The notes beneath the pieces were generated by a model. The model was given only the letters and a program-made list of their open reading frames with translations. It did no database searches and was not told the origin of the DNA. Below, piece by piece: positions 1 to 64,000 of a stretch of DNA of 64,000 nucleotides (within the stretch, counting starts at the first letter, position 1; every line of letters starts with the position of its first letter). The stretch covers positions 1 through 64,000 of the forward strand of contig JAJUGU010000011.1 in the NCBI GenBank assembly GCA_029265815.1, in the 5' to 3' direction. Made by a program: the position numbers and the translations under genes. The stretch comes from Anaerolineaceae bacterium (GTDB lineage: Bacteria > Chloroflexota > Anaerolineae > Anaerolineales > Anaerolineaceae).

Positions 1-1375
1 CCGCCGTAAACCATCGGCTCCGTTCATAACAAGTACCCTGCAGCAAGAAGCATCACGCAAGTTGGGATACACTGCCCGGCGTACCATGATGATCGCTCAG
101 CAACTTTATGAAGGTCTGGATGTAGGTGAGGGTGGTGCCACAGGTCTGATCACATACATGCGTACTGACTCAACAAATGTAGCCGAGATCGCCCAGCAAG
201 AAGCCAGAGGATTCATTCTGCAAACTTATGGTGGTGATTTTTTGCCCGAAACCTCACCGCAATATAAGACCCGCGCAGTCTCTGCGCAGGAAGCCCATGA
301 AGCCATCCGCCCAACTTCGGTAATGCGCCAGCCGGAGAAAATTAAAGAATTTTTATCACCCGAACAATTCAAACTATATCAACTTGTCTGGCAGCGTTTT
401 GTGGCTTCACAAATGGAAGCTGCAGTATATGATACTTTATCCATCGAAGTGACTGCTGCAGGAAGCCAACACTCATTTTTATTCAGGGCTTCAGGTTCAA
501 CGATAAAATTCCCCGGATTTCTGGTCGTCTATGAAGAAGCTCAGGACGAAGACCAAAAGACTGAAGAGACGGAGAATATCAGAATTCCTGCAGGATTGGA
601 AGAAGGACAAAAACAGAATCTGATCCGCCTGCTGCCGGAACAACATTTTACTCAGCCGCCCCCGCGTTATACCGAAGCCACGCTGGTTCAGGTCCTCGAG
701 GAGTACGGGATTGGCCGGCCGTCAACTTACGCGCCGATCCTTTCTACCATTCAACAGCGTGGTTATGTTGTGCGTGAAGCAAAACGTCTCTCTCCGACAG
801 AAACTGGAATTCTGGTAAATGATCTGGTAGTTGAGCACTTCCCTGACATTGTGGATCTTAATTTCACCGCCAAAATGGAATCGGAACTAGATCAGGTTGC
901 TGCCGGCGATGAAGACTGGAAAAAAGTGATCGGTGAATTCTGGTTAGCATTTGAGCCTGAAGTAAAGAAAGCACAGGCGGAAATGCCGGTCACCAAGTCT
1001 GAGCCAGAAAAAATCGGCCGCGCTTGCCCCGACTGCGGTCACGATCTAGTGATCCGCTGGGGGCGTTACGGCAAGTTCATCAGTTGTTCCAATTTCCCTG
1101 CATGCCGGCATACAGAAGCACTTCTCGAAAAGATTGGTGTCACCTGCCCTAAAGATGGTGGAGATCTGGTGCTGCGAAAGACACGCAAGGGACGAATATT
1201 TTACGCTTGTGCCAATTATCCGACATGTGATTTTACGAATTGGAAACGGCCTGTCGCGAACCCGTGCCCAAAATGCGGTGGTCTGATGGTGATCGCAAAC
1301 AAGAAGGAAGTTCAGTGTACCCAGTGTGAAGAGAGTTTTATGATCGAAGAAATCGGGGTCGCTATTCCTGAATAG
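1..1375 (+). CDS. topA: DNA topoisomerase I (5'-truncated by the window edge)
   Basis: Type IA topoisomerase that relaxes negative supercoils. The reading frame is open from base 2, so the N-terminal Toprim region lies outside the window and no true start is present. The visible part begins just before the family block TSTLQQEASRKLG. The active-site tyrosine is in GLITYMRTDST (Tyr codon at 155-157). The motif YGIGRPSTYAPIL follows near base 710. The C-terminus carries three zinc-ribbon-like repeats between about 1020 and 1335: the first has four cysteines (CPDCG...CSNFPAC), the second has lost one (CPKDGG in place of CPxCGG), and the third is CPKCGG...CTQC. Identification is firm. A weak hairpin terminator follows the stop codon. 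Confidence 0.97.
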   Translation, partial: RRKPSAPFITSTLQQEASRKLGYTARRTMMIAQQLYEGLDVGEGGATGLITYMRTDSTNVAEIAQQEARGFILQTYGGDFLPETSPQYKTRAVSAQEAHEAIRPTSVMRQPEKIKEFLSPEQFKLYQLVWQRFVASQMEAAVYDTLSIEVTAAGSQHSFLFRASGSTIKFPGFLVVYEEAQDEDQKTEETENIRIPAGLEEGQKQNLIRLLPEQHFTQPPPRYTEATLVQVLEEYGIGRPSTYAPILSTIQQRGYVVREAKRLSPTETGILVNDLVVEHFPDIVDLNFTAKMESELDQVAAGDEDWKKVIGEFWLAFEPEVKKAQAEMPVTKSEPEKIGRACPDCGHDLVIRWGRYGKFISCSNFPACRHTEALLEKIGVTCPKDGGDLVLRKTRKGRIFYACANYPTCDFTNWKRPVANPCPKCGGLMVIANKKEVQCTQCEESFMIEEIGVAIPE

Positions 1376-1386
1376 GCATATTTATT

Positions 1387-1409
1387 GCAACAGATTTCTT
1401 GTTGCTTTC
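1387..1409 (+). terminator. Weak intrinsic terminator after topA
   Basis: A 6-bp stem GCAACA / TGTTGC (1387-1392 with 1400-1405) with a 7-base loop is followed by only TTTC. It sits 12 bases after the topA stop. The short T-run makes it a weak candidate, and it overlaps a possible promoter for the next gene. Confidence 0.35.
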
Positions 1410-1430
1410 GATATGCTTTTCATCTACAAT
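1402..1430 (+). promoter_or_regulatory. Possible sigma-70 promoter for the 1454 gene
   Basis: TTGCTT (1402-1407), a 17-base spacer and TACAAT (1425-1430) lie just ahead of the AGGAG at 1441-1445. The leader would be very short, about 15 bases. The -35 match is modest. Confidence 0.4.
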
Positions 1431-1453
1431 AGCTTATTGTAGGAGTTGATAAA

Positions 1454-2527
1454 ATGGAAAAAATTAAGGAACTCATCAAACGTCCGCTTGTTACAGGGAT
1501 CATCGGTCTCGTTTTAGGCTTAATCATCGGACTTCCAGTGCTTGGCTGGGGTTTATGGCCGGTCAAATGGAAAGATGCTGACGCCAGTTACCTCCGTCAG
1601 GATCTAAAAAACCAATACCTTTGCATGATTGTTGACTCTTACAAGGTTAATAAAGATGCAAACCTGGCCAAGGCCAGGGTGGATTCACTGGGGGTTGACC
1701 TGGTATCCAATCCATTCCTTTTTGATACCCTGCAAGCTGGCGGTTGCAATTACTCTTCCAGCGATGAAGTGGTGATGTCGTTGAAATCTGCACTGCTTGC
1801 CGCGCAGCCTTCAACAGGCATGCCGACTACTGTTGGAACCACAGTACCGCTTCCGACTCAGGTGGCGACAACCCCTGCAAAAGGAAAGAATTCGGTTCTT
1901 CTACTCACCCTGCTGTGCGCTGTCTTTTTAATCATCGGTGGAGCGCTGGTCTATATCTTCTTCATTCGTAACCGCCGAACCAACAAAGATACCGTTCCAG
2001 CTCCTTTAGGAGAGGAAGGTGAAGAGTATTATGAAGAACCCGACCTTGAAACAGAATCCAAGTTCCCGGTCAAGACTTCACCTGTGACACTTCCTGAAGA
2101 AGGGCCTGTGGCTCATTTCATGACCACTTATGTGATCGGTGATGACCTTTATGACGATAGTTTCAGTATTGACGCTCCCAATGGTACCTTCCTGGGTGAA
2201 TGTGGAGTGGGTATCTCTGATACCATCGGGGTTGGCGATCCAAAGAAGGTAACCGCTTTCGAAGTCTGGTTATTTGATAAGAACGATATTCAAACAGTTA
2301 CCAAAGTATTGATGAGTTCCCATGCTATGAACGATACGGGAATCCGCCAGCGTCTGGCGATGAAGGGTGAACCCATTCAGGTGGAACCCGGCCAGCAAAT
2401 CTTACTCGAGACCGCAACCTTACAGCTCGAAGCCAGAGTCGTTGAAATGGTTTATGGGCAGGGTGCTTTACCTTCAGGCAGCTTCTTTGAACGCCTTACA
2501 CTGGAAATGTCAGTATGGCCGAAATAG
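1454..2527 (+). CDS. Uncharacterised two-pass membrane protein
   Basis: I do not recognise this family. The 357-residue protein has a hydrophobic segment at about residues 11-36, an extracytoplasmic-looking stretch of about 110 residues rich in Asp and Lys, a Pro/Thr-rich linker (about 118-143), and a second membrane segment at about 146-171 followed by a basic stop-transfer NRR. The C-terminal half (about 175-357) is acidic at first and then looks like a compact beta-rich domain. The ATG at 1454 is preceded by AGGAG with good spacing. The gene stands alone between topA and a bidirectional terminator shared with greA. The topology (both ends cytoplasmic) is inferred from charge only. No function can be assigned. 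Confidence 0.85.
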   Translation: MEKIKELIKRPLVTGIIGLVLGLIIGLPVLGWGLWPVKWKDADASYLRQDLKNQYLCMIVDSYKVNKDANLAKARVDSLGVDLVSNPFLFDTLQAGGCNYSSSDEVVMSLKSALLAAQPSTGMPTTVGTTVPLPTQVATTPAKGKNSVLLLTLLCAVFLIIGGALVYIFFIRNRRTNKDTVPAPLGEEGEEYYEEPDLETESKFPVKTSPVTLPEEGPVAHFMTTYVIGDDLYDDSFSIDAPNGTFLGECGVGISDTIGVGDPKKVTAFEVWLFDKNDIQTVTKVLMSSHAMNDTGIRQRLAMKGEPIQVEPGQQILLETATLQLEARVVEMVYGQGALPSGSFFERLTLEMSVWPK

Positions 2528-2544
2528 CCAGGAGAAAGATGAAT

Positions 2545-2572
2545 AAAAATCCGGGTTAGAACCCGGATTTTT
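2545..2572. terminator. Bidirectional intrinsic terminator
   Basis: A 12-bp perfect stem (2545-2556 with 2561-2572) whose arms are A5-TCCGGGT and ACCCGGA-T5, with a 4-base loop, lies between the convergent 1454 gene and greA. The A-run and T-run on either side let it work on both strands. Confidence 0.9.
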
Positions 2573-2573
2573 G

Positions 2574-3041
2574 TTATTCAATACGTAGAATTTTTAGTTT
2601 GATCGACCCGCCCGGAGTCTGGACGGAGATTGATTCACCAGGTTTGCGCCCGATCAGTGCCTGCCCGATGGGAGAATCATGTGAGATCTTTCCTGCGCGA
2701 GGATTGGCTTCTTGAGGACCCACCACTTGAAAGGTTTCTTCATCTTCGTTTTCTTCCTGAATAGTAACTTTTGCACCAATCTGTACGACATCTGAATTAG
2801 CAGAATTTTCATCAATAATGATGACATCTCTCAAGACGTTGGTTAACTCCTGGATACGTCCTTCCATAAATGCCTGCTCTTCTTTGGCAGCGGAGTAATC
2901 AGCATTTTCAGAAAGGTCACCCATCTGGATGGCAGCTCTCAAGCGTTTAGCTAGCGCTTCACGAGCTGGTCCTTCGAGATATTTTAATTCGGCGCGAAGT
3001 TTTTCAGCACCTTCTTTGGTGAGATAGGAAGGTCTTTTCAT
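2574..3041 (-). CDS. greA: Transcription elongation factor GreA
   Basis: GreA binds in the secondary channel of RNA polymerase and stimulates cleavage of backtracked RNA. The protein has 155 residues, the usual length. The N-terminal coiled coil (about 1-75) carries the acidic tip GDLSENADY with Asp42 and Glu45, the residues that coordinate catalytic Mg. The C-terminal FKBP-like domain (about 80-155) includes SPIGQALIGRKPG. The start is supported by GGAG a few bases upstream. It is the last gene of a five-gene minus-strand operon (UbiA-family enzyme, mevalonate kinase, isopentenyl phosphate kinase, dGTPase-like, greA), 30 bases after the dGTPase gene, and ends at a bidirectional terminator. 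Confidence 0.97.
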   Translation of the reverse strand: MKRPSYLTKEGAEKLRAELKYLEGPAREALAKRLRAAIQMGDLSENADYSAAKEEQAFMEGRIQELTNVLRDVIIIDENSANSDVVQIGAKVTIQEENEDEETFQVVGPQEANPRAGKISHDSPIGQALIGRKPGESISVQTPGGSIKLKILRIE

Positions 3042-3071
3042 TCATTCTCCATAGTTACTATGTTCGTATTT

Positions 3072-4223
3072 CTAAGGCAGCAGTGAGGGATCGAACAATT
3101 TTTGATATTCATCCACTGCAAAGCGATCGGTCATGCCTGCCAGATAATCACATATTGTGCGTTCCTTGCCTTTTACCGCGATCTGTTCCTGAAATTGGAG
3201 TGGAAGCATCGTGGGTTCAGCTGCATACGCTTCGAAGAGTTGGGTAAGAACTCTTTCTGCTTTCTTTTGCATACGCACCACTCGATATTGGCGGTACATA
3301 TTTGCGAACAAGAAATCTCTGAGCTCCTTGTTCTTCTTACTCATGGACTCGTCGAATCCCACTACATTATAAGACAAGGATTGTAATTCCTGTAGAGTTT
3401 TAACACCGCTTTTTGCGATCGTTTCGCTCGAATTCTTGATCATGCTGCTTACCTGTAAGCCAATTAGTTCGCGAATAATCGAATGGCGTGTGAGGTCATC
3501 CAGCTGGCAAGATTCAAGGTTGAATTGTTCGACAACCATGTCCCACAGGTCAATACCATCCAGCATATCCGTGGTGATCATTCCCGACCGCAGCCCATCG
3601 TCAAGATCATGTGAGGTATAAGCCAATTCATCAGCCACATTTGTAATTTGTGCCTCAAGGTGACCGCGCAGGTGAGGATCGAATTCCAACGCATCGGTCT
3701 TGTCGTAAGCAGTCTCATGTTTTACGATGCCTTCAAGGACTTCCCATGAAAGGTTAAGACCTGTGAATTGTGGATAACGATGTTCAAGTTCGGTAACGAT
3801 GCGGAAGGAATGGTGGTTGTGGTTGAACCCGCCATGATCATGCATGAGTTCATTCAGCGTTGATTCTCCGGAATGACCGAAAGGTGGATGCCCCAAGTCG
3901 TGAGCAAGGCAGATGGTCTCAACGAGGTCTTCATTTGCTCCCAGCGCTCGTGCAATCGTTCTCCCGATCTGTGCAACTTCCAGTGTGTGAGTCAGGCGTG
4001 TACGATAGTAATCACCTTCGTAATTTATAAACACCTGGGTTTTATACTCGAGGCGCCGAAAGGCTGTGGTGTGCAGGATGCGGTCGCGATCACGCTGGAA
4101 GCAGGTGCGGTAATCTGGTTCGCGTTCAGGATACTTGCGCCCTCTCGAGCGATTGGCATGGACCGCATAAGGGGCGAGAATGTCATCTTCGATCTTTTCC
4201 AGATAAATGCGATCGAAATTCAT
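3072..4223 (-). CDS. dgt: Deoxyguanosinetriphosphate triphosphohydrolase-like protein
   Basis: HD-superfamily enzyme expected to hydrolyse dNTPs to the nucleoside and triphosphate. The metal ligands are visible: His79 in RLTHTLEV, His108-Asp109 in AHDLGHPPFGH, and Asp198 in NVADELAY. The N-terminal block RDRDRILHTTAFRRLEYKTQ is typical of the family. At 383 residues it matches the shorter bacterial dGTPase-like group rather than the 505-residue E. coli Dgt, so the preferred substrate is unknown. The start ATG at 4223 has GGAG upstream. It lies 9 bases after isopentenyl phosphate kinase and 30 before greA, so it is almost certainly co-transcribed with both. Confidence 0.93.
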   Translation of the reverse strand: MNFDRIYLEKIEDDILAPYAVHANRSRGRKYPEREPDYRTCFQRDRDRILHTTAFRRLEYKTQVFINYEGDYYRTRLTHTLEVAQIGRTIARALGANEDLVETICLAHDLGHPPFGHSGESTLNELMHDHGGFNHNHHSFRIVTELEHRYPQFTGLNLSWEVLEGIVKHETAYDKTDALEFDPHLRGHLEAQITNVADELAYTSHDLDDGLRSGMITTDMLDGIDLWDMVVEQFNLESCQLDDLTRHSIIRELIGLQVSSMIKNSSETIAKSGVKTLQELQSLSYNVVGFDESMSKKNKELRDFLFANMYRQYRVVRMQKKAERVLTQLFEAYAAEPTMLPLQFQEQIAVKGKERTICDYLAGMTDRFAVDEYQKLFDPSLLP

Positions 4224-4232
4224 ATTTACTCC

Positions 4233-5042
4233 TTATGAATTACGGCAAAGCCTTGTGCCGGCTTTTTGCCCTGATATTACTGCTGAAACAAGACCGGGTT
4301 CCAGTCCGGAAAATATGATAACCTCACGGCAAAACCCTTTTTCGACCAAATTGATCATAGCATGAACCTTGCTTTTCATCCCCCCTGTAACATCCGGGCT
4401 TTCAGATCCATTTAGATTTTTATCGAGGTTACTGATGGTTGATGGGGTGATGGAGGGAATGATTTCCGTTCGTTCTGGATAATCCTTCCACACCCCGGGT
4501 TCGATTCCAGATAACAGGATCTTTTCTGGTTCAAATTCTGCAGCAAGGAACTCAAATTGCTCTTCAGTGGAAAAGATCGTTCCGCCGCGAATACTATCGA
4601 AAATGACGTCTCCGTAAACAACCGGAACGAGACCGTGGATCAATGCTGATCGGATTTGCACCGTATCCCAGCTGTGAATCTTCCCATCTACGGCAAGGAT
4701 CTGAGCACAGGGAGAAAATGAAATTGCCGGAATACCCGCCTTATGTAGGGCTTTCATTACCAGAAAGTTCAAAGAAATAGCTTCTCTCCAAACCTCGATA
4801 AAACCCAGCCATTCCTGAGGAGTGGTCACTCGCTGACGGGTTTGATACTTCTGAGCTGGAATATGGCCGAAAGATCCTGAACCGTGTCCGATCATAAGGC
4901 GTAATTGTGGATTTGAAATCAAAGCGGATGTAATTTCTTGTGCAATTCGTTCTAGAACATCCTGCCGGACGGTATGAGGTTTGTCTTTATCGGTTATGAG
5001 AGAACCACCTAATTTTAAAAAAACGAGATTGTTCATCAGCAT
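4233..5042 (-). CDS. Isopentenyl phosphate kinase
   Basis: Amino-acid-kinase-fold enzyme that phosphorylates isopentenyl phosphate to isopentenyl diphosphate, the last step of the archaeal-type mevalonate branch. Diagnostic features are LKLGGSLITDK at 9-19, the Gly-rich loop ending in the family's signature histidine (IGHGSGSFGH, His60), and DVTGGMKSKV near residue 220. This histidine separates the family from glutamate and aspartate kinases. Two starts are possible: ATG 5042, or ATG 5036, which overlaps the stop of mevalonate kinase by one base as in TGATG coupling. The neighbouring mevalonate kinase strongly supports the assignment. A phosphomevalonate decarboxylase, needed to make the substrate, is not in the window. 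Confidence 0.9.
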   Translation of the reverse strand: MLMNNLVFLKLGGSLITDKDKPHTVRQDVLERIAQEITSALISNPQLRLMIGHGSGSFGHIPAQKYQTRQRVTTPQEWLGFIEVWREAISLNFLVMKALHKAGIPAISFSPCAQILAVDGKIHSWDTVQIRSALIHGLVPVVYGDVIFDSIRGGTIFSTEEQFEFLAAEFEPEKILLSGIEPGVWKDYPERTEIIPSITPSTISNLDKNLNGSESPDVTGGMKSKVHAMINLVEKGFCREVIIFSGLEPGLVSAVISGQKAGTRLCRNS

Positions 5043-5995
5043 GCTCCATCTGTTGATGGGATCAATGTAACTAACGTCCGGGCAGCTCCACTTTTCAAAA
5101 GCTTTTGAGCGATTTGCTGTGCCTGTTCAGGATTCGCAAAAACGATGATGTTCCCACCCAGACCGCCTCCTGAGAGTTTTGCCCCATGCGCGCCAGCCTG
5201 CATTGCAACATTTACCAGTTGATCCAACGCCAGGTTGGATACCCCGATACGCTGTAATAATTCGTGGTTGCGGGTTAGCAGAGGGCCGATTTCATCAAGA
5301 TGACCTGTTTCAAGATCTCTGCGGATTTGTAGGGTAAGCTGGCCGATTTCACGAAAAATGGCTTCAAATCCATCTCTGTCCATTTCCCAGCGCTGCCTGA
5401 CCTGGGCAACAGCGCTGGCTGTTGAGCCTTTAATGCCTGTATCTGCAATAATCAGGGTTAATGGGCGGATGATCTTAAAAAACTCGATGGGTTTGTTACG
5501 CTGGAAAAACACCGGTGCGCCATAGGTGATCACTGTGTTATCAATGCCTGAAGGAGATCCGTGATGTAGTTTTTCAATCTCAAATGCAATATGGTTTACG
5601 CGATTGTTGTCAAAAGGGTGCCCTAGATAAGTGGAGATTGCCCTGACAAGAGCAACCGTTACTGATGCGCTCGATCCCAGTCCGGCCGATAATGGCATGG
5701 TGGTATTGATAAGGATCTCACACGCTGGAATGCGGTTGACCCTCAATTCTTGCATAACAAGGTTCACTGCAGCCCGCAACGGATTATCCAGTTCAAGAGA
5801 ATCCAGTGATCCATCAAGCGAGATCGATGGGGCTTTAATCGTTATACTCCTGGGAGGAGCTTGCGGTTTGGCGATGATTTTTACTGTTGTCGAAACCTGT
5901 AAAACGGGCAGGGCGATGGCTGGTGCTCCGTAAACAACAGCATGTTCACCGCAGAGGATGACTTTGCCTGGTGCTGAACAAGATATGACTGGCAT
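5036..5995 (-). CDS. mvk: Mevalonate kinase
   Basis: GHMP-family kinase that converts mevalonate to 5-phosphomevalonate. All three GHMP motifs are present: APGKVILCGEHAVVYG (8-23), MPLSAGLGSSASV (100-112) and KLSGGGLGG (about 273-281). The GEHAVVYG form in motif 1 points to mevalonate kinase rather than homoserine or galactokinase. The length of 319 residues is normal. It lies 7 bases downstream of the UbiA-family gene and overlaps isopentenyl phosphate kinase, so the three are translationally close-coupled. The start ATG at 5995 is favoured because it places the first beta-strand MPVISCSAPGK at the N-terminus as usual. Confidence 0.94.
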   Translation of the reverse strand: MPVISCSAPGKVILCGEHAVVYGAPAIALPVLQVSTTVKIIAKPQAPPRSITIKAPSISLDGSLDSLELDNPLRAAVNLVMQELRVNRIPACEILINTTMPLSAGLGSSASVTVALVRAISTYLGHPFDNNRVNHIAFEIEKLHHGSPSGIDNTVITYGAPVFFQRNKPIEFFKIIRPLTLIIADTGIKGSTASAVAQVRQRWEMDRDGFEAIFREIGQLTLQIRRDLETGHLDEIGPLLTRNHELLQRIGVSNLALDQLVNVAMQAGAHGAKLSGGGLGGNIIVFANPEQAQQIAQKLLKSGAARTLVTLIPSTDGAC

Positions 5996-6002
5996 GGAAA
6001 CC

Positions 6003-6875
6003 TTAGAAGATGTAAAAAATGATCAGGATGGACAATCCCCAGAGAACAATTGCTGCCTGAAGCGGCCGGTCAGTGAGCAAAAGCTCTTCTGGCTCTCCTC
6101 CGGCATTTTTCATTTTAATCAAAAATAAATAACGAAAAATTCCGTAGAGAACGAAAGGAATGGTCAGCATCATCACATGGTTGTCTGGTAGGTTGGGTGC
6201 TGAGAAAGTATACAGCGAGTAAGCAATGATTGTTGTTGAAGAAACGATGGTGATCAATTGATCGATAAAATCAATGGAATATCCAGAAAGGACTTTTCGG
6301 TGGGATTGAGGACTGTCGCTGACGAGCACCGACATCTCCGCGCGACGTTTACCGAAACCAAGGTAAAGCGCTAAAAGAGTCATGACCACATACAGCCACG
6401 GTGAAAAACGCTGTACTTCGATCACAGAAACACCTGCGGCAACACGCAGCACAAAACATGCAGCGATGACCAGCACATCGATAAGTGAGTAGTGTTTTAA
6501 CCACTTTGAGTAGGCCATATTCAAGAGGAAGTAAATCGCGCAGATGATCAGGAATTTAATCGAGAGGAAGTAAGCGCCCAAAAGAGCAATGAAAAGGAAG
6601 CCCAACCCGATGATCAACGCAGTTGATACAGGAAGTTTCCCTGCAGCAATGGGTCGGTTCTTTTTTAGAGGGTGATTGCGGTCGTATTCGCGATCAAGGA
6701 TATCGTTAATGATGTAAACACTGCTGGCAAGTAGGCAAAAGAGTAGAAATGCAATAAAAGTCTTTAAGAACGCATTTTCGTTGAGCAATTTACGATCAAA
6801 TACCAGAGCGGCAAAGATAAATGCATTCTTTGTCCACTGTTTTAGCCGCATTTCCTTGATGACATATTTAAACAT
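6003..6875 (-). CDS. UbiA-family prenyltransferase, decaprenyl-phosphate phosphoribosyltransferase-like
   Basis: Integral membrane enzyme of the UbiA superfamily with about nine hydrophobic segments in 290 residues. The first Asp-rich motif NDILDREYDRNHPLKKNRP (57-75, Asp58, Asp61, Asp65) has the HPxKxxRP tail typical of the phosphoribosyl-phosphate group, which moves phosphoribose from PRPP to a polyprenyl phosphate. That route leads to arabinose or ribose donors in actinobacteria. A quinone-type prenyltransferase is the main alternative but lacks this tail. It is the first gene of the mevalonate operon, so isoprenoid supply and use are encoded together. The start has no clear ribosome-binding site; an AT-rich box (TATATT) ends 6 bases before the ATG. 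Confidence 0.82.
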   Translation of the reverse strand: MFKYVIKEMRLKQWTKNAFIFAALVFDRKLLNENAFLKTFIAFLLFCLLASSVYIINDILDREYDRNHPLKKNRPIAAGKLPVSTALIIGLGFLFIALLGAYFLSIKFLIICAIYFLLNMAYSKWLKHYSLIDVLVIAACFVLRVAAGVSVIEVQRFSPWLYVVMTLLALYLGFGKRRAEMSVLVSDSPQSHRKVLSGYSIDFIDQLITIVSSTTIIAYSLYTFSAPNLPDNHVMMLTIPFVLYGIFRYLFLIKMKNAGGEPEELLLTDRPLQAAIVLWGLSILIIFYIF

Positions 6876-6880
6876 GGGAT

Positions 6881-6915
6881 TAATATATCATAACTCGTCT
6901 TTTCAAATGTAAAAT
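6881..6915. promoter_or_regulatory. Divergent promoter region between UbiA-family gene and tlyA
   Basis: Only 46 bases separate the two start codons. On the plus strand TAAAAT (6910-6915) ends 6 bases before the tlyA ATG. On the minus strand TATATT ends 6 bases before the other ATG, with TTTACA further upstream as a possible -35 for an overlapping TGATAT box. Neither side has a Shine-Dalgarno sequence at a normal distance, so both transcripts may be leaderless or nearly so. Confidence 0.5.
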
Positions 6916-6921
6916 TAAGGT

Positions 6922-7752
6922 ATGGAAAAGAACCGACTGGATGTAGAAATGGAGGAACGCGGACTGGCACAGAGCCGCTCATTAGCGCAAAAATTAATCA
7001 TGGCCGGTGATGTAAGGGTAAATGGTCAGGTGGTTTTAAAACCGGCCGTAAAGGTAACCCATTCTGATCAGATTGATTTAGTTCAGATGCCAAGGTTCGT
7101 TTCGCGTGGTGGTGAAAAATTAGTAGCGGCTCTCGAGGCGTTTGGAATAACAGATCTGACGGGGCGTACCTGTGTCGATGTGGGGGCAAGTACTGGTGGG
7201 TTCACGGATTGCCTGCTGCAGCATGGAGCCAAGAAGGTTTATGCAGTGGATGTAGGCTATGGTGTGCTGGATTGGAAAATCAGAAACGATCAACGCGTGG
7301 TAGTCATGGAACGTACCAATGCCAGGTACATCACTGGATTCGATGATCGAATCGATTTGGTCACTGTTGACGCTTCATTTATATCTTTATCTATTCTTCT
7401 GCCGGTAATCAGAAGCTGGTTTGGAAGTCTACCGGCAGAAGTGGTAGCATTGATCAAACCTCAGTTTGAAGCCGGGCGTGCGGATTCAGCAAAAGGCAGC
7501 GGGGTGATTCGTGACCCAAAAATTCACCGGGCTGTGCTCGAACGCACACTGGAATTCGCCCAGAATACGAATTTTCAAATACTAGGATTGATCAAGTCAC
7601 CGCTGACAGGGCCTAAAGGAAATATCGAGTTCTTGGTTTATTTATACTATCCAAAGAAGCGTGATCAGATTTTGAGTGAATTTATTACACCGTTATTTGA
7701 TTCTTACAATGATGAACCTCTAAACCAGTCTTCAGATTCGATAATGAAATAA
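6922..7752 (+). CDS. tlyA: TlyA family rRNA (cytidine-2'-O)-methyltransferase
   Basis: TlyA proteins 2'-O-methylate cytidines in 16S and/or 23S rRNA using S-adenosylmethionine. An N-terminal S4 RNA-binding domain (about 3-60, with RVNGQVVLKPAVKV) is joined by the SRGGEKL linker to an FtsJ-type Rossmann methyltransferase domain with the SAM motif VGASTGGFTD (87-96). The 276 residues match the family. The -10-like box TAAAAT ends 6 bases before the ATG and the only AAGG is 1 base away, which is too close for a normal ribosome-binding site, so a leaderless mRNA is likely. lepA follows after 18 bases. It is not possible to tell from sequence whether one or both rRNAs are modified. Confidence 0.94.
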   Translation: MEKNRLDVEMEERGLAQSRSLAQKLIMAGDVRVNGQVVLKPAVKVTHSDQIDLVQMPRFVSRGGEKLVAALEAFGITDLTGRTCVDVGASTGGFTDCLLQHGAKKVYAVDVGYGVLDWKIRNDQRVVVMERTNARYITGFDDRIDLVTVDASFISLSILLPVIRSWFGSLPAEVVALIKPQFEAGRADSAKGSGVIRDPKIHRAVLERTLEFAQNTNFQILGLIKSPLTGPKGNIEFLVYLYYPKKRDQILSEFITPLFDSYNDEPLNQSSDSIMK

Positions 7753-7754
7753 GG

Positions 7755-7760
7755 TATACT
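7755..7760 (+). promoter_or_regulatory. Possible -10 box upstream of lepA
   Basis: TATACT ends 10 bases before the lepA ATG, and the sequence between (TTACCCGATT) has no Shine-Dalgarno. A weak TTCAGA lies 18 bases upstream. Transcription from here would give a leader of about 3 bases. Confidence 0.35.
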
Positions 7761-7770
7761 TTACCCGATT

Positions 7771-9570
7771 ATGCCAGCTGACACGATTCGAAATTTTTGT
7801 ATTATTGCGCATGTGGATCACGGAAAATCCACGCTTGCTGACCGCATGCTTCAGCTTACCGGAACTGTACCTGACCGGGAAATGATGGAGCAGGTGTTGG
7901 ATACCATGGAACTTGAGCGTGAGAAGGGGGTAACGATCAAGGCCTCCGCTGTGCGCATGAAATACCCTTACAAGGGGAAAGAGTACGAGTTGAATTTGAT
8001 CGATACCCCAGGTCATGTTGACTTTAATTATGAAGTCAGCCGTGCACTGGAAGCCTGTGAAGGGGCACTGCTGGTTGTTGATGCCACGCAAGGGGTTGAA
8101 GCCCAGACGCTCGCTAACCTCTACCTTGCGCTGGAATCAAACCTGACGATTCTTCCAGTGATCAATAAAATCGACCTTGCTTCTGCAAGACCTGACGAAG
8201 TTGCAGGCGAGATCGAAGCCCTGCTCGGAATTCCTGCTGATTCAATCCTCAGAGTTTCAGCCAAGGAAGGGATTAACATCGATAAGGTGCTGGATGCGAT
8301 TGTTGAGCAGATTCCTTCCCCCAAAGGTGACAATACTGCACCTTTACAGGCATTGATCTTTGACAGTCACTATGATTCTTATAAAGGTGTTGTGGCTTAT
8401 ATCAGAGTAATGGAAGGAACCCTGCAAACCACTGACACTTTGCGTTTGATGGCTACCCGGGCAGACGTGAAACCAGTGGAAATCGGCGTTTTTGCGCCGG
8501 GAATGGTGCCAGTTAATGAACTCAGAGCCGGAGATGTTGGTTATGTGGCAACGGGACTTAAAACGGTGAAAGAATGCCGCGTAGGTGACACCTTTACCCT
8601 TGCCGTTCAACCGGCTGATTTGCCGCTTCCAGGTTACAGACACCCAAAACCGATGGTATTCGCGGGTATTTACCCTGTTGAAGGGGAAGACTACGAAGAG
8701 TTGAAAGAAGCGCTGGAAAGGCTGCAGTTGAATGATGCTTCTCTTGTTTTCGACCCTGAAACCTCTCAGGCGCTAAATTTTGGCTTTCGCTGTGGTTTTC
8801 TGGGGCTCTTCCACATGGAAATTATCCAGGAGCGAATCGAACGCGAATACAATTTGAACATTGTGGTGACTGCTCCATCAGTTGAGTATGAAGTTGTCCT
8901 GCTTAACGGTGAGACGGTATCCATTTCTTCGCCGGCAAAACTACCAGATGAATCTCAGATCGCTGAAGTTCGCGAACCCTGGATGCGCCTGGAAGTGATC
9001 ACACCGACCGAATTTTATGGAACGATTATGGACCTCGTCACCAAGCGCCGTGGAACCTATATTTCACAGGATTATCCTGCCCCTAACAGGGTTCAGTTGA
9101 ATTACGACATTCCACTTTCAGAATTGATTGTGGATTTCTTTGATGATCTCAAATCACGAACACGCGGATATGCATCGATGGATTACCATTTCCTGGATAT
9201 GCGCCCGGGAAATCTGGTAAAACTTGAAGTTTTGGTCGATTCTGAACCTGTGGATGCACTGGCCGCCATTGTTCATAAGGAAGATGCCTATCATAAAGGT
9301 CAGGCATTGGTCACAAAATTGAAAGCGTTAATTCCAAGACAGATGTTTGATGTGGCTATTCAGGCTTCTGCCAGTGGACGAGTAATCTCACGAGCCAACG
9401 TGAAAGCGTTGCGTAAGGATGTGCTGGCAAAATGTTACGGGGGTGATATTACCCGAAAAAAGAAACTGCTTGAAAAGCAGAAGAAGGGGAAACGCCGCAT
9501 GAAGATGGTTGGCGATGTTGAAATTCCACAGGAAGCATTCATGGCCGTTCTACGGCTGGAGGAAGATTGA
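7771..9570 (+). CDS. lepA: Elongation factor 4 (LepA), ribosome back-translocating GTPase
   Basis: Translational GTPase that acts on stalled or mis-translocated ribosomes. The GTPase motifs are clear: AHVDHGKST (G1, near residue 13), [11 protein letters not shown] (G3) and NKIDL (G4). The C-terminal domain typical of LepA is present, with [16 protein letters not shown] and the end region [14 protein letters not shown] followed by [16 protein letters not shown]. The length of 599 residues is canonical and separates it from EF-G and TypA. The stop overlaps the TTG start of the next gene by two bases, which suggests coupled translation. Confidence 0.98.
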
Positions 9571-10574
9571 CCGTAACCCACTCTTCAAAAATGAAGACCT
9601 TATTGCGCTGGTTACCAGGGGTGATGATCAGCGCGATTGCAATCTACGCGGTCATTCATTTTTCCAGGATGCAGGACTTCCACGCGGCTTTGAAAACCGT
9701 AACTCTTAAATATATCGTCATTATTACGATGCTTTCGTTACTTAGCCTGGTGGTCAGGGCAATTGCCTGGCGTACGATTCTGGGTGATCAAATTAGTTTG
9801 CTTAATTCATTCTTTGGAGTTAACGAAGGATATTTCTTAAACAATCTCTTTCCATTACGCGCGGGAGAGATAGGGCGTGCGTTGTCGGTTGGTCGGTCTT
9901 CTGGATTAGGTATGCTGCATGTTTTGTCAACAATATTAATTGAACGAGCATTTGATATCGTTTTTGCTGCCGGAATTGCATTGATCACCCTTCCGTTTAT
10001 CGTGGGCTCAGAGTGGATCAAGCCGATTGCGTTTTCGGCATTTGTCATAGTCATTTTAGGGCTGGTCTTTTTGTTTCTGGTTGCCAATAATCGTAGGAAA
10101 ATTCAAGGGTGGATTGATAAAAAGGATTTTAAATCCAGATTCCTTGTTGAACGTGTGCTCCCGCAGATCAACAAACTCATCGATGGCATGACTGCACTGG
10201 TCAAGCCTTCTCGGTTTTTATTGAGTTTCTTCTGGATTGGTATGACCTGGGTAGTGTGGATGTTCTTTTATTATTCAACCGTTGCTCAATTGGCAAATGG
10301 AGCTCCATTGTGGTGGGGGGCGTTCGTGTCTAGCCTGTTGGCATTAGGTGTGGCAATTCCCTCAGCTCCAGCGGCTGTAGGGGTATATGAAGCTGCTATT
10401 GTCGGTTCATTGGCATTACTGGGAATATCCAGCAGCTCAGCTCTGGCTTTTGCTATCGTCATGCATCTGGACCAGATCGTTATTACAGCAATATTTGGGA
10501 TGTGGGGCTTAATTCGTGATGGACAGAGTCTGTCAAGTTTGCTTGCAACACTATCCGACCAAAAACTGGCGTAA
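9567..10574 (+). CDS. Lysylphosphatidylglycerol synthase TM-region / YbhN-type flippase-like membrane protein
   Basis: A 335-residue polytopic membrane protein with about eight hydrophobic segments. It carries the family markers [13 protein letters not shown] and [13 protein letters not shown]. Members lie next to glycosyltransferases and are thought to move lipid-linked sugars or phospholipids; the catalytic domain of MprF is absent. The TTG start at 9567 is chosen because GGAGG lies 4 bases upstream and overlaps the end of lepA; the first ATG is at 9591. It opens a block with an SDR epimerase, a GT4 enzyme and three GT-C proteins, which fits a role in exporting a lipid-linked glycan precursor. 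The precise substrate is unknown. Confidence 0.85.
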
Positions 10575-10602
10575 AAGAAGCCAGTACAATGAGGAGTAAA
10601 CA

Positions 10603-11628
10603 ATGAACGGTTATTTATTAATCACTGGAGGTGCCGGTTTCATCGGGTCAAACTATGCTGCACGGTGCCTTGAACGCGGCGAAAGAGTTGTTATATTTGA
10701 TAATCTCTCAAGGCATGGTGCAGAGCTTAATATCGAATGGCTGAGTGACCGCTTTGACCGTAAATCTTTCGAGCTAATCAAAGAAGATATCAGGGATGCC
10801 GACGCCATAAAGGCTGCTGCAAAGGGAGCTGACCGTATCTTGCACCTGGCTGCCCAGGTTGCTGTGACAACTTCGGTTACCGATCCAAAAACCGATTTCG
10901 AGATCAATGCTCACGGTACGTTTAATGCTTTGGAAGCTGCGCGTGCTTCGGGTAGAAAACCTGCTTTTGTGTATGCTTCAACCAATAAAGTCTATGGCGG
11001 AATGGAAGATGTGGAAGTAGTAGAACTGGAAACCCGCTATGATTACAAGGATTTACCTTATGGGGCATCTGAGTTACAGCCGCTAGATTTCCATTCTCCC
11101 TATGGCTGTTCGAAAGGTTGCGGCGACCAGTATGTCAGAGATTATCACCGAATCTACGATCTACCCACAGTAGTTCTGAGGCAGTCGTGCATCTATGGCA
11201 CACGCCAATTTGGTATCGAAGACCAGGGGTGGGTGGCCTGGTTTATCATCGCTGCTGTAACCGGCAGACCGATCACCATTTATGGCAATGGCAAGCAGGT
11301 GCGGGATGTGTTATTTGTGGATGATTTGCTGGATGCGTATGATGCGGCTTTTCAACGCGCTGACAAAGTTGGCGGACAGATTTTTAATATTGGCGGCGGT
11401 AGAGAAAACACTATTTCTGTCTGGAAGGAATTTCAGCCAAAGCTTGAAAAGCTGATTGGGCACCCTGTTCCAACCCAGATCAGGGGATGGCGCCCTGGTG
11501 ACCAACCGGTCTACATTTCTGATATCCGTAAGGCCAAGGAAATGCTTGGCTGGGAACCGAAGATCAAGACCGATACAGGAATCCGCCGATTATTCGATTG
11601 GGTTAATGAAAATCGGAACCTGTTCTGA
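10603..11628 (+). CDS. NAD-dependent SDR sugar epimerase, CDP-paratose 2-epimerase-like
   Basis: Extended short-chain dehydrogenase acting on a nucleotide sugar. The N-terminal Rossmann motif is GGAGFIGS (9-16), the catalytic pair is Tyr168 and Lys172 in SPYGCSKG, and the STNKVYG segment lies at 127-133. STNKVYG together with RQSCIYGTRQFG and YGNGKQVRDVLFVDDL resembles CDP-paratose/CDP-tyvelose 2-epimerases more than UDP-galactose epimerases, but substrate cannot be fixed from sequence. It has GAGGAG upstream of the ATG. The next gene, a GT4 glycosyltransferase, starts at the last base of its stop codon, so the two are translationally coupled. Confidence 0.88.
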   Translation: MNGYLLITGGAGFIGSNYAARCLERGERVVIFDNLSRHGAELNIEWLSDRFDRKSFELIKEDIRDADAIKAAAKGADRILHLAAQVAVTTSVTDPKTDFEINAHGTFNALEAARASGRKPAFVYASTNKVYGGMEDVEVVELETRYDYKDLPYGASELQPLDFHSPYGCSKGCGDQYVRDYHRIYDLPTVVLRQSCIYGTRQFGIEDQGWVAWFIIAAVTGRPITIYGNGKQVRDVLFVDDLLDAYDAAFQRADKVGGQIFNIGGGRENTISVWKEFQPKLEKLIGHPVPTQIRGWRPGDQPVYISDIRKAKEMLGWEPKIKTDTGIRRLFDWVNENRNLF

Positions 11629-12785
11629 TGAAAATACTGATTGTTCTGACATATTACCGCCCGCATATCAGTGGTCTAACGATATATGCAGAGCGCATTG
11701 CAACAGCACTTGCGAGGCGCGGTCATCATGTGACGGTTTTAACTTCTCAGTTTGATTCAACGCTACCTCTTGAAGAAATGATGGAGGGAGTGCGAATTAT
11801 CCGCGTACCGGTTTTGATGCGGTTGAGCAAAGGCGTGATCATGCCGAAATTTGGTTATCTGGCCAGCAAGCTGGTGAAGGAAAACGATGTTGTTCAACTC
11901 CATCTACCGCAATTCGATGCAGCGGGTGTGGCGCTGCGCGGAAGGTTATTGAAAAAACCGACCGTGATTACATATCACTGCGATTTGCAGCTTCCACCCG
12001 GTTTGTTCAACAGAGTAGCAAACATCGCTGTTTTATTGATGAACGATCTCGCTGCTCGTTTCACTCACCGAATCGTTACATATACTGACGATTACGCCAG
12101 GCATTCAAAGTACACCAGACGATTCATGAGAAAAGTTCAGGTAATTGCTCCGCCTGTGGTTTTACCGGAAATTTCTGAAACAGAAAAGATTGAATTCAAT
12201 CGGAAGCATAATCCGAAGAGACAACACCCTGTGATTGGAATGGCAGCACGTTTTGCCACCGAAAAGGGAGTAGAAGTCCTATTAAAGGCAATGCCTGCAA
12301 TCATTGAAAACCACCCAAACGCACTTTTTCAATTTGTTGGGCCTTATCAGCATATCATTGGTGAGGAACAGTATTTTGAAAGACTAAAACCTGAAATCGA
12401 AAAATTTGAGCGCTCAGGTAATTGGAAATTTCTTGGATCCATGTCTCCAAAGCAGATGTCAGGGTTTTACGCCAACCTCGATTTGCTGGTGTTACCCAGT
12501 CTCAATACAACTGAAGCCTTTGGTCTGGTTCAGATTGAAGCCATGATGAATGGCGTGCCCTGTGTCACATCCAATCTGCCAGGAGTGCGGCAGCCTGTCT
12601 CAGTACATGGAATGGGAGAAATCTTTGCAATTGGTGATTCGCAAGAATTGGCAGACAAAGTGTTAGCGGTTCTAGATAATGTTGAAGCGAAACGTGTTCC
12701 AAAAGTGGATTTCTCGCGTTATTCACCAGATCTGATTGCGCAAAAATATGAAGAGTTATTCGAAAAAATTAAACTTGAGCTCTAA
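11628..12785 (+). CDS. Glycosyltransferase family 4 (GT-B fold)
   Basis: A 385-residue cytoplasmic retaining glycosyltransferase that adds a sugar from a nucleotide donor to a lipid or glycan acceptor. The N-terminal domain starts MKILIVLTYYRPHISGL, with the GT4 glycine-rich acceptor loop. The C-terminal donor domain has GMAARFATEKGVEVL and the E-x7-E signature TEAFGLVQIEAMMNG (about 294-308). No membrane segment is seen. The ATG overlaps the epimerase stop (TGATG). The context suggests that it builds a glycan whose parts are handled by the flippase-like protein upstream and the GT-C proteins downstream; this is inference. Confidence 0.9.
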   Translation: MKILIVLTYYRPHISGLTIYAERIATALARRGHHVTVLTSQFDSTLPLEEMMEGVRIIRVPVLMRLSKGVIMPKFGYLASKLVKENDVVQLHLPQFDAAGVALRGRLLKKPTVITYHCDLQLPPGLFNRVANIAVLLMNDLAARFTHRIVTYTDDYARHSKYTRRFMRKVQVIAPPVVLPEISETEKIEFNRKHNPKRQHPVIGMAARFATEKGVEVLLKAMPAIIENHPNALFQFVGPYQHIIGEEQYFERLKPEIEKFERSGNWKFLGSMSPKQMSGFYANLDLLVLPSLNTTEAFGLVQIEAMMNGVPCVTSNLPGVRQPVSVHGMGEIFAIGDSQELADKVLAVLDNVEAKRVPKVDFSRYSPDLIAQKYEELFEKIKLEL

Positions 12786-12820
12786 TTTATAACCAGGAGC
12801 TGATTTTCTGGAGTATCGAC

Positions 12821-15800
12821 GTGTCTACCGATCATAACAATGAAACTTCAAAGATGAAGCATCGTCAAAACCGCCGTCTTAATTTGCCCTGGGTGTGGGA
12901 TGTACTATTGATTGGCATCCTGCTGATTGGTGCATATTTACGGTTTTTTGGCATTCAATGGGACGATAATCAACATCTGCATCCAGATGAACGTTTCTTA
13001 ACCATGGTAGAAACGTCAATCAAACCTGTAGATACCTTACGCGAATATTTTGACACCGCCAACTCATCCTTGAACCCCAATAATTTCGGATACACTTTTT
13101 ATGTATATGGTACCTTACCGATATTTATCGTCCGCTATGTAGGGGAATGGTTTGGTCAAACGGGGTACGATCAAATTAATATTGTCGGCAGGGTACTGTC
13201 AGGTATATTTGACCTGGGTACGCTGGTATTCGTCTACCTGATTGGTAAGCGGCTTTATCGCAATTCCAGGCTTGGTTTACTCGCAACGCTGTTCTCGGCT
13301 TTTGCGGTTCTACAGATTCAGCTTTCACATTATTTTACGGTTGATAATTTTGCGAATTACTTTACCTATGGTGCTATTTATGTTGCGGTATGTATCGCTA
13401 CACGCGCCAAACCTTTGATCGAAAACTCATATTCTGAAAAAGATGGAAGAGTTCCGGTATGGTTGACCGGTAACTGGTCATCTTTCAGTCTCTATGCTCT
13501 TTTCGGACTGCTCTACGGGATGGCAATGGCATCTAAAGTCAGCATCTGGGCATTAGCTTTGTTGCTTCCTCTGGCGGTATTCCTCTATTACAGGAAGTCA
13601 GCGGTCAACCATGACCAAACCGAAATTGCGATTATCATTCGCAATCTGGTTTTAGCCGGTATCGTTGCCTTTTTTACCTTCCGCATCTTCCAGCCTTATT
13701 CTTTTATGGGGCCAGGATTCCTGGGCATGAAGATAAATGAAAATTGGCTGGCAAGCATGCGCGAACTGGCTGCCATTCAAAGCGGTGATGTCGATGTTCC
13801 TTACGCACTGCAATGGGCACGCCGCCCGGTGACATTCACACTGCAGAACTACGTTCTCTGGGGTGTGGGTATTCCTTTGGGGCTGCTCAGCATTGGCGGT
13901 TTGCTCTGGATGGCGTGGCGTTCGATTAAGGGTGATTGGCCAAAGCATATTTTGCTCTGGAGCTGGGTTGCCTTTGTGTTGATCACACAATCATTGAGTC
14001 CGGTCAAAAGTATGCGCTACATCGTCTCCATCTATCCAGGCCTGGCGCTGATTGCGTCTTGGACGATCTTTAAGTTGATGGAAAACGGTGTGAAACGAGT
14101 ACAAAAGTTAAGAGCGATCACATTTAACTGGCGCAAGGCGTTGGCTGTAATGTTGCTGGTGATCACTATTACAGGCACTGTGATCTATGCAATTGCCTTC
14201 ACGAATATCTATTCCAAACCGGTTACCAGAGTGGCTGCTGGTGAATGGATTTATGAAAACATTCCGGGTGCGATCAACCTTTCTTTCACATCAACAACAA
14301 CCGGTAAGAAATTTACCCAGCCTCTGGCCTATCAGAATTCAGCGTTGATTGCATCTGATGCGCCGTATGCTTATGGTTTCACAGCCGCAGACTCTGGTAA
14401 ATTGACAACAATCACGATTGAGCATGTGCAAACCCAATCTTCTGATGCAGCTGTAACATCGTTAATTGCCACACTTTATGAAATCAATGGCGACGAAAGG
14501 AATTATCGAGCAGCTGGATTCTATCAATCCACTTTCGCTCAAAGCAGTGATGGGCGCGGTGAGAAGGCTGTCATCACACTGGAGGGAGCTGCAGACCTTT
14601 ACGCAGGGAAACAGTATGAGTTAATCATTGAGGTCGCAGAACCTTCTGTCTTCTTGCGCATTTCAGGTGCTGTCATTCTGGCTTATGGTGAGGACAGCGG
14701 CTCATCGGTGCAATATCTTGCGTCTCCAGTCTATCGATTAACCAGCGCAAATGCCTTTCAAACCATTTTTTATCCTCGTGAATCAGGCGAACTTTCAACA
14801 ATCACGTTGAACCGGGTGGTTGACCTGCTCGGAACTACAGGTGAAAAAACGTTGACCGTCAATCTGATTGATCCCAACAATCCCGATGCTATACTGGCTT
14901 CAGGCAGTGTAACGGGAACATTTCTGCCCAAAGACGATCCACGGGGTGAATCTGTAACTATCACTCTTAGTAAGCCAGTAGGGCTGGAAAAATCGACTGG
15001 ATATACACTTGGCCTGACCCTTACTGGTGAAGGAGCATTGGGTATCTATAACGATACCACCGCGGTGGAGTCGTCATGGGACGATGCTTTGCCGGTAAGT
15101 ATGTATGGTTATAACCAGTTCGGTTACTGGGATGGCATATATGGCAACAACCGCAATATGGAATTGTATTGGGATGATAATGAGGACAAATATTCTTCAT
15201 TAACTTTAAACCTGGACCAAACGGATGCGATTTTCATTAGTTCTAGCCGCCAGTGGGGATCGATCACACGCATACCGGAGCGGTATCCGTTAACCACAGA
15301 GTATTACAGGGCTTTGATTGGCTGTCCAAAGGATAAAGATATCCTCTGGTGCTATTCTGTGGCCAAGCCGGGTATGTTTAAAGGTGAACTCGGATTCGAC
15401 CTCGTTGCTGTATTTCAAAACGACCCGAAAATCGGGAATATTAAATTCAATGATCAATTTGCTGAAGAAGCCTTTACCGTTTATGACCATCCAAAGGTTT
15501 TGATTTTTCACAAAACGAATGACTATGACAGCCAGAAGGTACGTGAGATTCTTGGAGCCGTCGATCTTACAGCAGCAGTACATCTGACACCAAGTGAAGC
15601 AAGCAGCTTTCGTGGTAATTTAAAGTTGACTCCAGAAGAAAAAGAAATTCAACAAGCGGGGGGGACCTGGTCAGAGCTGTTCCCGGCAGCGTCAATTTTG
15701 AATCAAAAACCATGGGCGGCAGCAGTGGTGTGGTATCTGGCCATCATGCTGCTGGGGTGGCTCGTTTATCCATTAACACGTATTTTCTTAAAGGGCTTGC

Positions 15801-18148
15801 CTGACCGCGGATATGCTTTTAGCCGTCTGACCGTTTTGATCTTGCTTGCCTATTTCACATGGCTGGCAGCCTCACTTGGAGGATCATTCAACCGCTCAAC
15901 CATTGGAGTTGTGTTAACTCTGTTAGTTGCGGCCAATGTTGCGGTGTTTTATTTACAGCGTAAAGAAATAACAGCAGAAATCAAATCTCGTAGGAAATAT
16001 TTTCTGCTGGTTGAAGGGGTTATTCTCGCTTTCTTCCTGGTCGATCTGATCATTCGAATCGGTAACCCTGATCTGTGGCACCCATGGAAGGGCGGGGAGA
16101 AACCGATGGACCTTTCTTATTTCACTGCGGTCCTGAAGAGCACAACCTTTCCTCCTTACGACCCCTGGTATGCGGGTGGGTATATCAATTATTACTATTA
16201 TGGATATGTCGTAGTTGGAGTACTGGTCAAGTTCCTGGGGATTATTCCTGATATCGCATATAACCTGATCTTGCCAACTTTGTTCGGCCTGACCGGTGTG
16301 GGTGCATTCGGGATCGGTTGGAATCTGTTCACACATCGTGAAATTGACCCGGCGAACGGAATGCAGGCAGATTCGCTTTCTGGAAATAAACGCTCACTTT
16401 TCGCTGGCGTTACCGCTGCTTTTGCAGTACTGATTATGGGAAACCTGGGAACGGTTCGTATGTTCTGGCAGGGGTTACAGAGAATTGCGGCTCCAGATGG
16501 GATTATTGATGGCGCCACACTTTTCGAACGGATCAAGTGGGTGGTGTTGGGATTAGGCAAGTTCTTTACCGGGACGAAGATGCCTTATGGATACGGCGAT
16601 TGGTACTGGAATCCATCACGCGCTATCCCTGGAGAGGTGATCACGGAGTTTCCCTTCTTCACTTTTACCTATGCAGACCTGCACGCTCACATGATCGCGC
16701 TGCCGATCACTCTGCTTGTTCTGGGGTGGGCGATTTCTATGTTGCTGCGCAAGGCTGATTGGGAAGCCGGTCTGGGAAATAAGAAGTGGATTCCCCTGTT
16801 GGGGTCACTTCTTTTTGGTGGATTGATCATTGGCACCTTGAGACCGACGAACACATGGGATCTGCCAACTTACCTTGTGTTTGCTTCAGCAGTTCTTCTG
16901 TATGTTTGCTGGAAGTATGCCTCACTGCCTCAAAAATTCTTTTCCTCATTACCGGTTGGGTTAAGAAAACTCATTTTTTGCGGGCTGGTGATCGCTGTTT
17001 TCGTGGGATCTGTACTGGTGTTCTTCCTGCCCTTTACAGAGAAATACGGTCAGGCTTATGGTTCTATGACCTCATGGAAGGGTGATTATACCCAATTGAA
17101 AGATTACCTCGTCCACTGGGGGTGGCAGCTTTTCTTGATCACCACCTGGCTGGTGTGGGAAACCCGCGAATGGCTTGCTGCAACGCCGGCTTCAGTGCTA
17201 AAACGTTTTAAGCCATATCTTGGCTATTTACAGGTGGTGGTGGTGTTATTTGCAGCGGTCTTGATCCTGTTAACTTTACTGGGCGTAAAAATTGGCTGGA
17301 TAGTAGGAATCCTGGGTGTATGGGCATTGATATTAATGCTCAGATCCGACCAACCAGATTTAAAGCGGCTGGTTCTCTTCATGGTGGGTACAGGATTGAT
17401 CTTGACGCTTTTCGTTGAACTATTTGCGTTGGCGGGTGACATCGGGCGCATGAATACGGTTTTCAAATTCTATTATCAGGCATGGACCATGCTAGGGCTC
17501 AGCGCAGCTGCTGCGCTGGTGTGGTTGACCCCTGCTGTAACCACATGTTGGAAGCCGGGTGTTACAAATGTATGGCAAATCCTTTTTGCGCTATTGGTGT
17601 TTGGAGGGTTGCTATATCCAATCACAGCTGCAATAGATAAAATCCGAGATCGTATGTCTGACCAGGCTCCTGCGGGATTGGATGGAACCGCCTACATGAG
17701 AACCTCCACATATTCGGATGAAGGAGTGGAGATGCATCTCGATGAAGATTACCAGGCAATCCAGTGGATGCGTGAGAATGTTAAGGGATCTCCTGTCATC
17801 GTGGAAGCCAATACGGTGGAATATCGCTGGGGAAACCGATTCACGATCTACACCGGGTTGCCGGGTGTCCTTGGCTGGAACTGGCACCAACGCCAGCAGC
17901 GTGGGTACATGGATTACAATGGCATTCAGAGCAGATTGACTGAAATCCCGTATTTTTACGAAACCACATTGATTAATGATGCAGTGGAATTTCTTAAAAA
18001 GTATGATGTGAAATACATCATTCTGGGACAGTTGGAACGTGCATACCACTCAGGTATTGGGTTGGACAAATTTGAACAGTATGATGGTGTCTATTGGAAA
18101 GAAGTCTTTCGTGTGAATGACACTGTCATTTACGAAGTCATCCCATAG
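12821..18148 (+). CDS. Giant GT-C glycosyltransferase fused to a DUF2298 (YYY-type) membrane module
   Basis: A 1775-residue polytopic protein. Residues about 25-480 form an ArnT/PMT-like GT-C module with an acidic first loop (Asp48-Asp49, Asp56-Glu57). Residues about 520-760 are hydrophilic and contain two tandem beta-sandwich-like repeats (from about 523 and 655) that share SGKLTTITI/SGELSTITL and a later GRGEKAVITL/PRGESVTITL. A short soluble region precedes a second membrane module with the DUF2298 block EKPMDLSYF...FPPYDPWYAGGY (about 1090-1125). A soluble tail (about 1635-1775) is shared with the next protein. The start is GTG with GGAG 7 bases upstream. It probably transfers a sugar from a polyprenyl carrier to an outer-surface acceptor, but no acceptor is known. 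Confidence 0.85.
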   Translation: MSTDHNNETSKMKHRQNRRLNLPWVWDVLLIGILLIGAYLRFFGIQWDDNQHLHPDERFLTMVETSIKPVDTLREYFDTANSSLNPNNFGYTFYVYGTLPIFIVRYVGEWFGQTGYDQINIVGRVLSGIFDLGTLVFVYLIGKRLYRNSRLGLLATLFSAFAVLQIQLSHYFTVDNFANYFTYGAIYVAVCIATRAKPLIENSYSEKDGRVPVWLTGNWSSFSLYALFGLLYGMAMASKVSIWALALLLPLAVFLYYRKSAVNHDQTEIAIIIRNLVLAGIVAFFTFRIFQPYSFMGPGFLGMKINENWLASMRELAAIQSGDVDVPYALQWARRPVTFTLQNYVLWGVGIPLGLLSIGGLLWMAWRSIKGDWPKHILLWSWVAFVLITQSLSPVKSMRYIVSIYPGLALIASWTIFKLMENGVKRVQKLRAITFNWRKALAVMLLVITITGTVIYAIAFTNIYSKPVTRVAAGEWIYENIPGAINLSFTSTTTGKKFTQPLAYQNSALIASDAPYAYGFTAADSGKLTTITIEHVQTQSSDAAVTSLIATLYEINGDERNYRAAGFYQSTFAQSSDGRGEKAVITLEGAADLYAGKQYELIIEVAEPSVFLRISGAVILAYGEDSGSSVQYLASPVYRLTSANAFQTIFYPRESGELSTITLNRVVDLLGTTGEKTLTVNLIDPNNPDAILASGSVTGTFLPKDDPRGESVTITLSKPVGLEKSTGYTLGLTLTGEGALGIYNDTTAVESSWDDALPVSMYGYNQFGYWDGIYGNNRNMELYWDDNEDKYSSLTLNLDQTDAIFISSSRQWGSITRIPERYPLTTEYYRALIGCPKDKDILWCYSVAKPGMFKGELGFDLVAVFQNDPKIGNIKFNDQFAEEAFTVYDHPKVLIFHKTNDYDSQKVREILGAVDLTAAVHLTPSEASSFRGNLKLTPEEKEIQQAGGTWSELFPAASILNQKPWAAAVVWYLAIMLLGWLVYPLTRIFLKGLPDRGYAFSRLTVLILLAYFTWLAASLGGSFNRSTIGVVLTLLVAANVAVFYLQRKEITAEIKSRRKYFLLVEGVILAFFLVDLIIRIGNPDLWHPWKGGEKPMDLSYFTAVLKSTTFPPYDPWYAGGYINYYYYGYVVVGVLVKFLGIIPDIAYNLILPTLFGLTGVGAFGIGWNLFTHREIDPANGMQADSLSGNKRSLFAGVTAAFAVLIMGNLGTVRMFWQGLQRIAAPDGIIDGATLFERIKWVVLGLGKFFTGTKMPYGYGDWYWNPSRAIPGEVITEFPFFTFTYADLHAHMIALPITLLVLGWAISMLLRKADWEAGLGNKKWIPLLGSLLFGGLIIGTLRPTNTWDLPTYLVFASAVLLYVCWKYASLPQKFFSSLPVGLRKLIFCGLVIAVFVGSVLVFFLPFTEKYGQAYGSMTSWKGDYTQLKDYLVHWGWQLFLITTWLVWETREWLAATPASVLKRFKPYLGYLQVVVVLFAAVLILLTLLGVKIGWIVGILGVWALILMLRSDQPDLKRLVLFMVGTGLILTLFVELFALAGDIGRMNTVFKFYYQAWTMLGLSAAAALVWLTPAVTTCWKPGVTNVWQILFALLVFGGLLYPITAAIDKIRDRMSDQAPAGLDGTAYMRTSTYSDEGVEMHLDEDYQAIQWMRENVKGSPVIVEANTVEYRWGNRFTIYTGLPGVLGWNWHQRQQRGYMDYNGIQSRLTEIPYFYETTLINDAVEFLKKYDVKYIILGQLERAYHSGIGLDKFEQYDGVYWKEVFRVNDTVIYEVIP

Positions 18149-18159
18149 ACTGGCAGGGC

Positions 18160-20739
18160 ATGATGGCAGATCTCCTTCACCTGATTAGCTGGTATCTCAT
18201 TATTTCTCTGGTTGGTTTAGCAGCCTTGCCAATCGGATACCGTTTCTTTTCGCGTTTGCCGGGAAGGGGGATAACCCTGGCACGTCCTTTAGGGTTGTTG
18301 TTGTGGGGATTTCTCTTTTGGCTTTTGGCTTCTCTGGGGGTACTGCAAAATGACCTGGGTGGTGTGTTGCTGGCATTTGTTTGTCTTGCGGCCATCAGTT
18401 TGTGGGCAGGCACAGGCGGAAGGTTCCTTGATTTATACCTCTGGATCAAACAAAACTTACGGTTGGTACTAACATCTGAGGGTTTGTTCCTGGTTGCATT
18501 TGTAGGTTGGGCAATCATTCGCGGTATGAATCCCGAAGCAGCCTACACAGAAAAACCGATGGAGCTGGCTTTCATCAACTCGATCCTGCGCTCTCCAAGC
18601 TTTCCTCCGCAAGACCCCTGGCTTTCGGGTTATGCCATTTCATATTATTACTTTGGTTATGTATTGATTGCTATGATCACCCGGGTTTCGGGTGTGGCAT
18701 CTTCTATTGCTTTTAACTTGAGCAGTGCCTTATGGTTTGCTCTTACCGCCTCAGCCCTCTATGGCATCGTGCACGATCTCGTTTTCACATGGCTCGAAGG
18801 TAAACCGGGAAACCAGGAAAGCGCCGCGCGTAAGTATGCCCGCGCATCCGGTTTTCTAGGTCCGCTCTTCGTCTTGATTGCTAGCACGTACGAAGGCGTG
18901 CTGGAATTTCTCCATTCTGGAGGAGTTTTCTGGCATCAGGCCGCTGATGGGGTCTGGAAGTCAAAGTTCTGGAGCTGGCTGGCAATATCTGATCTGGATG
19001 AAGCGCCGATGTTACCATTCAACTGGATTCCATCGCGCAGTGGATGGTTATGGTGGAGAGGATCAAGGGTTTTACAGGATCTGAGTCTTTCGAACACTAA
19101 GATCGAAGTCATTGATGAGTTTCCATTTTTCTCATATTTGCTCTCCGATTTACATCCGCATGTGCTGGGTATGCCTTTCGTTTTACTCGCCGTGGGTGTT
19201 AGTCTCAATTTATTCCTTGGTTCAGACCAATTTTTTTCAAAGTTTCACTACATTCAAAGCTGGATGCGAAACTGGTCGTTCTGGTTGACCGCTTTGATTT
19301 TGGGCAGTCTGGCATTTATCAATACGTGGGATTTTCCGATTTATGTTGGTTTATTCTGTTTTATCTGGGGCTATGCTCGTTACCAGCGGAATGGTTGGAA
19401 CTGGAAGATATTCCGGGAATTGATCAAGAATGGATTAATCCTCGGAGTAACCGGGGTTTTCCTGTTCTTACCGTTTTACATTGGCTTTGCGTCTCAGGCT
19501 GGCGGCATTTTACCATCTCTGGAATACATGACCCGCGGGATTCACTTCTGGATCCTTTTCGGGGTGCTTTTGGTGCCAATTTTCATCTGGCTGGTTTACA
19601 AGATCACCAAAGCCAAAGATCCAACCAATTTAAAAAAAGGACTGATCTTTACCAGCGTTATTTTTATTGGCTTATTCTTGATCATGATCCTGTATGGAGC
19701 GTTTGCTTTTGGATTGTCAGGTATGGGATCGTCGCTAGTTGACTCATCAAATTACTTCGTCTCCCGCCTGGGATCAAGGATGATCATGGGAGGTGAAGCC
19801 TTTACTGGCCTGCATGGGAATAATCAGTTTTCAGAAGTATTCCGGGCGACCATACTGCGAAGAGTGCAATCTCCGGGCACCTGGTTGACACTGGGAGTCA
19901 TGTTGTTACTGACATTGGTGTTGCTGATTTCACGCCAACAGAACCAGGTTGAAGAAACCACTCAGCCAGCGACTGATGAGATTGCCATAAAGAAGCCAGA
20001 AGCTGAACATTTCGTTCTAATTCTTGTCCTCTTCGGGCTCATGCTAACGATCTTTCCTGAATTCTTTTATCTGCGAGATCAATTTGGCTGGCGCATGAAT
20101 ACGATCTTCAAGTTTTACTTTCAGGCCTGGATCCTATGGGGAATAGCGGCAGCCATCGCGAGCGCCTGGCTCTTTCGGTCTCTTGCCCGGTGGAAAGGTT
20201 TTCTCTATCAAATGGCCTGGATTGTCTCGCTCATTGCCGGGCTAGCATACCCGCTGTTAATGTTATGGAATAAAACGGAAAAATTTTCTTTCGCGAATTG
20301 GACGCTAGATGGTAATGCTTATTTTGCTGAATATTACCCTGATGATTATGATGCCATTGTTTGGCTTCAAAATGCGCCATTGGGGATTGTAAGTGAAGCG
20401 GTTGGAGGAAGTTACACAGAATATGCGCGAGTTTCAACGCGCTCCGGGCAGCCGACTGTGCTCGGTTGGCCTGGACATGAGAGCCAATGGCGCGGGGGCG
20501 CAGCAGAAATGGGTTCCAGGTTTGAGGACATGCAGAGACTGTATGAAACGAAATCATGGGAGACTGCGGCCGCGATCATTGATGCATACGATATTCGGTA
20601 TATTTATATCGGTGGGCTGGAGTGGTCTACCTATGCGGTCAATATGGAAAAATTTGATCAGATGCTTGAACCCGTTTACAATAATCAGAGTGTTGTGATC
20701 TATGAAGTGCCATCTGATCTTGGAGATCTCAACCCATGA
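18160..20739 (+). CDS. DUF2298 (YYY-type) polytopic membrane protein, GT-C-like
   Basis: An 859-residue membrane protein with about 14 hydrophobic segments and a soluble C-terminus. It carries the DUF2298 signature EKPMELAFINSIL (about 130-142) followed by SFPPQDPWLSGYAISYYYFGY, and FPFFSYLLSDLHPH near residue 320, matched by EFPFFTFTYADLHAH in the preceding protein. It is thus a paralogue of the C-terminal half of that protein. Both carry the FPFF...DLH(P/A)H pair of histidines, which may be the donor or metal site of a GT-C fold; that is inference. The start at 18160 (or ATG 18163) follows GGCAGGG. The next gene overlaps the stop by four bases. Confidence 0.85.
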   Translation: MMADLLHLISWYLIISLVGLAALPIGYRFFSRLPGRGITLARPLGLLLWGFLFWLLASLGVLQNDLGGVLLAFVCLAAISLWAGTGGRFLDLYLWIKQNLRLVLTSEGLFLVAFVGWAIIRGMNPEAAYTEKPMELAFINSILRSPSFPPQDPWLSGYAISYYYFGYVLIAMITRVSGVASSIAFNLSSALWFALTASALYGIVHDLVFTWLEGKPGNQESAARKYARASGFLGPLFVLIASTYEGVLEFLHSGGVFWHQAADGVWKSKFWSWLAISDLDEAPMLPFNWIPSRSGWLWWRGSRVLQDLSLSNTKIEVIDEFPFFSYLLSDLHPHVLGMPFVLLAVGVSLNLFLGSDQFFSKFHYIQSWMRNWSFWLTALILGSLAFINTWDFPIYVGLFCFIWGYARYQRNGWNWKIFRELIKNGLILGVTGVFLFLPFYIGFASQAGGILPSLEYMTRGIHFWILFGVLLVPIFIWLVYKITKAKDPTNLKKGLIFTSVIFIGLFLIMILYGAFAFGLSGMGSSLVDSSNYFVSRLGSRMIMGGEAFTGLHGNNQFSEVFRATILRRVQSPGTWLTLGVMLLLTLVLLISRQQNQVEETTQPATDEIAIKKPEAEHFVLILVLFGLMLTIFPEFFYLRDQFGWRMNTIFKFYFQAWILWGIAAAIASAWLFRSLARWKGFLYQMAWIVSLIAGLAYPLLMLWNKTEKFSFANWTLDGNAYFAEYYPDDYDAIVWLQNAPLGIVSEAVGGSYTEYARVSTRSGQPTVLGWPGHESQWRGGAAEMGSRFEDMQRLYETKSWETAAAIIDAYDIRYIYIGGLEWSTYAVNMEKFDQMLEPVYNNQSVVIYEVPSDLGDLNP

Positions 20740-22436
20740 GCATCGAAACAATGCAATCACGTAAAGTTTCTTTAGAATATGCAGTTTATGCATTCATCCT
20801 GGTTGCCGCATTGGCTTTCAGGTTTCTGGCATTGGGAATGACACCCCTCAACAATGACGAGGCTCATCTGGCAATTGAGGCTCTGAATGTATCCCGGGGC
20901 AACGAAGTTTCTATCTCTGGTCAACCCGGTTATGTTTCATTGACCTCAATTCTGTTCTCCATTTTTAGCGAATCCAATTTCTTTGCCCGGTTCTGGCCGG
21001 CGTTAATTGGGTCGCTGCTGGTGCTGCTTCCTGTTCTTTTCCGCGATCAGGTTGGAAAGAACACCGCGCTTATCCTTTCTCTGTTATTGGCTTTTGATCC
21101 GTTTTTAATCACGATCTCCCGCTCAGCCAACGGGGGCATTTTTGCGCTCACTGGAGTAATGGCCGGAATCGGTTTCTGGCGGATTAAAAAGCCAGTTCTT
21201 GCCGGAATTGGATTTGGTCTTGCTTTGCTGGGTGGTGTGGATCTCTGGGGTGGGTTGATTGCCGTTGGATTGGCTTATTTGGCAACTTATAAGATTCGAA
21301 AACAAGTTTTGGTTGAAGAAAATAAAGAAAATGAGAAAAAACAAGTGAGAGTGGCCATTGTCAGCCTCTTGATTACCCTGATCGCTCTTGCTACCGTTTT
21401 TCTCACTCGCCCGGCAATCATCAGTGCTGTTGGCTCGAGTCTTGTGGAATATATTCAATCGTGGGGGGCAGCATTCACAATACCATTCACCTCAGCAGCA
21501 TTTTTGTGGCTGCTGATTGAAATTCCTGTCGTTGGGCTTGGAATCTGGGGGTTGTTGAGGGGGATTAAACGAATTGATCCTAAAGTTGGTTTTTTGGGAA
21601 TTTGGTGGGGAATTCAATTCGTATTGTCTGCAATGAATCCTGCAAGGAACCTTGCTGAGTTGTTCTGGGTATCCATACCCATGCTTGTTTTGGCTTCCAT
21701 GGTTGTCGAAGATTTTTTTAGCCAACAAAAATCTGAAAATCGATGGGTATCACTGGCTGAAATCGTTCTGGTTGTGGCTTTATGTGTTTTTTCGTTGATG
21801 AATTTCACCGCGCTGGTAAACTCGAATAGTCTCGATGCCGAAACGATGCGTAATAGAATTATTGGAACGCTGCTGCCACTGGTATTGTTGTCAATAGTAA
21901 CTCTGCTTTTTGCGTGGGGGTGGTCACCAAATTCCACCCGACGTGGATTAATTGTTGGGCTTGGATTGATGTTGTTCGTTGGTTGGTTCGGTTCTTCCTG
22001 GAAGGCTGCAGACCTGGGCCCTCGCCCGGAATTTGAGTTTAAATTTGGTGGCGAGACACCCGTTGGATCGGAAACCCTGTTAACATCCATATCAGACCTG
22101 TCACGCTGGACAACGAGCCAGGCAAATCGCATCGATATTCAGATCGCAGGGCTTGATATAGACTCGTTATCGTGGGCTTTACGAAATTTCGAGAACCTTA
22201 AATTTGAAACGGAATTTAATCCGAATTCAACGTCGTCGATCATATTGACCCCGGTTGAAATAGAAATCCAGGGTGCCAGTGCATATCGTGGACAGAAAGT
22301 TCTCTGGTCAGTGAGGCCAGATTTTGCAGAGATGACACTTCAGGATTGGATGAAATGGGGATTCTACAGAACCGCTCCTCAAAAAGAAACCGAACTGGTC
22401 TTCTGGGCAAAGAACACCTTATTTTTTGAGAATTGA
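20736..22436 (+). CDS. GT-C type membrane glycosyltransferase, ArnT/PMT-like
   Basis: A 566-residue protein with about 11 hydrophobic segments and a soluble C-terminal region after about residue 430. The first extracytoplasmic loop holds NNDEAHLAIEA (Asp41-Glu42), the acidic pair found in ArnT/PMT-like GT-C enzymes that use polyprenyl-phosphate sugars. The family label flippase-associated Agl23-like is possible but cannot be confirmed here. It overlaps the DUF2298 gene (ATGA) and is the last member of the run of three large membrane proteins. cmk follows 27 bases later and may be transcribed from the same message. Function beyond sugar transfer is unknown. Confidence 0.75.
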   Translation: MSIETMQSRKVSLEYAVYAFILVAALAFRFLALGMTPLNNDEAHLAIEALNVSRGNEVSISGQPGYVSLTSILFSIFSESNFFARFWPALIGSLLVLLPVLFRDQVGKNTALILSLLLAFDPFLITISRSANGGIFALTGVMAGIGFWRIKKPVLAGIGFGLALLGGVDLWGGLIAVGLAYLATYKIRKQVLVEENKENEKKQVRVAIVSLLITLIALATVFLTRPAIISAVGSSLVEYIQSWGAAFTIPFTSAAFLWLLIEIPVVGLGIWGLLRGIKRIDPKVGFLGIWWGIQFVLSAMNPARNLAELFWVSIPMLVLASMVVEDFFSQQKSENRWVSLAEIVLVVALCVFSLMNFTALVNSNSLDAETMRNRIIGTLLPLVLLSIVTLLFAWGWSPNSTRRGLIVGLGLMLFVGWFGSSWKAADLGPRPEFEFKFGGETPVGSETLLTSISDLSRWTTSQANRIDIQIAGLDIDSLSWALRNFENLKFETEFNPNSTSSIILTPVEIEIQGASAYRGQKVLWSVRPDFAEMTLQDWMKWGFYRTAPQKETELVFWAKNTLFFEN

Positions 22437-22463
22437 TCAACTTGTACTTTTCAGGAGAAACTA

Positions 22464-23168
22464 TTGACTACGCCACTCTTATCTATCGTTATCGCCATTG
22501 ATGGTCCCGCTGCATCTGGAAAATCAACTCTGGCAGAAAAATTAGCCAAAAAGTTGGGATTTTTCTACTTTGATACAGGAGTCATGTATCGTGCTGTCAC
22601 TCTGGCTGTTATGGAGCATGGTATTAATGTTGACGACGAAGATTTGATCACAAAATTAGCCAATGAAATTGATATTGACGTGCAGCCTCCATCAAAACAG
22701 GATGGACGGATGATGGATGTATTGGTTGAAGGCAAGGATGTCACCTGGGAAATTCGAACCCCGGGGGTTGATCAGAATGTTTCAAAGATTTCTGCTTATG
22801 CAGGTGTTCGTACAGCAATGACTAACCAACAGCGCCGCATTGGAATGCGCGGCGATGTGGTGATGGTGGGGCGGGATATTGGAACGGTGGTTTTTCCGGA
22901 TGCTGAATATAAGATTTATCTGGATGCATCGCCTGAGGAACGTGCAAACCGGCGATACAAAGAAAAGATCGCTAGGGGAGAGATTGCTTCATATCAAGAA
23001 ATCCTGAGTTCTATCAAGCGCAGAGATAAGATCGATTCCACGCGGACAATAGCACCATTGAAAATTGCGCAAGATGCAATCATTATTGACACAGATGGTA
23101 AAACGATTGAAGAAGTGCTGGAAGAAACCCTTTCACATTTACACATCAAACCCAAAAATGTTGGATAA
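22464..23168 (+). CDS. cmk: Cytidylate kinase
   Basis: Phosphorylates CMP and dCMP with ATP. Walker A is GPAASGKST (14-22). The CMP-binding elements FDTGVMYRAVTL, VVMVGRDIGTVVFPDAEYKIYLDAS and the Arg-rich lid segment ANRRYKE follow in the right order. The length of 234 residues fits the family. The start is TTG at 22464, chosen because AGGAG lies 6 bases upstream and the core fold begins right after. It is probably a passenger of the glycan operon rather than functionally linked to it. Confidence 0.95.
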   Translation: MTTPLLSIVIAIDGPAASGKSTLAEKLAKKLGFFYFDTGVMYRAVTLAVMEHGINVDDEDLITKLANEIDIDVQPPSKQDGRMMDVLVEGKDVTWEIRTPGVDQNVSKISAYAGVRTAMTNQQRRIGMRGDVVMVGRDIGTVVFPDAEYKIYLDASPEERANRRYKEKIARGEIASYQEILSSIKRRDKIDSTRTIAPLKIAQDAIIIDTDGKTIEEVLEETLSHLHIKPKNVG

Positions 23169-23246
23169 TTAAGCTTGTAAAAAATCTGTCTAAATCAGGG
23201 GCAGAGTTACAGATATTTCTGGCAAGCGCGGTTTCAGGAGGAAATC

Positions 23247-24578
23247 ATGTGCGATACGGTTGTTGCACTGGCGAATTCGACATATGACGGTAGCGTGATC
23301 TTTGGGAAAAATTCTGACCGCGAACCCAACGAGGCGCATGAGGTAATCATCATTCCTGCGGCAACTCATCCTGCAGGGGCCACGGTCAAGTGCACCTACC
23401 TTGAAATTCCACAGGTTCGTGAAACATGCCGGGTCTTGCTGGCTAAACCTTTTTGGATTTGGGGCGCCGAGATGGGCTCCAATGAATTTGGTGTCACGAT
23501 CGGAAACGAAGCAGTATTTACCAAAACACCATATAACAAACAGCCTGGCCTGATTGGCATGGATTTACTGCGACTGGCTCTAGAACGTTCAGATACTGCA
23601 GCAACAGCTCTTGAGGTGATTATCAAGTTACTTGAAGAATATGGCCAGGGCGGCAACTGTGGTTGTGCACATTCCTTTTATTATCACAACAGTTTCCTGA
23701 TCTGCGATTATGCAGAAGCATGGGTGCTTGAAACCTCTGGTAGGGAATGGGCGGCAGAAAAAGTAGTTGATGTACGCTCTATTTCGAATGCGATCACGAT
23801 CGGGAATAAATGGGACAAGGCTTCTGCGAATCTCGTAACCAACGCCATCAGAAATGGATGGTGTAAATCTGAGGAGGATTTCAATTTTGCTCGCTGTTAC
23901 TCAGAACCAATTTACACCAGGTTCAGCGATGCCAAACGAAGGCAAACTCTTACCATGCAAAAGCTCACCGAATACAAACGGAGCATTACTCCAAAAAAGA
24001 TTATGGAATTGCTCCGTTCACATACCGGAGACAACGACCCAAGTTGGTCACCTGACAGGGGTATTACCGGGGCCGATGTCTGTATGCATGCTGGATGGGG
24101 ACCGATCCGTACCAGCCAAACAGCGGGCTCAATGATATCCGTCTTGAGAAAAGGCGAACAGCCGCTACACTGGGTGACTGGCACTGCTGCGCCATGTACA
24201 TCGATTTTTAAACCAGTTTGGCTGGATGCTGGATTACCTGAGACGGGGGACTCTCTCTCCAGTCACTATGATCGTTCTACCCTGTATTGGCGGCATGAAT
24301 TACTGCATCGAGAAATTTTGAGAGATTACAATCTGCGCATTCGCATAATCCGTTCAGACCAGGAGCGGATAGAAAACGATCTGATTAACGAAGTTGAGAA
24401 TCGCCGCACCGCGTCAGTTGAAATTCGTAGAGCCATTACTGATTCGGCTTTCGATCAGGTAGAGGAGGCAGAGCAAAAATGGATGGAAAGGATTGCTTCA
24501 CAGCCTGTCAGCCGACCGAATTCTATCCTTTATCAAATGGCATGGAATCAATTTAATAAGAAAGCTGGAATGAGTTAA
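23247..24578 (+). CDS. Secernin-like dipeptidase, peptidase family C69
   Basis: An Ntn-hydrolase-fold protein of 443 residues. It starts MCDT, so removal of Met exposes Cys2 as the nucleophile, as in family C69 and secernins; FGKNSDREPNE then matches their conserved substrate-site block. EAWVLETSGREWAAEKV further along is also typical. No signal peptide is present, so it should act in the cytoplasm. The substrate could be dipeptides or other amide compounds. AGGAGG upstream supports the ATG start. The sensor kinase gene begins 11 bases after the stop. Confidence 0.85.
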   Translation: MCDTVVALANSTYDGSVIFGKNSDREPNEAHEVIIIPAATHPAGATVKCTYLEIPQVRETCRVLLAKPFWIWGAEMGSNEFGVTIGNEAVFTKTPYNKQPGLIGMDLLRLALERSDTAATALEVIIKLLEEYGQGGNCGCAHSFYYHNSFLICDYAEAWVLETSGREWAAEKVVDVRSISNAITIGNKWDKASANLVTNAIRNGWCKSEEDFNFARCYSEPIYTRFSDAKRRQTLTMQKLTEYKRSITPKKIMELLRSHTGDNDPSWSPDRGITGADVCMHAGWGPIRTSQTAGSMISVLRKGEQPLHWVTGTAAPCTSIFKPVWLDAGLPETGDSLSSHYDRSTLYWRHELLHREILRDYNLRIRIIRSDQERIENDLINEVENRRTASVEIRRAITDSAFDQVEEAEQKWMERIASQPVSRPNSILYQMAWNQFNKKAGMS

Positions 24579-24589
24579 CTTAATATAGC

Positions 24590-27500
24590 ATGGTCATATT
24601 GCATCTGCTGGATTCATCACCATACTTCGATACTCCGTATCACCTGATAGGGTGGTTGGGTTGGTTCGTGATGGCTGCAATGATCCTATGGGTGCTCAGG
24701 CAAAATTGGAAGGTTGAGGTACCGAAACATTTTTGGTCCAAATTAGGATTCCTGGCAATTGCCACGATAGTTTGTACACTCTTCGTAGGGATCGAAATTC
24801 CCTTTGAGGATACGCTCCCTTTGCCAAACGTACCGGTGGACACCACAACACCGGTTGTAATGGTTTTTACCTTTCTACCATTGATGCTCGCCAGCGGCTT
24901 ATTGGGAGTATGGCCGGCAGTCTTGCTCGGGTTTTTGAGCGGTATTTTTAATGCCTTGTGGAATACGCATTCTGTTTTTACGCCTTTGGAATCCGCATCA
25001 ATTACATTGTTGCTGTGTCTGGCACTTCGGCAGGATTACCGCACCCGATTCTTTCGTTTTCTCCGGCACCCTATTGGCGCCGCGTTGGTTGTGTCTTTGC
25101 TAACAGCTCCGATTTTTCTGATCAGCACCTTTTTCAGCACGAATGGCTCATTTGCAGCCAGATTGGATTATTCTTTTACTCAATCCTGGATTTTGATGGC
25201 AATCAACAGCATTGAAATTCTCTATGCTGGATTATTGTGTGAATTGTTTTCTGTTACTAAGCTCAAAAGGTGGATAAAGTTTGGTAATCTGCGTCCATCA
25301 CCGATTGAAACAGGTTTACAAAATCGCATCTTGTACACAGCGCTCCCGATGGTGATCGTTTTGCTATTAACTCTGGTGATCGCTGATTGGGTGGTAGCAG
25401 GTAAAGCTGCACGAGAGATCATGGTTAACCAGCTGGAAAATTCAGCAAAGATTGCAGCTGAGAATATTCCATCCATTCTTGAAACAGGACAAAGTCTGAC
25501 AACGTCGCTGGTTGAGCTTGATTTACCGATGAACGAAAAGGAAGAACTGCGAATTTTATTAAAAAATAAGATCAGAGAGATACCGTTTTTTAATCAATTA
25601 TTCATTTTTGACCTTACTGGTTCACCAATCGTAGGATATCCGCAGGCAACACTGGAGGAATTTCGTATCTCTTCTGAAGAACAGGCTGCAATTCAACTGG
25701 CGCTGAATGGTGTGCTGGTGCAAAGTTATGTCATTCCTCCCAACCCAGGGGAGCAATCGGCTATGATTGCGTTCATAGCAGCAATTCCTGATGAATATGG
25801 GCTTGCCAAAGGGGTTGTGATTGCACGCACCAGTTTTTCGATCAATCTCTTTTCACAGCCGGCTATCCTGGCTCTTGAAAATATTAAAGAATCAGGCGGA
25901 GAAGGCGCAATCCTTGATGAGTCAAATGTCGTTCTTTTCCATACAAACCCAAGTCTGGTGATGAGCACTTATGAAGGAGTGATTCCTGAAATCTCGGGGT
26001 ATGTGGAGGATACAGGAACAACTGGGACGCGTCAAATGCTGTATGCGGCCATTGATAATGAGAGGGGTTGGAAGGTCATCCTTTCTCTGCCTGCCAGTTA
26101 CTCGCAGGAACTTGCTTTGCGTATAGCCGTTCCGTTGCTGGTGATTTCGTTGGTAATTTCATCGCTGGCTTTCGTGCTCTTGCGTTATATGATGAAGACG
26201 TTGACCAATTCATTGGTTAATCTGGCGGCCAGAGCCGATCAAATTTCTAAAGGAGAGTTGGAGGATAAGATCGAAGCGAAGGGGGTGGATGAGATCGGGA
26301 GGCTGGGAACAGCTTTTGAGCAAATGCGTATCAGTCTTAAATCACGACTGGAAGAACTGGATACCTTGCTTCACGTGTCTCAAGGGGTTGCTTCTAGCTT
26401 AAATCTCGAATCAGCTTCTGCGTACTTATTGAAAGCGTTGTTATCCTTTGGCGCAGACGCTGCCAGCCTTGTATCGATAAAGCATCCATCTAGCAATCTC
26501 GATGAAGAATACACTGTTTTCCGAAGCGGCGATGGCGCGGAACCCTATGCGTATTTAGATAAGATGCTCATTGATCCGTTGAAGGAAGAAAAAATTCTGA
26601 TCATTCCCTCGAAAGCACGCATAAAGCGTATGGGGTTGCCCAAAGGAGCACCACTGCCTTCAGCCCTGGCTGCAATTGCCATCCACAATGGAACAGATCT
26701 GAGTGGCTGTTTATGGGTGGTCTATGAACAACCGCATCGATTCCTGGATCCTGAAGTTCGATTTCTTAACACTCTTGCCGGTCAGGCAGTCATGGCGGTT
26801 AACAACTCCAGTTTGTATTTAAAGGCTGAAGTTGGAAAACGCAGGCTGGAATCGGTGCTCTCCTCAACTCCGGAGCCTGTTTTGGTTGTAAACGACAATG
26901 AAAGAGTGATTATCGCCAATCAAGCAGCAAAACAGATGGAAGAGATGATTCGTGTTAATGACACGTCTGAAGATTCAGATGGTGAAATCATTTCTGATGG
27001 ATTGAAACTATTCCTGGCAAAAGCGCGAACAGGTGAGAAGATCGCGGATGAACTTGAACTTGAGGACGGTAAGACTTATCTTGTTTCAATATCTCCCGTT
27101 GAGGTGGAGCACACACTGGTTGGCAGGGTATGTGTTCTGCGGGATGTTACGGAATATAAAGAACTGGAAAAGATGAAGTCTGAATACGTCTCGACGGTTA
27201 GCCATGACCTTAAGGGACCTCTGAGTTTAATCCGCGGTTATGCTTCGATGCTTCAGATGGTCGGTGAGTTGAACGATCAACAACGTGAGTATTCCGCGAA
27301 AATTCTCAATGGCATCGATGAGATCTCCAGAATGACCGACAATCTTCTGGATATGAAACGAATTGATTCGGGAATCGAACTTCAGCTTGAAAAATTCCTC
27401 CCATCTGAATTGTTTGATAAGGCGATAGAGCAATTACAGCCACAAATCAAGAATCGCAAAATTCAAGTTCTGAGAGAATTGACCCTGTCACAAGATGTGA

Positions 27501-27880
27501 CGATTGAAGCTGACAAAGCCTTATTGCAAAGAGCTTTGTACAATTTACTGGAAAATGCGGTAAAATTCTCACCAATTGGTGGACATGTAAACCTGGGTAT
27601 GCAGGTGACGGATAAATCTGTCATTTTTGATATTCAGGATCATGGATCCGGTATTGCGCCGATAGATTTACCTACGATCTTTGACAGAAAAAAAGGAAGT
27701 GATAACACTGGTAAAGGCCAGACACGTGAGAGCGGAATTGGTTTGTCGATCGTGAAATCCATTGCAGAAAGACACCAAGGCAAAGTGTGGGTCGAAAGCT
27801 TGTTGGGGAAAGGATGCACTTTTCATTTGGAGATTCCGATCTGGCAAAAGGGGAAAAAGAGTAGGAAATTGAATAATTGA
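24590..27880 (+). CDS. Multidomain sensor histidine kinase (membrane, Cache-like, HAMP, GAF, PAS, HisKA, HATPase)
   Basis: A 1096-residue transmembrane kinase. The order is: six to eight hydrophobic segments (about 15-225); a membrane segment near 245-265; an extracytoplasmic Cache-like region (about 270-505); a membrane segment near 510-530; HAMP (about 535-590, ADQISKGELEDKI); GAF (about 595-745); PAS (about 755-860); then HisKA with the phospho-acceptor His872 in SHDLKGPLSLI; and HATPase with NLLENAVKFSP, DHGSGIAP and GIGLSIVKSI. No response regulator lies beside it, so it is an orphan. The start at 24590 has no obvious Shine-Dalgarno sequence. A rpoC promoter begins at the very end of this gene. 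Confidence 0.9.
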   Translation: MVILHLLDSSPYFDTPYHLIGWLGWFVMAAMILWVLRQNWKVEVPKHFWSKLGFLAIATIVCTLFVGIEIPFEDTLPLPNVPVDTTTPVVMVFTFLPLMLASGLLGVWPAVLLGFLSGIFNALWNTHSVFTPLESASITLLLCLALRQDYRTRFFRFLRHPIGAALVVSLLTAPIFLISTFFSTNGSFAARLDYSFTQSWILMAINSIEILYAGLLCELFSVTKLKRWIKFGNLRPSPIETGLQNRILYTALPMVIVLLLTLVIADWVVAGKAAREIMVNQLENSAKIAAENIPSILETGQSLTTSLVELDLPMNEKEELRILLKNKIREIPFFNQLFIFDLTGSPIVGYPQATLEEFRISSEEQAAIQLALNGVLVQSYVIPPNPGEQSAMIAFIAAIPDEYGLAKGVVIARTSFSINLFSQPAILALENIKESGGEGAILDESNVVLFHTNPSLVMSTYEGVIPEISGYVEDTGTTGTRQMLYAAIDNERGWKVILSLPASYSQELALRIAVPLLVISLVISSLAFVLLRYMMKTLTNSLVNLAARADQISKGELEDKIEAKGVDEIGRLGTAFEQMRISLKSRLEELDTLLHVSQGVASSLNLESASAYLLKALLSFGADAASLVSIKHPSSNLDEEYTVFRSGDGAEPYAYLDKMLIDPLKEEKILIIPSKARIKRMGLPKGAPLPSALAAIAIHNGTDLSGCLWVVYEQPHRFLDPEVRFLNTLAGQAVMAVNNSSLYLKAEVGKRRLESVLSSTPEPVLVVNDNERVIIANQAAKQMEEMIRVNDTSEDSDGEIISDGLKLFLAKARTGEKIADELELEDGKTYLVSISPVEVEHTLVGRVCVLRDVTEYKELEKMKSEYVSTVSHDLKGPLSLIRGYASMLQMVGELNDQQREYSAKILNGIDEISRMTDNLLDMKRIDSGIELQLEKFLPSELFDKAIEQLQPQIKNRKIQVLRELTLSQDVTIEADKALLQRALYNLLENAVKFSPIGGHVNLGMQVTDKSVIFDIQDHGSGIAPIDLPTIFDRKKGSDNTGKGQTRESGIGLSIVKSIAERHQGKVWVESLLGKGCTFHLEIPIWQKGKKSRKLNN

Positions 27881-27904
27881 ATTTATAAAATTATGTGGTA
27901 AAAT
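27877..27904 (+). promoter_or_regulatory. Promoter for rpoC
   Basis: TTGAAT (27877-27882), 16 bases, then TAAAAT (27899-27904), about 115 bases upstream of the likely rpoC start. A second AT-rich box, TATAAA, lies near 27919. The rpoC message would have a leader of about 110 bases. Confidence 0.55.
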
Positions 27905-27948
27905 ATTCATTTGCATGTATAAAATGGATGATTCTTTACTTTTCTAAC

Positions 27949-27976
27949 AGCGCAAGACCAATCATATTTGCGCTGC
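27949..27976 (+). other. Hairpin in the rpoC leader
   Basis: A perfect 8-bp stem CAGCGCAA / TTGCGCTG (27949-27956 with 27969-27976) with a 12-base loop lies 43 bases before the GTG start. No T-run follows, so it is not a terminator. It may affect message stability or translation; this is inference. Confidence 0.4.
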
Positions 27977-28019
27977 TATGCGTTTAACCCGCTCCAGGTT
28001 TCTCATTCAGGAGGCATTA

Positions 28020-31000
28020 GTGGAAACTAAAAGTTTAGTAGCACTTCGTATCAATCTTGCTTCACCCGAAACTATTCGCAGTTGGTCATACGGCGAAGTC
28101 CTTAAGCCGGAGACGATCAATTATCGAAGGTTGCGCCCAGAAAAGGACGGCCTTTTTTGTGAGGCGATTTTTGGCCCTTCCAGAGACTATCAATGTTATT
28201 GCGGCAAGTATAAGAACCCACGTTATAAAGGAATTGTCTGCGATAAATGCGGTGTGGAAGTAACCCGGTCGGCTGTGCGCCGTGAACGCATGGGGCATAT
28301 TGATCTGGCAACCCCCGTAGCACACATCTGGTATACACGCAGGATTCCTTCATATTTAGGCCTGTTGTTAGATATTTCACGGCGAAATCTCGACCGTGTG
28401 TTGTATTTTGCCCAATACATCGTCACTTTTGTCGACGATGATGCCCGACAGAAAGCTTTGCGCCGACTGGAAGACGAGATTCATGATTCAGAACGTGAGC
28501 AGGCAGCCAGGATTAACGCTCAAATTCTTGAGGTTAAGCAAAGCCGTGATAAGAAGGTTGCTGAGCTGCAGAACCGGCTAAAAGACATTGAAGCACGTGC
28601 TGATGAAGAAATCGCTTCTAAACTTGAGCCTGTTATTCAAGAAGGTCAATCTCTAGAGCGCACTCTGACAGAAAAATCAGGTCAGACGATCAAGAAACAA
28701 ATCATGTTTGAAACAGCCAGCCTTGTTATTGCTGAGGCAGGCGATACGATTACTCCCAAACATATTGCCAATGTTCAGAAGGCAGTAAAAGAGCGCCTTG
28801 AGGAAATTGAAGGCGAATTCAAGAAACAACTTCAGCGAGATCGCGAACAGATCAAAATGTCAGTGGACCAGGTAAAGGCGGAAGCCGCGCTTGCTATGGA
28901 AGAACTTCAAAACCAACTTGAGGATCAATCCACAGAAAATCATGACCAATCGGGTCAGCTGAGGGATGAACTGCAAGAACTGCGACCATTTACTTTCTTG
29001 ACCGAAAGTCGTTACCGTGAACTAAAATCCCGCTGGGGGCAGGTCTTTCGCGCTGATATGGGCGCTGAAGCTTTCTACGACATTTTGCGCCGGCTTGATC
29101 TTGACAAACTTGCCGAAGACCTGTGGACGGAAGTGCGCACTTCAAAGAGTAAACAAAAACGCAAAAAAGCAACCACGAGGTTGAAAGTTATCGAATCGTT
29201 CCGTCGATCTGGGAATCGTCCGGAGTGGATGATTCTGACGGTTCTTCCTGTCATCCCACCCGATTTACGTCCAATGGTTCCACTGGATGGCGGCCGTTTT
29301 GCCACGTCAGATATGAACGACCTGTATCGCCGTGTGATCAACCGCAACAACCGCTTGAAGAGGCTGCTGGAGCTGGGTGCACCGGATGTGATCGTGCGGA
29401 ACGAGAAACGCATGCTTCAAGAAGCTGTAGATTCGCTGATCGATAACTCACAGCGTGGAAAAGCACTCTCCCGCCGCGGCCGTCGTGAATTGAAATCGCT
29501 AAGTGATATGCTTAAGGGCAAGAAAGGGCGTTTCCGCCGCAACCTGCTCGGCAAGCGTGTCGATTACTCGGGTCGTTCAGTTATCGTTGTAGGTCCTAAA
29601 CTCAAACTTTATCAATGTGGTCTTCCCAAATCTATGGCACTTGAGCTCTTTAAACCCTTTGTGGTTGCCAGACTCGTTTCTCATAGTTATGCTGCAAATG
29701 TGAAATCAGCCAAGCGCTTGATTGAGCGCAATCGACCTGAGGTGTATGAAGTTCTTGAAGAGGTTATTAAAGAACGCCCTGTGCTATTGAATCGCGCCCC
29801 CACTCTCCACCGTCTTGGTATCCAGGCGTTCGAACCGATCCTGATCGAAGGTAGTGCCATCCAGCTGCATCCACTCGTAACCACCGCGTTCAACGCTGAC
29901 TTTGATGGCGACCAGATGGCTGTCCACGTGCCGCTTTCTGAAAAAGCCGTAAAAGAAGCCAGAAACCTGATGCTATCTTCTAAGAATCTACTTAAACCTG
30001 CAGATGGTGAACCTATCATCAGCCCGGCAAAAGATATGGTTCTTGGCATCTACTATTTGACTGTGAAAGATGATCGACCGCATAAGGGAGATGGCAGAAT
30101 CTTCGCAGATATTGATGAGGTGGAACTTGCCTATCAGTTGGATCAGGTAGAAATCCATACCAACATTAAGATCCGGATGAAGACCTGGTTCGACGAAAAT
30201 AATCGCCGTATGGCAAACCCGGTAACCAAGATGCTGGACACAACCGTAGGACGCGTGTTATTCAATCGCATCCTTCCACCGGAGGTACAGTTTATTAACA
30301 CTGTCCTTGAAAAGACAGGCGTCAAAGATCTGATTGCCGATGTTTATGATCTTTGTGGCGAAAAAACCACCACAGAGGTTGCTGACGCAATCAAGGATAT
30401 CGGCTTTGAATATGCTATGAAATCTGGAACAACCATTGCGGTTGCTGATATTTCCATTCCTGAAGAGAAAACGGATATCCTTGCTAAAGCGCAGGGTGAA
30501 GTTGATAAGATCAATAAAGATTACCGCCGTGGATTGCTTAAGGAAGATGAACGCGACAAACTGGTCATCGAGATCTGGCAAAAGACGACAGAGGAAGTCA
30601 GTAAAGCAGTTCGAAAAGCAATGGATCCAGCCGGTAACCTGTCAACCATGGCAAGTTCAGGTGCAACCAAAGGTGGATTCGGCCCAATTTCGCAACTGGC
30701 TGGTATGCGCGGTTTGATGGCCGATCCGTCAGGTCGTATCATCCGTTTACCGATCCAGTCCAACTTCCGTGAAGGATTGACCGCGCTCGAATACTTCATT
30801 TCAACTCACGGCGCAAGAAAAGGTCTTGCTGACACAGCACTTCGTACCGCTGATGCAGGTTACCTTACACGCCGTCTGGTTGACATCGCTCAGGATATTA
30901 TTATCAACGAGGAAGATTGCGGCACTAAAGATGGCATTTGGATCCGAAAACAGGATGATGTTGCCGGACAAAAGATGAAGGAACGTTTATTTGGACGTTC

Positions 31001-32267
31001 TGTCGCAGCGCGCATTGTAAACCCGAAGACTGGTGAGATCATTGCAGACCGCAATGAAATTCTAGACCATGATTTGATCCGAAAAGTTCTGGATGCAGGT
31101 GTTGAGAACGTTTTTGTCAGGTCACCATTAACATGTGAACTCATTCATGGCATTTGCGCACGTTGCTATGGAATGGATCTTGGCCGCGGTGCGCTGGTCA
31201 CGCTGGGTTCCGCAGTTGGAACGGTGGCTGCTCAGTCCATTGGTGAGCCAGGCACCCAGTTAACCCTGCGTACCTTCCACTCCGGTGGTGTTGCTTCCGG
31301 TGGTGATATTACAACGGGTTTACCGCGCGTAGAAGAATTGTTTGAAGCCAGGCGCACACCCAAGGGTGAAGCTGTGATTACCGGAATTTCTGGCGTTGCG
31401 AAAATCTTGCAGGCTGATCGAGTTGGAGACCAGAAACTGGTGCGTGTTGAACACAGCGAACTTGTTTCGGATGAGTATGAGATTCCTGCTGATTGGACGA
31501 TTGTTGCCCAGGATGCAACCGAGATAGAAACCGGCGACCTGATTGCGAGTTTCGAAGCAGCTCAGATCACTGCCCAGCACTCTGGCAGGGTACGTGTGGA
31601 AGATCGAAAAGTGATCGTTTCATATGAGCAACGTGAAAGCGAAGATTACGAGATTCCGGGTACATCACGCCTGATCATCCGAGATGGCGCCCAGGTTGAA
31701 GCCGGTGAAGCGTTGACCGAAGGGTCCATCAATCCACACACGATCCTTAAGATCAAAGGCCGCGAAGCTGCTCAGATGTATTTGCTTACAGAAATCCAGA
31801 AGGTGTACCGCGCACAAGGGCAGAACATCAATGACAAACACTTTGAGGTGATTATTCGTAAGATGATCGGTAAAGTTCAAGTCATCAGATCTGGTGACTC
31901 AAATTACCTGCCAAGTGATGTGGTGGATCGACTTGAGATCAAAAAAGTAAATGAACAACTCCTTGCAGAGGGTAAACAGCCTGCGAAATTTGTTGAGATT
32001 TTGTTGGGCGTTACCAAGGCTTCATTGAGCACCGAATCTTTCCTCTCAGCGGCATCCTTCCAACATACCATCAAGGTGTTAGCAGGTGCAGCCATCGCCT
32101 CTGCTGAAGATCCACTATTTGGTTTAAAAGAAAACGTGATCATTGGCAAACTCATTCCCGCTGGAACTGGCTTTGTTCATGGTCGTTTTATACCAAAAAC
32201 TGAACCAGAAGTGGCTGTGGAAGCTGTAGAAGAAGTTAAGACCCCTGAAGGGGGATCAGCTGAATAA
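28020..32267 (+). CDS. rpoC: DNA-directed RNA polymerase subunit beta'
   Basis: The catalytic clamp subunit. Zinc site 1 is C59, C61, C74, C77; the Mg-binding NADFDGD spans 625-631; zinc site 2 ends [11 protein letters not shown] (C1039, C1046, C1049). I take GTG 28020 as the start (1415 residues) because CAGGAGG lies 5 bases upstream and [16 protein letters not shown] is the expected N-terminus; the open frame begins at 27978. Between about residues 147 and 325 there is an extra, highly charged coiled-coil insertion absent from E. coli and B. subtilis beta'. rpoB is not upstream, which is unusual. A strong terminator follows the stop. Confidence 0.98.
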
Positions 32268-32293
32268 TTGATGCCCGTTTCTAGTTGATTGAC

Positions 32294-32328
32294 GACACCC
32301 CGGAGATCCTGCGGGGTGTCTTTTTATT
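32294..32328 (+). terminator. Intrinsic terminator of rpoC
   Basis: A 9-bp perfect GC-rich stem GACACCCCG / CGGGGTGTC (32294-32302 with 32312-32320) is followed by TTTTTATTT. It is a textbook rho-independent terminator 26 bases after the rpoC stop. Confidence 0.95.
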
Positions 32329-32424
32329 TGGCCTGAACCCTAAATATTCCTTAAAGAATAAACATCCTTTTCACTCGTAGTGTAAACTTAATCAAGTTGA
32401 AATTTGCCAGATGGAGTAGAGCCA

Positions 32425-34851
32425 ATGGACATGGGACTAGTGCGGAAAGTTGACATTGATCATGAGATGCAGCAATCCTACCTTGATTACGCCATGAGTG
32501 TAATCGTATCGCGTGCTTTGCCAGATGCGCGAGATGGGTTAAAACCGGTTCAACGCCGCTTGCTGTATGCAATGTACGATATGGGATTACGGCCTGATTC
32601 GGCATACAAGAAATCAGCCAGAATTGTCGGTGAAGTTCTGGGTAAATATCATCCTCATGGCGACCAAGCGGTTTATGAAGCCATGGCACGCATGGCACAA
32701 GATTTCTCGATGCGTTATGCCCTGGTCGACGGGCAAGGGAATTTCGGCAGCGTGGATGGCGACCCTCCAGCAGCAATGCGTTACACTGAGGCGCGTACGA
32801 CTGCTTTTGCCATCGATCTGTTGAACCAAATAGATCGTGATACGGTAGATTTCGACAGTAACTTTGACGACACACTGAAAGAGCCAGTCGTGCTGCCCGC
32901 TGCGATTCCAAACCTATTGGTAAATGGAGCATCAGGCATTGCTGTTGGCATGGCGACCAGCATTCCTCCGCACAATTTAGGCGAAGTCATTGATGCTCTA
33001 ACGTTCATTCTTGAGCACTGGCAAAAGCTGGAAGAAATAACAGTGGGTGAATTGATGAAATTCATCCAAGGGCCTGACTTTCCAACGGGCGGTATCATTC
33101 TTCAAGAGCACGAACAAAATGAAATCCTGGCTGCATACGCCACAGGCAAGGGGCGTATCACACTGCGTGGAAGGGTAAACCTTGAGGAAATGGCAAGAGG
33201 AAAGAGCCGGATCATTATATCTGAACTTCCATACATGACCAATAAATCTGCATTAATCGAGCGCATTGCTGAACTGACCCGGGGAGGGCAGCTGGAAGGC
33301 ATCTCTGATTTACGAGATGAGTCAGATCGCCATGGAATGCGCATAGTTATAGAATTGAATAAATCTGCAGACGCGGAGGATGTACTGCGCGAGCTCTACA
33401 AACGCACTCCAATGCAAGTAACCTATAGTATTAATTTGCTGGCACTTGTAAATAATGAGCCAAGATTATTGACATTAAAACAGGCTTTAAAGGTATTTCT
33501 TGAGCACCGTATTGATGTGATAAAACGGCGCAGCGAGTATGACCTGCATAAAGCGCAAGAAAGAATTCATATTCTCGAAGGTTTACGGATAGCTTTAAAA
33601 AGCCTGGATGAAGTCATTGCAATCATACGCCGGGCTGCGGATACTGACGATGCACGGGATAAGTTGGTTAAAAAATTTAAGCTTTCAATCCTTCAGGCAA
33701 ATGCTATTCTGGATATGCCTTTGAAGAGACTGGCAGCGCTCGAGCGAAAGAAAATCGAACAGGAATATAAAGATCTTTTGGAATTGATCAAAGAATTACA
33801 GGCAATCATAAAATCACCGCTTAAACAACGGCAGACGGTGGAGGCTGAATTAAAAGAAGTAAAGGCGCGGTATGCAGATAGACGAAAATCTCAAATCGTT
33901 TACCTGAAACAGGGTGAGTTAGCCAGCGAACTATTAACCGTTCGCGATGTCACACCAGTGGAAACGGTTTGGGTGGCAATGAGCGCTGAAGGAAAAATTG
34001 GTAGGATCATGGCAGAGAAACAGCCGCGGATGAGTGGTAAAGAAGCTCCTCAATTTCTTCTTAAAACCGATTCACACCAAACGCTTTACCTGGTTAAATC
34101 TGATGGGCAGGCAGCCGCGATCTCCATCCAGGCGCTACCATTAATCGAGTCTTTAGAGGAAGGTACCCTGTTCGATAAAGTAGCACCTCTGCGTGACGGC
34201 GGAATTCCTGTAGCTATGTTCACTATTCCAGCAGGCAGCGGGGTTGATCTTTGCGTCGTGACACTTACCCGACAGGGAATGATCAAGAAAACACTTGTGT
34301 CTGAATTGAAAGGACCTTCCTCTGATGCTTTTACATTGGTTAAGGTTAATGAAAGTGATGATCTTATCACAGTTAATCTGGCAAAGGAAAATTCTCATTA
34401 TCTAGTTGTCACACAGAAGGGAATGGCGATTAGATTTGAGGGAAGTGAAGTGCGCGCTATGGGGTTGATTGCAGCAGGTGTGAATGCCATTAAACTGGCT
34501 ACTGGCGATCAAGTGGTAGGGATGGTGGAGATGGCTGGTAAAGGGGAAGTGGTCTTGGTTGGATCGAACGGTATTGGGTGGCGAATCGAACCTGAAAGTT
34601 TTCCCGTTCAGGGCAGGTATGGTCAGGGGGTGATCGGTTGCCGATTGGATGCTGATGTTAGAATTGTTGGGGTTGTGTTTGGCAAGAAAAATCACCAATA
34701 CACATTACATTTTAAAAAAGGAGCAGCTAAAACTCTACGAATCGATGAGATCGAAATCACCCGCCGGGCTGGCAAGGGTGCTCAACTTTGTAAATTAGCA
34801 ACCGGCGATCAAATCCTTGCTATAAAAACGGCCTCCGATTTCGGAGATTGA
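32425..34851 (+). CDS. gyrA: DNA gyrase subunit A (or ParC-like topoisomerase II A subunit)
   Basis: Type IIA topoisomerase breakage-reunion subunit. The active-site tyrosine is Tyr120 in [11 protein letters not shown]. The quinolone region [19 protein letters not shown] and the [13 protein letters not shown] block are present. I start at ATG 32425 (808 residues) with GGAG upstream; the frame is open from TTG 32404. The C-terminal beta-pinwheel (about 490-808) does not show the canonical GyrA box QRRGGKG in the first blade (there it reads [14 protein letters not shown]), though RRAGKGAQL appears in the last blade. That box is needed for DNA wrapping by gyrase, so a topoisomerase IV-type activity is possible. 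gyrB/parE is not in the window. Confidence 0.93.
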
Positions 34852-34860
34852 AATTGGAGG
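34824..34860 (-). terminator. Intrinsic terminator of the 34868-38156 minus-strand genes
   Basis: On the minus strand an 11-bp stem with one mismatch (CCTCCAATTTC paired with GAAATCGGAGG) is followed by CCGTTTTTAT. It overlaps the last codons of convergent gyrA. There is no T-run on the plus side, so it mainly serves the minus strand. Confidence 0.7.
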
Positions 34861-34867
34861 TCTGAAG

Positions 34868-35971
34868 TTAGTTAATGGTGTAATAACAATAGTGATAGAC
34901 AACTTTACCGTCTTTGATTCCAAGCGTGTCACTGCCGTCTGTGACCTTGCCGCGGTAAGAGTTACACGTCCAGGTGTAGTGGATGGTATTACCACTTTCT
35001 TCTTTCGATGTAACTGTAAAGATTCCATCATTAAGCTGATTCATCAACATTTGACCAAAAAAACCTCTCACAGCTGCATTTCCTTGATAAGTCTGTTTAG
35101 GCGTTACAAGGACGGCATTTTCATCGTAGATATCAAGGAAAGGATCATAGACATGGGCATTGAGAGCTGCAAAAATTTTAGTTAATGGGTCAGCATCCGT
35201 TGGAATAGGACTGGTTACCGGCCAGCTGTATTTTGCAATTTCATTCCATACTGCAACCAATTTTGTGCGCGAATAGTCCCAAGAGTAGAAATTCGCGGCA
35301 GTCATGCCTAATTTTTTGGCGGTATCCAGAAAGATTTTAGTATCCGTGGCGGTGGGCGCCCATCCATCCTGACCGAATGCCGGGCCGGTAGGAACGATTG
35401 GCCGCCAGGGAGTAATGGCTTTGAATTCATTATAGCTACGAGTTAGATCATATTCAGGGTTGTGCGCCTGCATCCAATAAACCTGCGGCATGTTCATATC
35501 ACATTTTTCCAAGAATGCGGTCCATGGAAATGTACCGTGATAGGAAGGCCAGCGGAAGGAGCATAAGGCGACGGGTGTTGAAGGGAGTCCTTTACGCAGT
35601 TGGGTCATAAAAGTTCTGGCCACGGCGTCACGCCCCGCAGCCTTATATTCCACCTCAGCATCGATCACATATCCATCGAGGTTAAATTTTTTCGTTTGTG
35701 CAATTGCGATATTCGCTTCACCGATTGGATCATATCCATAGACATAGTGCCATCCCCAAACCTCGATGCCCTTAGAACGAATGGCGTCAACAACAGGCGC
35801 GACCAGGTCTTTACCGGTGCTATCAACATTATATGGTCGGGTATCATTGGCAATCTTAATCAACACGTGAGAAAACCCTGCTGATTTTGCCACACTGGCG
35901 ATCGTGCTGGCATTGCCCCCCTCACAACTTGGAATCTTCCAGATCATCATTCCTTTTCCCTGCAATGTCAT
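34868..35971 (-). CDS. Glycoside-hydrolase-like (beta/alpha) barrel protein with C-terminal NTF2-like domain
   Basis: I do not recognise a named family for this 367-residue protein. The N-terminal part (about 1-255) looks like a TIM barrel, with strands ending in VLIKIAND, IEVWGWHYVYGY, DGYVIDAEVEYK, VALCSFRWP and MPQVYWMQ; Asp and Glu in VIDAEVEY are candidate acidic residues. The C-terminal part (about 262-367) resembles an NTF2/SnoaL-type domain (YDENAVLVTPKQTYQGNAAVRGFF). No signal peptide is visible, which is odd for a carbohydrase. AAGGAGA supports the ATG. It is last in a minus-strand group with the HD and DUF218 genes. Function is unknown. Confidence 0.8.
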   Translation of the reverse strand: MTLQGKGMMIWKIPSCEGGNASTIASVAKSAGFSHVLIKIANDTRPYNVDSTGKDLVAPVVDAIRSKGIEVWGWHYVYGYDPIGEANIAIAQTKKFNLDGYVIDAEVEYKAAGRDAVARTFMTQLRKGLPSTPVALCSFRWPSYHGTFPWTAFLEKCDMNMPQVYWMQAHNPEYDLTRSYNEFKAITPWRPIVPTGPAFGQDGWAPTATDTKIFLDTAKKLGMTAANFYSWDYSRTKLVAVWNEIAKYSWPVTSPIPTDADPLTKIFAALNAHVYDPFLDIYDENAVLVTPKQTYQGNAAVRGFFGQMLMNQLNDGIFTVTSKEESGNTIHYTWTCNSYRGKVTDGSDTLGIKDGKVVYHYCYYTIN

Positions 35972-36002
35972 GGCAATCTCCTTTGATTACAGCCCTGGCT
36001 TA

Positions 36003-36578
36003 TTAACCAGGTGTGAGGTTTCCTTCCAGTCCTAATTCTGGAGCGATGGTTCGCATAGCCTGAATTACAAAATCACAATGTTCCCAGAGCGGTACTCCGA
36101 ATTCTTCAGCACCTCTGGCGATTTCTTCACGGTTTGCTCCCGCAGCAAAGGCTTTATCTTTCCACTTCTTTCTTACAGACGATGATTCAAGGTCATAAAG
36201 TGAGCGTGAGGGTCTAACAAGAGCTACGGCAGTGATCAGACCTGTGATTTCGTCACATGCGTAAAGTGCTTTTTCCAGGAGCGTGGTTCGCGGAAAACCC
36301 AGGTGGTCACTATGGCAGAGGATCGCATGTATGATCTCTTCTGGTACTCCCTTTTCGCGCAAGATCGGTGCACCCGCCATGGGATGTTCGGCTGCTGTGG
36401 GGTGGATCTCCCAGTCAAAATCATGCAGCAATCCGGTGATCTTCCAGGTTTCGACCGGTTCACCCAGCCTGACCGCGTATGCTTCCATTGCGCTTTCTAC
36501 GGCTAGCATATGATTGATTAAATTTTCGTTTTTTACGTAATCTTTAACGATCGAAAAGGCCGTCTCTCTGTTGATCAT
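36003..36578 (-). CDS. HD-domain metal-dependent phosphohydrolase
   Basis: A 191-residue protein of the HDIG type. The ligands are His23 (NHMLAVE), His52-Asp53 (LLHDFDW) and later ICDE-like YACDEITGLI near residue 110; LCHSDHLGF lies between them. The substrate may be a nucleotide or other phosphoester; it cannot be told from sequence. It lies 12 bases downstream of the DUF218 gene and 31 bases upstream of the barrel protein, so co-transcription is likely. The ribosome-binding site is weak. Confidence 0.88.
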   Translation of the reverse strand: MINRETAFSIVKDYVKNENLINHMLAVESAMEAYAVRLGEPVETWKITGLLHDFDWEIHPTAAEHPMAGAPILREKGVPEEIIHAILCHSDHLGFPRTTLLEKALYACDEITGLITAVALVRPSRSLYDLESSSVRKKWKDKAFAAGANREEIARGAEEFGVPLWEHCDFVIQAMRTIAPELGLEGNLTPG

Positions 36579-36590
36579 CAGTTGCTCACT

Positions 36591-37253
36591 TCAATCACCG
36601 ATTTTAAAGATTGGTTCTGGATCACCTAATACTGGTAGCGGATGAGAGATCCAGACCTGCCACACCGCGACCAAAGTTGCTGGCAATTCGCGTAAACTCC
36701 AAAAACGCAGCGAATGAGAGTTATAGATCCTTAAATCTGCAGCAAATCCATTTACGGTCAATCCCAGACCCCTGCAAGTAAACAGCGCACGTGGGAGGTG
36801 ATATCGCTGTGTAACGAGGATCGCATCCTGCAAGCCAAAGATCTCTCGGGCTCGATAACAGGTATCATATGTCCTTCTACCTGCATAATCAAGGACGATG
36901 TCTTCTTCAGGTACACCGAGCCCAATGGCATAGGTCTTCATTGCAGCGGGTTCGTTGTAGTCGATGAAACGGTTATCACCACTCATCAACAATTTTTCTA
37001 CTTTGCCAGCCTGATAAAGCAGAACTGCTGCGGTTACCCTATCTTTTAGGACGGGCGATGGTGTGCCGTCATGCAGCAGACCAGCCCCAAAAACAATGGC
37101 TGCTCGTGACGGAGGAACGTCATCAGCTGCCTGAAAAATTCTGCCCTTTGCTGCTGCGGCTGTGATCAACCGGGGAATGCCAAAGACCAGGATTGCCAAT
37201 ATCAGAGCCAATAGAAGAAGTTTCAGAATCATGTTAAATATCTTCTTTACCAT
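36591..37253 (-). CDS. ElyC/SanA/YdcF family (DUF218) membrane-anchored protein
   Basis: A 220-residue protein with one N-terminal hydrophobic segment (about 7-27) and a DUF218 domain. It shows VFGAGLLHDGTPSPVLKDRV, LLMSGDN and IVLDYAGRRTYDTCYRA, the last being the conserved DUF218 active-site-like block. SanA and ElyC affect envelope integrity and lipid-carrier balance in E. coli; the reaction is unknown. The ATG is preceded by TACAAT ending 7 bases upstream and no Shine-Dalgarno sequence, which suggests a leaderless mRNA. The HD-domain gene follows after 12 bases. Confidence 0.88.
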   Translation of the reverse strand: MVKKIFNMILKLLLLALILAILVFGIPRLITAAAAKGRIFQAADDVPPSRAAIVFGAGLLHDGTPSPVLKDRVTAAVLLYQAGKVEKLLMSGDNRFIDYNEPAAMKTYAIGLGVPEEDIVLDYAGRRTYDTCYRAREIFGLQDAILVTQRYHLPRALFTCRGLGLTVNGFAADLRIYNSHSLRFWSLRELPATLVAVWQVWISHPLPVLGDPEPIFKIGD

Positions 37254-37260
37254 AGCAAGA

Positions 37261-37266
37261 ATTGTA
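37261..37266 (-). promoter_or_regulatory. -10 box directly before the DUF218 start
   Basis: On the minus strand TACAAT is followed by 7 bases and the ATG at 37253, placing the expected transcription start at or next to the A of ATG. The -35 region is poor. No ribosome-binding site is seen between. Confidence 0.5.
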
Positions 37267-37334
37267 CCAGTTTTACCCTTTTGACTAGATTTGTGGAGTT
37301 TTCTCGAAAGAACAAGGAAATAACAGGTCGAATA

Positions 37335-38156
37335 TTACATACGACGTGTCCAGGTTGAGGAGTTGTATTTTGTTTGCATAAGTTCATCAGCCATTCTCAA
37401 CTCTGGTTCTGTAGGAGAGCACTGTTCAAAATGAATATTAAATGTGCTGGAAAAGCCCTCAACGAATGCTTCAGCAGCCGTGTTCCAGGAAATAATTCTT
37501 CCCAACACCATTTCAAGCGTTACAGCGTGATCAAGGATCTGGTTAGCATCCAATTGTCTGGCTTGTTCACTTTCATATTTCAAGACCCGTGTAATACGGG
37601 TCAGATCGCCTCTGAGCGGAAGGGAGCCATGCTGCAGCAGGCCGCCATATTTGCGAGCCTGTGCGGATCCGATCAGTTTCTTCCCCCTAGCAGTAATCTC
37701 ATAATTCGAAGGAGTTTCGAAACACACAGGTTTGGGCGTTGATTTTCCATTTCCGTTTGGGTATTCTTTATCACCAATGGCGTCTACCCCTAACAAAGCC
37801 AGAGATTTCAATAAAGCGATTGAGATCTTTCGATAACTTTCCAGCAGGCTGCCATTCAGAATGGGGTCATCAAGTGGTGCGGTAACCGAATAGGTCAGTT
37901 CGTCGATATGCAGGATGGCTCGACCACCAGTAGGCCTGCGGACAAGGTGCCAGTCTTTTTCTTCTAGGCTACGAAGATCTACATCTGAATATGGTTGGGC
38001 GAAACCGAGCGAGAGCGCAGCTGGATCCCAGTTGAAAAGGCGCAGGGTTGGTATAACGGTTTTTTCGGCCGCCGATTTCAACAAAGCTTCGTCAAGAGCC
38101 ATGTTCCATGCACCATTGTGTGGTTCGGAGATGATTAATCGCCATGTCGAAGTCAT
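37335..38156 (-). CDS. Octanoyltransferase LipM-like (lipoate-protein ligase A family)
   Basis: Transfers octanoate (or lipoate) to carrier proteins such as GcvH. The 273-residue protein shows RRPTGGRAILH (73-83), then CFETPSNYEI with Cys145, the position of the acyl-cysteine in LipM, and ARGKKLIGSAQ with Lys160. The cysteine separates it from classical LplA ligases, which lack it. It lies upstream of the DUF218 gene on the same strand with an 81-base gap. The lipoyl role would serve the glycine cleavage system, part of which (GcvT) is encoded 3 kb away. No Shine-Dalgarno sequence precedes the ATG. Confidence 0.87.
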   Translation of the reverse strand: MTSTWRLIISEPHNGAWNMALDEALLKSAAEKTVIPTLRLFNWDPAALSLGFAQPYSDVDLRSLEEKDWHLVRRPTGGRAILHIDELTYSVTAPLDDPILNGSLLESYRKISIALLKSLALLGVDAIGDKEYPNGNGKSTPKPVCFETPSNYEITARGKKLIGSAQARKYGGLLQHGSLPLRGDLTRITRVLKYESEQARQLDANQILDHAVTLEMVLGRIISWNTAAEAFVEGFSSTFNIHFEQCSPTEPELRMADELMQTKYNSSTWTRRM

Positions 38157-38165
38157 TGTTTTATA

Positions 38166-38195
38166 ATTCTACTATCAAACAATGATGAATTCCAA
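38166..38195 (-). promoter_or_regulatory. Promoter for the LipM-like gene
   Basis: On the minus strand TTGGAA (38195-38190), 18 bases, then TAGAAT (38171-38166), ending 9 bases before the ATG. The transcript would have a leader of about 2 bases and no ribosome-binding site. Confidence 0.5.
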
Positions 38196-38254
38196 AACCA
38201 GTGCACAAGTGTTAAAATTATCAACCGTCAAGATTCAATGAAACAGGAGTTAGG

Positions 38255-38380
38255 ATGTAAAACGGATGTAAAAAATCCTATCTGGGCTTCATGTTTGCAG
38301 TATTATTTTTTATAACGCCTGGAATTATTTTTGCTGATATAAATTATTCAGTGTTAACTAGGACTCTGGGAGAGATGTAA
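38255..38380 (+). pseudogene. Possible gene remnant encoding a signal-peptide-like segment
   Basis: An ATG with AGGAG 5 bases upstream is followed at once by an in-frame TAA (38258-38260). The same frame then stays open for 39 codons to TAA at 38378. The downstream codons spell a typical signal peptide: two lysines, a hydrophobic run (GFMFAVLFFITPGIIFA) with an alanine cleavage-like site, then a short polar tail. A good ribosome-binding site, a blocked second codon and an abrupt end suggest a decayed small secreted-protein gene. A 24-codon ORF in another frame (from 38238) is an alternative. The rest of this 270-base gap holds only promoters. Confidence 0.35.
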
Positions 38381-38408
38381 TTGTTTCTCTACTAAAATTC
38401 TTTATGCT
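38381..38408 (+). promoter_or_regulatory. Promoter for the nucleoside kinase gene
   Basis: TTGTTT (38381-38386), 16 bases, then TATGCT (38403-38408), followed by GAGGG and the ATG at 38427. Confidence 0.45.
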
Positions 38409-38426
38409 AGAAAAAATCGAGGGTTC

Positions 38427-40151
38427 ATGATGACCTTAATCAATTCAAACGGCAATCAAAAGGTAAATTCAACTCGTCAAACCATCGAGATTATTCTGCC
38501 AGATGGAAGGGTTTATACGGGTAAACGCGGGTCAACTCTGGCTGATCTTTTAAAAGCCCTGCCAGAATGGGATAATCCTCCGATTATGGGAGCGGTTGTC
38601 AACGGGGAACTACGAGAGTTGACCTATACCATTGAGATGGATGCGCGCATCCGATTGGTAACGATGGAAGATGACGATGGTGCACGAATTTACCGCCGTT
38701 CGATTACCTTTCTGCTAGAAGCCGCTTTTGAAGAATTGTTCCCAGAGGTGATCATGACCCTAGATCATTCAGTATCGGCTGGAGGTTACTTCTGCCAGAT
38801 CGTTGGGCGCGAGCCGTTAACCGAAGATGATTTAGAACTGTTGCTCAAGCGGATGCGTGAAATGGTAGCCGCAGATCTGCCGTTTGAGCGGCAAGTTGTA
38901 CCGCTGGATGACGCGATTGCTTATTTCAATTCAAAGGGTCTGGATGACAAGGTTAAGTTGTTGAAATACCGACAAAAAGAGTATCTGGTTCTCTATAGGC
39001 TGGGCGATCACCGGGATTATCATCACGGGTACATGGTTCCTTCAACTGGTTACTTGAAGTGGATCGGATTGGAAGCGGTTGGAGAAGGATTTGTGTTGCG
39101 TTTTCCGCGTCGTGGATCTCCAAAGACAATTTCACCAATGCCCAGTTATCCCAAGTTGCTGAGTACGTTCAGGCAGTATGGCAACTGGCTGCAGCGGTTG
39201 GGTATTGAATCGGTAGGCGCATTAAACGAAGCGATTCAGAAAGGCAATATACGCGAAATCATCCTGGTTTCTGAAGCTTTGCACGAATTGCAGATCAGTG
39301 AGATCACACAGCAGATCGCGGAACGATCAGACGAGGCGCGGATTATTCTGATCTCAGGTCCATCATCGTCTGGAAAAACCACTTTCTCGAAGCGTCTTTC
39401 TGTTCAGCTCCTCGCGCAAGGGTTCTCACCATTCCCGTTGGAGATGGACAATTACTTTGTTAACCGTGACCTTACCCCCCGTGATGAGAATGGTGAATAT
39501 AATTTTGAAGCCCTGGGAGCTCTGGACACACATTTATTTTCGGACCATTTAAAAAGATTAATCCGCGGCGAGGCTGTGAGATTGCCCAAGTATGATTTTC
39601 GCGAAGGCAAGCGGAAAGAGGGCGAGGTGGTTCAGCTTCGGCAGGACCAAATGATCATTGTCGAGGGAATTCATGGGTTGAACCCGGATTTGCTTCCTGA
39701 TATTGATCCATCCTCAACTTATAAGATTTATGCTTCCTGTTTGACCCAGTTGAATTTGGATCGGTATAACCGCATCTCAACCACTGATACCCGTCTTTTA
39801 AGGCGTATTGTGCGAGATGCACGCGAGAGGGGATACTCGGCCCAGGAAACGATCTCACGCTGGGATTCGGTGCAGCGCGGAGAAAAGGAATATATTTTCC
39901 CATATCAGGAGAATGCAGATAAATTGTTTAACTCTGCTTTGGTATATGAGCTGTCTGCCATTCGGCGGCTGGTTGAACCATTGTTACGCCAGGTTCCTTA
40001 TGGCACAAGAGAATATGTTGAAGCCAAGCGTTTGCTCGCCTTTCTGGAATGGTTCCTGCCAATTGAAACAAATCTGATTCCAGATAATTCGATTTTATTG
40101 GAATTCCTTGGAGGGTCGATTTTGCACGATTTCAAACTCTGGGGGTCGTAA
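38427..40151 (+). CDS. TGS-domain nucleoside (uridine-type) kinase
   Basis: A 574-residue fusion. Residues about 18-75 form a TGS domain (IILPDGRVYTGKRGSTLADLL). Residues about 100-290 resemble the second additional domain of threonyl-tRNA synthetase (TLDHSVSAGGYF, then FNSKGLDDK). A P-loop kinase domain follows with Walker A SGPSSSGKTT (about 311-320), EMDNYFVNRD and the uridine kinase-like IIVEGIHGLNPDL. Similar fusions occur in Clostridia and Thermotogae and are annotated as uridine or phosphoribulokinase-like kinases. It cannot charge tRNA because the synthetase core is missing. The start is ATG 38427 or 38430, with GAGGG upstream. Confidence 0.88.
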   Translation: MMTLINSNGNQKVNSTRQTIEIILPDGRVYTGKRGSTLADLLKALPEWDNPPIMGAVVNGELRELTYTIEMDARIRLVTMEDDDGARIYRRSITFLLEAAFEELFPEVIMTLDHSVSAGGYFCQIVGREPLTEDDLELLLKRMREMVAADLPFERQVVPLDDAIAYFNSKGLDDKVKLLKYRQKEYLVLYRLGDHRDYHHGYMVPSTGYLKWIGLEAVGEGFVLRFPRRGSPKTISPMPSYPKLLSTFRQYGNWLQRLGIESVGALNEAIQKGNIREIILVSEALHELQISEITQQIAERSDEARIILISGPSSSGKTTFSKRLSVQLLAQGFSPFPLEMDNYFVNRDLTPRDENGEYNFEALGALDTHLFSDHLKRLIRGEAVRLPKYDFREGKRKEGEVVQLRQDQMIIVEGIHGLNPDLLPDIDPSSTYKIYASCLTQLNLDRYNRISTTDTRLLRRIVRDARERGYSAQETISRWDSVQRGEKEYIFPYQENADKLFNSALVYELSAIRRLVEPLLRQVPYGTREYVEAKRLLAFLEWFLPIETNLIPDNSILLEFLGGSILHDFKLWGS

Positions 40152-40161
40152 AGAAAATAAA

Positions 40162-40192
40162 GAGGGTTCGGTTATGAACACACCGAACCCTC
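40162..40192. terminator. Terminator hairpin between convergent genes
   Basis: An 11-bp perfect stem GAGGGTTCGGT / ACCGAACCCTC (40162-40172 with 40182-40192). On the minus strand it is followed by TTTATTTTCTTT, a good U-rich tract; on the plus strand by AATCATTA, which is poor. It mainly serves the aminotransferase gene. Confidence 0.8.
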
Positions 40193-40205
40193 AATCATTA
40201 TGTAC

Positions 40206-41423
40206 TTAAATAAGTTTCTTCTTGAACGCAGTTCCAAGACGGGCAATCCCTTCGTTAATCTTTTCGGGGCAACAATACGAAAAATTCAATCGCATAGTGT
40301 TTTTTCCACTGCCGTCAGGGTGGAAAAATTCTCCAGGCACGTAAGCAACCTTTTCTGCAATCGCTTCTTGCAGCATATCGGTGGCATTGAACTTTTCAGG
40401 CAGTTCGACCCATAGGAAAAGTCCACCCTGCGGATGAGTCCATTTTACGCCTTCTGGCATGTGTTCCTCAAGAGCATCGAGCATGGCGTTTCGTCTTTCT
40501 GAGTAGACCCTGCGAATTTCCTTGACATGTTCGTCAATGAATCCATGCTGACCCACTTCATGAGCAACAATCTGGTTGAAGGTGGATGTATGCAGATCGG
40601 TGCCCTGTTTAGCGAGCGAAAGTTTGCGGATGACTTCTTTGGGCGCAATAACCCAGGCCAGGCGTAATCCAGGCGCAAGGATCTTGGAAAATGTACTCAA
40701 GTAGATCACATTCCCGGTATATGAACCATTATGAACACGCATCTGAGAGTCGAGCAATTCAACTGCTGGTAGATGGTCTCCTTCATAGCGAAGTTGTCCG
40801 TACGGATCATCCTCGATGATCGGGACGCCATAACGATCGGCCAGTTCGATCAATTTCTGCCGTCTCTCAACAGGTAGGGTCGTTCCAGTTGGATTTTGAA
40901 AATTCGGTAAAACATAAATAAACTTGGGGCCAATGCGCAGTGCTTCTTCGAGGTGGTCGGTACACATGCCATATTCATCAGTTGGAACACTGATATATTC
41001 AGCTCCGTAAGCATTCCATGCCTGTAATGCACCCAGGTAGGTGGGGGATTCAACCAGAATGCGGTCACCGCGGTTGATGAATATTTTTCCTAGAAGATCG
41101 AGCGCTTGCTGAGATCCAGAGGTGATCAGGATATTATCTATATCAACGTTGATCCCGATACGGTTCGTGTGTCGGGAAATCATTTCACGCAGGGGTACAT
41201 AACCATCTGTACCACCATATTGAAGTGCGTCAGCGCCTTTGTGTTCAAGTACATAGTTGCATGCCCTTTTAAATTCTTCAACGGGGAATACTTCCGCTGC
41301 TGGAAAACCTCCACCAAATGAAATCATATCTGGTTGTTCCGTGACTTTGAGCAGTTCACGAATAGCGGAAGCTTTCATTCTTTGCGTGCGTTGCGCGTAG
41401 CGATAGTCCCAGGGAGTTTGCAT
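40206..41423 (-). CDS. PLP-dependent aminotransferase, class I fold (LysN/2-aminoadipate transaminase-like)
   Basis: A fold-type I aminotransferase of 405 residues. The N-terminal block ISFGGGFPAAEVFP and QYGGTDGYVPLRE is typical of the MocR-catalytic/LysN/KAT II group. FQNPTGTTLPVERR and IIEDDPYGQLRY follow, and the Schiff-base Lys247 is in STFSKILAPGLRL. There is no N-terminal GntR DNA-binding domain, so this is an enzyme and not a MocR regulator. The substrate could be 2-aminoadipate, aromatic or branched-chain amino acids. The AAAGGAA upstream fits the ATG. It follows glyA-gcvT by 43 bases and is probably co-transcribed with it, hence under the same leader. Confidence 0.9.
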   Translation of the reverse strand: MQTPWDYRYAQRTQRMKASAIRELLKVTEQPDMISFGGGFPAAEVFPVEEFKRACNYVLEHKGADALQYGGTDGYVPLREMISRHTNRIGINVDIDNILITSGSQQALDLLGKIFINRGDRILVESPTYLGALQAWNAYGAEYISVPTDEYGMCTDHLEEALRIGPKFIYVLPNFQNPTGTTLPVERRQKLIELADRYGVPIIEDDPYGQLRYEGDHLPAVELLDSQMRVHNGSYTGNVIYLSTFSKILAPGLRLAWVIAPKEVIRKLSLAKQGTDLHTSTFNQIVAHEVGQHGFIDEHVKEIRRVYSERRNAMLDALEEHMPEGVKWTHPQGGLFLWVELPEKFNATDMLQEAIAEKVAYVPGEFFHPDGSGKNTMRLNFSYCCPEKINEGIARLGTAFKKKLI

Positions 41424-41466
41424 TTATTTTTCCTTTTAGTTTAGATTTTTATCTTGCAAATTCACT

Positions 41467-44400
41467 CTACAACTTCGGAAAACGACTTAATACAACTGCG
41501 GGAGTCGGCAAGGTTACCCGGTCGCCAGCAGTGAGTTCTGAAGGAGCTTTACCTGCTTGTTTGGGGGAACCCTGATATACAAAGATTGGAGTTCCTTCTA
41601 TGGCAGATTTCAAATCAAGAGAAGCCTGGCCTGTTAACAGGCCGTCGGTATCTATGGCACAGCTGGTGACGACACCAATTACCTTTCCTTTACTGTCTAG
41701 CACGGGGTCACCATTATGGGCCATGCGCACACCTTTCTCAGGGAATCGGAATCTAACGACCACTGTTTTCCGTTGAGATTCCTTTTTAATGAAAGCGTCT
41801 CTACCAATAAACCAGGGTTTGTAGGTTTTGACATAAGAACCAAAACCAGCCTCTGCAACGCCCAGGTTCATCTCACCGCCCATTTCGTGGCCGTAGAGGG
41901 GAAGTCCGGCTTCAGTGCGCAGCGAATCCCTCGCGCCCAGTCCACACGGTTTCATTCCTAAGGGCTCACCAACTTTAGTGATAGCTTCCCAGAGCGCGGG
42001 CGCCTTCTGTGGATGAACGAACAGTTCGAAGGCCATTTTCTCGCCGGTATAACCTGTTCTAGATACGATCAGATCAAATCCGCCAATCACAGCTTCACAC
42101 AGTTCCGTGCGCTTGAGGGCCTTAACCCTCTTCTGAGTGGCAGCATCGCAACCCAGCGCGAGCAGGATATCACGAGATTTGGGACCTTGGAGCGCAATAT
42201 CCACGCGCATATCATCACCCTCTTTGGGATCACGCAAGTTGCGAAGTTTAACACCGCTGCCAAAGGCTTTTACCCAGGGTTGAGTGGTATCCACCATGAC
42301 CTTGCCAGTTCGAACGGCATTCAACCAGGCCCAGTCCTTGTCGTCATTGGAGGCATTGACCACAACGAGATATTTATCTGACCCGCGGTGGTAAACCAGC
42401 GTATCATCAATCACATTGGCATCTGGATCGAGGAAATGCGTGTAACAGGATTCGCCAACTGCAAGCGCACCAATATCATTGCCGCAAACGCAATCGAGGA
42501 AGACAGAGGCGAAAGGTCCTTCAGCCTGGAAAACGCCCATGTGAGAAACATCGAATAAACCTGCAACTTTACGGCATGCCAGATGTTCTTCAACAACCGA
42601 GGTATACCAGACTGGCATTTCCCATCCAGCAAAGGGGATGATCTTGGCACCAAGTTTCTTATGTGTTTCATAGAGTGATGTGCGTTTCAACTCGGGTGAT
42701 TCTGGTTCGTTCCAGACAAACATAGGTAATGATTGCCCTTTACCTCGCTTCTTGCCGATGAAATATGGCTTTGTCTCGCATATTGCATCGCCGGTTGAAA
42801 TCGGGTCTGTCGCTGTGGATTCTTCGATGATGATGGGGCCTGGAATGCGCCGGGGCAGGTCATCGTCAAATGCTATATATCCATCAGATAAAGCTCGGAG
42901 GAATGTGGCCGCCAAACCAAAATCAGTTGATTTTATTGTAAATCGATAAGAATCTTTTTTATTGCAGACCAAAGTTCCCTCTACGACCCTGATTGGCGTT
43001 TTGAGCGAAGTGGGCTGGGATTGACCGGGCTTCAGTGCTTCTGCGTCTGAACTGAAGCAGTAGTTGACAAAATAACGAATATGCTCGCCTTTCAGATCAA
43101 GAGCAGCAGTCTCTGATTTTGTCGAGGGCACATCATCGATATAGTAGAAATGTGGGTATCCACTTTTTTGATAGGTGAGATCTGCGCCTGCTTTTTCACA
43201 GATTGCACGTACTTTAAGTTTGGCATTTTCCAATACTTTGAAATCTACTTTTGCGCGCTGTGCAGGGCCTTTTCGTGTTTCGACGGTATACGGGGTAATT
43301 GCGTGCAAGATGTCGGCAATAATATCCGCCACCTTAACCATATCGCTTTCTTTTAACCCTCGCTGGGTCATCCATGGAGTGCCATAACGAATGCCTGACG
43401 CGTTCAATGCGGTCTTATCACCAGGGATGGTATTGCGGTTAAGCACGATTCCGGCGATATCCAGGATTCGGGCGGCAATGTCACCCGATAAAGTGGTTCC
43501 ATCGGGGCCAACAATGGTCTTGCAATCGATGTTTCCAAGGTGAGAATCTGATCCAGAGAAGGAAATACGAAGTCCGCGTTCTTGAAGCCTCTGGGTAAGA
43601 GCAGCGCAATTCTTGATGATCTGTTCCTGAAGCTTTTGAAATTCCTTCGTCTTCGCAATTTTAAAGGTGGTCGCCAGAGCTGCGAATACATGCACGTGAG
43701 GGCCGCCCTGCTCGCCAGGGAAGACAGCTTTATCAATTTTCTTCGCCAGGCTACCGTCAGTGGTGAGAATGCACGCACCACGCGGACCGCAGAGAGTCTT
43801 GTGGGTGGTGAAGGTAATCACATGCGCATATCCTACTGGTGAGGGAATTGCTTTTCCGGCAATCAAGCCAGCGATATGCGAGACATCTGCCAGAAGGTAA
43901 GCACCAACGGCATCCGCGATGGCTCTGAAGCGTGCCCAATCCGGAATCCACGGGTAGGACGAATAACCACAGATGATCACTTTTGGCTGGACTTCTTTTG
44001 CCAGTGCTTCCAATTTGTCATAGTCAATCTTTTCAGTTTGAGGATCGACATTGTAGTGTGAGACTTTGTATAATTTACCGGAACGGTTAACAGAGGATCC
44101 ATGCGTGAGGTGACCACCATGCAAGAGATTCATCCCCAAGATGACGTCGCCTGGTTCGATCATCGCATGGTAAACAGCATTGTTGGCAGGCGCACCTGAC
44201 AGCGCTTGAACATTGACGTAAATCTGATCAGCGCTAACTTTTTCAGTAGCAAACACTTCCGCGCAGCGGCGGCGGGCGAGGGATTCCACCACGTCTGCGT
44301 ATTCAACACCTTTATAATAGCGTGGATCAGCATAGCGGCGGTAATAAGAAAGCCGGTTGGAATAATCTAAGATTTCTGGTTCTGTCATCCAGCGGGTATC

Positions 44401-44592
44401 TTCATCCGGATAACCTTCGGCATAGAGATTCTGGAAGACAGATGAAAGCGATTCTCGCACCGCAGCTGGCGCTGTGCTTTCAGACGGAATGAGTATTAAT
44501 TTCCTGAATTGCCGTTCTGTTTCGAATTGGATCAGTTGAGCCACTTCTGGATCCAGATCAGAAAGAGACCCACGAACAAGATGATCGGTCAT
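41467..44592 (-). CDS. Fused serine hydroxymethyltransferase - aminomethyltransferase (GlyA-GcvT)
   Basis: A 1041-residue fusion. Residues 1 to about 467 are serine hydroxymethyltransferase, with the PLP lysine Lys265 in TTHKTLCGPRG. Residues about 634-1041 are the T protein of glycine cleavage (IPFAGWEMPVWY, GLFDVSHMG, LGARDSLRTEAGLPLYGHEM). Both use tetrahydrofolate and glycine, so the fusion could channel methylene-THF. Between them lies a roughly 165-residue segment that I cannot assign. The ATG at 44592 has GAGGAG upstream; the frame is open back to 44670, but that extension overlaps the leader terminator. The gene is preceded by a promoter and an attenuator-like leader. No gcvH or gcvP is near. 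Confidence 0.93.
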   Translation of the reverse strand: MTDHLVRGSLSDLDPEVAQLIQFETERQFRKLILIPSESTAPAAVRESLSSVFQNLYAEGYPDEDTRWMTEPEILDYSNRLSYYRRYADPRYYKGVEYADVVESLARRRCAEVFATEKVSADQIYVNVQALSGAPANNAVYHAMIEPGDVILGMNLLHGGHLTHGSSVNRSGKLYKVSHYNVDPQTEKIDYDKLEALAKEVQPKVIICGYSSYPWIPDWARFRAIADAVGAYLLADVSHIAGLIAGKAIPSPVGYAHVITFTTHKTLCGPRGACILTTDGSLAKKIDKAVFPGEQGGPHVHVFAALATTFKIAKTKEFQKLQEQIIKNCAALTQRLQERGLRISFSGSDSHLGNIDCKTIVGPDGTTLSGDIAARILDIAGIVLNRNTIPGDKTALNASGIRYGTPWMTQRGLKESDMVKVADIIADILHAITPYTVETRKGPAQRAKVDFKVLENAKLKVRAICEKAGADLTYQKSGYPHFYYIDDVPSTKSETAALDLKGEHIRYFVNYCFSSDAEALKPGQSQPTSLKTPIRVVEGTLVCNKKDSYRFTIKSTDFGLAATFLRALSDGYIAFDDDLPRRIPGPIIIEESTATDPISTGDAICETKPYFIGKKRGKGQSLPMFVWNEPESPELKRTSLYETHKKLGAKIIPFAGWEMPVWYTSVVEEHLACRKVAGLFDVSHMGVFQAEGPFASVFLDCVCGNDIGALAVGESCYTHFLDPDANVIDDTLVYHRGSDKYLVVVNASNDDKDWAWLNAVRTGKVMVDTTQPWVKAFGSGVKLRNLRDPKEGDDMRVDIALQGPKSRDILLALGCDAATQKRVKALKRTELCEAVIGGFDLIVSRTGYTGEKMAFELFVHPQKAPALWEAITKVGEPLGMKPCGLGARDSLRTEAGLPLYGHEMGGEMNLGVAEAGFGSYVKTYKPWFIGRDAFIKKESQRKTVVVRFRFPEKGVRMAHNGDPVLDSKGKVIGVVTSCAIDTDGLLTGQASLDLKSAIEGTPIFVYQGSPKQAGKAPSELTAGDRVTLPTPAVVLSRFPKL

Positions 44593-44775
44593 TGAAATTT
44601 CTCCTCGATTGAATTTTGAACCGGTATTAACAAATAAAAAACCACCTTCAGATGAAATGCTAAGCAACATCTGTTGGTGGTATTTTTCTGAAAGGTATCA
44701 GTCATTCGTTTCTCAACAACCGGCCCAAATTAAGTTTGTTTGCTAAATCTGGTTCAGTTTCGATACAGCGCAGAC
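44593..44775 (-). promoter_or_regulatory. Riboswitch/attenuator-like leader of glyA-gcvT
   Basis: The leader is about 183 nt from the predicted transcription start. In order on the minus strand: GTATC (44766-44762), which can pair with GATAC (44699-44695); within that loop a 7-bp stem CCAGATT/AATTTGG; then TACCTTTCAGA (44697-44687), which can pair over 10 bp with the 3' arm TCTGAAGGTG of the terminator; then the terminator itself. The closing stem and the antiterminator share bases 44697-44695, so they exclude each other. This is the logic of a transcriptional off-switch. I do not recognise the consensus of the glycine, THF, SAM or T-box classes. Confidence 0.6.
44635..44681 (-). terminator. 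Leader terminator upstream of glyA-gcvT
   Basis: On the minus strand ACCACC pairs with GGTGGT and CAGATG with CATCTG, separated by a symmetric AA/AA internal loop; the apical loop is 13 bases and the stem is followed by TTTTTTATTTG. It lies between the promoter at 44782-44810 and the start codon at 44592, so it must be regulated or read through. The 48 bases left after it hold only the ribosome-binding region and no clear promoter. Confidence 0.8.
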
Positions 44776-44781
44776 ATAATT

Positions 44782-44810
44782 ATTTTAGCCTGTTGTGCGA
44801 AAAGGGTCAA
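44782..44810 (-). promoter_or_regulatory. Sigma-70 promoter of glyA-gcvT
   Basis: On the minus strand TTGACC (44810-44805), exactly 17 bases, then TAAAAT (44787-44782). This is the best consensus promoter in the window. It lies 45 bases after the lipase stop codon and predicts a start near 44775. Confidence 0.8.
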
Positions 44811-44854
44811 GGACAATTGCGAAATCGGCACTTTCGAAAATACGTGAATCCAGT

Positions 44855-45688
44855 TTATACATGAGAATTTAGCCAGTCGATCATGACCTTGAGGACGTCA
44901 GCTTTCTCAGGTTCATTATGTAATTCGTGGTAATAGCCCTGCCATTCTTTATAGGTTACAAATTTTGCTGGAGCATGATCAGCGAATTTTTTGGTTAATT
45001 CCGGGCTGACCAGTTTATCTGAAGTACCTTGCATCAGAAGAATCGGCATTTGAATATTAGCGGCATGCTCGATGATGTAATTGCCACTGTTAAGCAAATC
45101 TAAACCCAGGCGGGCCGTGGTATATGGGTGAACCAACGGGTCAGCAGTGTATGCTTCACCGACTTTTGTGTCTCTGGCAAGGTCATTTGGGTCCAATCCA
45201 TTTTTCATCTGGAATGTAGGGAACAAGGAGTACATAATTTTTCCCAGGAAAATCTTTGCAGGTGGAATGGGGACGGTCACTCCGAGCGCAGGAGAAGTGA
45301 CAATAGCACCCGAAGGCAAAGATTTCTGGGTGACAGAATAATAGAGCGTCAGGTTACCACCCAGACTATGCCCGTAGAGGAAAACCGGTTTGCCTGGTTG
45401 TGTTTCTCGAACGATTTTGAGCCCAGTGTTGATATCTTCCATAAACGCATCGTACGAGGGAGAATGTCCGCGGATTCCCTCTGATTGCCCGTGACCGCGT
45501 AAATCAAAACCTGTGATTGAAAAACCTGCATCTGTCAGGGTTTGGGCAACATGCTGATAACGCCCGGTATGTTCGCCAATTCCATGGATTAACAGGATGG
45601 CTGCTTTGGGTTCAACTTCCGGTTTCCATTCTACTGCGTGAAGCTTCAATCCATCTTTTGTTTTAAATTCAAAGAATCTCTGCTGCAT
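44855..45688 (-). CDS. Alpha/beta hydrolase, monoacylglycerol lipase / lysophospholipase family
   Basis: A 277-residue serine hydrolase without a signal peptide. The oxyanion block is LLIHGIGEHTGRY, the GFDLRGHGQSEG motif follows, and the nucleophile elbow is YGHSLGGN (Ser near residue 108). The acid is probably in LLMQGTSDKLVSP and the base in YYHELHNEPEK. This order is typical of the monoglyceride lipase (Hydrolase_4) family, which releases fatty acid from monoacylglycerol or lysophospholipid. GAGGAA precedes the ATG at 45688. It faces the subtilase gene across a 127-base AT-rich region in which I cannot pick one convincing promoter. Confidence 0.9.
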   Translation of the reverse strand: MQQRFFEFKTKDGLKLHAVEWKPEVEPKAAILLIHGIGEHTGRYQHVAQTLTDAGFSITGFDLRGHGQSEGIRGHSPSYDAFMEDINTGLKIVRETQPGKPVFLYGHSLGGNLTLYYSVTQKSLPSGAIVTSPALGVTVPIPPAKIFLGKIMYSLFPTFQMKNGLDPNDLARDTKVGEAYTADPLVHPYTTARLGLDLLNSGNYIIEHAANIQMPILLMQGTSDKLVSPELTKKFADHAPAKFVTYKEWQGYYHELHNEPEKADVLKVMIDWLNSHV

Positions 45689-45815
45689 TTTTATTCCTCG
45701 CCATGGTAGAGTGTCTTTCAGGTTTACCAGTTGTACTTTATAATTTTTATACTCAAAGATTTAGTCTATCTTAATTTTCAATTTTTCACAATTACAATAT
45801 CGACCGAGGTAATGA

Positions 45816-48227
45816 ATGGACAGCAATTTACCTGAACAGGGAAAGAGCGATTCAGCACACCTTTCAAAAGCAACAGGTTGTGGAATTATTCTTCTCATTG
45901 TTTTAATTTCAATATGGGTGGCAGGCTTATCTGCGTTAACCCTTTATGTTCGCTGGTCTGTGGAACAGGCTATGTTCGAAAGTGATGCGGGAGTTATTGA
46001 TTTTCGCTGGGGAATTCAGGTAATTTATGCTGTTTTGTTGTATCTTCCGCTGGTGCCAATTTACTTCATGGTTAAAGCTCCGCGCATTAAGTTAATGATT
46101 CGATTATGGATGATCGCGGGAGGCTTTGTCGTTCTATCAATTCCAGCAAAGTTCTTATATCTGACTTCTCAAAACCAATCCAATATTCTATTATCAGCCG
46201 CTCTTTTATTAATGAGTGCAATCCTTTTTTTGATACGAAAACCTTCTGCCAAAAGGATTGACCAGAAGGAAAAATCAGGATTACTGGGAACAGCTGTCCT
46301 TGCTGGTCTGGCCCTCTCAATTCCATGGCTACTTTGGGGAGCTCTAGGTTCACCGCTGGACACAATACTTGTTTTAGCTCTAGCAGGATGTGTTTGTTTA
46401 TTTGTTATTTCAAGCATCTATCCGTTTTACCTCGAAAATACTCAAGCATTGGAAGGCGAGGTAAAGATTGGTGAATTTTTATTTGATGGTTTTTCGATTG
46501 CTGTGTTTCTCCTTATTGTTGTGTCAGGATTGGGGCAAAATGGATCAGAAACTTTGCTAGCGCTTACTGTTCCAGCTGCCGGTTGGTTAATTGTCGCATT
46601 TGCCGCGGCTGGTAAAAATTATCAGGATCACGGTAAAGTGGCTGTGGGGATTATTTCGGGATTAACCGTCGCGCTACCATTGTTGTTTTTTGATATGGAC
46701 GAGTTATCGCAGATCATCACAGGTGCTCCGGGAGAAGTCACTCAATGGGCTGAACAGGCCGGGTTGTATTCTTTAATCTATTTAATGGTTATTACTCTGG
46801 TGATTGTTTTCTTCTTCAAGCAAATACCAAAAATGAGGTTACAGGAAAAAAGAGACCTTATCTTGACTGGTGTCAGTATTGTAGGATTTGCCTTGATTTA
46901 TATCATATTCGGGCAACCAGGTTTCTATGGAGATAAATTATTTGTGATTTTTACCGAACAGGTCGATACCTCCGCGTTTGCTACTCTTAACCCTTTAATT
47001 GAGCGGAAAACAGCGCTTTATCATGAATTGACTGAAACAGCAAAAGAGACCCAATCTGATTTACGTTATCAATTGGATCGCTGGAAAATTGGATATACAC
47101 CTTATTATTTGGTTAATGGGATAGAAGTAAACGGGGGATTTCTCATGAGGGAATGGCTGGAAAAACAGCCTGGAGTCAATCGGGTATTGGAAAGTCCACA
47201 GCTTCGTCCATTGCCTGAAGAGTTGCCTACTACGAGTGGTGAGGTATCACTTCCTCCGGAGGGTACGCTCTGGAATCTTGAAATGATTCATGTTCCGCAG
47301 GTGTGGGAGGAACTGGGTGTAACTGGCAAGGGGATTGTTATTGGACAAACCGATTCTGGAGTTGAGGGGTCTCATCCTGAACTTAAACAATCCTATCGCG
47401 GTGAAGCTGGATCCAACGATTACAATTGGTTGGATCCATGGTACGGATCGTATTCCCCGGTGGATTATGGAGGTCATGGAACAGGTACACTGAGCATTGA
47501 AGTCGGCAGTACTCGTGGAATTGCCAGGGATGCGGAATGGATAGGGTGTGTTAACCTGGCAAGAAATCTTGGCAATCCAGCCCGTTATCTCGACTGTATG
47601 CAATTCATGTTTGCTCCATACCCTCAAGGTGGGAGTGCCTTCCTTGATGGTGATGTCTCTCAGGGTGCCATGATCGTGAATAACTCCTGGGGTTGCCCCA
47701 GGGTTGAAGGTTGCGATTCTGGAGTTTTCGAACCTGCTATGAAAGTGTTGAAAACCGCTGGAATCTTCATGTCCACTTCGGCAGGTAATTCGGGATACTA
47801 CGGTTGTTCAACGATCACCGACCCTCCAGCAATTTACGAAGACGTTTTTACTGCCGGTTCGGTAGATAAAGTAGGGCAAATATCTGAATTTTCTAGCCTT
47901 GGGCCGGTTACCGTGGATGGAAGTAACCGACTGAAACCAGATCTATTGGCACCTGGAGAGCAAATATTGATGGCTGATCTTGGCGGCACTTACACTTTCT
48001 CTAGTGGCACTTCATTTTCTGCTCCTCATGTTAGTGGAGTTGTGGCTTTGATGTGGTCTGCGAACCCTGCTTTGATCGGTGATATTGATACAACGAAGAG
48101 GTTGTTGATCGAAACTGCTCAACCATTCAATGGAGTTGAACCAAATTGCGGAGATGCCAATTACGGTTCAGGTTATGGGATTTTGGACGCTTATGCTGCT
48201 GTGAAGGCTGCAATTGCATTAAAATAA
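45816..48227 (+). CDS. Membrane-anchored S8 (subtilisin-family) serine peptidase
   Basis: An 803-residue protein. Residues about 20-375 contain about ten hydrophobic segments. A region like an I9 propeptide (about 400-470) precedes the catalytic domain, with Asp513 in GQTDSGVEGSHP, His554 in YGGHGTGTLS, the oxyanion Asn in NNSWG, and Ser733 in GTSFSAPHVSG; all triad members are present. Four cysteines in VNLARN...YLDCM and WGCPRVEGCDS hint at disulfides, so the peptidase domain probably lies outside the membrane. Subtilases are normally single-pass or secreted, so a polytopic N-terminal module is unusual. GAGGT supports the ATG. An ECF sigma factor gene follows 41 bases later. Confidence 0.9.
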   Translation: MDSNLPEQGKSDSAHLSKATGCGIILLIVLISIWVAGLSALTLYVRWSVEQAMFESDAGVIDFRWGIQVIYAVLLYLPLVPIYFMVKAPRIKLMIRLWMIAGGFVVLSIPAKFLYLTSQNQSNILLSAALLLMSAILFLIRKPSAKRIDQKEKSGLLGTAVLAGLALSIPWLLWGALGSPLDTILVLALAGCVCLFVISSIYPFYLENTQALEGEVKIGEFLFDGFSIAVFLLIVVSGLGQNGSETLLALTVPAAGWLIVAFAAAGKNYQDHGKVAVGIISGLTVALPLLFFDMDELSQIITGAPGEVTQWAEQAGLYSLIYLMVITLVIVFFFKQIPKMRLQEKRDLILTGVSIVGFALIYIIFGQPGFYGDKLFVIFTEQVDTSAFATLNPLIERKTALYHELTETAKETQSDLRYQLDRWKIGYTPYYLVNGIEVNGGFLMREWLEKQPGVNRVLESPQLRPLPEELPTTSGEVSLPPEGTLWNLEMIHVPQVWEELGVTGKGIVIGQTDSGVEGSHPELKQSYRGEAGSNDYNWLDPWYGSYSPVDYGGHGTGTLSIEVGSTRGIARDAEWIGCVNLARNLGNPARYLDCMQFMFAPYPQGGSAFLDGDVSQGAMIVNNSWGCPRVEGCDSGVFEPAMKVLKTAGIFMSTSAGNSGYYGCSTITDPPAIYEDVFTAGSVDKVGQISEFSSLGPVTVDGSNRLKPDLLAPGEQILMADLGGTYTFSSGTSFSAPHVSGVVALMWSANPALIGDIDTTKRLLIETAQPFNGVEPNCGDANYGSGYGILDAYAAVKAAIALK

Positions 48228-48268
48228 AAAAGATCCTGTAACCAAAGAGGACAATAAGGGTTATATAG

Positions 48269-48862
48269 GTGAAAAAGAAACCGGTTTCGGTATATGCTGA
48301 GATTACTGATGAAAATGCCGTCAAACTTGCCTCTGACGGCAATTCTGAGGCATTTAGTTATCTCTATGAACAGAATGTGAAACGGATTTACAACTACATC
48401 TACTACCGGATTGGTTCTGAACAGGATGCAGAAGATCTGACTGCCAGGGTCTTTCACAGGGCTTTCGGGCGTATTGGGAGCTACGAAGAGAAAGGCGTTC
48501 CTTTTTCTGCCTGGTTGTATCGCATTGCACACAACCTGATTGCTAACTGGCACCGTGATAATTTCAGACGTAGAGAAGTGTCATTAGAAGATCAGATCGA
48601 TTTTCCACATCATGGAGATCTACCGGAAAGAATGGTAGAAAGGAATCAGGAGAAGGAAATGCTTCTGAAAGCCATCCGCAACCTTTCACCTGACAGGCAG
48701 CAATTGATTTTGCTCAAGTATCTTGAGGATCTGTCGAATGCTGAAATTGCTGTCATTATGCGTAGAACTGAAGGAGCAATTAAGAGTCTTTATCACCGCT
48801 CGTTACTTGCCTTGCGCGAAGAGCTGGAAAAAAATGAAAAGTATCATGTTGTGGAAAAGTAA
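48269..48862 (+). CDS. ECF-type RNA polymerase sigma factor
   Basis: A 197-residue sigma-70 family protein with regions 2 and 4 only. Region 2 spans about 30-100 (FSYLYEQNVKRIYNYIYYR, DAEDLTARVFHRAF, FSAWLYRIAHNLIANW). Region 4 spans about 135-185 (LSPDRQQLILLKYLEDLSNAEI, then a helix-turn-helix with EGAIKSLYHRSL). The start is GTG at 48269, with AAGGG 8 bases upstream. The stop codon is followed directly by the ATG of a small membrane protein, which could be its anti-sigma factor. Target promoters cannot be read from this window. Confidence 0.93.
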   Translation: MKKKPVSVYAEITDENAVKLASDGNSEAFSYLYEQNVKRIYNYIYYRIGSEQDAEDLTARVFHRAFGRIGSYEEKGVPFSAWLYRIAHNLIANWHRDNFRRREVSLEDQIDFPHHGDLPERMVERNQEKEMLLKAIRNLSPDRQQLILLKYLEDLSNAEIAVIMRRTEGAIKSLYHRSLLALREELEKNEKYHVVEK

Positions 48863-49126
48863 ATGAGATTTGGGGAAGTAAATATGACAGATGGAATCGA
48901 CCAATTTAATATCAATAATCTCTGGGGTCTGGAAGACAGGCTTTCGAATGTATTAAGACCAGTAACCCCTGACCCTGTGTTCGTTGATTCGCTTAAATAT
49001 AGATTATCACGGACGCCAACCGTGCTTCTTGAGCAGAGTAAGAAACATTTCGGGTTGGCGGCAATTCTTATCGGGTTGCTGGCTGGGTTACTGGGCTACT
49101 GGATCTACCGAAAAATTCAAAAATAA
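48863..49126 (+). CDS. Small C-terminal-anchored membrane protein, possible anti-sigma partner
   Basis: An 87-residue protein. About 60 hydrophilic residues, including LRPVTPDPVFVDSLKYRL, are followed by one hydrophobic segment (about 66-84) and a basic end (YRKIQK). A start at ATG 48884 (80 residues) is at least as likely because GGGGAAG lies 7 bases upstream. It follows the sigma factor with no gap. I recognise no zinc-binding HxxxCxxC motif, so it is not a standard ZAS anti-sigma. The assignment as sigma partner rests on position and topology only. Confidence 0.7.
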   Translation: MRFGEVNMTDGIDQFNINNLWGLEDRLSNVLRPVTPDPVFVDSLKYRLSRTPTVLLEQSKKHFGLAAILIGLLAGLLGYWIYRKIQK

Positions 49127-49146
49127 ATATATTTCTAAAAAGGAGA

Positions 49147-49398
49147 TTATTTAGAAAGCTTTTCCCGTAATTGTTTCGTGGATGGCTCAACCAATATCGT
49201 TCCATCTGGAAAAACAATGGTTGGAACGCTGCGATAGCCATTCGCAACACTTTTCACATAATCAGCAGCCGCTTCATCCTGATCAATATCGATCCATTCA
49301 TAATCGATCTTTTCTTCTTCGAAAATTTTTTTAGCTCTGCGCGTATCACCACACCAGCTCGTTCCATACATGATGATCTTTTTGGGTTGATTCATCAT
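49147..49398 (-). CDS. Glutaredoxin-like protein with a monothiol CGDT site
   Basis: An 83-residue thioredoxin-fold protein. The expected CxxC is replaced by WCGDT, so only the first cysteine is left; the cis-proline loop is YRSVPTIVFPDG. It resembles NrdH/mycoredoxin-type proteins rather than a full thioredoxin. The ATG at 49398 is chosen because AGGAG lies 9 bases upstream; the frame is open to 49443. A single cysteine implies glutathione-like or mycothiol-like deglutathionylation chemistry or Fe-S handling, which is inference. It is convergent with the 48863 gene and divergent from fmt. Confidence 0.82.
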   Translation of the reverse strand: MMNQPKKIIMYGTSWCGDTRRAKKIFEEEKIDYEWIDIDQDEAAADYVKSVANGYRSVPTIVFPDGTILVEPSTKQLREKLSK

Positions 49399-49541
49399 CA
49401 GATCTTTCTCCTGTAAAACGATGTTCAAATTTTTAAAGTTCACAATTCATCGTCATGTCATTAATATTGTAATTTAAATTTTCATGATTTTTACAGGAAG
49501 AATTAGTGGATCAATATTTCTTTAGAGGTAAATGTTTATGT

Positions 49542-49547
49542 TAAAAT
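49542..49547 (+). promoter_or_regulatory. -10 box directly before fmt
   Basis: TAAAAT ends 7 bases before the fmt ATG (49555). No Shine-Dalgarno sequence lies in the 7 bases TTGGTTT. The -35 region (about 49518-49524) is weak. This fits a leaderless transcript. Confidence 0.5.
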
Positions 49548-49554
49548 TTGGTTT

Positions 49555-50472
49555 ATGTCGATAAAAATTGTTTTCATGGGTTCATCTGATTTTTCGGTTA
49601 CGATTCTTAAACACCTTGCTGATAAATTCCCATTATGCAGTGTAGTTACACAACCGGATAAGCCAGCAGGAAGGGGAAAAACGTTGACCCCGCCGCCTGT
49701 AAAAATTCTTGCCAGACAACTTGGGATACCCGTATTGCAGCCCGTAAAACTCAGATTGCCTGACTCTTTTACCCAACTGGAAGCTCTCCAGCCAGACCTG
49801 ATCGTTGTGGCTGCTTATGGACAAATTCTGCGGCAAAATGTGCTTGACTTGCCAAAATTTGGTTGTATTAATGTGCATGCCTCCTTGCTGCCGCGTTGGA
49901 GGGGGGCTTCACCGATCCAAGCTTCAATTCTTAATGGTGATACTGTTAGCGGGGTGACGATCATGAAAATGGATGCTGGGATCGATACTGGACCGGAACT
50001 GGCCAAGAGAAGCGTACCTATCGATCCTGATGAGACAGCAGTATCACTCTCAGAAAAGCTTGCTGAAGTTGGCGGAAAACTTTTAATCGAGACCTTACCT
50101 GGTTACCTGGATGGAACGATAAAACCAGTAAAACAAGCAGAGGATGGTGTTACTTACGCCTCATTGATTAAAAAAGAAGACGGCCTGCTTGATTTTCATA
50201 ATCCTGCGGAAATTCTAGAGCGAAAAGTTCGCGCTTATTTTGATTGGCCAGGGACTTTTATGGATTGGGATGGTCAGATCCTAAAGGTTCGAAAGGCAAA
50301 GGCAGTTCGGAACGGTTCTACTCCTCCAGGAAAACGCGCCGTTTGTGGTGGATATCCCTGCGTTGGTACCGTTGACGGCGATTTCATATTGCTCGAATTG
50401 CAGCCAGCCGGTAAAAAATGGATGGATGGTAAAGATTTTGTTCGGGGTGCGCGTAACTGGATAAGCTCGTAA
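49555..50472 (+). CDS. fmt: Methionyl-tRNA formyltransferase
   Basis: Formylates initiator Met-tRNA using 10-formyl-THF. The 305-residue protein has the formyltransferase core with Asn106, His108 and Asp144 (INVHASLLPRWRGASPIQ and MDAGIDTGP), and the SSDFSV and QPDKPAGRGK N-terminal elements. The C-terminal OB-like domain (about 205-300) is present. The ATG at 49555 lacks a ribosome-binding site but has a -10 box 7 bases before it. No def (deformylase) gene is adjacent, although the pair is often linked in other bacteria. The GH13 gene follows after 38 bases. Confidence 0.96.
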   Translation: MSIKIVFMGSSDFSVTILKHLADKFPLCSVVTQPDKPAGRGKTLTPPPVKILARQLGIPVLQPVKLRLPDSFTQLEALQPDLIVVAAYGQILRQNVLDLPKFGCINVHASLLPRWRGASPIQASILNGDTVSGVTIMKMDAGIDTGPELAKRSVPIDPDETAVSLSEKLAEVGGKLLIETLPGYLDGTIKPVKQAEDGVTYASLIKKEDGLLDFHNPAEILERKVRAYFDWPGTFMDWDGQILKVRKAKAVRNGSTPPGKRAVCGGYPCVGTVDGDFILLELQPAGKKWMDGKDFVRGARNWISS

Positions 50473-50510
50473 TAGGTAATTGGAAAATACATTAATCTTA
50501 AGGCAGGCAC

Positions 50511-51899
50511 ATGACCGTTCCAGATTGGGTTCAAGACAGCGTTTTCTACCAGATATTTCCCGATCGTTTTGAGAACGGCGATAAGACCAATGACCCTCCG
50601 AATGTGGAGCTTTGGGAATCAACGCCCACAACCAACGGGTTCCAGGGGGGTGATTTAAAGGGGATTATCGAGCGGTTGTATTATTTACTCGATCTGGGAA
50701 TAGATGCTCTTTATCTCAATCCGATCTTTCTATCACCATCCAATCACCGGTACAACACCACTGATTATTTTCAAATCGATCCTAAATTAGGAAACCTCTC
50801 TGTGTTTCACACCCTTTTGGATGTGGTGCACCGCAATCGTATGCATCTCATCATGGATGGTGTGTTCAATCACTGCGGACGCGGTTTTTTTGCTTTTAAT
50901 GATCTACTTGAAAATCAATCGGCATCGCCATACAAGGATTGGTTTTATGTCAAGCGCTTTCCTGTGGACGCTTATTCGCCAGGTGATGCTACTTCTTACT
51001 TGGGATGGTGGAAATATAAAAGTCTACCCAAACTTAATATTGGAAATCCTCTCGTGAGACAGTACATTCTTTCGGTTGTCCGCTACTGGACCGAACAGGG
51101 CATAGATGGCTGGCGGCTCGATGTTCCCAATGAAATAAACGATGATACATTTTGGGCTGATTTTCGCGACACAGTCAAGCGGATCAACACTGATGCTTAT
51201 CTTGTGGGGGAGATATGGGACGGCGATAAAAGATGGGTTGATGACAGACATTTCGATGGTTTAATGAACTATCCGCTTCGAGTGTTAATTCTCGACTTGC
51301 TGAATGGAAAAATCACACCAGAATACTTCGCAAGTCACCTGAATCAACACCACCAGCAATATGCAAGAGAGAATCGCAATGCAATGTACAACTTGCTTGG
51401 AAGCCACGACACTGAAAGACTGCTGACCATGACTGGTGGTAACATCCAAAAAACGAAACTGGCCTACCTGATTTTGATGACACAGCCTGGGTCTCCAGCA
51501 ATTTATTATGGTGACGAAGTAGGTCTTATGGGAGGGAAAGATCCAGATTGCCGTAAGGCTTTTCCTTGGAATGAAAGTAAATGGAACAGCGAGCTGCGCG
51601 CCTGGATTAAGAATCTAATTCGAATCCGGAAAAACTATGTAGTGCTGCGTCGAGGTGAAATCAAGATCAACACCCCTCGCATTGGTGATGGATGGATTGC
51701 CTGGTCAAGGCAGTATGAAGGTCAGGAATGTTTTGTGGTAATTAATCCTTCTCCAACTGTTAAGCACTCAGTTATTAATATTCAAAAACAAGGAGTTTAT
51801 AGAGACCTGGTTACCCTCGAAGAACATCCATCAATTGATTCTACAATCCAGGTAGATCTTGTTCCCTGGTCGGGGTGTATTCTAATTCCAAAGGCATAA
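50511..51899 (+). CDS. GH13 alpha-amylase family enzyme (neopullulanase/cyclomaltodextrinase-like)
   Basis: A 462-residue intracellular glycoside hydrolase acting on alpha-glucans. All four conserved regions are seen: DGVFNH (116-121), GWRLDVPNE with nucleophile Asp204, GEIW with acid/base Glu234, and GSHDTER with His299-Asp300. VFYQIFPDRFENGD at the N-terminus and the missing signal peptide fit the GH13_20 group (neopullulanase, cyclomaltodextrinase), but the N-terminal starch-binding domain of that group is absent. A short C-terminal beta domain is present. AGGCAGG precedes the ATG. The substrate range is not certain. Confidence 0.9.
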   Translation: MTVPDWVQDSVFYQIFPDRFENGDKTNDPPNVELWESTPTTNGFQGGDLKGIIERLYYLLDLGIDALYLNPIFLSPSNHRYNTTDYFQIDPKLGNLSVFHTLLDVVHRNRMHLIMDGVFNHCGRGFFAFNDLLENQSASPYKDWFYVKRFPVDAYSPGDATSYLGWWKYKSLPKLNIGNPLVRQYILSVVRYWTEQGIDGWRLDVPNEINDDTFWADFRDTVKRINTDAYLVGEIWDGDKRWVDDRHFDGLMNYPLRVLILDLLNGKITPEYFASHLNQHHQQYARENRNAMYNLLGSHDTERLLTMTGGNIQKTKLAYLILMTQPGSPAIYYGDEVGLMGGKDPDCRKAFPWNESKWNSELRAWIKNLIRIRKNYVVLRRGEIKINTPRIGDGWIAWSRQYEGQECFVVINPSPTVKHSVINIQKQGVYRDLVTLEEHPSIDSTIQVDLVPWSGCILIPKA

Positions 51900-51913
51900 T
51901 CAAGCTGTCAATT

Positions 51914-51937
51914 CAGAACCCCCTGCTGGGGGTTCTG
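51914..51937. terminator. GC-rich hairpin between convergent GH13 gene and mutS
   Basis: A 10-bp perfect stem CAGAACCCCC / GGGGGTTCTG with a 4-base loop TGCT lies between two convergent stop codons. Neither side has a strong T-run, so it may act as a transcript-end stabiliser or a weak terminator. Confidence 0.55.
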
Positions 51938-51953
51938 GTAAATGGGTAATAAA

Positions 51954-54533
51954 TTAAGTTCCATCCTTTGGATTGATGAACCTGCGTTGCCATTCATAAA
52001 GAATATTTAGCGCTTGAATGGGGGGCAGCGAATTTAAATCGAGCTTTTTCAATTCTTCCAGTAAGGGATTTGTTTCTGGAAAGAGCACCATTTGTTGTGT
52101 ATGGGCTGGTTCAATATTGATGGCTGATCCTGAACTTGATTCGAGCTGATGCAGAATCTCGCTGGCTCGTGAAATCACCGGTCGGGGAATACCAGCAAGC
52201 TGGGCTACATGGATGCCGTATGAGCGATCTGCACCACCAGGAACGATTTTGTGTAAAAAGATAACCTGGGTACCGTTTTCAGTAACAGCGACGTTGTAGT
52301 TACGAACACCTGGCAAAAGTTCGCTTAACTGTGTCAATTCATGGAAATGAGTCGCAAAGAAAGTACGAGCGCGCAGCTTGGGATGATTATGAATATATTC
52401 GATTACTGACCAGGCAATGGACAGACCATCATAGGTGGAGGTACCCCGCCCGATCTCGTCTAGGATCAACAGACTACGCGGTGTAGCATGATTTAAAATA
52501 TTGGCAGCTTCGATCATTTCAACCATAAAAGTTGACTGCCCGGCATGAATTTCATCCTGTGCGCCAATTCGAGTAAAAATGCGATCAACAATGCCAATCT
52601 TCGCGCTGGAAGCGGGAACATAAGATCCAATCTGAGCCATGAGAACGATCAAGGCAATTTGGCGCAGGAAAGTCGATTTACCGCTCATATTCGGTCCGGT
52701 GATGATGCGGATAATCTCACCTTTTTCGAGAATTGTGTCATTGGGAACAAAGCGGTCATTCTTCAGGGTGGTTTCGACTACGGGGTGGCGTCCGTCCACC
52801 ACTTCGATCATTGGCTCTTCTACTAATACAGGTTTGACATAACCATGGATGGCTGCCACCTCCGCTAAACTGGCGTACACATCCAGTTCTCCAATCGTTC
52901 GCGAAGCGTTCATAAGCGCAGGAACGTGGGGTTGAATCGCAGCGCAAATATCCTTAAACAAACGCAATTCGATCTCTTTGATCCGCTCTTCGGCATTGAG
53001 CACCAGTGATTCGTATTCTTTCATTTCCGGTGTAATATACCGTTCAGCGTTGACCAGCGTCTGTTTTCTGATATATTCGGAGGGCACTTGATGGGTGTTA
53101 CTGTGAGTAACCTCAAGATAATAACCGAAGACCTTATTATAGCCAACCTTAAGATTCTTGATGCCGGTTCGTGTGCGCTCCACGTTTTCGAGATTGGAGA
53201 TCCATTCACGCGCATGACGCGACATTTCAATCACATGATCCAATTCTTCTGAATAGCCAGGTTTGATCACGCCGGTGTTTTGCAGCGTAGCAGGGGGATC
53301 TTCATCAATAGAGTTTTCTAGCAGCAGATTGGCATCTTCACAGAGGGGAAGGTTCTGTAGAAAATCTTCGAGGTGGAGCGACTCGCTGGCGAGGATTTGT
53401 CTGATTTCAGGTAGTTTTTGAAGGATAGCACGGATTCCTACCAGATCACGTGGTTGGGCTGAACCATTGGTGATGCGGGTGGTTAGTCTTTCGAGGTCAC
53501 CAATTTGATGCAGGTGTTCGCGGAAATCTGCACGCTCAAGTGGATTGGTGAAGAAGGTATCAACAATTGCCTGGCGTTGCCTAATCTTCATCGTATTCAA
53601 TAAGGGTTTACTAACCCAATTACGCATGCAGCGCTGCCCCATCGGGGTGATCGTCTGATCTAGAATGGAAAGTAAAGATCCTTCCTTTTCGCCACGGCGG
53701 ATCGTTTCGGTCAATTCGAGGTTCCGCCGTGTTGAGGCATCGAGCATCATAAATTCAGAGGTATTGTAAGTGAAGATACTTTTGAGTAACGATATCGCTG
53801 CAGGCTGAGTCTGTTCCAGATATTGAACTAACGCACCAGCAGTCTGGATAGCCAAAGGCAGGCCTTCCAGGCCATATCCGTCCAGTGTGGAGACCTCCAT
53901 TTTTCGCAACAAGATTTCACGGCAACGGCCGGTCTCGAACCGCCAATCAGGAAGGCGCGTGAGATGCCCTGATAACAATCCGTTGAATTTCAATGATTCT
54001 GGAACTAATATTTCAACAGGGTTCAGCCTGACCAGTTCGGAACGTAAATCGCTGAGGGGATCCAGCGACTCGATTTCGGTTACCGCAAATTCTCCAGTTG
54101 AGATATCGGCGTATGCGACGCTGAATTTGGAATCCTCAACTACGATAGCCGCGAGAAAATTATTCTCATTGGATTTGATCAATCCCGGTTCGATGAGCGT
54201 ACCTGGTGTGACAACTCTAACCACCTCCCGCGGAAAAAGTCCTTTGGCTGGCTGGTCGCCCACCTGTTCACAAATAGCAACGTGATATCCCTTTTCAATC
54301 AGGCGAGAAAGATAGTTTTCAACAGCGTGGTAAGGAATCCCGGCCATAGGAATGCGTTTTCCTTTGGATACTCCACGCGAAGTAAGGACGATATCTAATT
54401 CACGCGAGGTGATATGAGCATCCTCATCAAAGGTCTCATAAAAATCTCCAAGTCGGAAGAAAACGATCGTATCGGGATATTGTTTTTTTATATCCAGGTA
54501 TTGCTGCCTGATAGGGGTAACATCGTCAGCCAT
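51954..54533 (-). CDS. mutS: DNA mismatch repair ATPase MutS
   Basis: Recognises base mismatches and starts repair. The mismatch-contacting Phe-x-Glu is Phe31-Tyr-Glu33 in RLGDFYETF. The clamp and lever domains occupy about 120-560. The ABC-type ATPase has Walker A GPNMSGKST (about 613-621), the LLILDEIGRGTSTYDG block and FFATHFHELT. The length of 859 residues is canonical for MutS1. The C-terminal helix-turn-helix/dimer region is present (about 790-859). No mutL is near. The start has only a weak upstream GGA. It lies 74 bases after the zinc-ribbon gene on the same strand. Confidence 0.98.
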   Translation of the reverse strand: MADDVTPIRQQYLDIKKQYPDTIVFFRLGDFYETFDEDAHITSRELDIVLTSRGVSKGKRIPMAGIPYHAVENYLSRLIEKGYHVAICEQVGDQPAKGLFPREVVRVVTPGTLIEPGLIKSNENNFLAAIVVEDSKFSVAYADISTGEFAVTEIESLDPLSDLRSELVRLNPVEILVPESLKFNGLLSGHLTRLPDWRFETGRCREILLRKMEVSTLDGYGLEGLPLAIQTAGALVQYLEQTQPAAISLLKSIFTYNTSEFMMLDASTRRNLELTETIRRGEKEGSLLSILDQTITPMGQRCMRNWVSKPLLNTMKIRQRQAIVDTFFTNPLERADFREHLHQIGDLERLTTRITNGSAQPRDLVGIRAILQKLPEIRQILASESLHLEDFLQNLPLCEDANLLLENSIDEDPPATLQNTGVIKPGYSEELDHVIEMSRHAREWISNLENVERTRTGIKNLKVGYNKVFGYYLEVTHSNTHQVPSEYIRKQTLVNAERYITPEMKEYESLVLNAEERIKEIELRLFKDICAAIQPHVPALMNASRTIGELDVYASLAEVAAIHGYVKPVLVEEPMIEVVDGRHPVVETTLKNDRFVPNDTILEKGEIIRIITGPNMSGKSTFLRQIALIVLMAQIGSYVPASSAKIGIVDRIFTRIGAQDEIHAGQSTFMVEMIEAANILNHATPRSLLILDEIGRGTSTYDGLSIAWSVIEYIHNHPKLRARTFFATHFHELTQLSELLPGVRNYNVAVTENGTQVIFLHKIVPGGADRSYGIHVAQLAGIPRPVISRASEILHQLESSSGSAINIEPAHTQQMVLFPETNPLLEELKKLDLNSLPPIQALNILYEWQRRFINPKDGT

Positions 54534-54607
54534 GTGATCAATCCGTTATTAAGTGACAGATCAGGTCCAACCGCAAGTTGAACCTGATCGGCAACATTTC
54601 TACTTTG

Positions 54608-55252
54608 CTAGATTTTTTCACCGCATTCCGCACAAAATTTTGCATTAGGAAGCAATTTTGCACCACATTTGGGGCATTTATCTTTGGGTTTGAGTGAGTA
54701 TCCGCATTCAGGGCAGAATTTTGCATTTGCTGCAAGGGGTTTTTCACAATTGGGGCAAGTAGCAGTGATCCCTTCACGCCAGTATTCGGTGCCCAACTTT
54801 TTATCCTCTTCTGCCATGGCAGCATGAGCCCAGATTTCTTCCACTGATTTCGAAGCCTGTGCGGCAGCCATCTCGACTCCAAGGTCGGGGGCGCACTCTT
54901 TGCATAAACCTTTTTTGGTATTCCAGCATTTTTCACGGCAAACCCAGGTTTGACAACGGGGGCATTGGATGAAATGAGGTCTAATCTCTTGAGCAGCTTC
55001 GACAAACGCATCATCATGAGCTTTTTCCCAGGTTGCTGAATGTACACGGTCACCTATGTTGGCAGCGGTGCCAAAGATACCACCAAAGATGCTGCTGGCA
55101 GCATCCAGCGCGCCACTAACTTTTCCGGTCAAAGACGGTTTAAATTTTGTGCGATAGCCTGAATTGCACCGGCCGCAAACGAATTCAAATTGAAAACCCT
55201 GTTCGGTGGATAGATCGTTGTAATTTGCTGTAAATTCCAAATGCTCAACCAT
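54608..55252 (-). CDS. Zinc-ribbon protein with four Cys clusters
   Basis: A 214-residue soluble protein of unknown role. The N-terminus (about 1-30) ends in a CGRCNSGY half-ribbon. A helical Gly/Ala-rich stretch (about 40-75) follows, then CPRCQTWVCREKC...CKECAP (about 95-125), and a C-terminal pair of double zinc ribbons (CPNCEKP...CPECG and CPKCGAK...CAECG). The start at 55252 is chosen because GGAGGT lies 3 bases before the ATG; the frame is open to 55540 but that extension has no site and overlaps the divergent promoter. The C-terminal ribbons resemble those of membrane or stress adaptor proteins. No catalytic motif is visible. Confidence 0.8.
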   Translation of the reverse strand: MVEHLEFTANYNDLSTEQGFQFEFVCGRCNSGYRTKFKPSLTGKVSGALDAASSIFGGIFGTAANIGDRVHSATWEKAHDDAFVEAAQEIRPHFIQCPRCQTWVCREKCWNTKKGLCKECAPDLGVEMAAAQASKSVEEIWAHAAMAEEDKKLGTEYWREGITATCPNCEKPLAANAKFCPECGYSLKPKDKCPKCGAKLLPNAKFCAECGEKI

Positions 55253-55321
55253 GTTACCTCCCGCAAGTATGGTATCGATTTTGTGTTTAATTGTATTATA
55301 TCGTAACATCATGGCTCGTGA

Positions 55322-55349
55322 TTTGATCAAGCGGATTGTTGAGTATAAT
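55322..55349 (+). promoter_or_regulatory. Promoter for the aldo/keto reductase gene
   Basis: TTTGAT (55322-55327), 16 bases, then a perfect TATAAT (55344-55349). The predicted start near 55356 is downstream of the longest-frame ATG (55251) and supports the ATG at 55377. Confidence 0.65.
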
Positions 55350-55376
55350 ATTTTGAACAATGGACAGGAATTGGAT

Positions 55377-56318
55377 ATGATGCTTTCATCACAAAAAAAA
55401 GAAAATGATTTCTTCTCGAATATTGACATGGGAGTAGGGACTTGGGCATGGGGAGACCGCTTGTATTGGGGATATGGTGATGCATACGGTGAACCTGAAA
55501 TTCGAGAAGCTTTTTTTGAGTGCATTTCTAATGGAATCACTTTTTTCGATACCGCCGAAGTGTACGGTCAGGGGAAAAGTGAGATATTACTGGGTAAATT
55601 AATTAAGACAATAAACACACCATTAAAGATTGCAACAAAAATGATGCCTTTCCCATGGCGAATTTCTTCTCATTCGCTTAAGAAAGCGCTGACTGCCAGC
55701 CTAAAACGATTAGGATTGTCTAAAATTGATCTTTACCAAATGCATTGGCCATTGAAGCCTGTTCCGGTAACAGAATGGATGAATCGCATGGCTGATTTGG
55801 TTGAGGAAGGTCTGGTCACAGCTGTGGGGGTGTCGAATTACAATCTTGGACAAATCATCTCAGCTCACGAGGTGCTCCGAAAGAGGGGATTAGCGCTAAC
55901 ATCCGTGCAATTGGAGTATCATTTGTTGGATCGCAGAGTCGAAACCAATGGGATAATGGATTACTGCCGTGAACAAGGGATCAAGTTGATTGCGTATAGT
56001 CCTCTTGCTTCCGGAGTTCTAACCGGGAAATATTCCGAGAAAACTCCTCCAAGGGGTGGGCGCGCTAGCCAGTATAACCGTTCACGTCTGGAAAGAATTC
56101 AACCCTTGCTGCGAACAATGATCCGTATTGGAAATGAACATGGTGGAAAGACTGCCGGTCAGGTAGCCTTGAATTGGATCATGTGCAAAGGTGCATTGCC
56201 AATTCCGGGTGCGAAAAACATCGATCAGATGGCGCAAAACCTTGGAGCGCGCGGCTGGCAGCTAGATGAAAGCGAAATAGGAATGTTAGATGAAATCAGC
56301 CGGAAGGTGGCTCAATAA
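55377..56318 (+). CDS. Aldo/keto reductase family oxidoreductase
   Basis: An NADPH-dependent reductase with a TIM barrel, 313 residues from ATG 55377 (AGGAA 6 bases upstream; the promoter lies inside the longer frame). The catalytic tetrad is visible: Asp and Tyr in FFDTAEVYGQGKSE, Lys in KIATKMM, His in YQMHWP. GVSNYNLGQI, QLEYHLLDR, YSPLASGVLTGKY and IPGAKNIDQMAQNL are standard family blocks. The sequence is closest in style to plant and bacterial potassium-channel-beta-like or pyridoxal-type AKRs; the natural substrate is unknown. It is divergent from the zinc-ribbon gene. Confidence 0.92.
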   Translation: MMLSSQKKENDFFSNIDMGVGTWAWGDRLYWGYGDAYGEPEIREAFFECISNGITFFDTAEVYGQGKSEILLGKLIKTINTPLKIATKMMPFPWRISSHSLKKALTASLKRLGLSKIDLYQMHWPLKPVPVTEWMNRMADLVEEGLVTAVGVSNYNLGQIISAHEVLRKRGLALTSVQLEYHLLDRRVETNGIMDYCREQGIKLIAYSPLASGVLTGKYSEKTPPRGGRASQYNRSRLERIQPLLRTMIRIGNEHGGKTAGQVALNWIMCKGALPIPGAKNIDQMAQNLGARGWQLDESEIGMLDEISRKVAQ

Positions 56319-56367
56319 GATATTAATCATTAAACACTAACGAATATAAGATAAGGAATACACAATT

Positions 56368-56913
56368 ATGGAGAAAAAGATCAAGAAAGAGTATTTGCCA
56401 TTCCATGCTGTGAATGAATTTATGCGGGATGATTACCGGTTAACCATACTTCAGGAAGTATTAATGGATCAGGGACGTAATTCAACTGAATTGCGCCAGC
56501 GTATTGGTCGTATGATTTCAAAAGGAGTACAAATTCCCGGATTTCGAAATAGCAATCTGGCTCCTGTTAGTATGAAAGTGAAGAACAGCACGTCTCTTTT
56601 TGAACGATCGCCAGAATTTGCTGCTGCTGTAATGGAGGCCTGGAGCAATCTTCATGCTGACCTTAAGGTGAAAATGGCCGATCTATTGACTTCAAAGAAT
56701 TGGGTAATCCCGCCAGTAGATCAAGATCACAGCCATCTGCCCGGTTTTCAACTCGATTGGCCGAAAGCCGATACATTTGAGGTTTTAATCGAGGCACTGA
56801 AAACTGTGTCTCCTGATCTTCAGGAATCTGATGATAATGTCAGCTTGATGGCGGTTTGGGTCGGAAACCGGCTGCCTTATAATTTGTATGGTGACCAGGA
56901 GAATACAGATTAA
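56368..56913 (+). CDS. Uncharacterised 181-residue protein
   Basis: I do not recognise this family. The protein is soluble, with no membrane segment or cysteine cluster. The N-terminal half is basic and helical, with LTILQEVLMDQGRNSTELRQ; the central part FAAAVMEAWSNLHADLKVKMADLL looks like an amphipathic helical pair; the C-terminus is acidic. It lies 49 bases after the aldo/keto reductase and may be in its operon. Its stop overlaps the stop of convergent scpA by 4 bases (56910-56913). Real coding is supported by normal composition and by being open end to end in a compact region. Confidence 0.72.
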   Translation: MEKKIKKEYLPFHAVNEFMRDDYRLTILQEVLMDQGRNSTELRQRIGRMISKGVQIPGFRNSNLAPVSMKVKNSTSLFERSPEFAAAVMEAWSNLHADLKVKMADLLTSKNWVIPPVDQDHSHLPGFQLDWPKADTFEVLIEALKTVSPDLQESDDNVSLMAVWVGNRLPYNLYGDQENTD

Positions 56914-57698
56914 TCGATGAATTCCAGTTCTTCATCCTCGAGCGCTAAAACTTCTCCCTCAGGTTGAAGTTCGATTTCACCAAACAGCGCTGTTTGTGAT
57001 GCTCCGACCATGTGCCGCTTGACCAGTTCAAGCATAGCCAGAAAGGTGACCACGATTTCAACACGGTCACCTTTTTCTGATAGGAGACTGCGAAAGGTAA
57101 GTTTTCCTGTCCGTTTAAGCGTATCCAGGATGGTGGAGATCTTTTGACGGATCGTGAAGCGAGAAATTGAAACCACTTCACTTAATGGTGGAAGGTTATT
57201 GGGATTATTAAAAATTTCTCTTGCAGCCTGAAGCAGGGCGTCAAGCGTTAACTCACTGATATCCAGGCGTGAAGGAATTTGCAGGTTTGCTGTAGTATCC
57301 AAACGTAAATAGGTATGGAGCCCTTCGGCTTCACGATTCTCAAGGAACTTAGCTAGTTCTTTAAATCGTTTGTAGATGATTAATTGTCTGGCCAGTGACT
57401 CTCCGGGATCTTCTTCAATCTGGAGATCAGGATTTACAGGTTTGGGTAATAATGCTGCAGATTTGATCTGAACCAGTTTTGCCGCGATCACCAGGAACGC
57501 GGACACTTCAGCTGCATCTTGAACTTCGAGGTGGTGCATGTATTCAAGGTATTGATCAGTAACCTGTGCCAGAGCAAGACGGGTAATATCAAGTTCGGCT
57601 TTCTCAATTAATTGCAATAAAAGATCCAGTGGGCCGGAATAGACCTCTGTATCGATTTTATATCCCTCTGTTTGGTGACTGGCGATTTGAAAATCCAC
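56910..57698 (-). CDS. scpA: Segregation and condensation protein A
   Basis: Kleisin that bridges the heads of the Smc dimer in chromosome condensation. The N-terminal block YSGPLDLLLQLIEKAELDI (19-37) and AEVSAFLVIAAKLVQIKSAALLP are diagnostic; a C-terminal winged-helix-like part ends with VTFLAMLELVKRH. The 262 residues match the family. The start is GTG at 57698, with TATAAT ending exactly 7 bases before it and no Shine-Dalgarno sequence. scpB is not nearby, but smc is 2 kb away on the other strand. Confidence 0.95.
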   Translation of the reverse strand: MDFQIASHQTEGYKIDTEVYSGPLDLLLQLIEKAELDITRLALAQVTDQYLEYMHHLEVQDAAEVSAFLVIAAKLVQIKSAALLPKPVNPDLQIEEDPGESLARQLIIYKRFKELAKFLENREAEGLHTYLRLDTTANLQIPSRLDISELTLDALLQAAREIFNNPNNLPPLSEVVSISRFTIRQKISTILDTLKRTGKLTFRSLLSEKGDRVEIVVTFLAMLELVKRHMVGASQTALFGEIELQPEGEVLALEDEELEFID

Positions 57699-57705
57699 GA
57701 TCGTT

Positions 57706-57711
57706 ATTATA
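57706..57711 (-). promoter_or_regulatory. -10 box directly before scpA
   Basis: A perfect TATAAT on the minus strand is followed by 7 bases (AACGATC) and the GTG start. Transcription should begin at or beside the GTG. A weak TCTGAT lies 17 bases upstream. Confidence 0.65.
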
Positions 57712-57758
57712 GCAGATAGTGTGACAGCATCAGATGATTATTTATATGAGTGCTCAGA

Positions 57759-57764
57759 TATAAT
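57759..57764 (+). promoter_or_regulatory. -10 box for the threonine synthase-like gene
   Basis: A perfect TATAAT 35 bases before the ATG at 57800. The -35 region is AT-rich without a clear consensus. Here a normal leader with AAGGAA exists, in contrast to the divergent scpA. Confidence 0.55.
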
Positions 57765-57799
57765 AATCAAAAGAAGACGACTAAGAAAAGGAAACGAGA

Positions 57800-58900
57800 A
57801 TGGCTGCACTGATTAGATGTTCTCAATGTCAACTTCCATACCCCAAAGATCAAACACCTCATCGCTGTTCATGCGGCGGATTATTTGGCTATGCAGAATT
57901 GCCACATTATCAGGCTTCAATGGTCAATCATCGATTACATGGTATGTGGAAGTATGCGGCAATGCTGGGGTTAGAAGAGGATTCACCAGTGGTCACTCTC
58001 GGTGAAGGAGATACTCCTTTGTTAAAATCAACATTAAATGGGCGAGAAATCTACTTCAAAATGGAAAGTCAAAATCCTACCGGCTCATTTAAAGATCGCG
58101 GAACCGCTGTTTTACTCAGTTTTCTACTTTCGCGCGGGATTCGAGAAGCAGTTGAGGACTCATCAGGAAATGCCGGAGCTTCCTTTGCAGCATACGCTGC
58201 AAAAACCGGTTTATTAGGGACCATCTATGCACCCGAATCCACATCGGGGCCAAAACAAAGACAAATCGAAATGTATGGTGCGAATCTGGTACGAGTTCCA
58301 GGTCCTCGATCTGAGGCTGCGCGAGCTGTATTGACTGCGGTCGGAGAAGGTAGAGTATACGCCAGCCATGCTTATATGCCGTTTGGGCTTGCCGGATATG
58401 CCACTATTGCTTACGAACTGGTTGACTCATTGCAAGGTGCGCCAGGAGTTGTGATTGCACCAGTAGGACATGGAGGCTTATTTCTCGGGGTCATGATGGG
58501 TTTCGAATCTCTATTGCGGGCAGGTGAGATTGACCGAATGCCCTATTTTGTCGGTGTGCAGGCTGAAAACTGCTCTCCTATTGTTTCTGCTTTTCATAAT
58601 GGAGACAGAGAGTGTCATGAGACCCATGTTTCTAAAACTCTAGCTGAAGGGGCAAGTGTGGCCAACCCGGTTCACGCGAAGGCAATCTTAGATCGAATGT
58701 ATTCGGGTATGGGAATTGTGACTTCGGCAAGTGAAAATGAGATTATTCATGCTTACCAAATTCTTGCACACCTGGGAATTTACTGTGAACCTACATCTTC
58801 CCTCTCGATAACTCCGCTTCTCAATGATAAAATAAGTGCAATTGGAACAGTGGTTTCGATTATAACTGGATCAGGTTATAAAACGAACACGATACTATAA
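57800..58900 (+). CDS. Threonine synthase-like PLP-dependent enzyme
   Basis: A fold-type II PLP enzyme of 366 residues. An N-terminal zinc ribbon (CSQC...HRCSCGG, about 7-27) is typical of bacterial/archaeal threonine synthases. The PLP lysine is Lys98 in NPTGSFKDRG, and the phosphate-binding Gly loop resembles SSGNAGAS. The classical threonine synthase has STGNT at that point, so a related beta-replacing or deaminating role is possible. Product if canonical: L-threonine from O-phosphohomoserine. AAGGAA precedes the ATG. It is followed 72 bases later by rnc. Confidence 0.87.
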   Translation: MAALIRCSQCQLPYPKDQTPHRCSCGGLFGYAELPHYQASMVNHRLHGMWKYAAMLGLEEDSPVVTLGEGDTPLLKSTLNGREIYFKMESQNPTGSFKDRGTAVLLSFLLSRGIREAVEDSSGNAGASFAAYAAKTGLLGTIYAPESTSGPKQRQIEMYGANLVRVPGPRSEAARAVLTAVGEGRVYASHAYMPFGLAGYATIAYELVDSLQGAPGVVIAPVGHGGLFLGVMMGFESLLRAGEIDRMPYFVGVQAENCSPIVSAFHNGDRECHETHVSKTLAEGASVANPVHAKAILDRMYSGMGIVTSASENEIIHAYQILAHLGIYCEPTSSLSITPLLNDKISAIGTVVSIITGSGYKTNTIL

Positions 58901-58972
58901 ACGAATAATGTGAACGCGAACTTCTCTGAAAAGAGAGGCTGGCGCTCTCCTTATTCCAAGGAGATATGATCT

Positions 58973-59692
58973 TTGAATAATTCCAGACAGGATAAAGAAA
59001 TCGAAACTCCCGAAGAACTGGCAGCCCGAATTATTCCGGAGATGAGTGATCTATTGCTGCTGAGCAGAGCGTTGACCCATCGTTCATATTTAAATGAACA
59101 TCCTGAAGCATTAGAAGACAATGAGCGCCTGGAATTCCTGGGGGATGCAGTATTGGATTTTGTGGTGGGGGCATGGTTATATAATCGCTTTCCAGAAATG
59201 CCTGAAGGGGATCTAACACGGATGCGTTCTGCACTGGTGCATACAGAACAGCTGGCTGATTTTGCCCGCGAATTGGGTCTTGGCAATGCCATGCGGTTGG
59301 GGAAGGGTGAGATTCAGTCTAAGGGATTTGCCCGTTCGGGTTTGCTTTGCGATACTTTTGAGGCATTGATTGGTGCGATTTATCTGGATATGGACATTGC
59401 GGGTGTGAGGAATTTTATCGATCCATTCCTGATTAAGGCTTCTGAAGATATTTTATTAAATCATAAGGACGAAGACCCAAAGAGTAAATTACAGGAGTGG
59501 GCTCAGGGTAAGGGGTACCAGGCGCCGTTGTATACAACTCGAAGTATCTCTGGACCAGATCATTCGAAATTGTTTGAGGTTGATGTATATATAAATGGGA
59601 ATATCTGCGGTAGCGGAACAGGTTCCAGTAAACAGGCTGCCACAAAAATGGCGGCAGCTCAGGCAATTAAAAAACTGCAAATTTCTGATTAG
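58973..59692 (+). CDS. rnc: Ribonuclease III
   Basis: Double-strand-specific endoribonuclease for rRNA and mRNA processing. The signature NERLEFLGDAVLDF is at about 45-58, followed by DTFEALIGAIYLD near 130 with the second acidic pair. A C-terminal dsRNA-binding domain (about 165-235) ends SSKQAATKMAAAQAI. The 239 residues are normal. The start is TTG at 58973, preceded by AAGGAG with 9-base spacing; the ATG at 58966 runs into a stop after four codons. smc begins 14 bases after the stop, which fits a common rnc-smc order. Confidence 0.96.
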   Translation: MNNSRQDKEIETPEELAARIIPEMSDLLLLSRALTHRSYLNEHPEALEDNERLEFLGDAVLDFVVGAWLYNRFPEMPEGDLTRMRSALVHTEQLADFARELGLGNAMRLGKGEIQSKGFARSGLLCDTFEALIGAIYLDMDIAGVRNFIDPFLIKASEDILLNHKDEDPKSKLQEWAQGKGYQAPLYTTRSISGPDHSKLFEVDVYINGNICGSGTGSSKQAATKMAAAQAIKKLQISD

Positions 59693-59706
59693 CGCAAAGA
59701 GAGTCG

Positions 59707-62700
59707 ATGAAACCACGCTTAAAATCGCTTGAGTTACATGGTTATAAAACATTTGCCGGAAAGGTTCTATTTGAATTTCCAGGAAACATTACAGCTATTG
59801 TGGGACCGAATGGATCGGGAAAATCTAATATTGCGGATGCGCTACGTTGGGTTTTAGGTGAACAATCTTATAGTCTGCTGCGTGGGAAAAAGACAGAAGA
59901 TATGATCTTTCTTGGTTCCGACCAACGACCACGGGCAGGCATGGCTTCAGCAACGATCACATTTGATAACGAAGACAACTGGTTGCCCATTGATTACTCA
60001 GAGGTGGGAATTGCCCGGCGAGCGTACCGCGATGGCAGCAACGAATATTTGCTCAACAAACAACGGGTTAGGTTAAAGGATATTTCTGAGCTGCTGGCCC
60101 AGTCAGGTTTGGCGGAGCGCACATACACGATCATTGGTCAGGGACTCGTTGATGCGGCTTTATCGCTTCGACCCGAAGAACGCCGCCGATTTTTTGAAGA
60201 AGCTGCGGGAATTGGCTTGTTTCGCTCAAGACGTGAAGAATCCCTTTCTAGGCTCGATAGTACCCGTAGGAACCTGGAAAGGGTCACAGACATTCTGAGT
60301 GAGCTGGAACCAAGGTTGCGCAGTCTCGAAAGACAGGCAAAACGGGTCGAGGAGTATGATCGCGTAAAAGCTGACCTGCAGATTCTGCTAAAAGATTGGT
60401 ATGGTTTTCACTGGCAAAATACACAAAAAGAATTTTTGCGCAACAAAGAAATTTTGAAAAACCAAGAAGAGAAGGTAAATGCAGCACGCAATAAACGCGC
60501 TGAAATTGAAAAGCAGGTTGAAATTGCTCGAGTGCGTCTACAGGAATTGCGCGGTCTATTAAATCAATGGCATGTTGAATCTGCAGGGCTGCATACTCAA
60601 CGCGAAAAATTGAGCCGCAATATCGCTGTGCTGGAAGAACGTTTACGTTCAAATAAGGATCAGGAGACTCAGTTAACTGCAGAATTGGCACGCAGCGAGG
60701 AACAGGCAACCCTCATCGCGGAAAAATTAGAAGCACTGCTCAACGATAAGGAGTTGCTCGTTTCCGAGATGGAAGAAAGCCAGGAGCAGCTCACAACCAT
60801 TCAACAAGCCTTCTCAACCCGGCAGGAAGAACGTGCTCGTTTAGAGAATCTACTGCATCAAGAGCGTAGAAAACTGGTAGAAACTGAAACCAGGCAAGTC
60901 CAGTTGAAGGCACATTTACGTGAATTACAGAGTCGGATCGAAACGCAGAGTTCCAGCCGTATAAGTCTTGTTGAAGGGATTGAAAAGGTAAGAACGGATA
61001 TTCTCGACTCTCAAAAAAAGCTGGACCAATTGAACGTATCAAAAAATCATGCTGAAAAAAAAGTGGCTGAAATCGAAGCTGAAGTCGCTTCAACGCAAAA
61101 AAATATCAGCGAATGCGAAGAAAAAATCAAGCAGATTAATTCAGAGATCGGAAAGCTGGATGCCGAACTCGCCAGGAATCAGGCTCAATTAGAGGTTCTT
61201 GAACAGGCGGAACGCGCTTTTTCAGGGATGGGAGAGGGCGCTAAAAGTCTGCTGACTGCTGCTCGAAATGGGCGGTTGAAAGGTCAAATTCAGTCGATCA
61301 GTCAATTATTGGATGTGCCCGCTGAATATGAAGTGGCAATCAGTTCTGTTTTAGGCGAACAGCTCGACGCCGTACTTTATGGGGATGAATCAGATGCAGA
61401 ATCAATCTTGCAATTCCTCGAAACAGATAATGCGGGAAGGGCGATTCTTATCCCTTCATCAAGAACCAGACAATCAGACATTCTTCAAAATATTAAAAAT
61501 CCAGAAATAATCGGTACTGCTTCTGACCTGGTAAAAGGAATTAACAATAATATTGAACTGGTTCACTTCTTATTAGGGGGCGTACTGGTGGTAAAAGATC
61601 GTACCACAGCCAGAACATTGATCAAGGAACTTCCCGCCTGGGCAAAAATAGTCACTTTGAAGGGCGAAGTTTTCAATGCCAATGGAGTGATCATAGCTGG
61701 TAAAGAAAGGCGATCTGGCATTATCAGCAGGCCAAGACAGAAGAAAGATTTAGAAGAGTCAACCACTGCTCTACAGCAGAAGAAAGTAAGATTGGTTGAA
61801 GAGCTTGATATATTGAATAGCCAATTAATAAAGTACCAGGAAAAAAGAAAACTGCTCGATGCTGGCCTGAAGGAACAACAATTGGCACTCAACGGAGTGC
61901 ATTCTGCCAGTGACGCTGCATCTCGGAATCTCGCACAACTGACCCAGAAACTGGAATGGCAAAACAGTCAGATTGAAACCTTGCAGAAGCAACTTGATCA
62001 AGCTCAGGAGGAAATTACTGTAACCCAACATGAGGTTGAAAAGGGTGCCCAGTTGATCAGCGTGATCAATACGAATATCAGGGATGCCAATGATAAATTG
62101 CGTGCGGTTCCAATTGATGAACTTCAAGCGCAGGTTGTGCATTGGAATACAACTTTGGCAGTGAATGAGCGGGCGGTAAAGGAATCGGATCGAAGGATTA
62201 GTGAATTTGAGCAAACCGTCACTCAAAATCGAAATCTGGTCGCTCAATTAAAGAATCGTATTGATGAACTAAAGAAAGGCATTTTTGAGGTTGAGCAGGA
62301 AAAAGATAAATTAAAGAAAGAAGAAGAACAAATCAACCAACAAATCGCTATTGCTCAGGAAAAGATCGCGCCTGCTGAAAAAGAGCTTGATTTACTAGAG
62401 GGTGACTATTCGAAATTACAGCACGAATATTCCATTACGCAGCAGTTTGAAGCGAATGCAGATCGGGTCTTTTCACAGACTCAACTAGAGTTATCTCGTA
62501 GCCGTGAGGCACTGGATAGCCTGCGGCGTAAAATCGAAGACGATTTTGGACTGGTAGCATTGGATTATTCAGAAGATATTACTGGTCCCACGCCATTACC
62601 ATTGGAAGGGGTCAATCAGCTTGTTACTCTGACGGAAATACCCAAAGGTCTTGAAGATTCAATAAACCGCCAACGTGCCTTATTGAGGCGAATGGGTGCA

Positions 62701-63309
62701 ATAAACCCTGATGCCCAAAAGGAATACCTTGAAGTAAAGGAACGACACGAATACCTGACATCTCAATTGAGTGATTTGCAAAAAGCCGATGCTGATCTGC
62801 GTCAGATCATTGCTGAGCTAGATGAAATGATGCACAAGCAGTTTCGGACAACCTTCAACGCTGTGGCAGCAGAATTCAAAGTTATGTTTTCGCGGTTGTT
62901 TGGTGGAGGAACAGCAAAACTGGTCATGACAGATAGCGAAAATCCGACTGAAACTGGAATCGATATTGAGGCTAAACTGCCGGGTAGGCGTGAGCAGGGA
63001 TTATCTTTGCTTTCTGGTGGCGAACGATCACTGACTGCAGTGGCATTGATCTTTTCTTTGCTTAAAGTCTCTCCAACACCATTTTGTGTTTTGGATGAGG
63101 TCGATGCCGCACTGGATGAAGCCAATGTCGGCCGCTTTACCGAGTTGCTAAAAGAACTCAGTAAGGAAACCCAGTTTATCGTGATTACCCACAATCGCAA
63201 TACTGTACAGGCGGCTGACGTGATTTACGGGGTTACCATGGGGCGTGATTCAGCCAGCCAGGTGATCAGCATGCGGCTTGATGAAGTCAGTGAAGAGATG
63301 GCTAGGTAG
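59707..63309 (+). CDS. smc: Chromosome segregation protein Smc
   Basis: Condensin ATPase of 1200 residues. The N-terminal head has Walker A GPNGSGKSN (33-41) and the Q-loop region LRWVLGEQS. Two long coiled coils (about 170-500 and 675-1020) flank the hinge (about 510-670), which includes VLGEQLDAVLYG. The C-terminal head has the signature LLSGGERSLTAVALIF and Walker B PFCVLDEVDAALDE. The length is that of standard bacterial Smc. AGAGAG precedes the ATG as a weak ribosome-binding site. It lies 14 bases after rnc and ends at a strong bidirectional terminator. Confidence 0.98.
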   Translation: MKPRLKSLELHGYKTFAGKVLFEFPGNITAIVGPNGSGKSNIADALRWVLGEQSYSLLRGKKTEDMIFLGSDQRPRAGMASATITFDNEDNWLPIDYSEVGIARRAYRDGSNEYLLNKQRVRLKDISELLAQSGLAERTYTIIGQGLVDAALSLRPEERRRFFEEAAGIGLFRSRREESLSRLDSTRRNLERVTDILSELEPRLRSLERQAKRVEEYDRVKADLQILLKDWYGFHWQNTQKEFLRNKEILKNQEEKVNAARNKRAEIEKQVEIARVRLQELRGLLNQWHVESAGLHTQREKLSRNIAVLEERLRSNKDQETQLTAELARSEEQATLIAEKLEALLNDKELLVSEMEESQEQLTTIQQAFSTRQEERARLENLLHQERRKLVETETRQVQLKAHLRELQSRIETQSSSRISLVEGIEKVRTDILDSQKKLDQLNVSKNHAEKKVAEIEAEVASTQKNISECEEKIKQINSEIGKLDAELARNQAQLEVLEQAERAFSGMGEGAKSLLTAARNGRLKGQIQSISQLLDVPAEYEVAISSVLGEQLDAVLYGDESDAESILQFLETDNAGRAILIPSSRTRQSDILQNIKNPEIIGTASDLVKGINNNIELVHFLLGGVLVVKDRTTARTLIKELPAWAKIVTLKGEVFNANGVIIAGKERRSGIISRPRQKKDLEESTTALQQKKVRLVEELDILNSQLIKYQEKRKLLDAGLKEQQLALNGVHSASDAASRNLAQLTQKLEWQNSQIETLQKQLDQAQEEITVTQHEVEKGAQLISVINTNIRDANDKLRAVPIDELQAQVVHWNTTLAVNERAVKESDRRISEFEQTVTQNRNLVAQLKNRIDELKKGIFEVEQEKDKLKKEEEQINQQIAIAQEKIAPAEKELDLLEGDYSKLQHEYSITQQFEANADRVFSQTQLELSRSREALDSLRRKIEDDFGLVALDYSEDITGPTPLPLEGVNQLVTLTEIPKGLEDSINRQRALLRRMGAINPDAQKEYLEVKERHEYLTSQLSDLQKADADLRQIIAELDEMMHKQFRTTFNAVAAEFKVMFSRLFGGGTAKLVMTDSENPTETGIDIEAKLPGRREQGLSLLSGGERSLTAVALIFSLLKVSPTPFCVLDEVDAALDEANVGRFTELLKELSKETQFIVITHNRNTVQAADVIYGVTMGRDSASQVISMRLDEVSEEMAR

Positions 63310-63322
63310 TTGAAATAAAAAG

Positions 63323-63355
63323 AACCTTGGTGATGTTCACACCAAGGTTTTTTTT
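63323..63355. terminator. Bidirectional intrinsic terminator after smc
   Basis: A 10-bp perfect stem AACCTTGGTG / CACCAAGGTT (63323-63332 with 63340-63349) is followed by a T-run on the plus strand; on the minus strand the flank reads CTTTTTATTT. It separates smc from the convergent PpiC gene. Confidence 0.93.
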
Positions 63356-63369
63356 ATAATGCAAATCAA

Positions 63370-64000
63370 TTACTCAGCTGTTGTTGTGGCGTCGATACGA
63401 TATTCATCAGGAATTGCAGGTGTGCTGGGAACAACAGAAGCCCATCGATCGTACTTCTTAATTTCCATTTCAGCTTTTGCTTCTTCAATGTATCTGCTGT
63501 AATTATTACTTTTGAAGATGTCGAATTCATCATCGGTCAACTGGCGTACTTCGTGTCCAAGAACCTGGATGATGTGATATCCATAATCAGACTGAACAGG
63601 TTCACTGATTTCGCCAATTTCAAGACTAAAAGCGACAGTTTCAAATTCCTCAACCATTTGATTCCTGGTAAACCATCCCAGATCACCACCTTTTGATGCG
63701 GTGCCAGAATCAATAGAGGATTCAGCAGCCACCGTGGTCCAATCACCGCTTGCAAGTAATTTTTCGCGCACAGCCAGAGCTTCTTCTTCTGTACTGACCA
63801 AAATATGTCTTGCCCAGACCATTTCTTGATCACGTGAGACATCTTTGTTGATGTAGTCATACATCTTCTGATTCATTAAAAGACTTCTGACATAGTCACG
63901 AAAATCAGCATCTGTGTATTCAAAATTATCACTGATGTTCTTAATCATCGATTGGTAAAGGGATTCAAAGCCAGCTTTTGTGTATGGCGTAGCTGTAGCA
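63370..64000 (-). CDS. PpiC-type peptidyl-prolyl cis-trans isomerase (5' part beyond the window)
   Basis: Parvulin-type foldase (SurA/PrsA family). The frame is open through the window end, so the first visible ATG (63948) is internal and the N-terminus, probably with a signal peptide, is missing. The parvulin domain spans about VWARHILVSTEEEAL to SDYGYHIIQVLGHE, with the conserved SKGGDLGWFTRNQM block. An N-terminal SurA-like helical region is partly visible (DADFRDYVRSLLMNQKM). A short acidic tail ends at the stop. A role in folding exported proteins is inferred from family. Confidence 0.92.
   Translation of the reverse strand, partial: ATATPYTKAGFESLYQSMIKNISDNFEYTDADFRDYVRSLLMNQKMYDYINKDVSRDQEMVWARHILVSTEEEALAVREKLLASGDWTTVAAESSIDSGTASKGGDLGWFTRNQMVEEFETVAFSLEIGEISEPVQSDYGYHIIQVLGHEVRQLTDDEFDIFKSNNYSRYIEEAKAEMEIKKYDRWASVVPSTPAIPDEYRIDATTTAE

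Follow-up and report, generated by a model that had tools for sequence, protein, structure and literature searches.

The fused serine hydroxymethyltransferase-GcvT (SHMT-GcvT) gene of an Anaerolineaceae bacterium is preceded by a promoter and a leader terminator, both of which are real; attenuation through this terminator is conserved and well supported. The switch acting on this terminator may be a short translated leader ORF, which would make the element an attenuator of the pyrBI kind; this reading is given close to an even chance. The analysis covered the window (the whole stretch of 64,000 nucleotides under study) together with related leaders from its genus and family. The genus comprises 16 genomes, of which 15 carry the gene, and all 15 leaders were readable; one leader alignment held 14 sequences and another (A2) held 15.

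The fused gene, its promoter and the leader terminator

The controlled gene consists of one 1041-aa ORF (41467..44592, minus strand) with the Pfam domains SHMT and GCV_T. The initial annotation had named it as glyA-gcvT; the one-carbon identity holds, whereas the division into two separate genes does not. The fused protein was matched in 59 of the 61 genomes of the first search, and a search with the 264 N-terminal residues found matches in 139 of the 147 family genomes. In most of the Anaerolineales genomes searched, the match to the fused protein covered all or nearly all of its length. No paper listed in the literature search had an SHMT-GcvT fusion as its title subject. Near the fused gene lies a lipoate-protein ligase-like ORF (37335-38156, assigned by eye), and lipoate serves the glycine cleavage system.

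The near-consensus promoter claimed at the outset, TTGACC-17-TAAAAT, was found at 44810-44782 on the minus strand, and the claimed leader of about 183 nt, from the promoter to the gene's ATG at 44592, was likewise borne out. By itself the site lies within chance (the promoter scan gave 16 promoter-like sites in 7 kb vs 10.8 in shuffles), and its support comes from conservation: TTGACC, the 17-nt spacer and a TAnAAT-like -10 box are present in all 15 genus leaders (14 aligned, plus L036).

Near the expected transcription start stands TGTC (44773..44776, minus strand), where other Anaerolineales have a palindrome's left half; its GTC is kept in 12 of the 15 genus leaders (alignment A2, by eye). 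The palindrome, TGTC(A/T)GA(C/T)A, was seen in 12 of 76 regions of 200 nt lying upstream of the fused gene. It lies 5-11 nt past the -10 box in the nine with a recognised promoter (L172, L177, L181, L189, L192, L195, L198, L200 and L208) and is also found upstream of the gene in L164, L182 and L206; the plus strand of these loci, 634 kb in all, holds 18 matches. The palindrome is probably a DNA operator, and the GTC of the genus leaders may perhaps be its left half.

Folding, duplex tests, a consensus fold and pair counts all identify an intrinsic terminator in the leader (44632..44681, minus strand), consisting of the stem ACCACC..CAGATG / CATCTG..GGTGGT (44681-44641) followed by a U-tract. 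Its minimum free energy (MFE) is -21.6 kcal/mol (44690-44630; z -4.78), which none of 200 shuffles equalled; a simple terminator scan did not list it. The terminator had been described as complete and placed before the start codon, and this description is confirmed both by the z-score and by its retention in the genus, where a check for its absence in close relatives found it in all 15 readable leaders. Across these leaders the terminator duplex has a mean z of -3.23, and at most 0.013 of shuffles did as well in 13 of the 15, the weaker cases being L008 (0.17) and L016 (0.18); the start of the terminator arm in L005 was picked by hand from two candidates. When arms were swapped between species, 8% of permutations were as good as the matched arms because the arms hardly vary, with CAC, ATG and CATC invariant in all 15 leaders. 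In the genus alignment 89.4% of terminator cells are paired, and the RNAalifold consensus of the 15 leaders retains the terminator only.

The terminator might instead belong to the upstream alpha/beta-hydrolase gene, which lies on the same strand and ends at 44855, with the real glyA-gcvT promoter downstream of the terminator. Nevertheless, the distance from the U-tract to the gene's ATG is 25-40 nt in 14 genus leaders, too short for a promoter and a ribosome site, and a conserved promoter precedes the terminator in 14 of 14 leaders. Since the spacing excludes a later promoter, this assignment was rejected and is considered highly improbable.

Conservation of the proposed riboswitch fold

A riboswitch with a mutually exclusive antiterminator had been suggested for this leader; in such a riboswitch, the stretch before the conserved core would, together with the core, bind a small molecule and control the terminator. 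The window provides several features in its favour. The proposed antiterminator strand TACCTTTCAGA (44687..44697, minus strand) does pair with the 3' arm of the terminator over 10 bp with one bulge, and the closing stem GTATC/GATAC and inner stem CCAGATT/AATTTGG both appear in the MFE structure of the window leader, which has a z of -4.19. The supposed aptamer part alone (44775-44680) gave z -1.96, with 10 of 200 shuffles as good. Furthermore, the 15-nt core is conserved in the genus, and strong antiterminator pairing is seen in the window, L009, L012 and L013.

These stems are, however, not kept in the relatives. Duplex energies were calculated for each leader (n=15) and compared with shuffles and with species-swapped partners, a procedure that requires no alignment. 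The antiterminator duplex had a mean z of -0.46, with 26% of species permutations as good, and stood within the best 0.05 of shuffles in just four of the 15 leaders (L001, L009, L012 and L013, the window among them). The closing stem gave a mean z of 0.01 with 76% of permutations as good, and the hairpin before the core a mean z of -0.58 with 8%. Pair counts were no different from chance expectation, with 59.8% of cells paired in the aptamer stems vs 61.0% in shuffles and 40.3% vs 40.6% in the antiterminator; the 5' half of the alignment is poor, which weakens the consensus fold and the aptamer pair counts, not the duplex tests. Covariation was sought in the 15 genus leaders and was found for neither the closing stem, the inner stem nor the antiterminator, leaving the terminator as the sole conserved or covarying stem. 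In L007, merely 36 nt separate the -10 box from the core, so that most of the supposed aptamer is missing, as is a hairpin comparable to those of the other leaders. Sliding the antiterminator by +3 columns raised the paired cells to 55.6%, with a higher covariation score and a strong fit in one subgroup; this variant was rejected, the best duplex being -5.0 kcal/mol or weaker in six of the 15 leaders.

The initial remark that no recognised riboswitch class is present was upheld: at gathering cut-offs, Rfam 15 gave no match in the window or in 20 related loci, and known riboswitch classes were rejected on this ground. In E-value mode, 44560-44860 returned four matches, all under the gathering scores, the best (E 0.017) being to a microRNA family. 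The lack of an Rfam match does not indicate a new aptamer class, given the lack of conservation in the supposed aptamer. In the covariance-model search of the family, moreover, the element was found before this one gene and in one genus only. Judged on these alignments and folds, the riboswitch reading is not supported, and a riboswitch of a new class is regarded as unlikely. The case carries a lesson, namely that a riboswitch suggested by one window was unsupported by fifteen relatives.

The conserved core and leader ORFs in the genus and family

Upstream of the terminator, the genus alignment contains a conserved 15-base core, TTGAGAAACGAATGA (44702..44716, minus strand). It ends in ATGA, and this ATGA together with one G of its GAG is invariant in all 15 leaders. 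The ATG (44705-44703) may be a leader start codon, and the GAG (44714-44712) a weak Shine-Dalgarno site. With the canonical 16S tail as generally known, the mean anti-Shine-Dalgarno energy at the core is -3.4 kcal/mol, compared with -8.0 at the gene and -1.6 in leader windows; a pattern search of the window's genome for this canonical tail found no match. The conserved CTGAG in place of GGAG would be odd for a plain ribosome site. Between core and terminator the sequence diverges freely while its length is nearly kept, at 20 nt in 11 of the 15 leaders, 19 in two and 23 in two.

The core appears specific to this leader. A covariance model of core and terminator (R1), searched with stricter filters that may lose weak matches, found 15 of the 147 family genomes, each belonging to the window's genus, and the best match in each was the leader of the fused gene. 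Eleven extra matches comprised ten of the same leaders on the opposite strand and one ordinary terminator (L225). The window leader occurs once in its own genome. The pattern CTGAGNNNCGAATGA gave ten matches in the 16 genus genomes, eight of them in the SHMT-GcvT leader; as further copies, L065 was rejected for lying within a coding frame and L072 for lying between two genes on the other strand.

A short conserved single-stranded motif beside a terminator, without conserved stems, would also suit protein-dependent antitermination, in which an RNA-binding protein bound at the core blocks the terminator. Such sites often serve several operons, whereas the R1 search points to one copy of the core per genus genome, and this alternative is accordingly considered rather improbable. 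A further alternative is a partly leaky terminator that merely sets the expression level, or that yields a short leader RNA acting elsewhere. The terminator is indeed strong and no sensor was identified in the leader; nevertheless, the conserved core and near-fixed spacing in 15 leaders would be left unexplained, and there is little reason to expect that this is the correct account.

The predicted leader ORF of the window begins at the core ATG (44589..44705, minus strand; 38 codons, MTDTFQKNTTNRCC...), and its stop codon TGA overlaps the ATG of the gene. In all 15 genus leaders the frame from the core ATG is open as far as the terminator, the ORFs being 12 to 39 codons long, while stops interrupt the other two frames in three and seven leaders. 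Column shuffling leaves 9.8 frames open on average and gives a probability of 0.027 for all 15, a modest statistic; the species of the genus are related, so the frame and duplex statistics are softer than they look. The ORF stops within the 5' arm of the terminator in L011 and L012, and the 19-nt spacing of L004 and L016 leads a different frame into the arm. Column variability at codon positions 1, 2 and 3 is 1.21, 1.04 and 1.38, a small effect. The leader peptides show no conservation across the genus and no enrichment in glycine or serine (two Gly and eight Ser among 165 residues at codons 2-12), and a Gly- or Ser-rich control peptide was rejected on these counts.

Outside the genus, leaders of the same design recur. 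Of the 139 family genomes with the gene, 77 yielded leaders with a recognised promoter for the count of first ATGs (15 from the genus, 62 from outside), and 46 of the 62 had the length (>=70 nt) needed for the terminator count. Terminators were accepted at -12 kcal/mol, a cut-off of -7 having been dropped after shuffles gave false positives at a rate of 25 of 61. At this threshold, 24 of the 46 outside leaders contain a terminator vs 19 of 184 shuffled sequences, a rate by which a few of the 24 are false. Among the 39 terminator leaders (15 from the genus and 24 from outside), an ATG-initiated ORF reaches the terminator in 33, against 21.1 expected. The first ATG lies at most 17 nt from the -10 box in 19 of the 24 outside terminator leaders (8.3 expected; seven of 12 genera), two of these ATGs (L109, L051) opening frames of one or two codons, and in 16 of the 38 outside leaders without a terminator (10.6 expected). 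Related species of the family are not independent of one another in these counts. Leader-ORF attenuation thus seems, from this comparison of leaders, to be common at the SHMT-GcvT gene in the family, with leader sequences that differ between genera.

In the genus g11, three leader ORFs (L079, L081 and L086) have HLL[LM]C in common, with leucine codons TTG TTG TTG in L081 and CTA CTA CTC in L086; these synonymous codons are good evidence of coding. A fourth leader of this genus, L021, was lost to the promoter pattern and stands outside the terminator, ORF and first-ATG counts; by eye, it too encodes HLLLC. Other genera offer observations of their own. The terminator leaders of g60 (L108, L109, L112, L119, L120) start with a very short ORF of hydrophobic character (MVLLSILCIDI, MVLLMLCIGT, MVLLPILLVFD, and MILRMLCIVT from the second ATG in L109), with several third-position codon differences. 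In g4 (L047, L048, L049, L052), short leaders without a terminator closely resemble one another in CATGGA(C/G)GCGGTGCACCGC...GGGCACGGCTGCGCTGCAAC right past the -10 box, a candidate for another element. Cysteine codons occur in many leader ORFs of the family, and some are expected from random frames too; cysteine sensing, as by the leaderless ORFs that reportedly exist in mycobacteria, is therefore not claimed here.

Proposed mechanism and comparison with known attenuators

The leader-ORF model is favoured because an invariant ATG, an open frame, a near-fixed spacing and a terminator occur together with unconserved codons. Promoter, conserved terminator, invariant ATG, open frame and near-fixed spacing can be read from the DNA; that the ORF is translated, and that translation relieves termination, is what we infer. 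RNA polymerase would initiate some 183 nt ahead of the gene and, unless prevented, stop at the terminator just before SHMT-GcvT. The conserved core would supply the start codon of a short ORF running into the terminator, and a ribosome close behind the polymerase would cover the terminator's 5' arm, so that the hairpin would not form and SHMT-GcvT would be transcribed. Because the end of the U-tract lies about 70 nt past the leader ATG, the polymerase would normally terminate, and it would be the closeness of the ribosome that switches the outcome. This closeness might be determined by growth rate, nucleotide supply or initiation itself. Since conservation extends to the start codon with its surroundings and, very nearly, to the spacing before the terminator, and not to the codons, the attenuator could conceivably sense translation initiation. 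It could in this way monitor how much formylated initiator tRNA, and hence how much of the one-carbon units that SHMT-GcvT provides, is available. This proposal is a long shot; if true, a feedback loop would be closed without an aptamer or a regulator protein.

The leader is of interest as a conserved example, from Chloroflexota, of a one-carbon gene subject to transcription attenuation. The leaders of several other genera differ in sequence and have a terminator and an ORF reaching it, and would provide a natural series for the study of attenuator origins, perhaps with replacement of an operator. The kind of attenuator is known, while its SHMT-GcvT instance seems new; a literature search for an attenuator in a glyA/SHMT leader or a glyA riboswitch in Anaerolineae gave nothing relevant among the matches listed, and PMC2965389, which deals with premature terminators, contained none of the terms looked up in it.

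In other bacteria, riboswitches for glycine, ZTP and THF stand before genes of glycine, serine and one-carbon metabolism and so share this gene context, but no Rfam match at gathering cut-offs was obtained here. Attenuators of the trp type likewise place a leader ORF ahead of a terminator; the ORFs of the window's genus differ in overlapping the terminator and in lacking both Gly/Ser enrichment and a conserved antiterminator. In the E. coli ampC attenuator, a ribosome site lies in the leader beside the terminator and a start codon is followed at once by a stop, with little codon dependence. The present leaders resemble it in a (putative) ribosome site beside the terminator and in the little weight of their codons, and differ in an ORF of 12-39 codons instead of a start-stop. 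The E. coli pyrE attenuator resembles that of pyrBI. The likeness to pyrBI itself has its limits, as the UTP-sensed pause belongs to pyrBI and the window leader is shorter and serves another gene in another phylum. In pyrBI, the leader gene of 135 bp contains the terminator. Ribosomes can repress terminators, and those situated within the first 100 bp of a coding region are suppressed poorly if ribosome and polymerase are not coupled by pausing (PMC4824070). The shared design is that of a terminator inside or overlapping a leader ORF, which a closely following ribosome would abolish (for pyrBI, PMC4824070).
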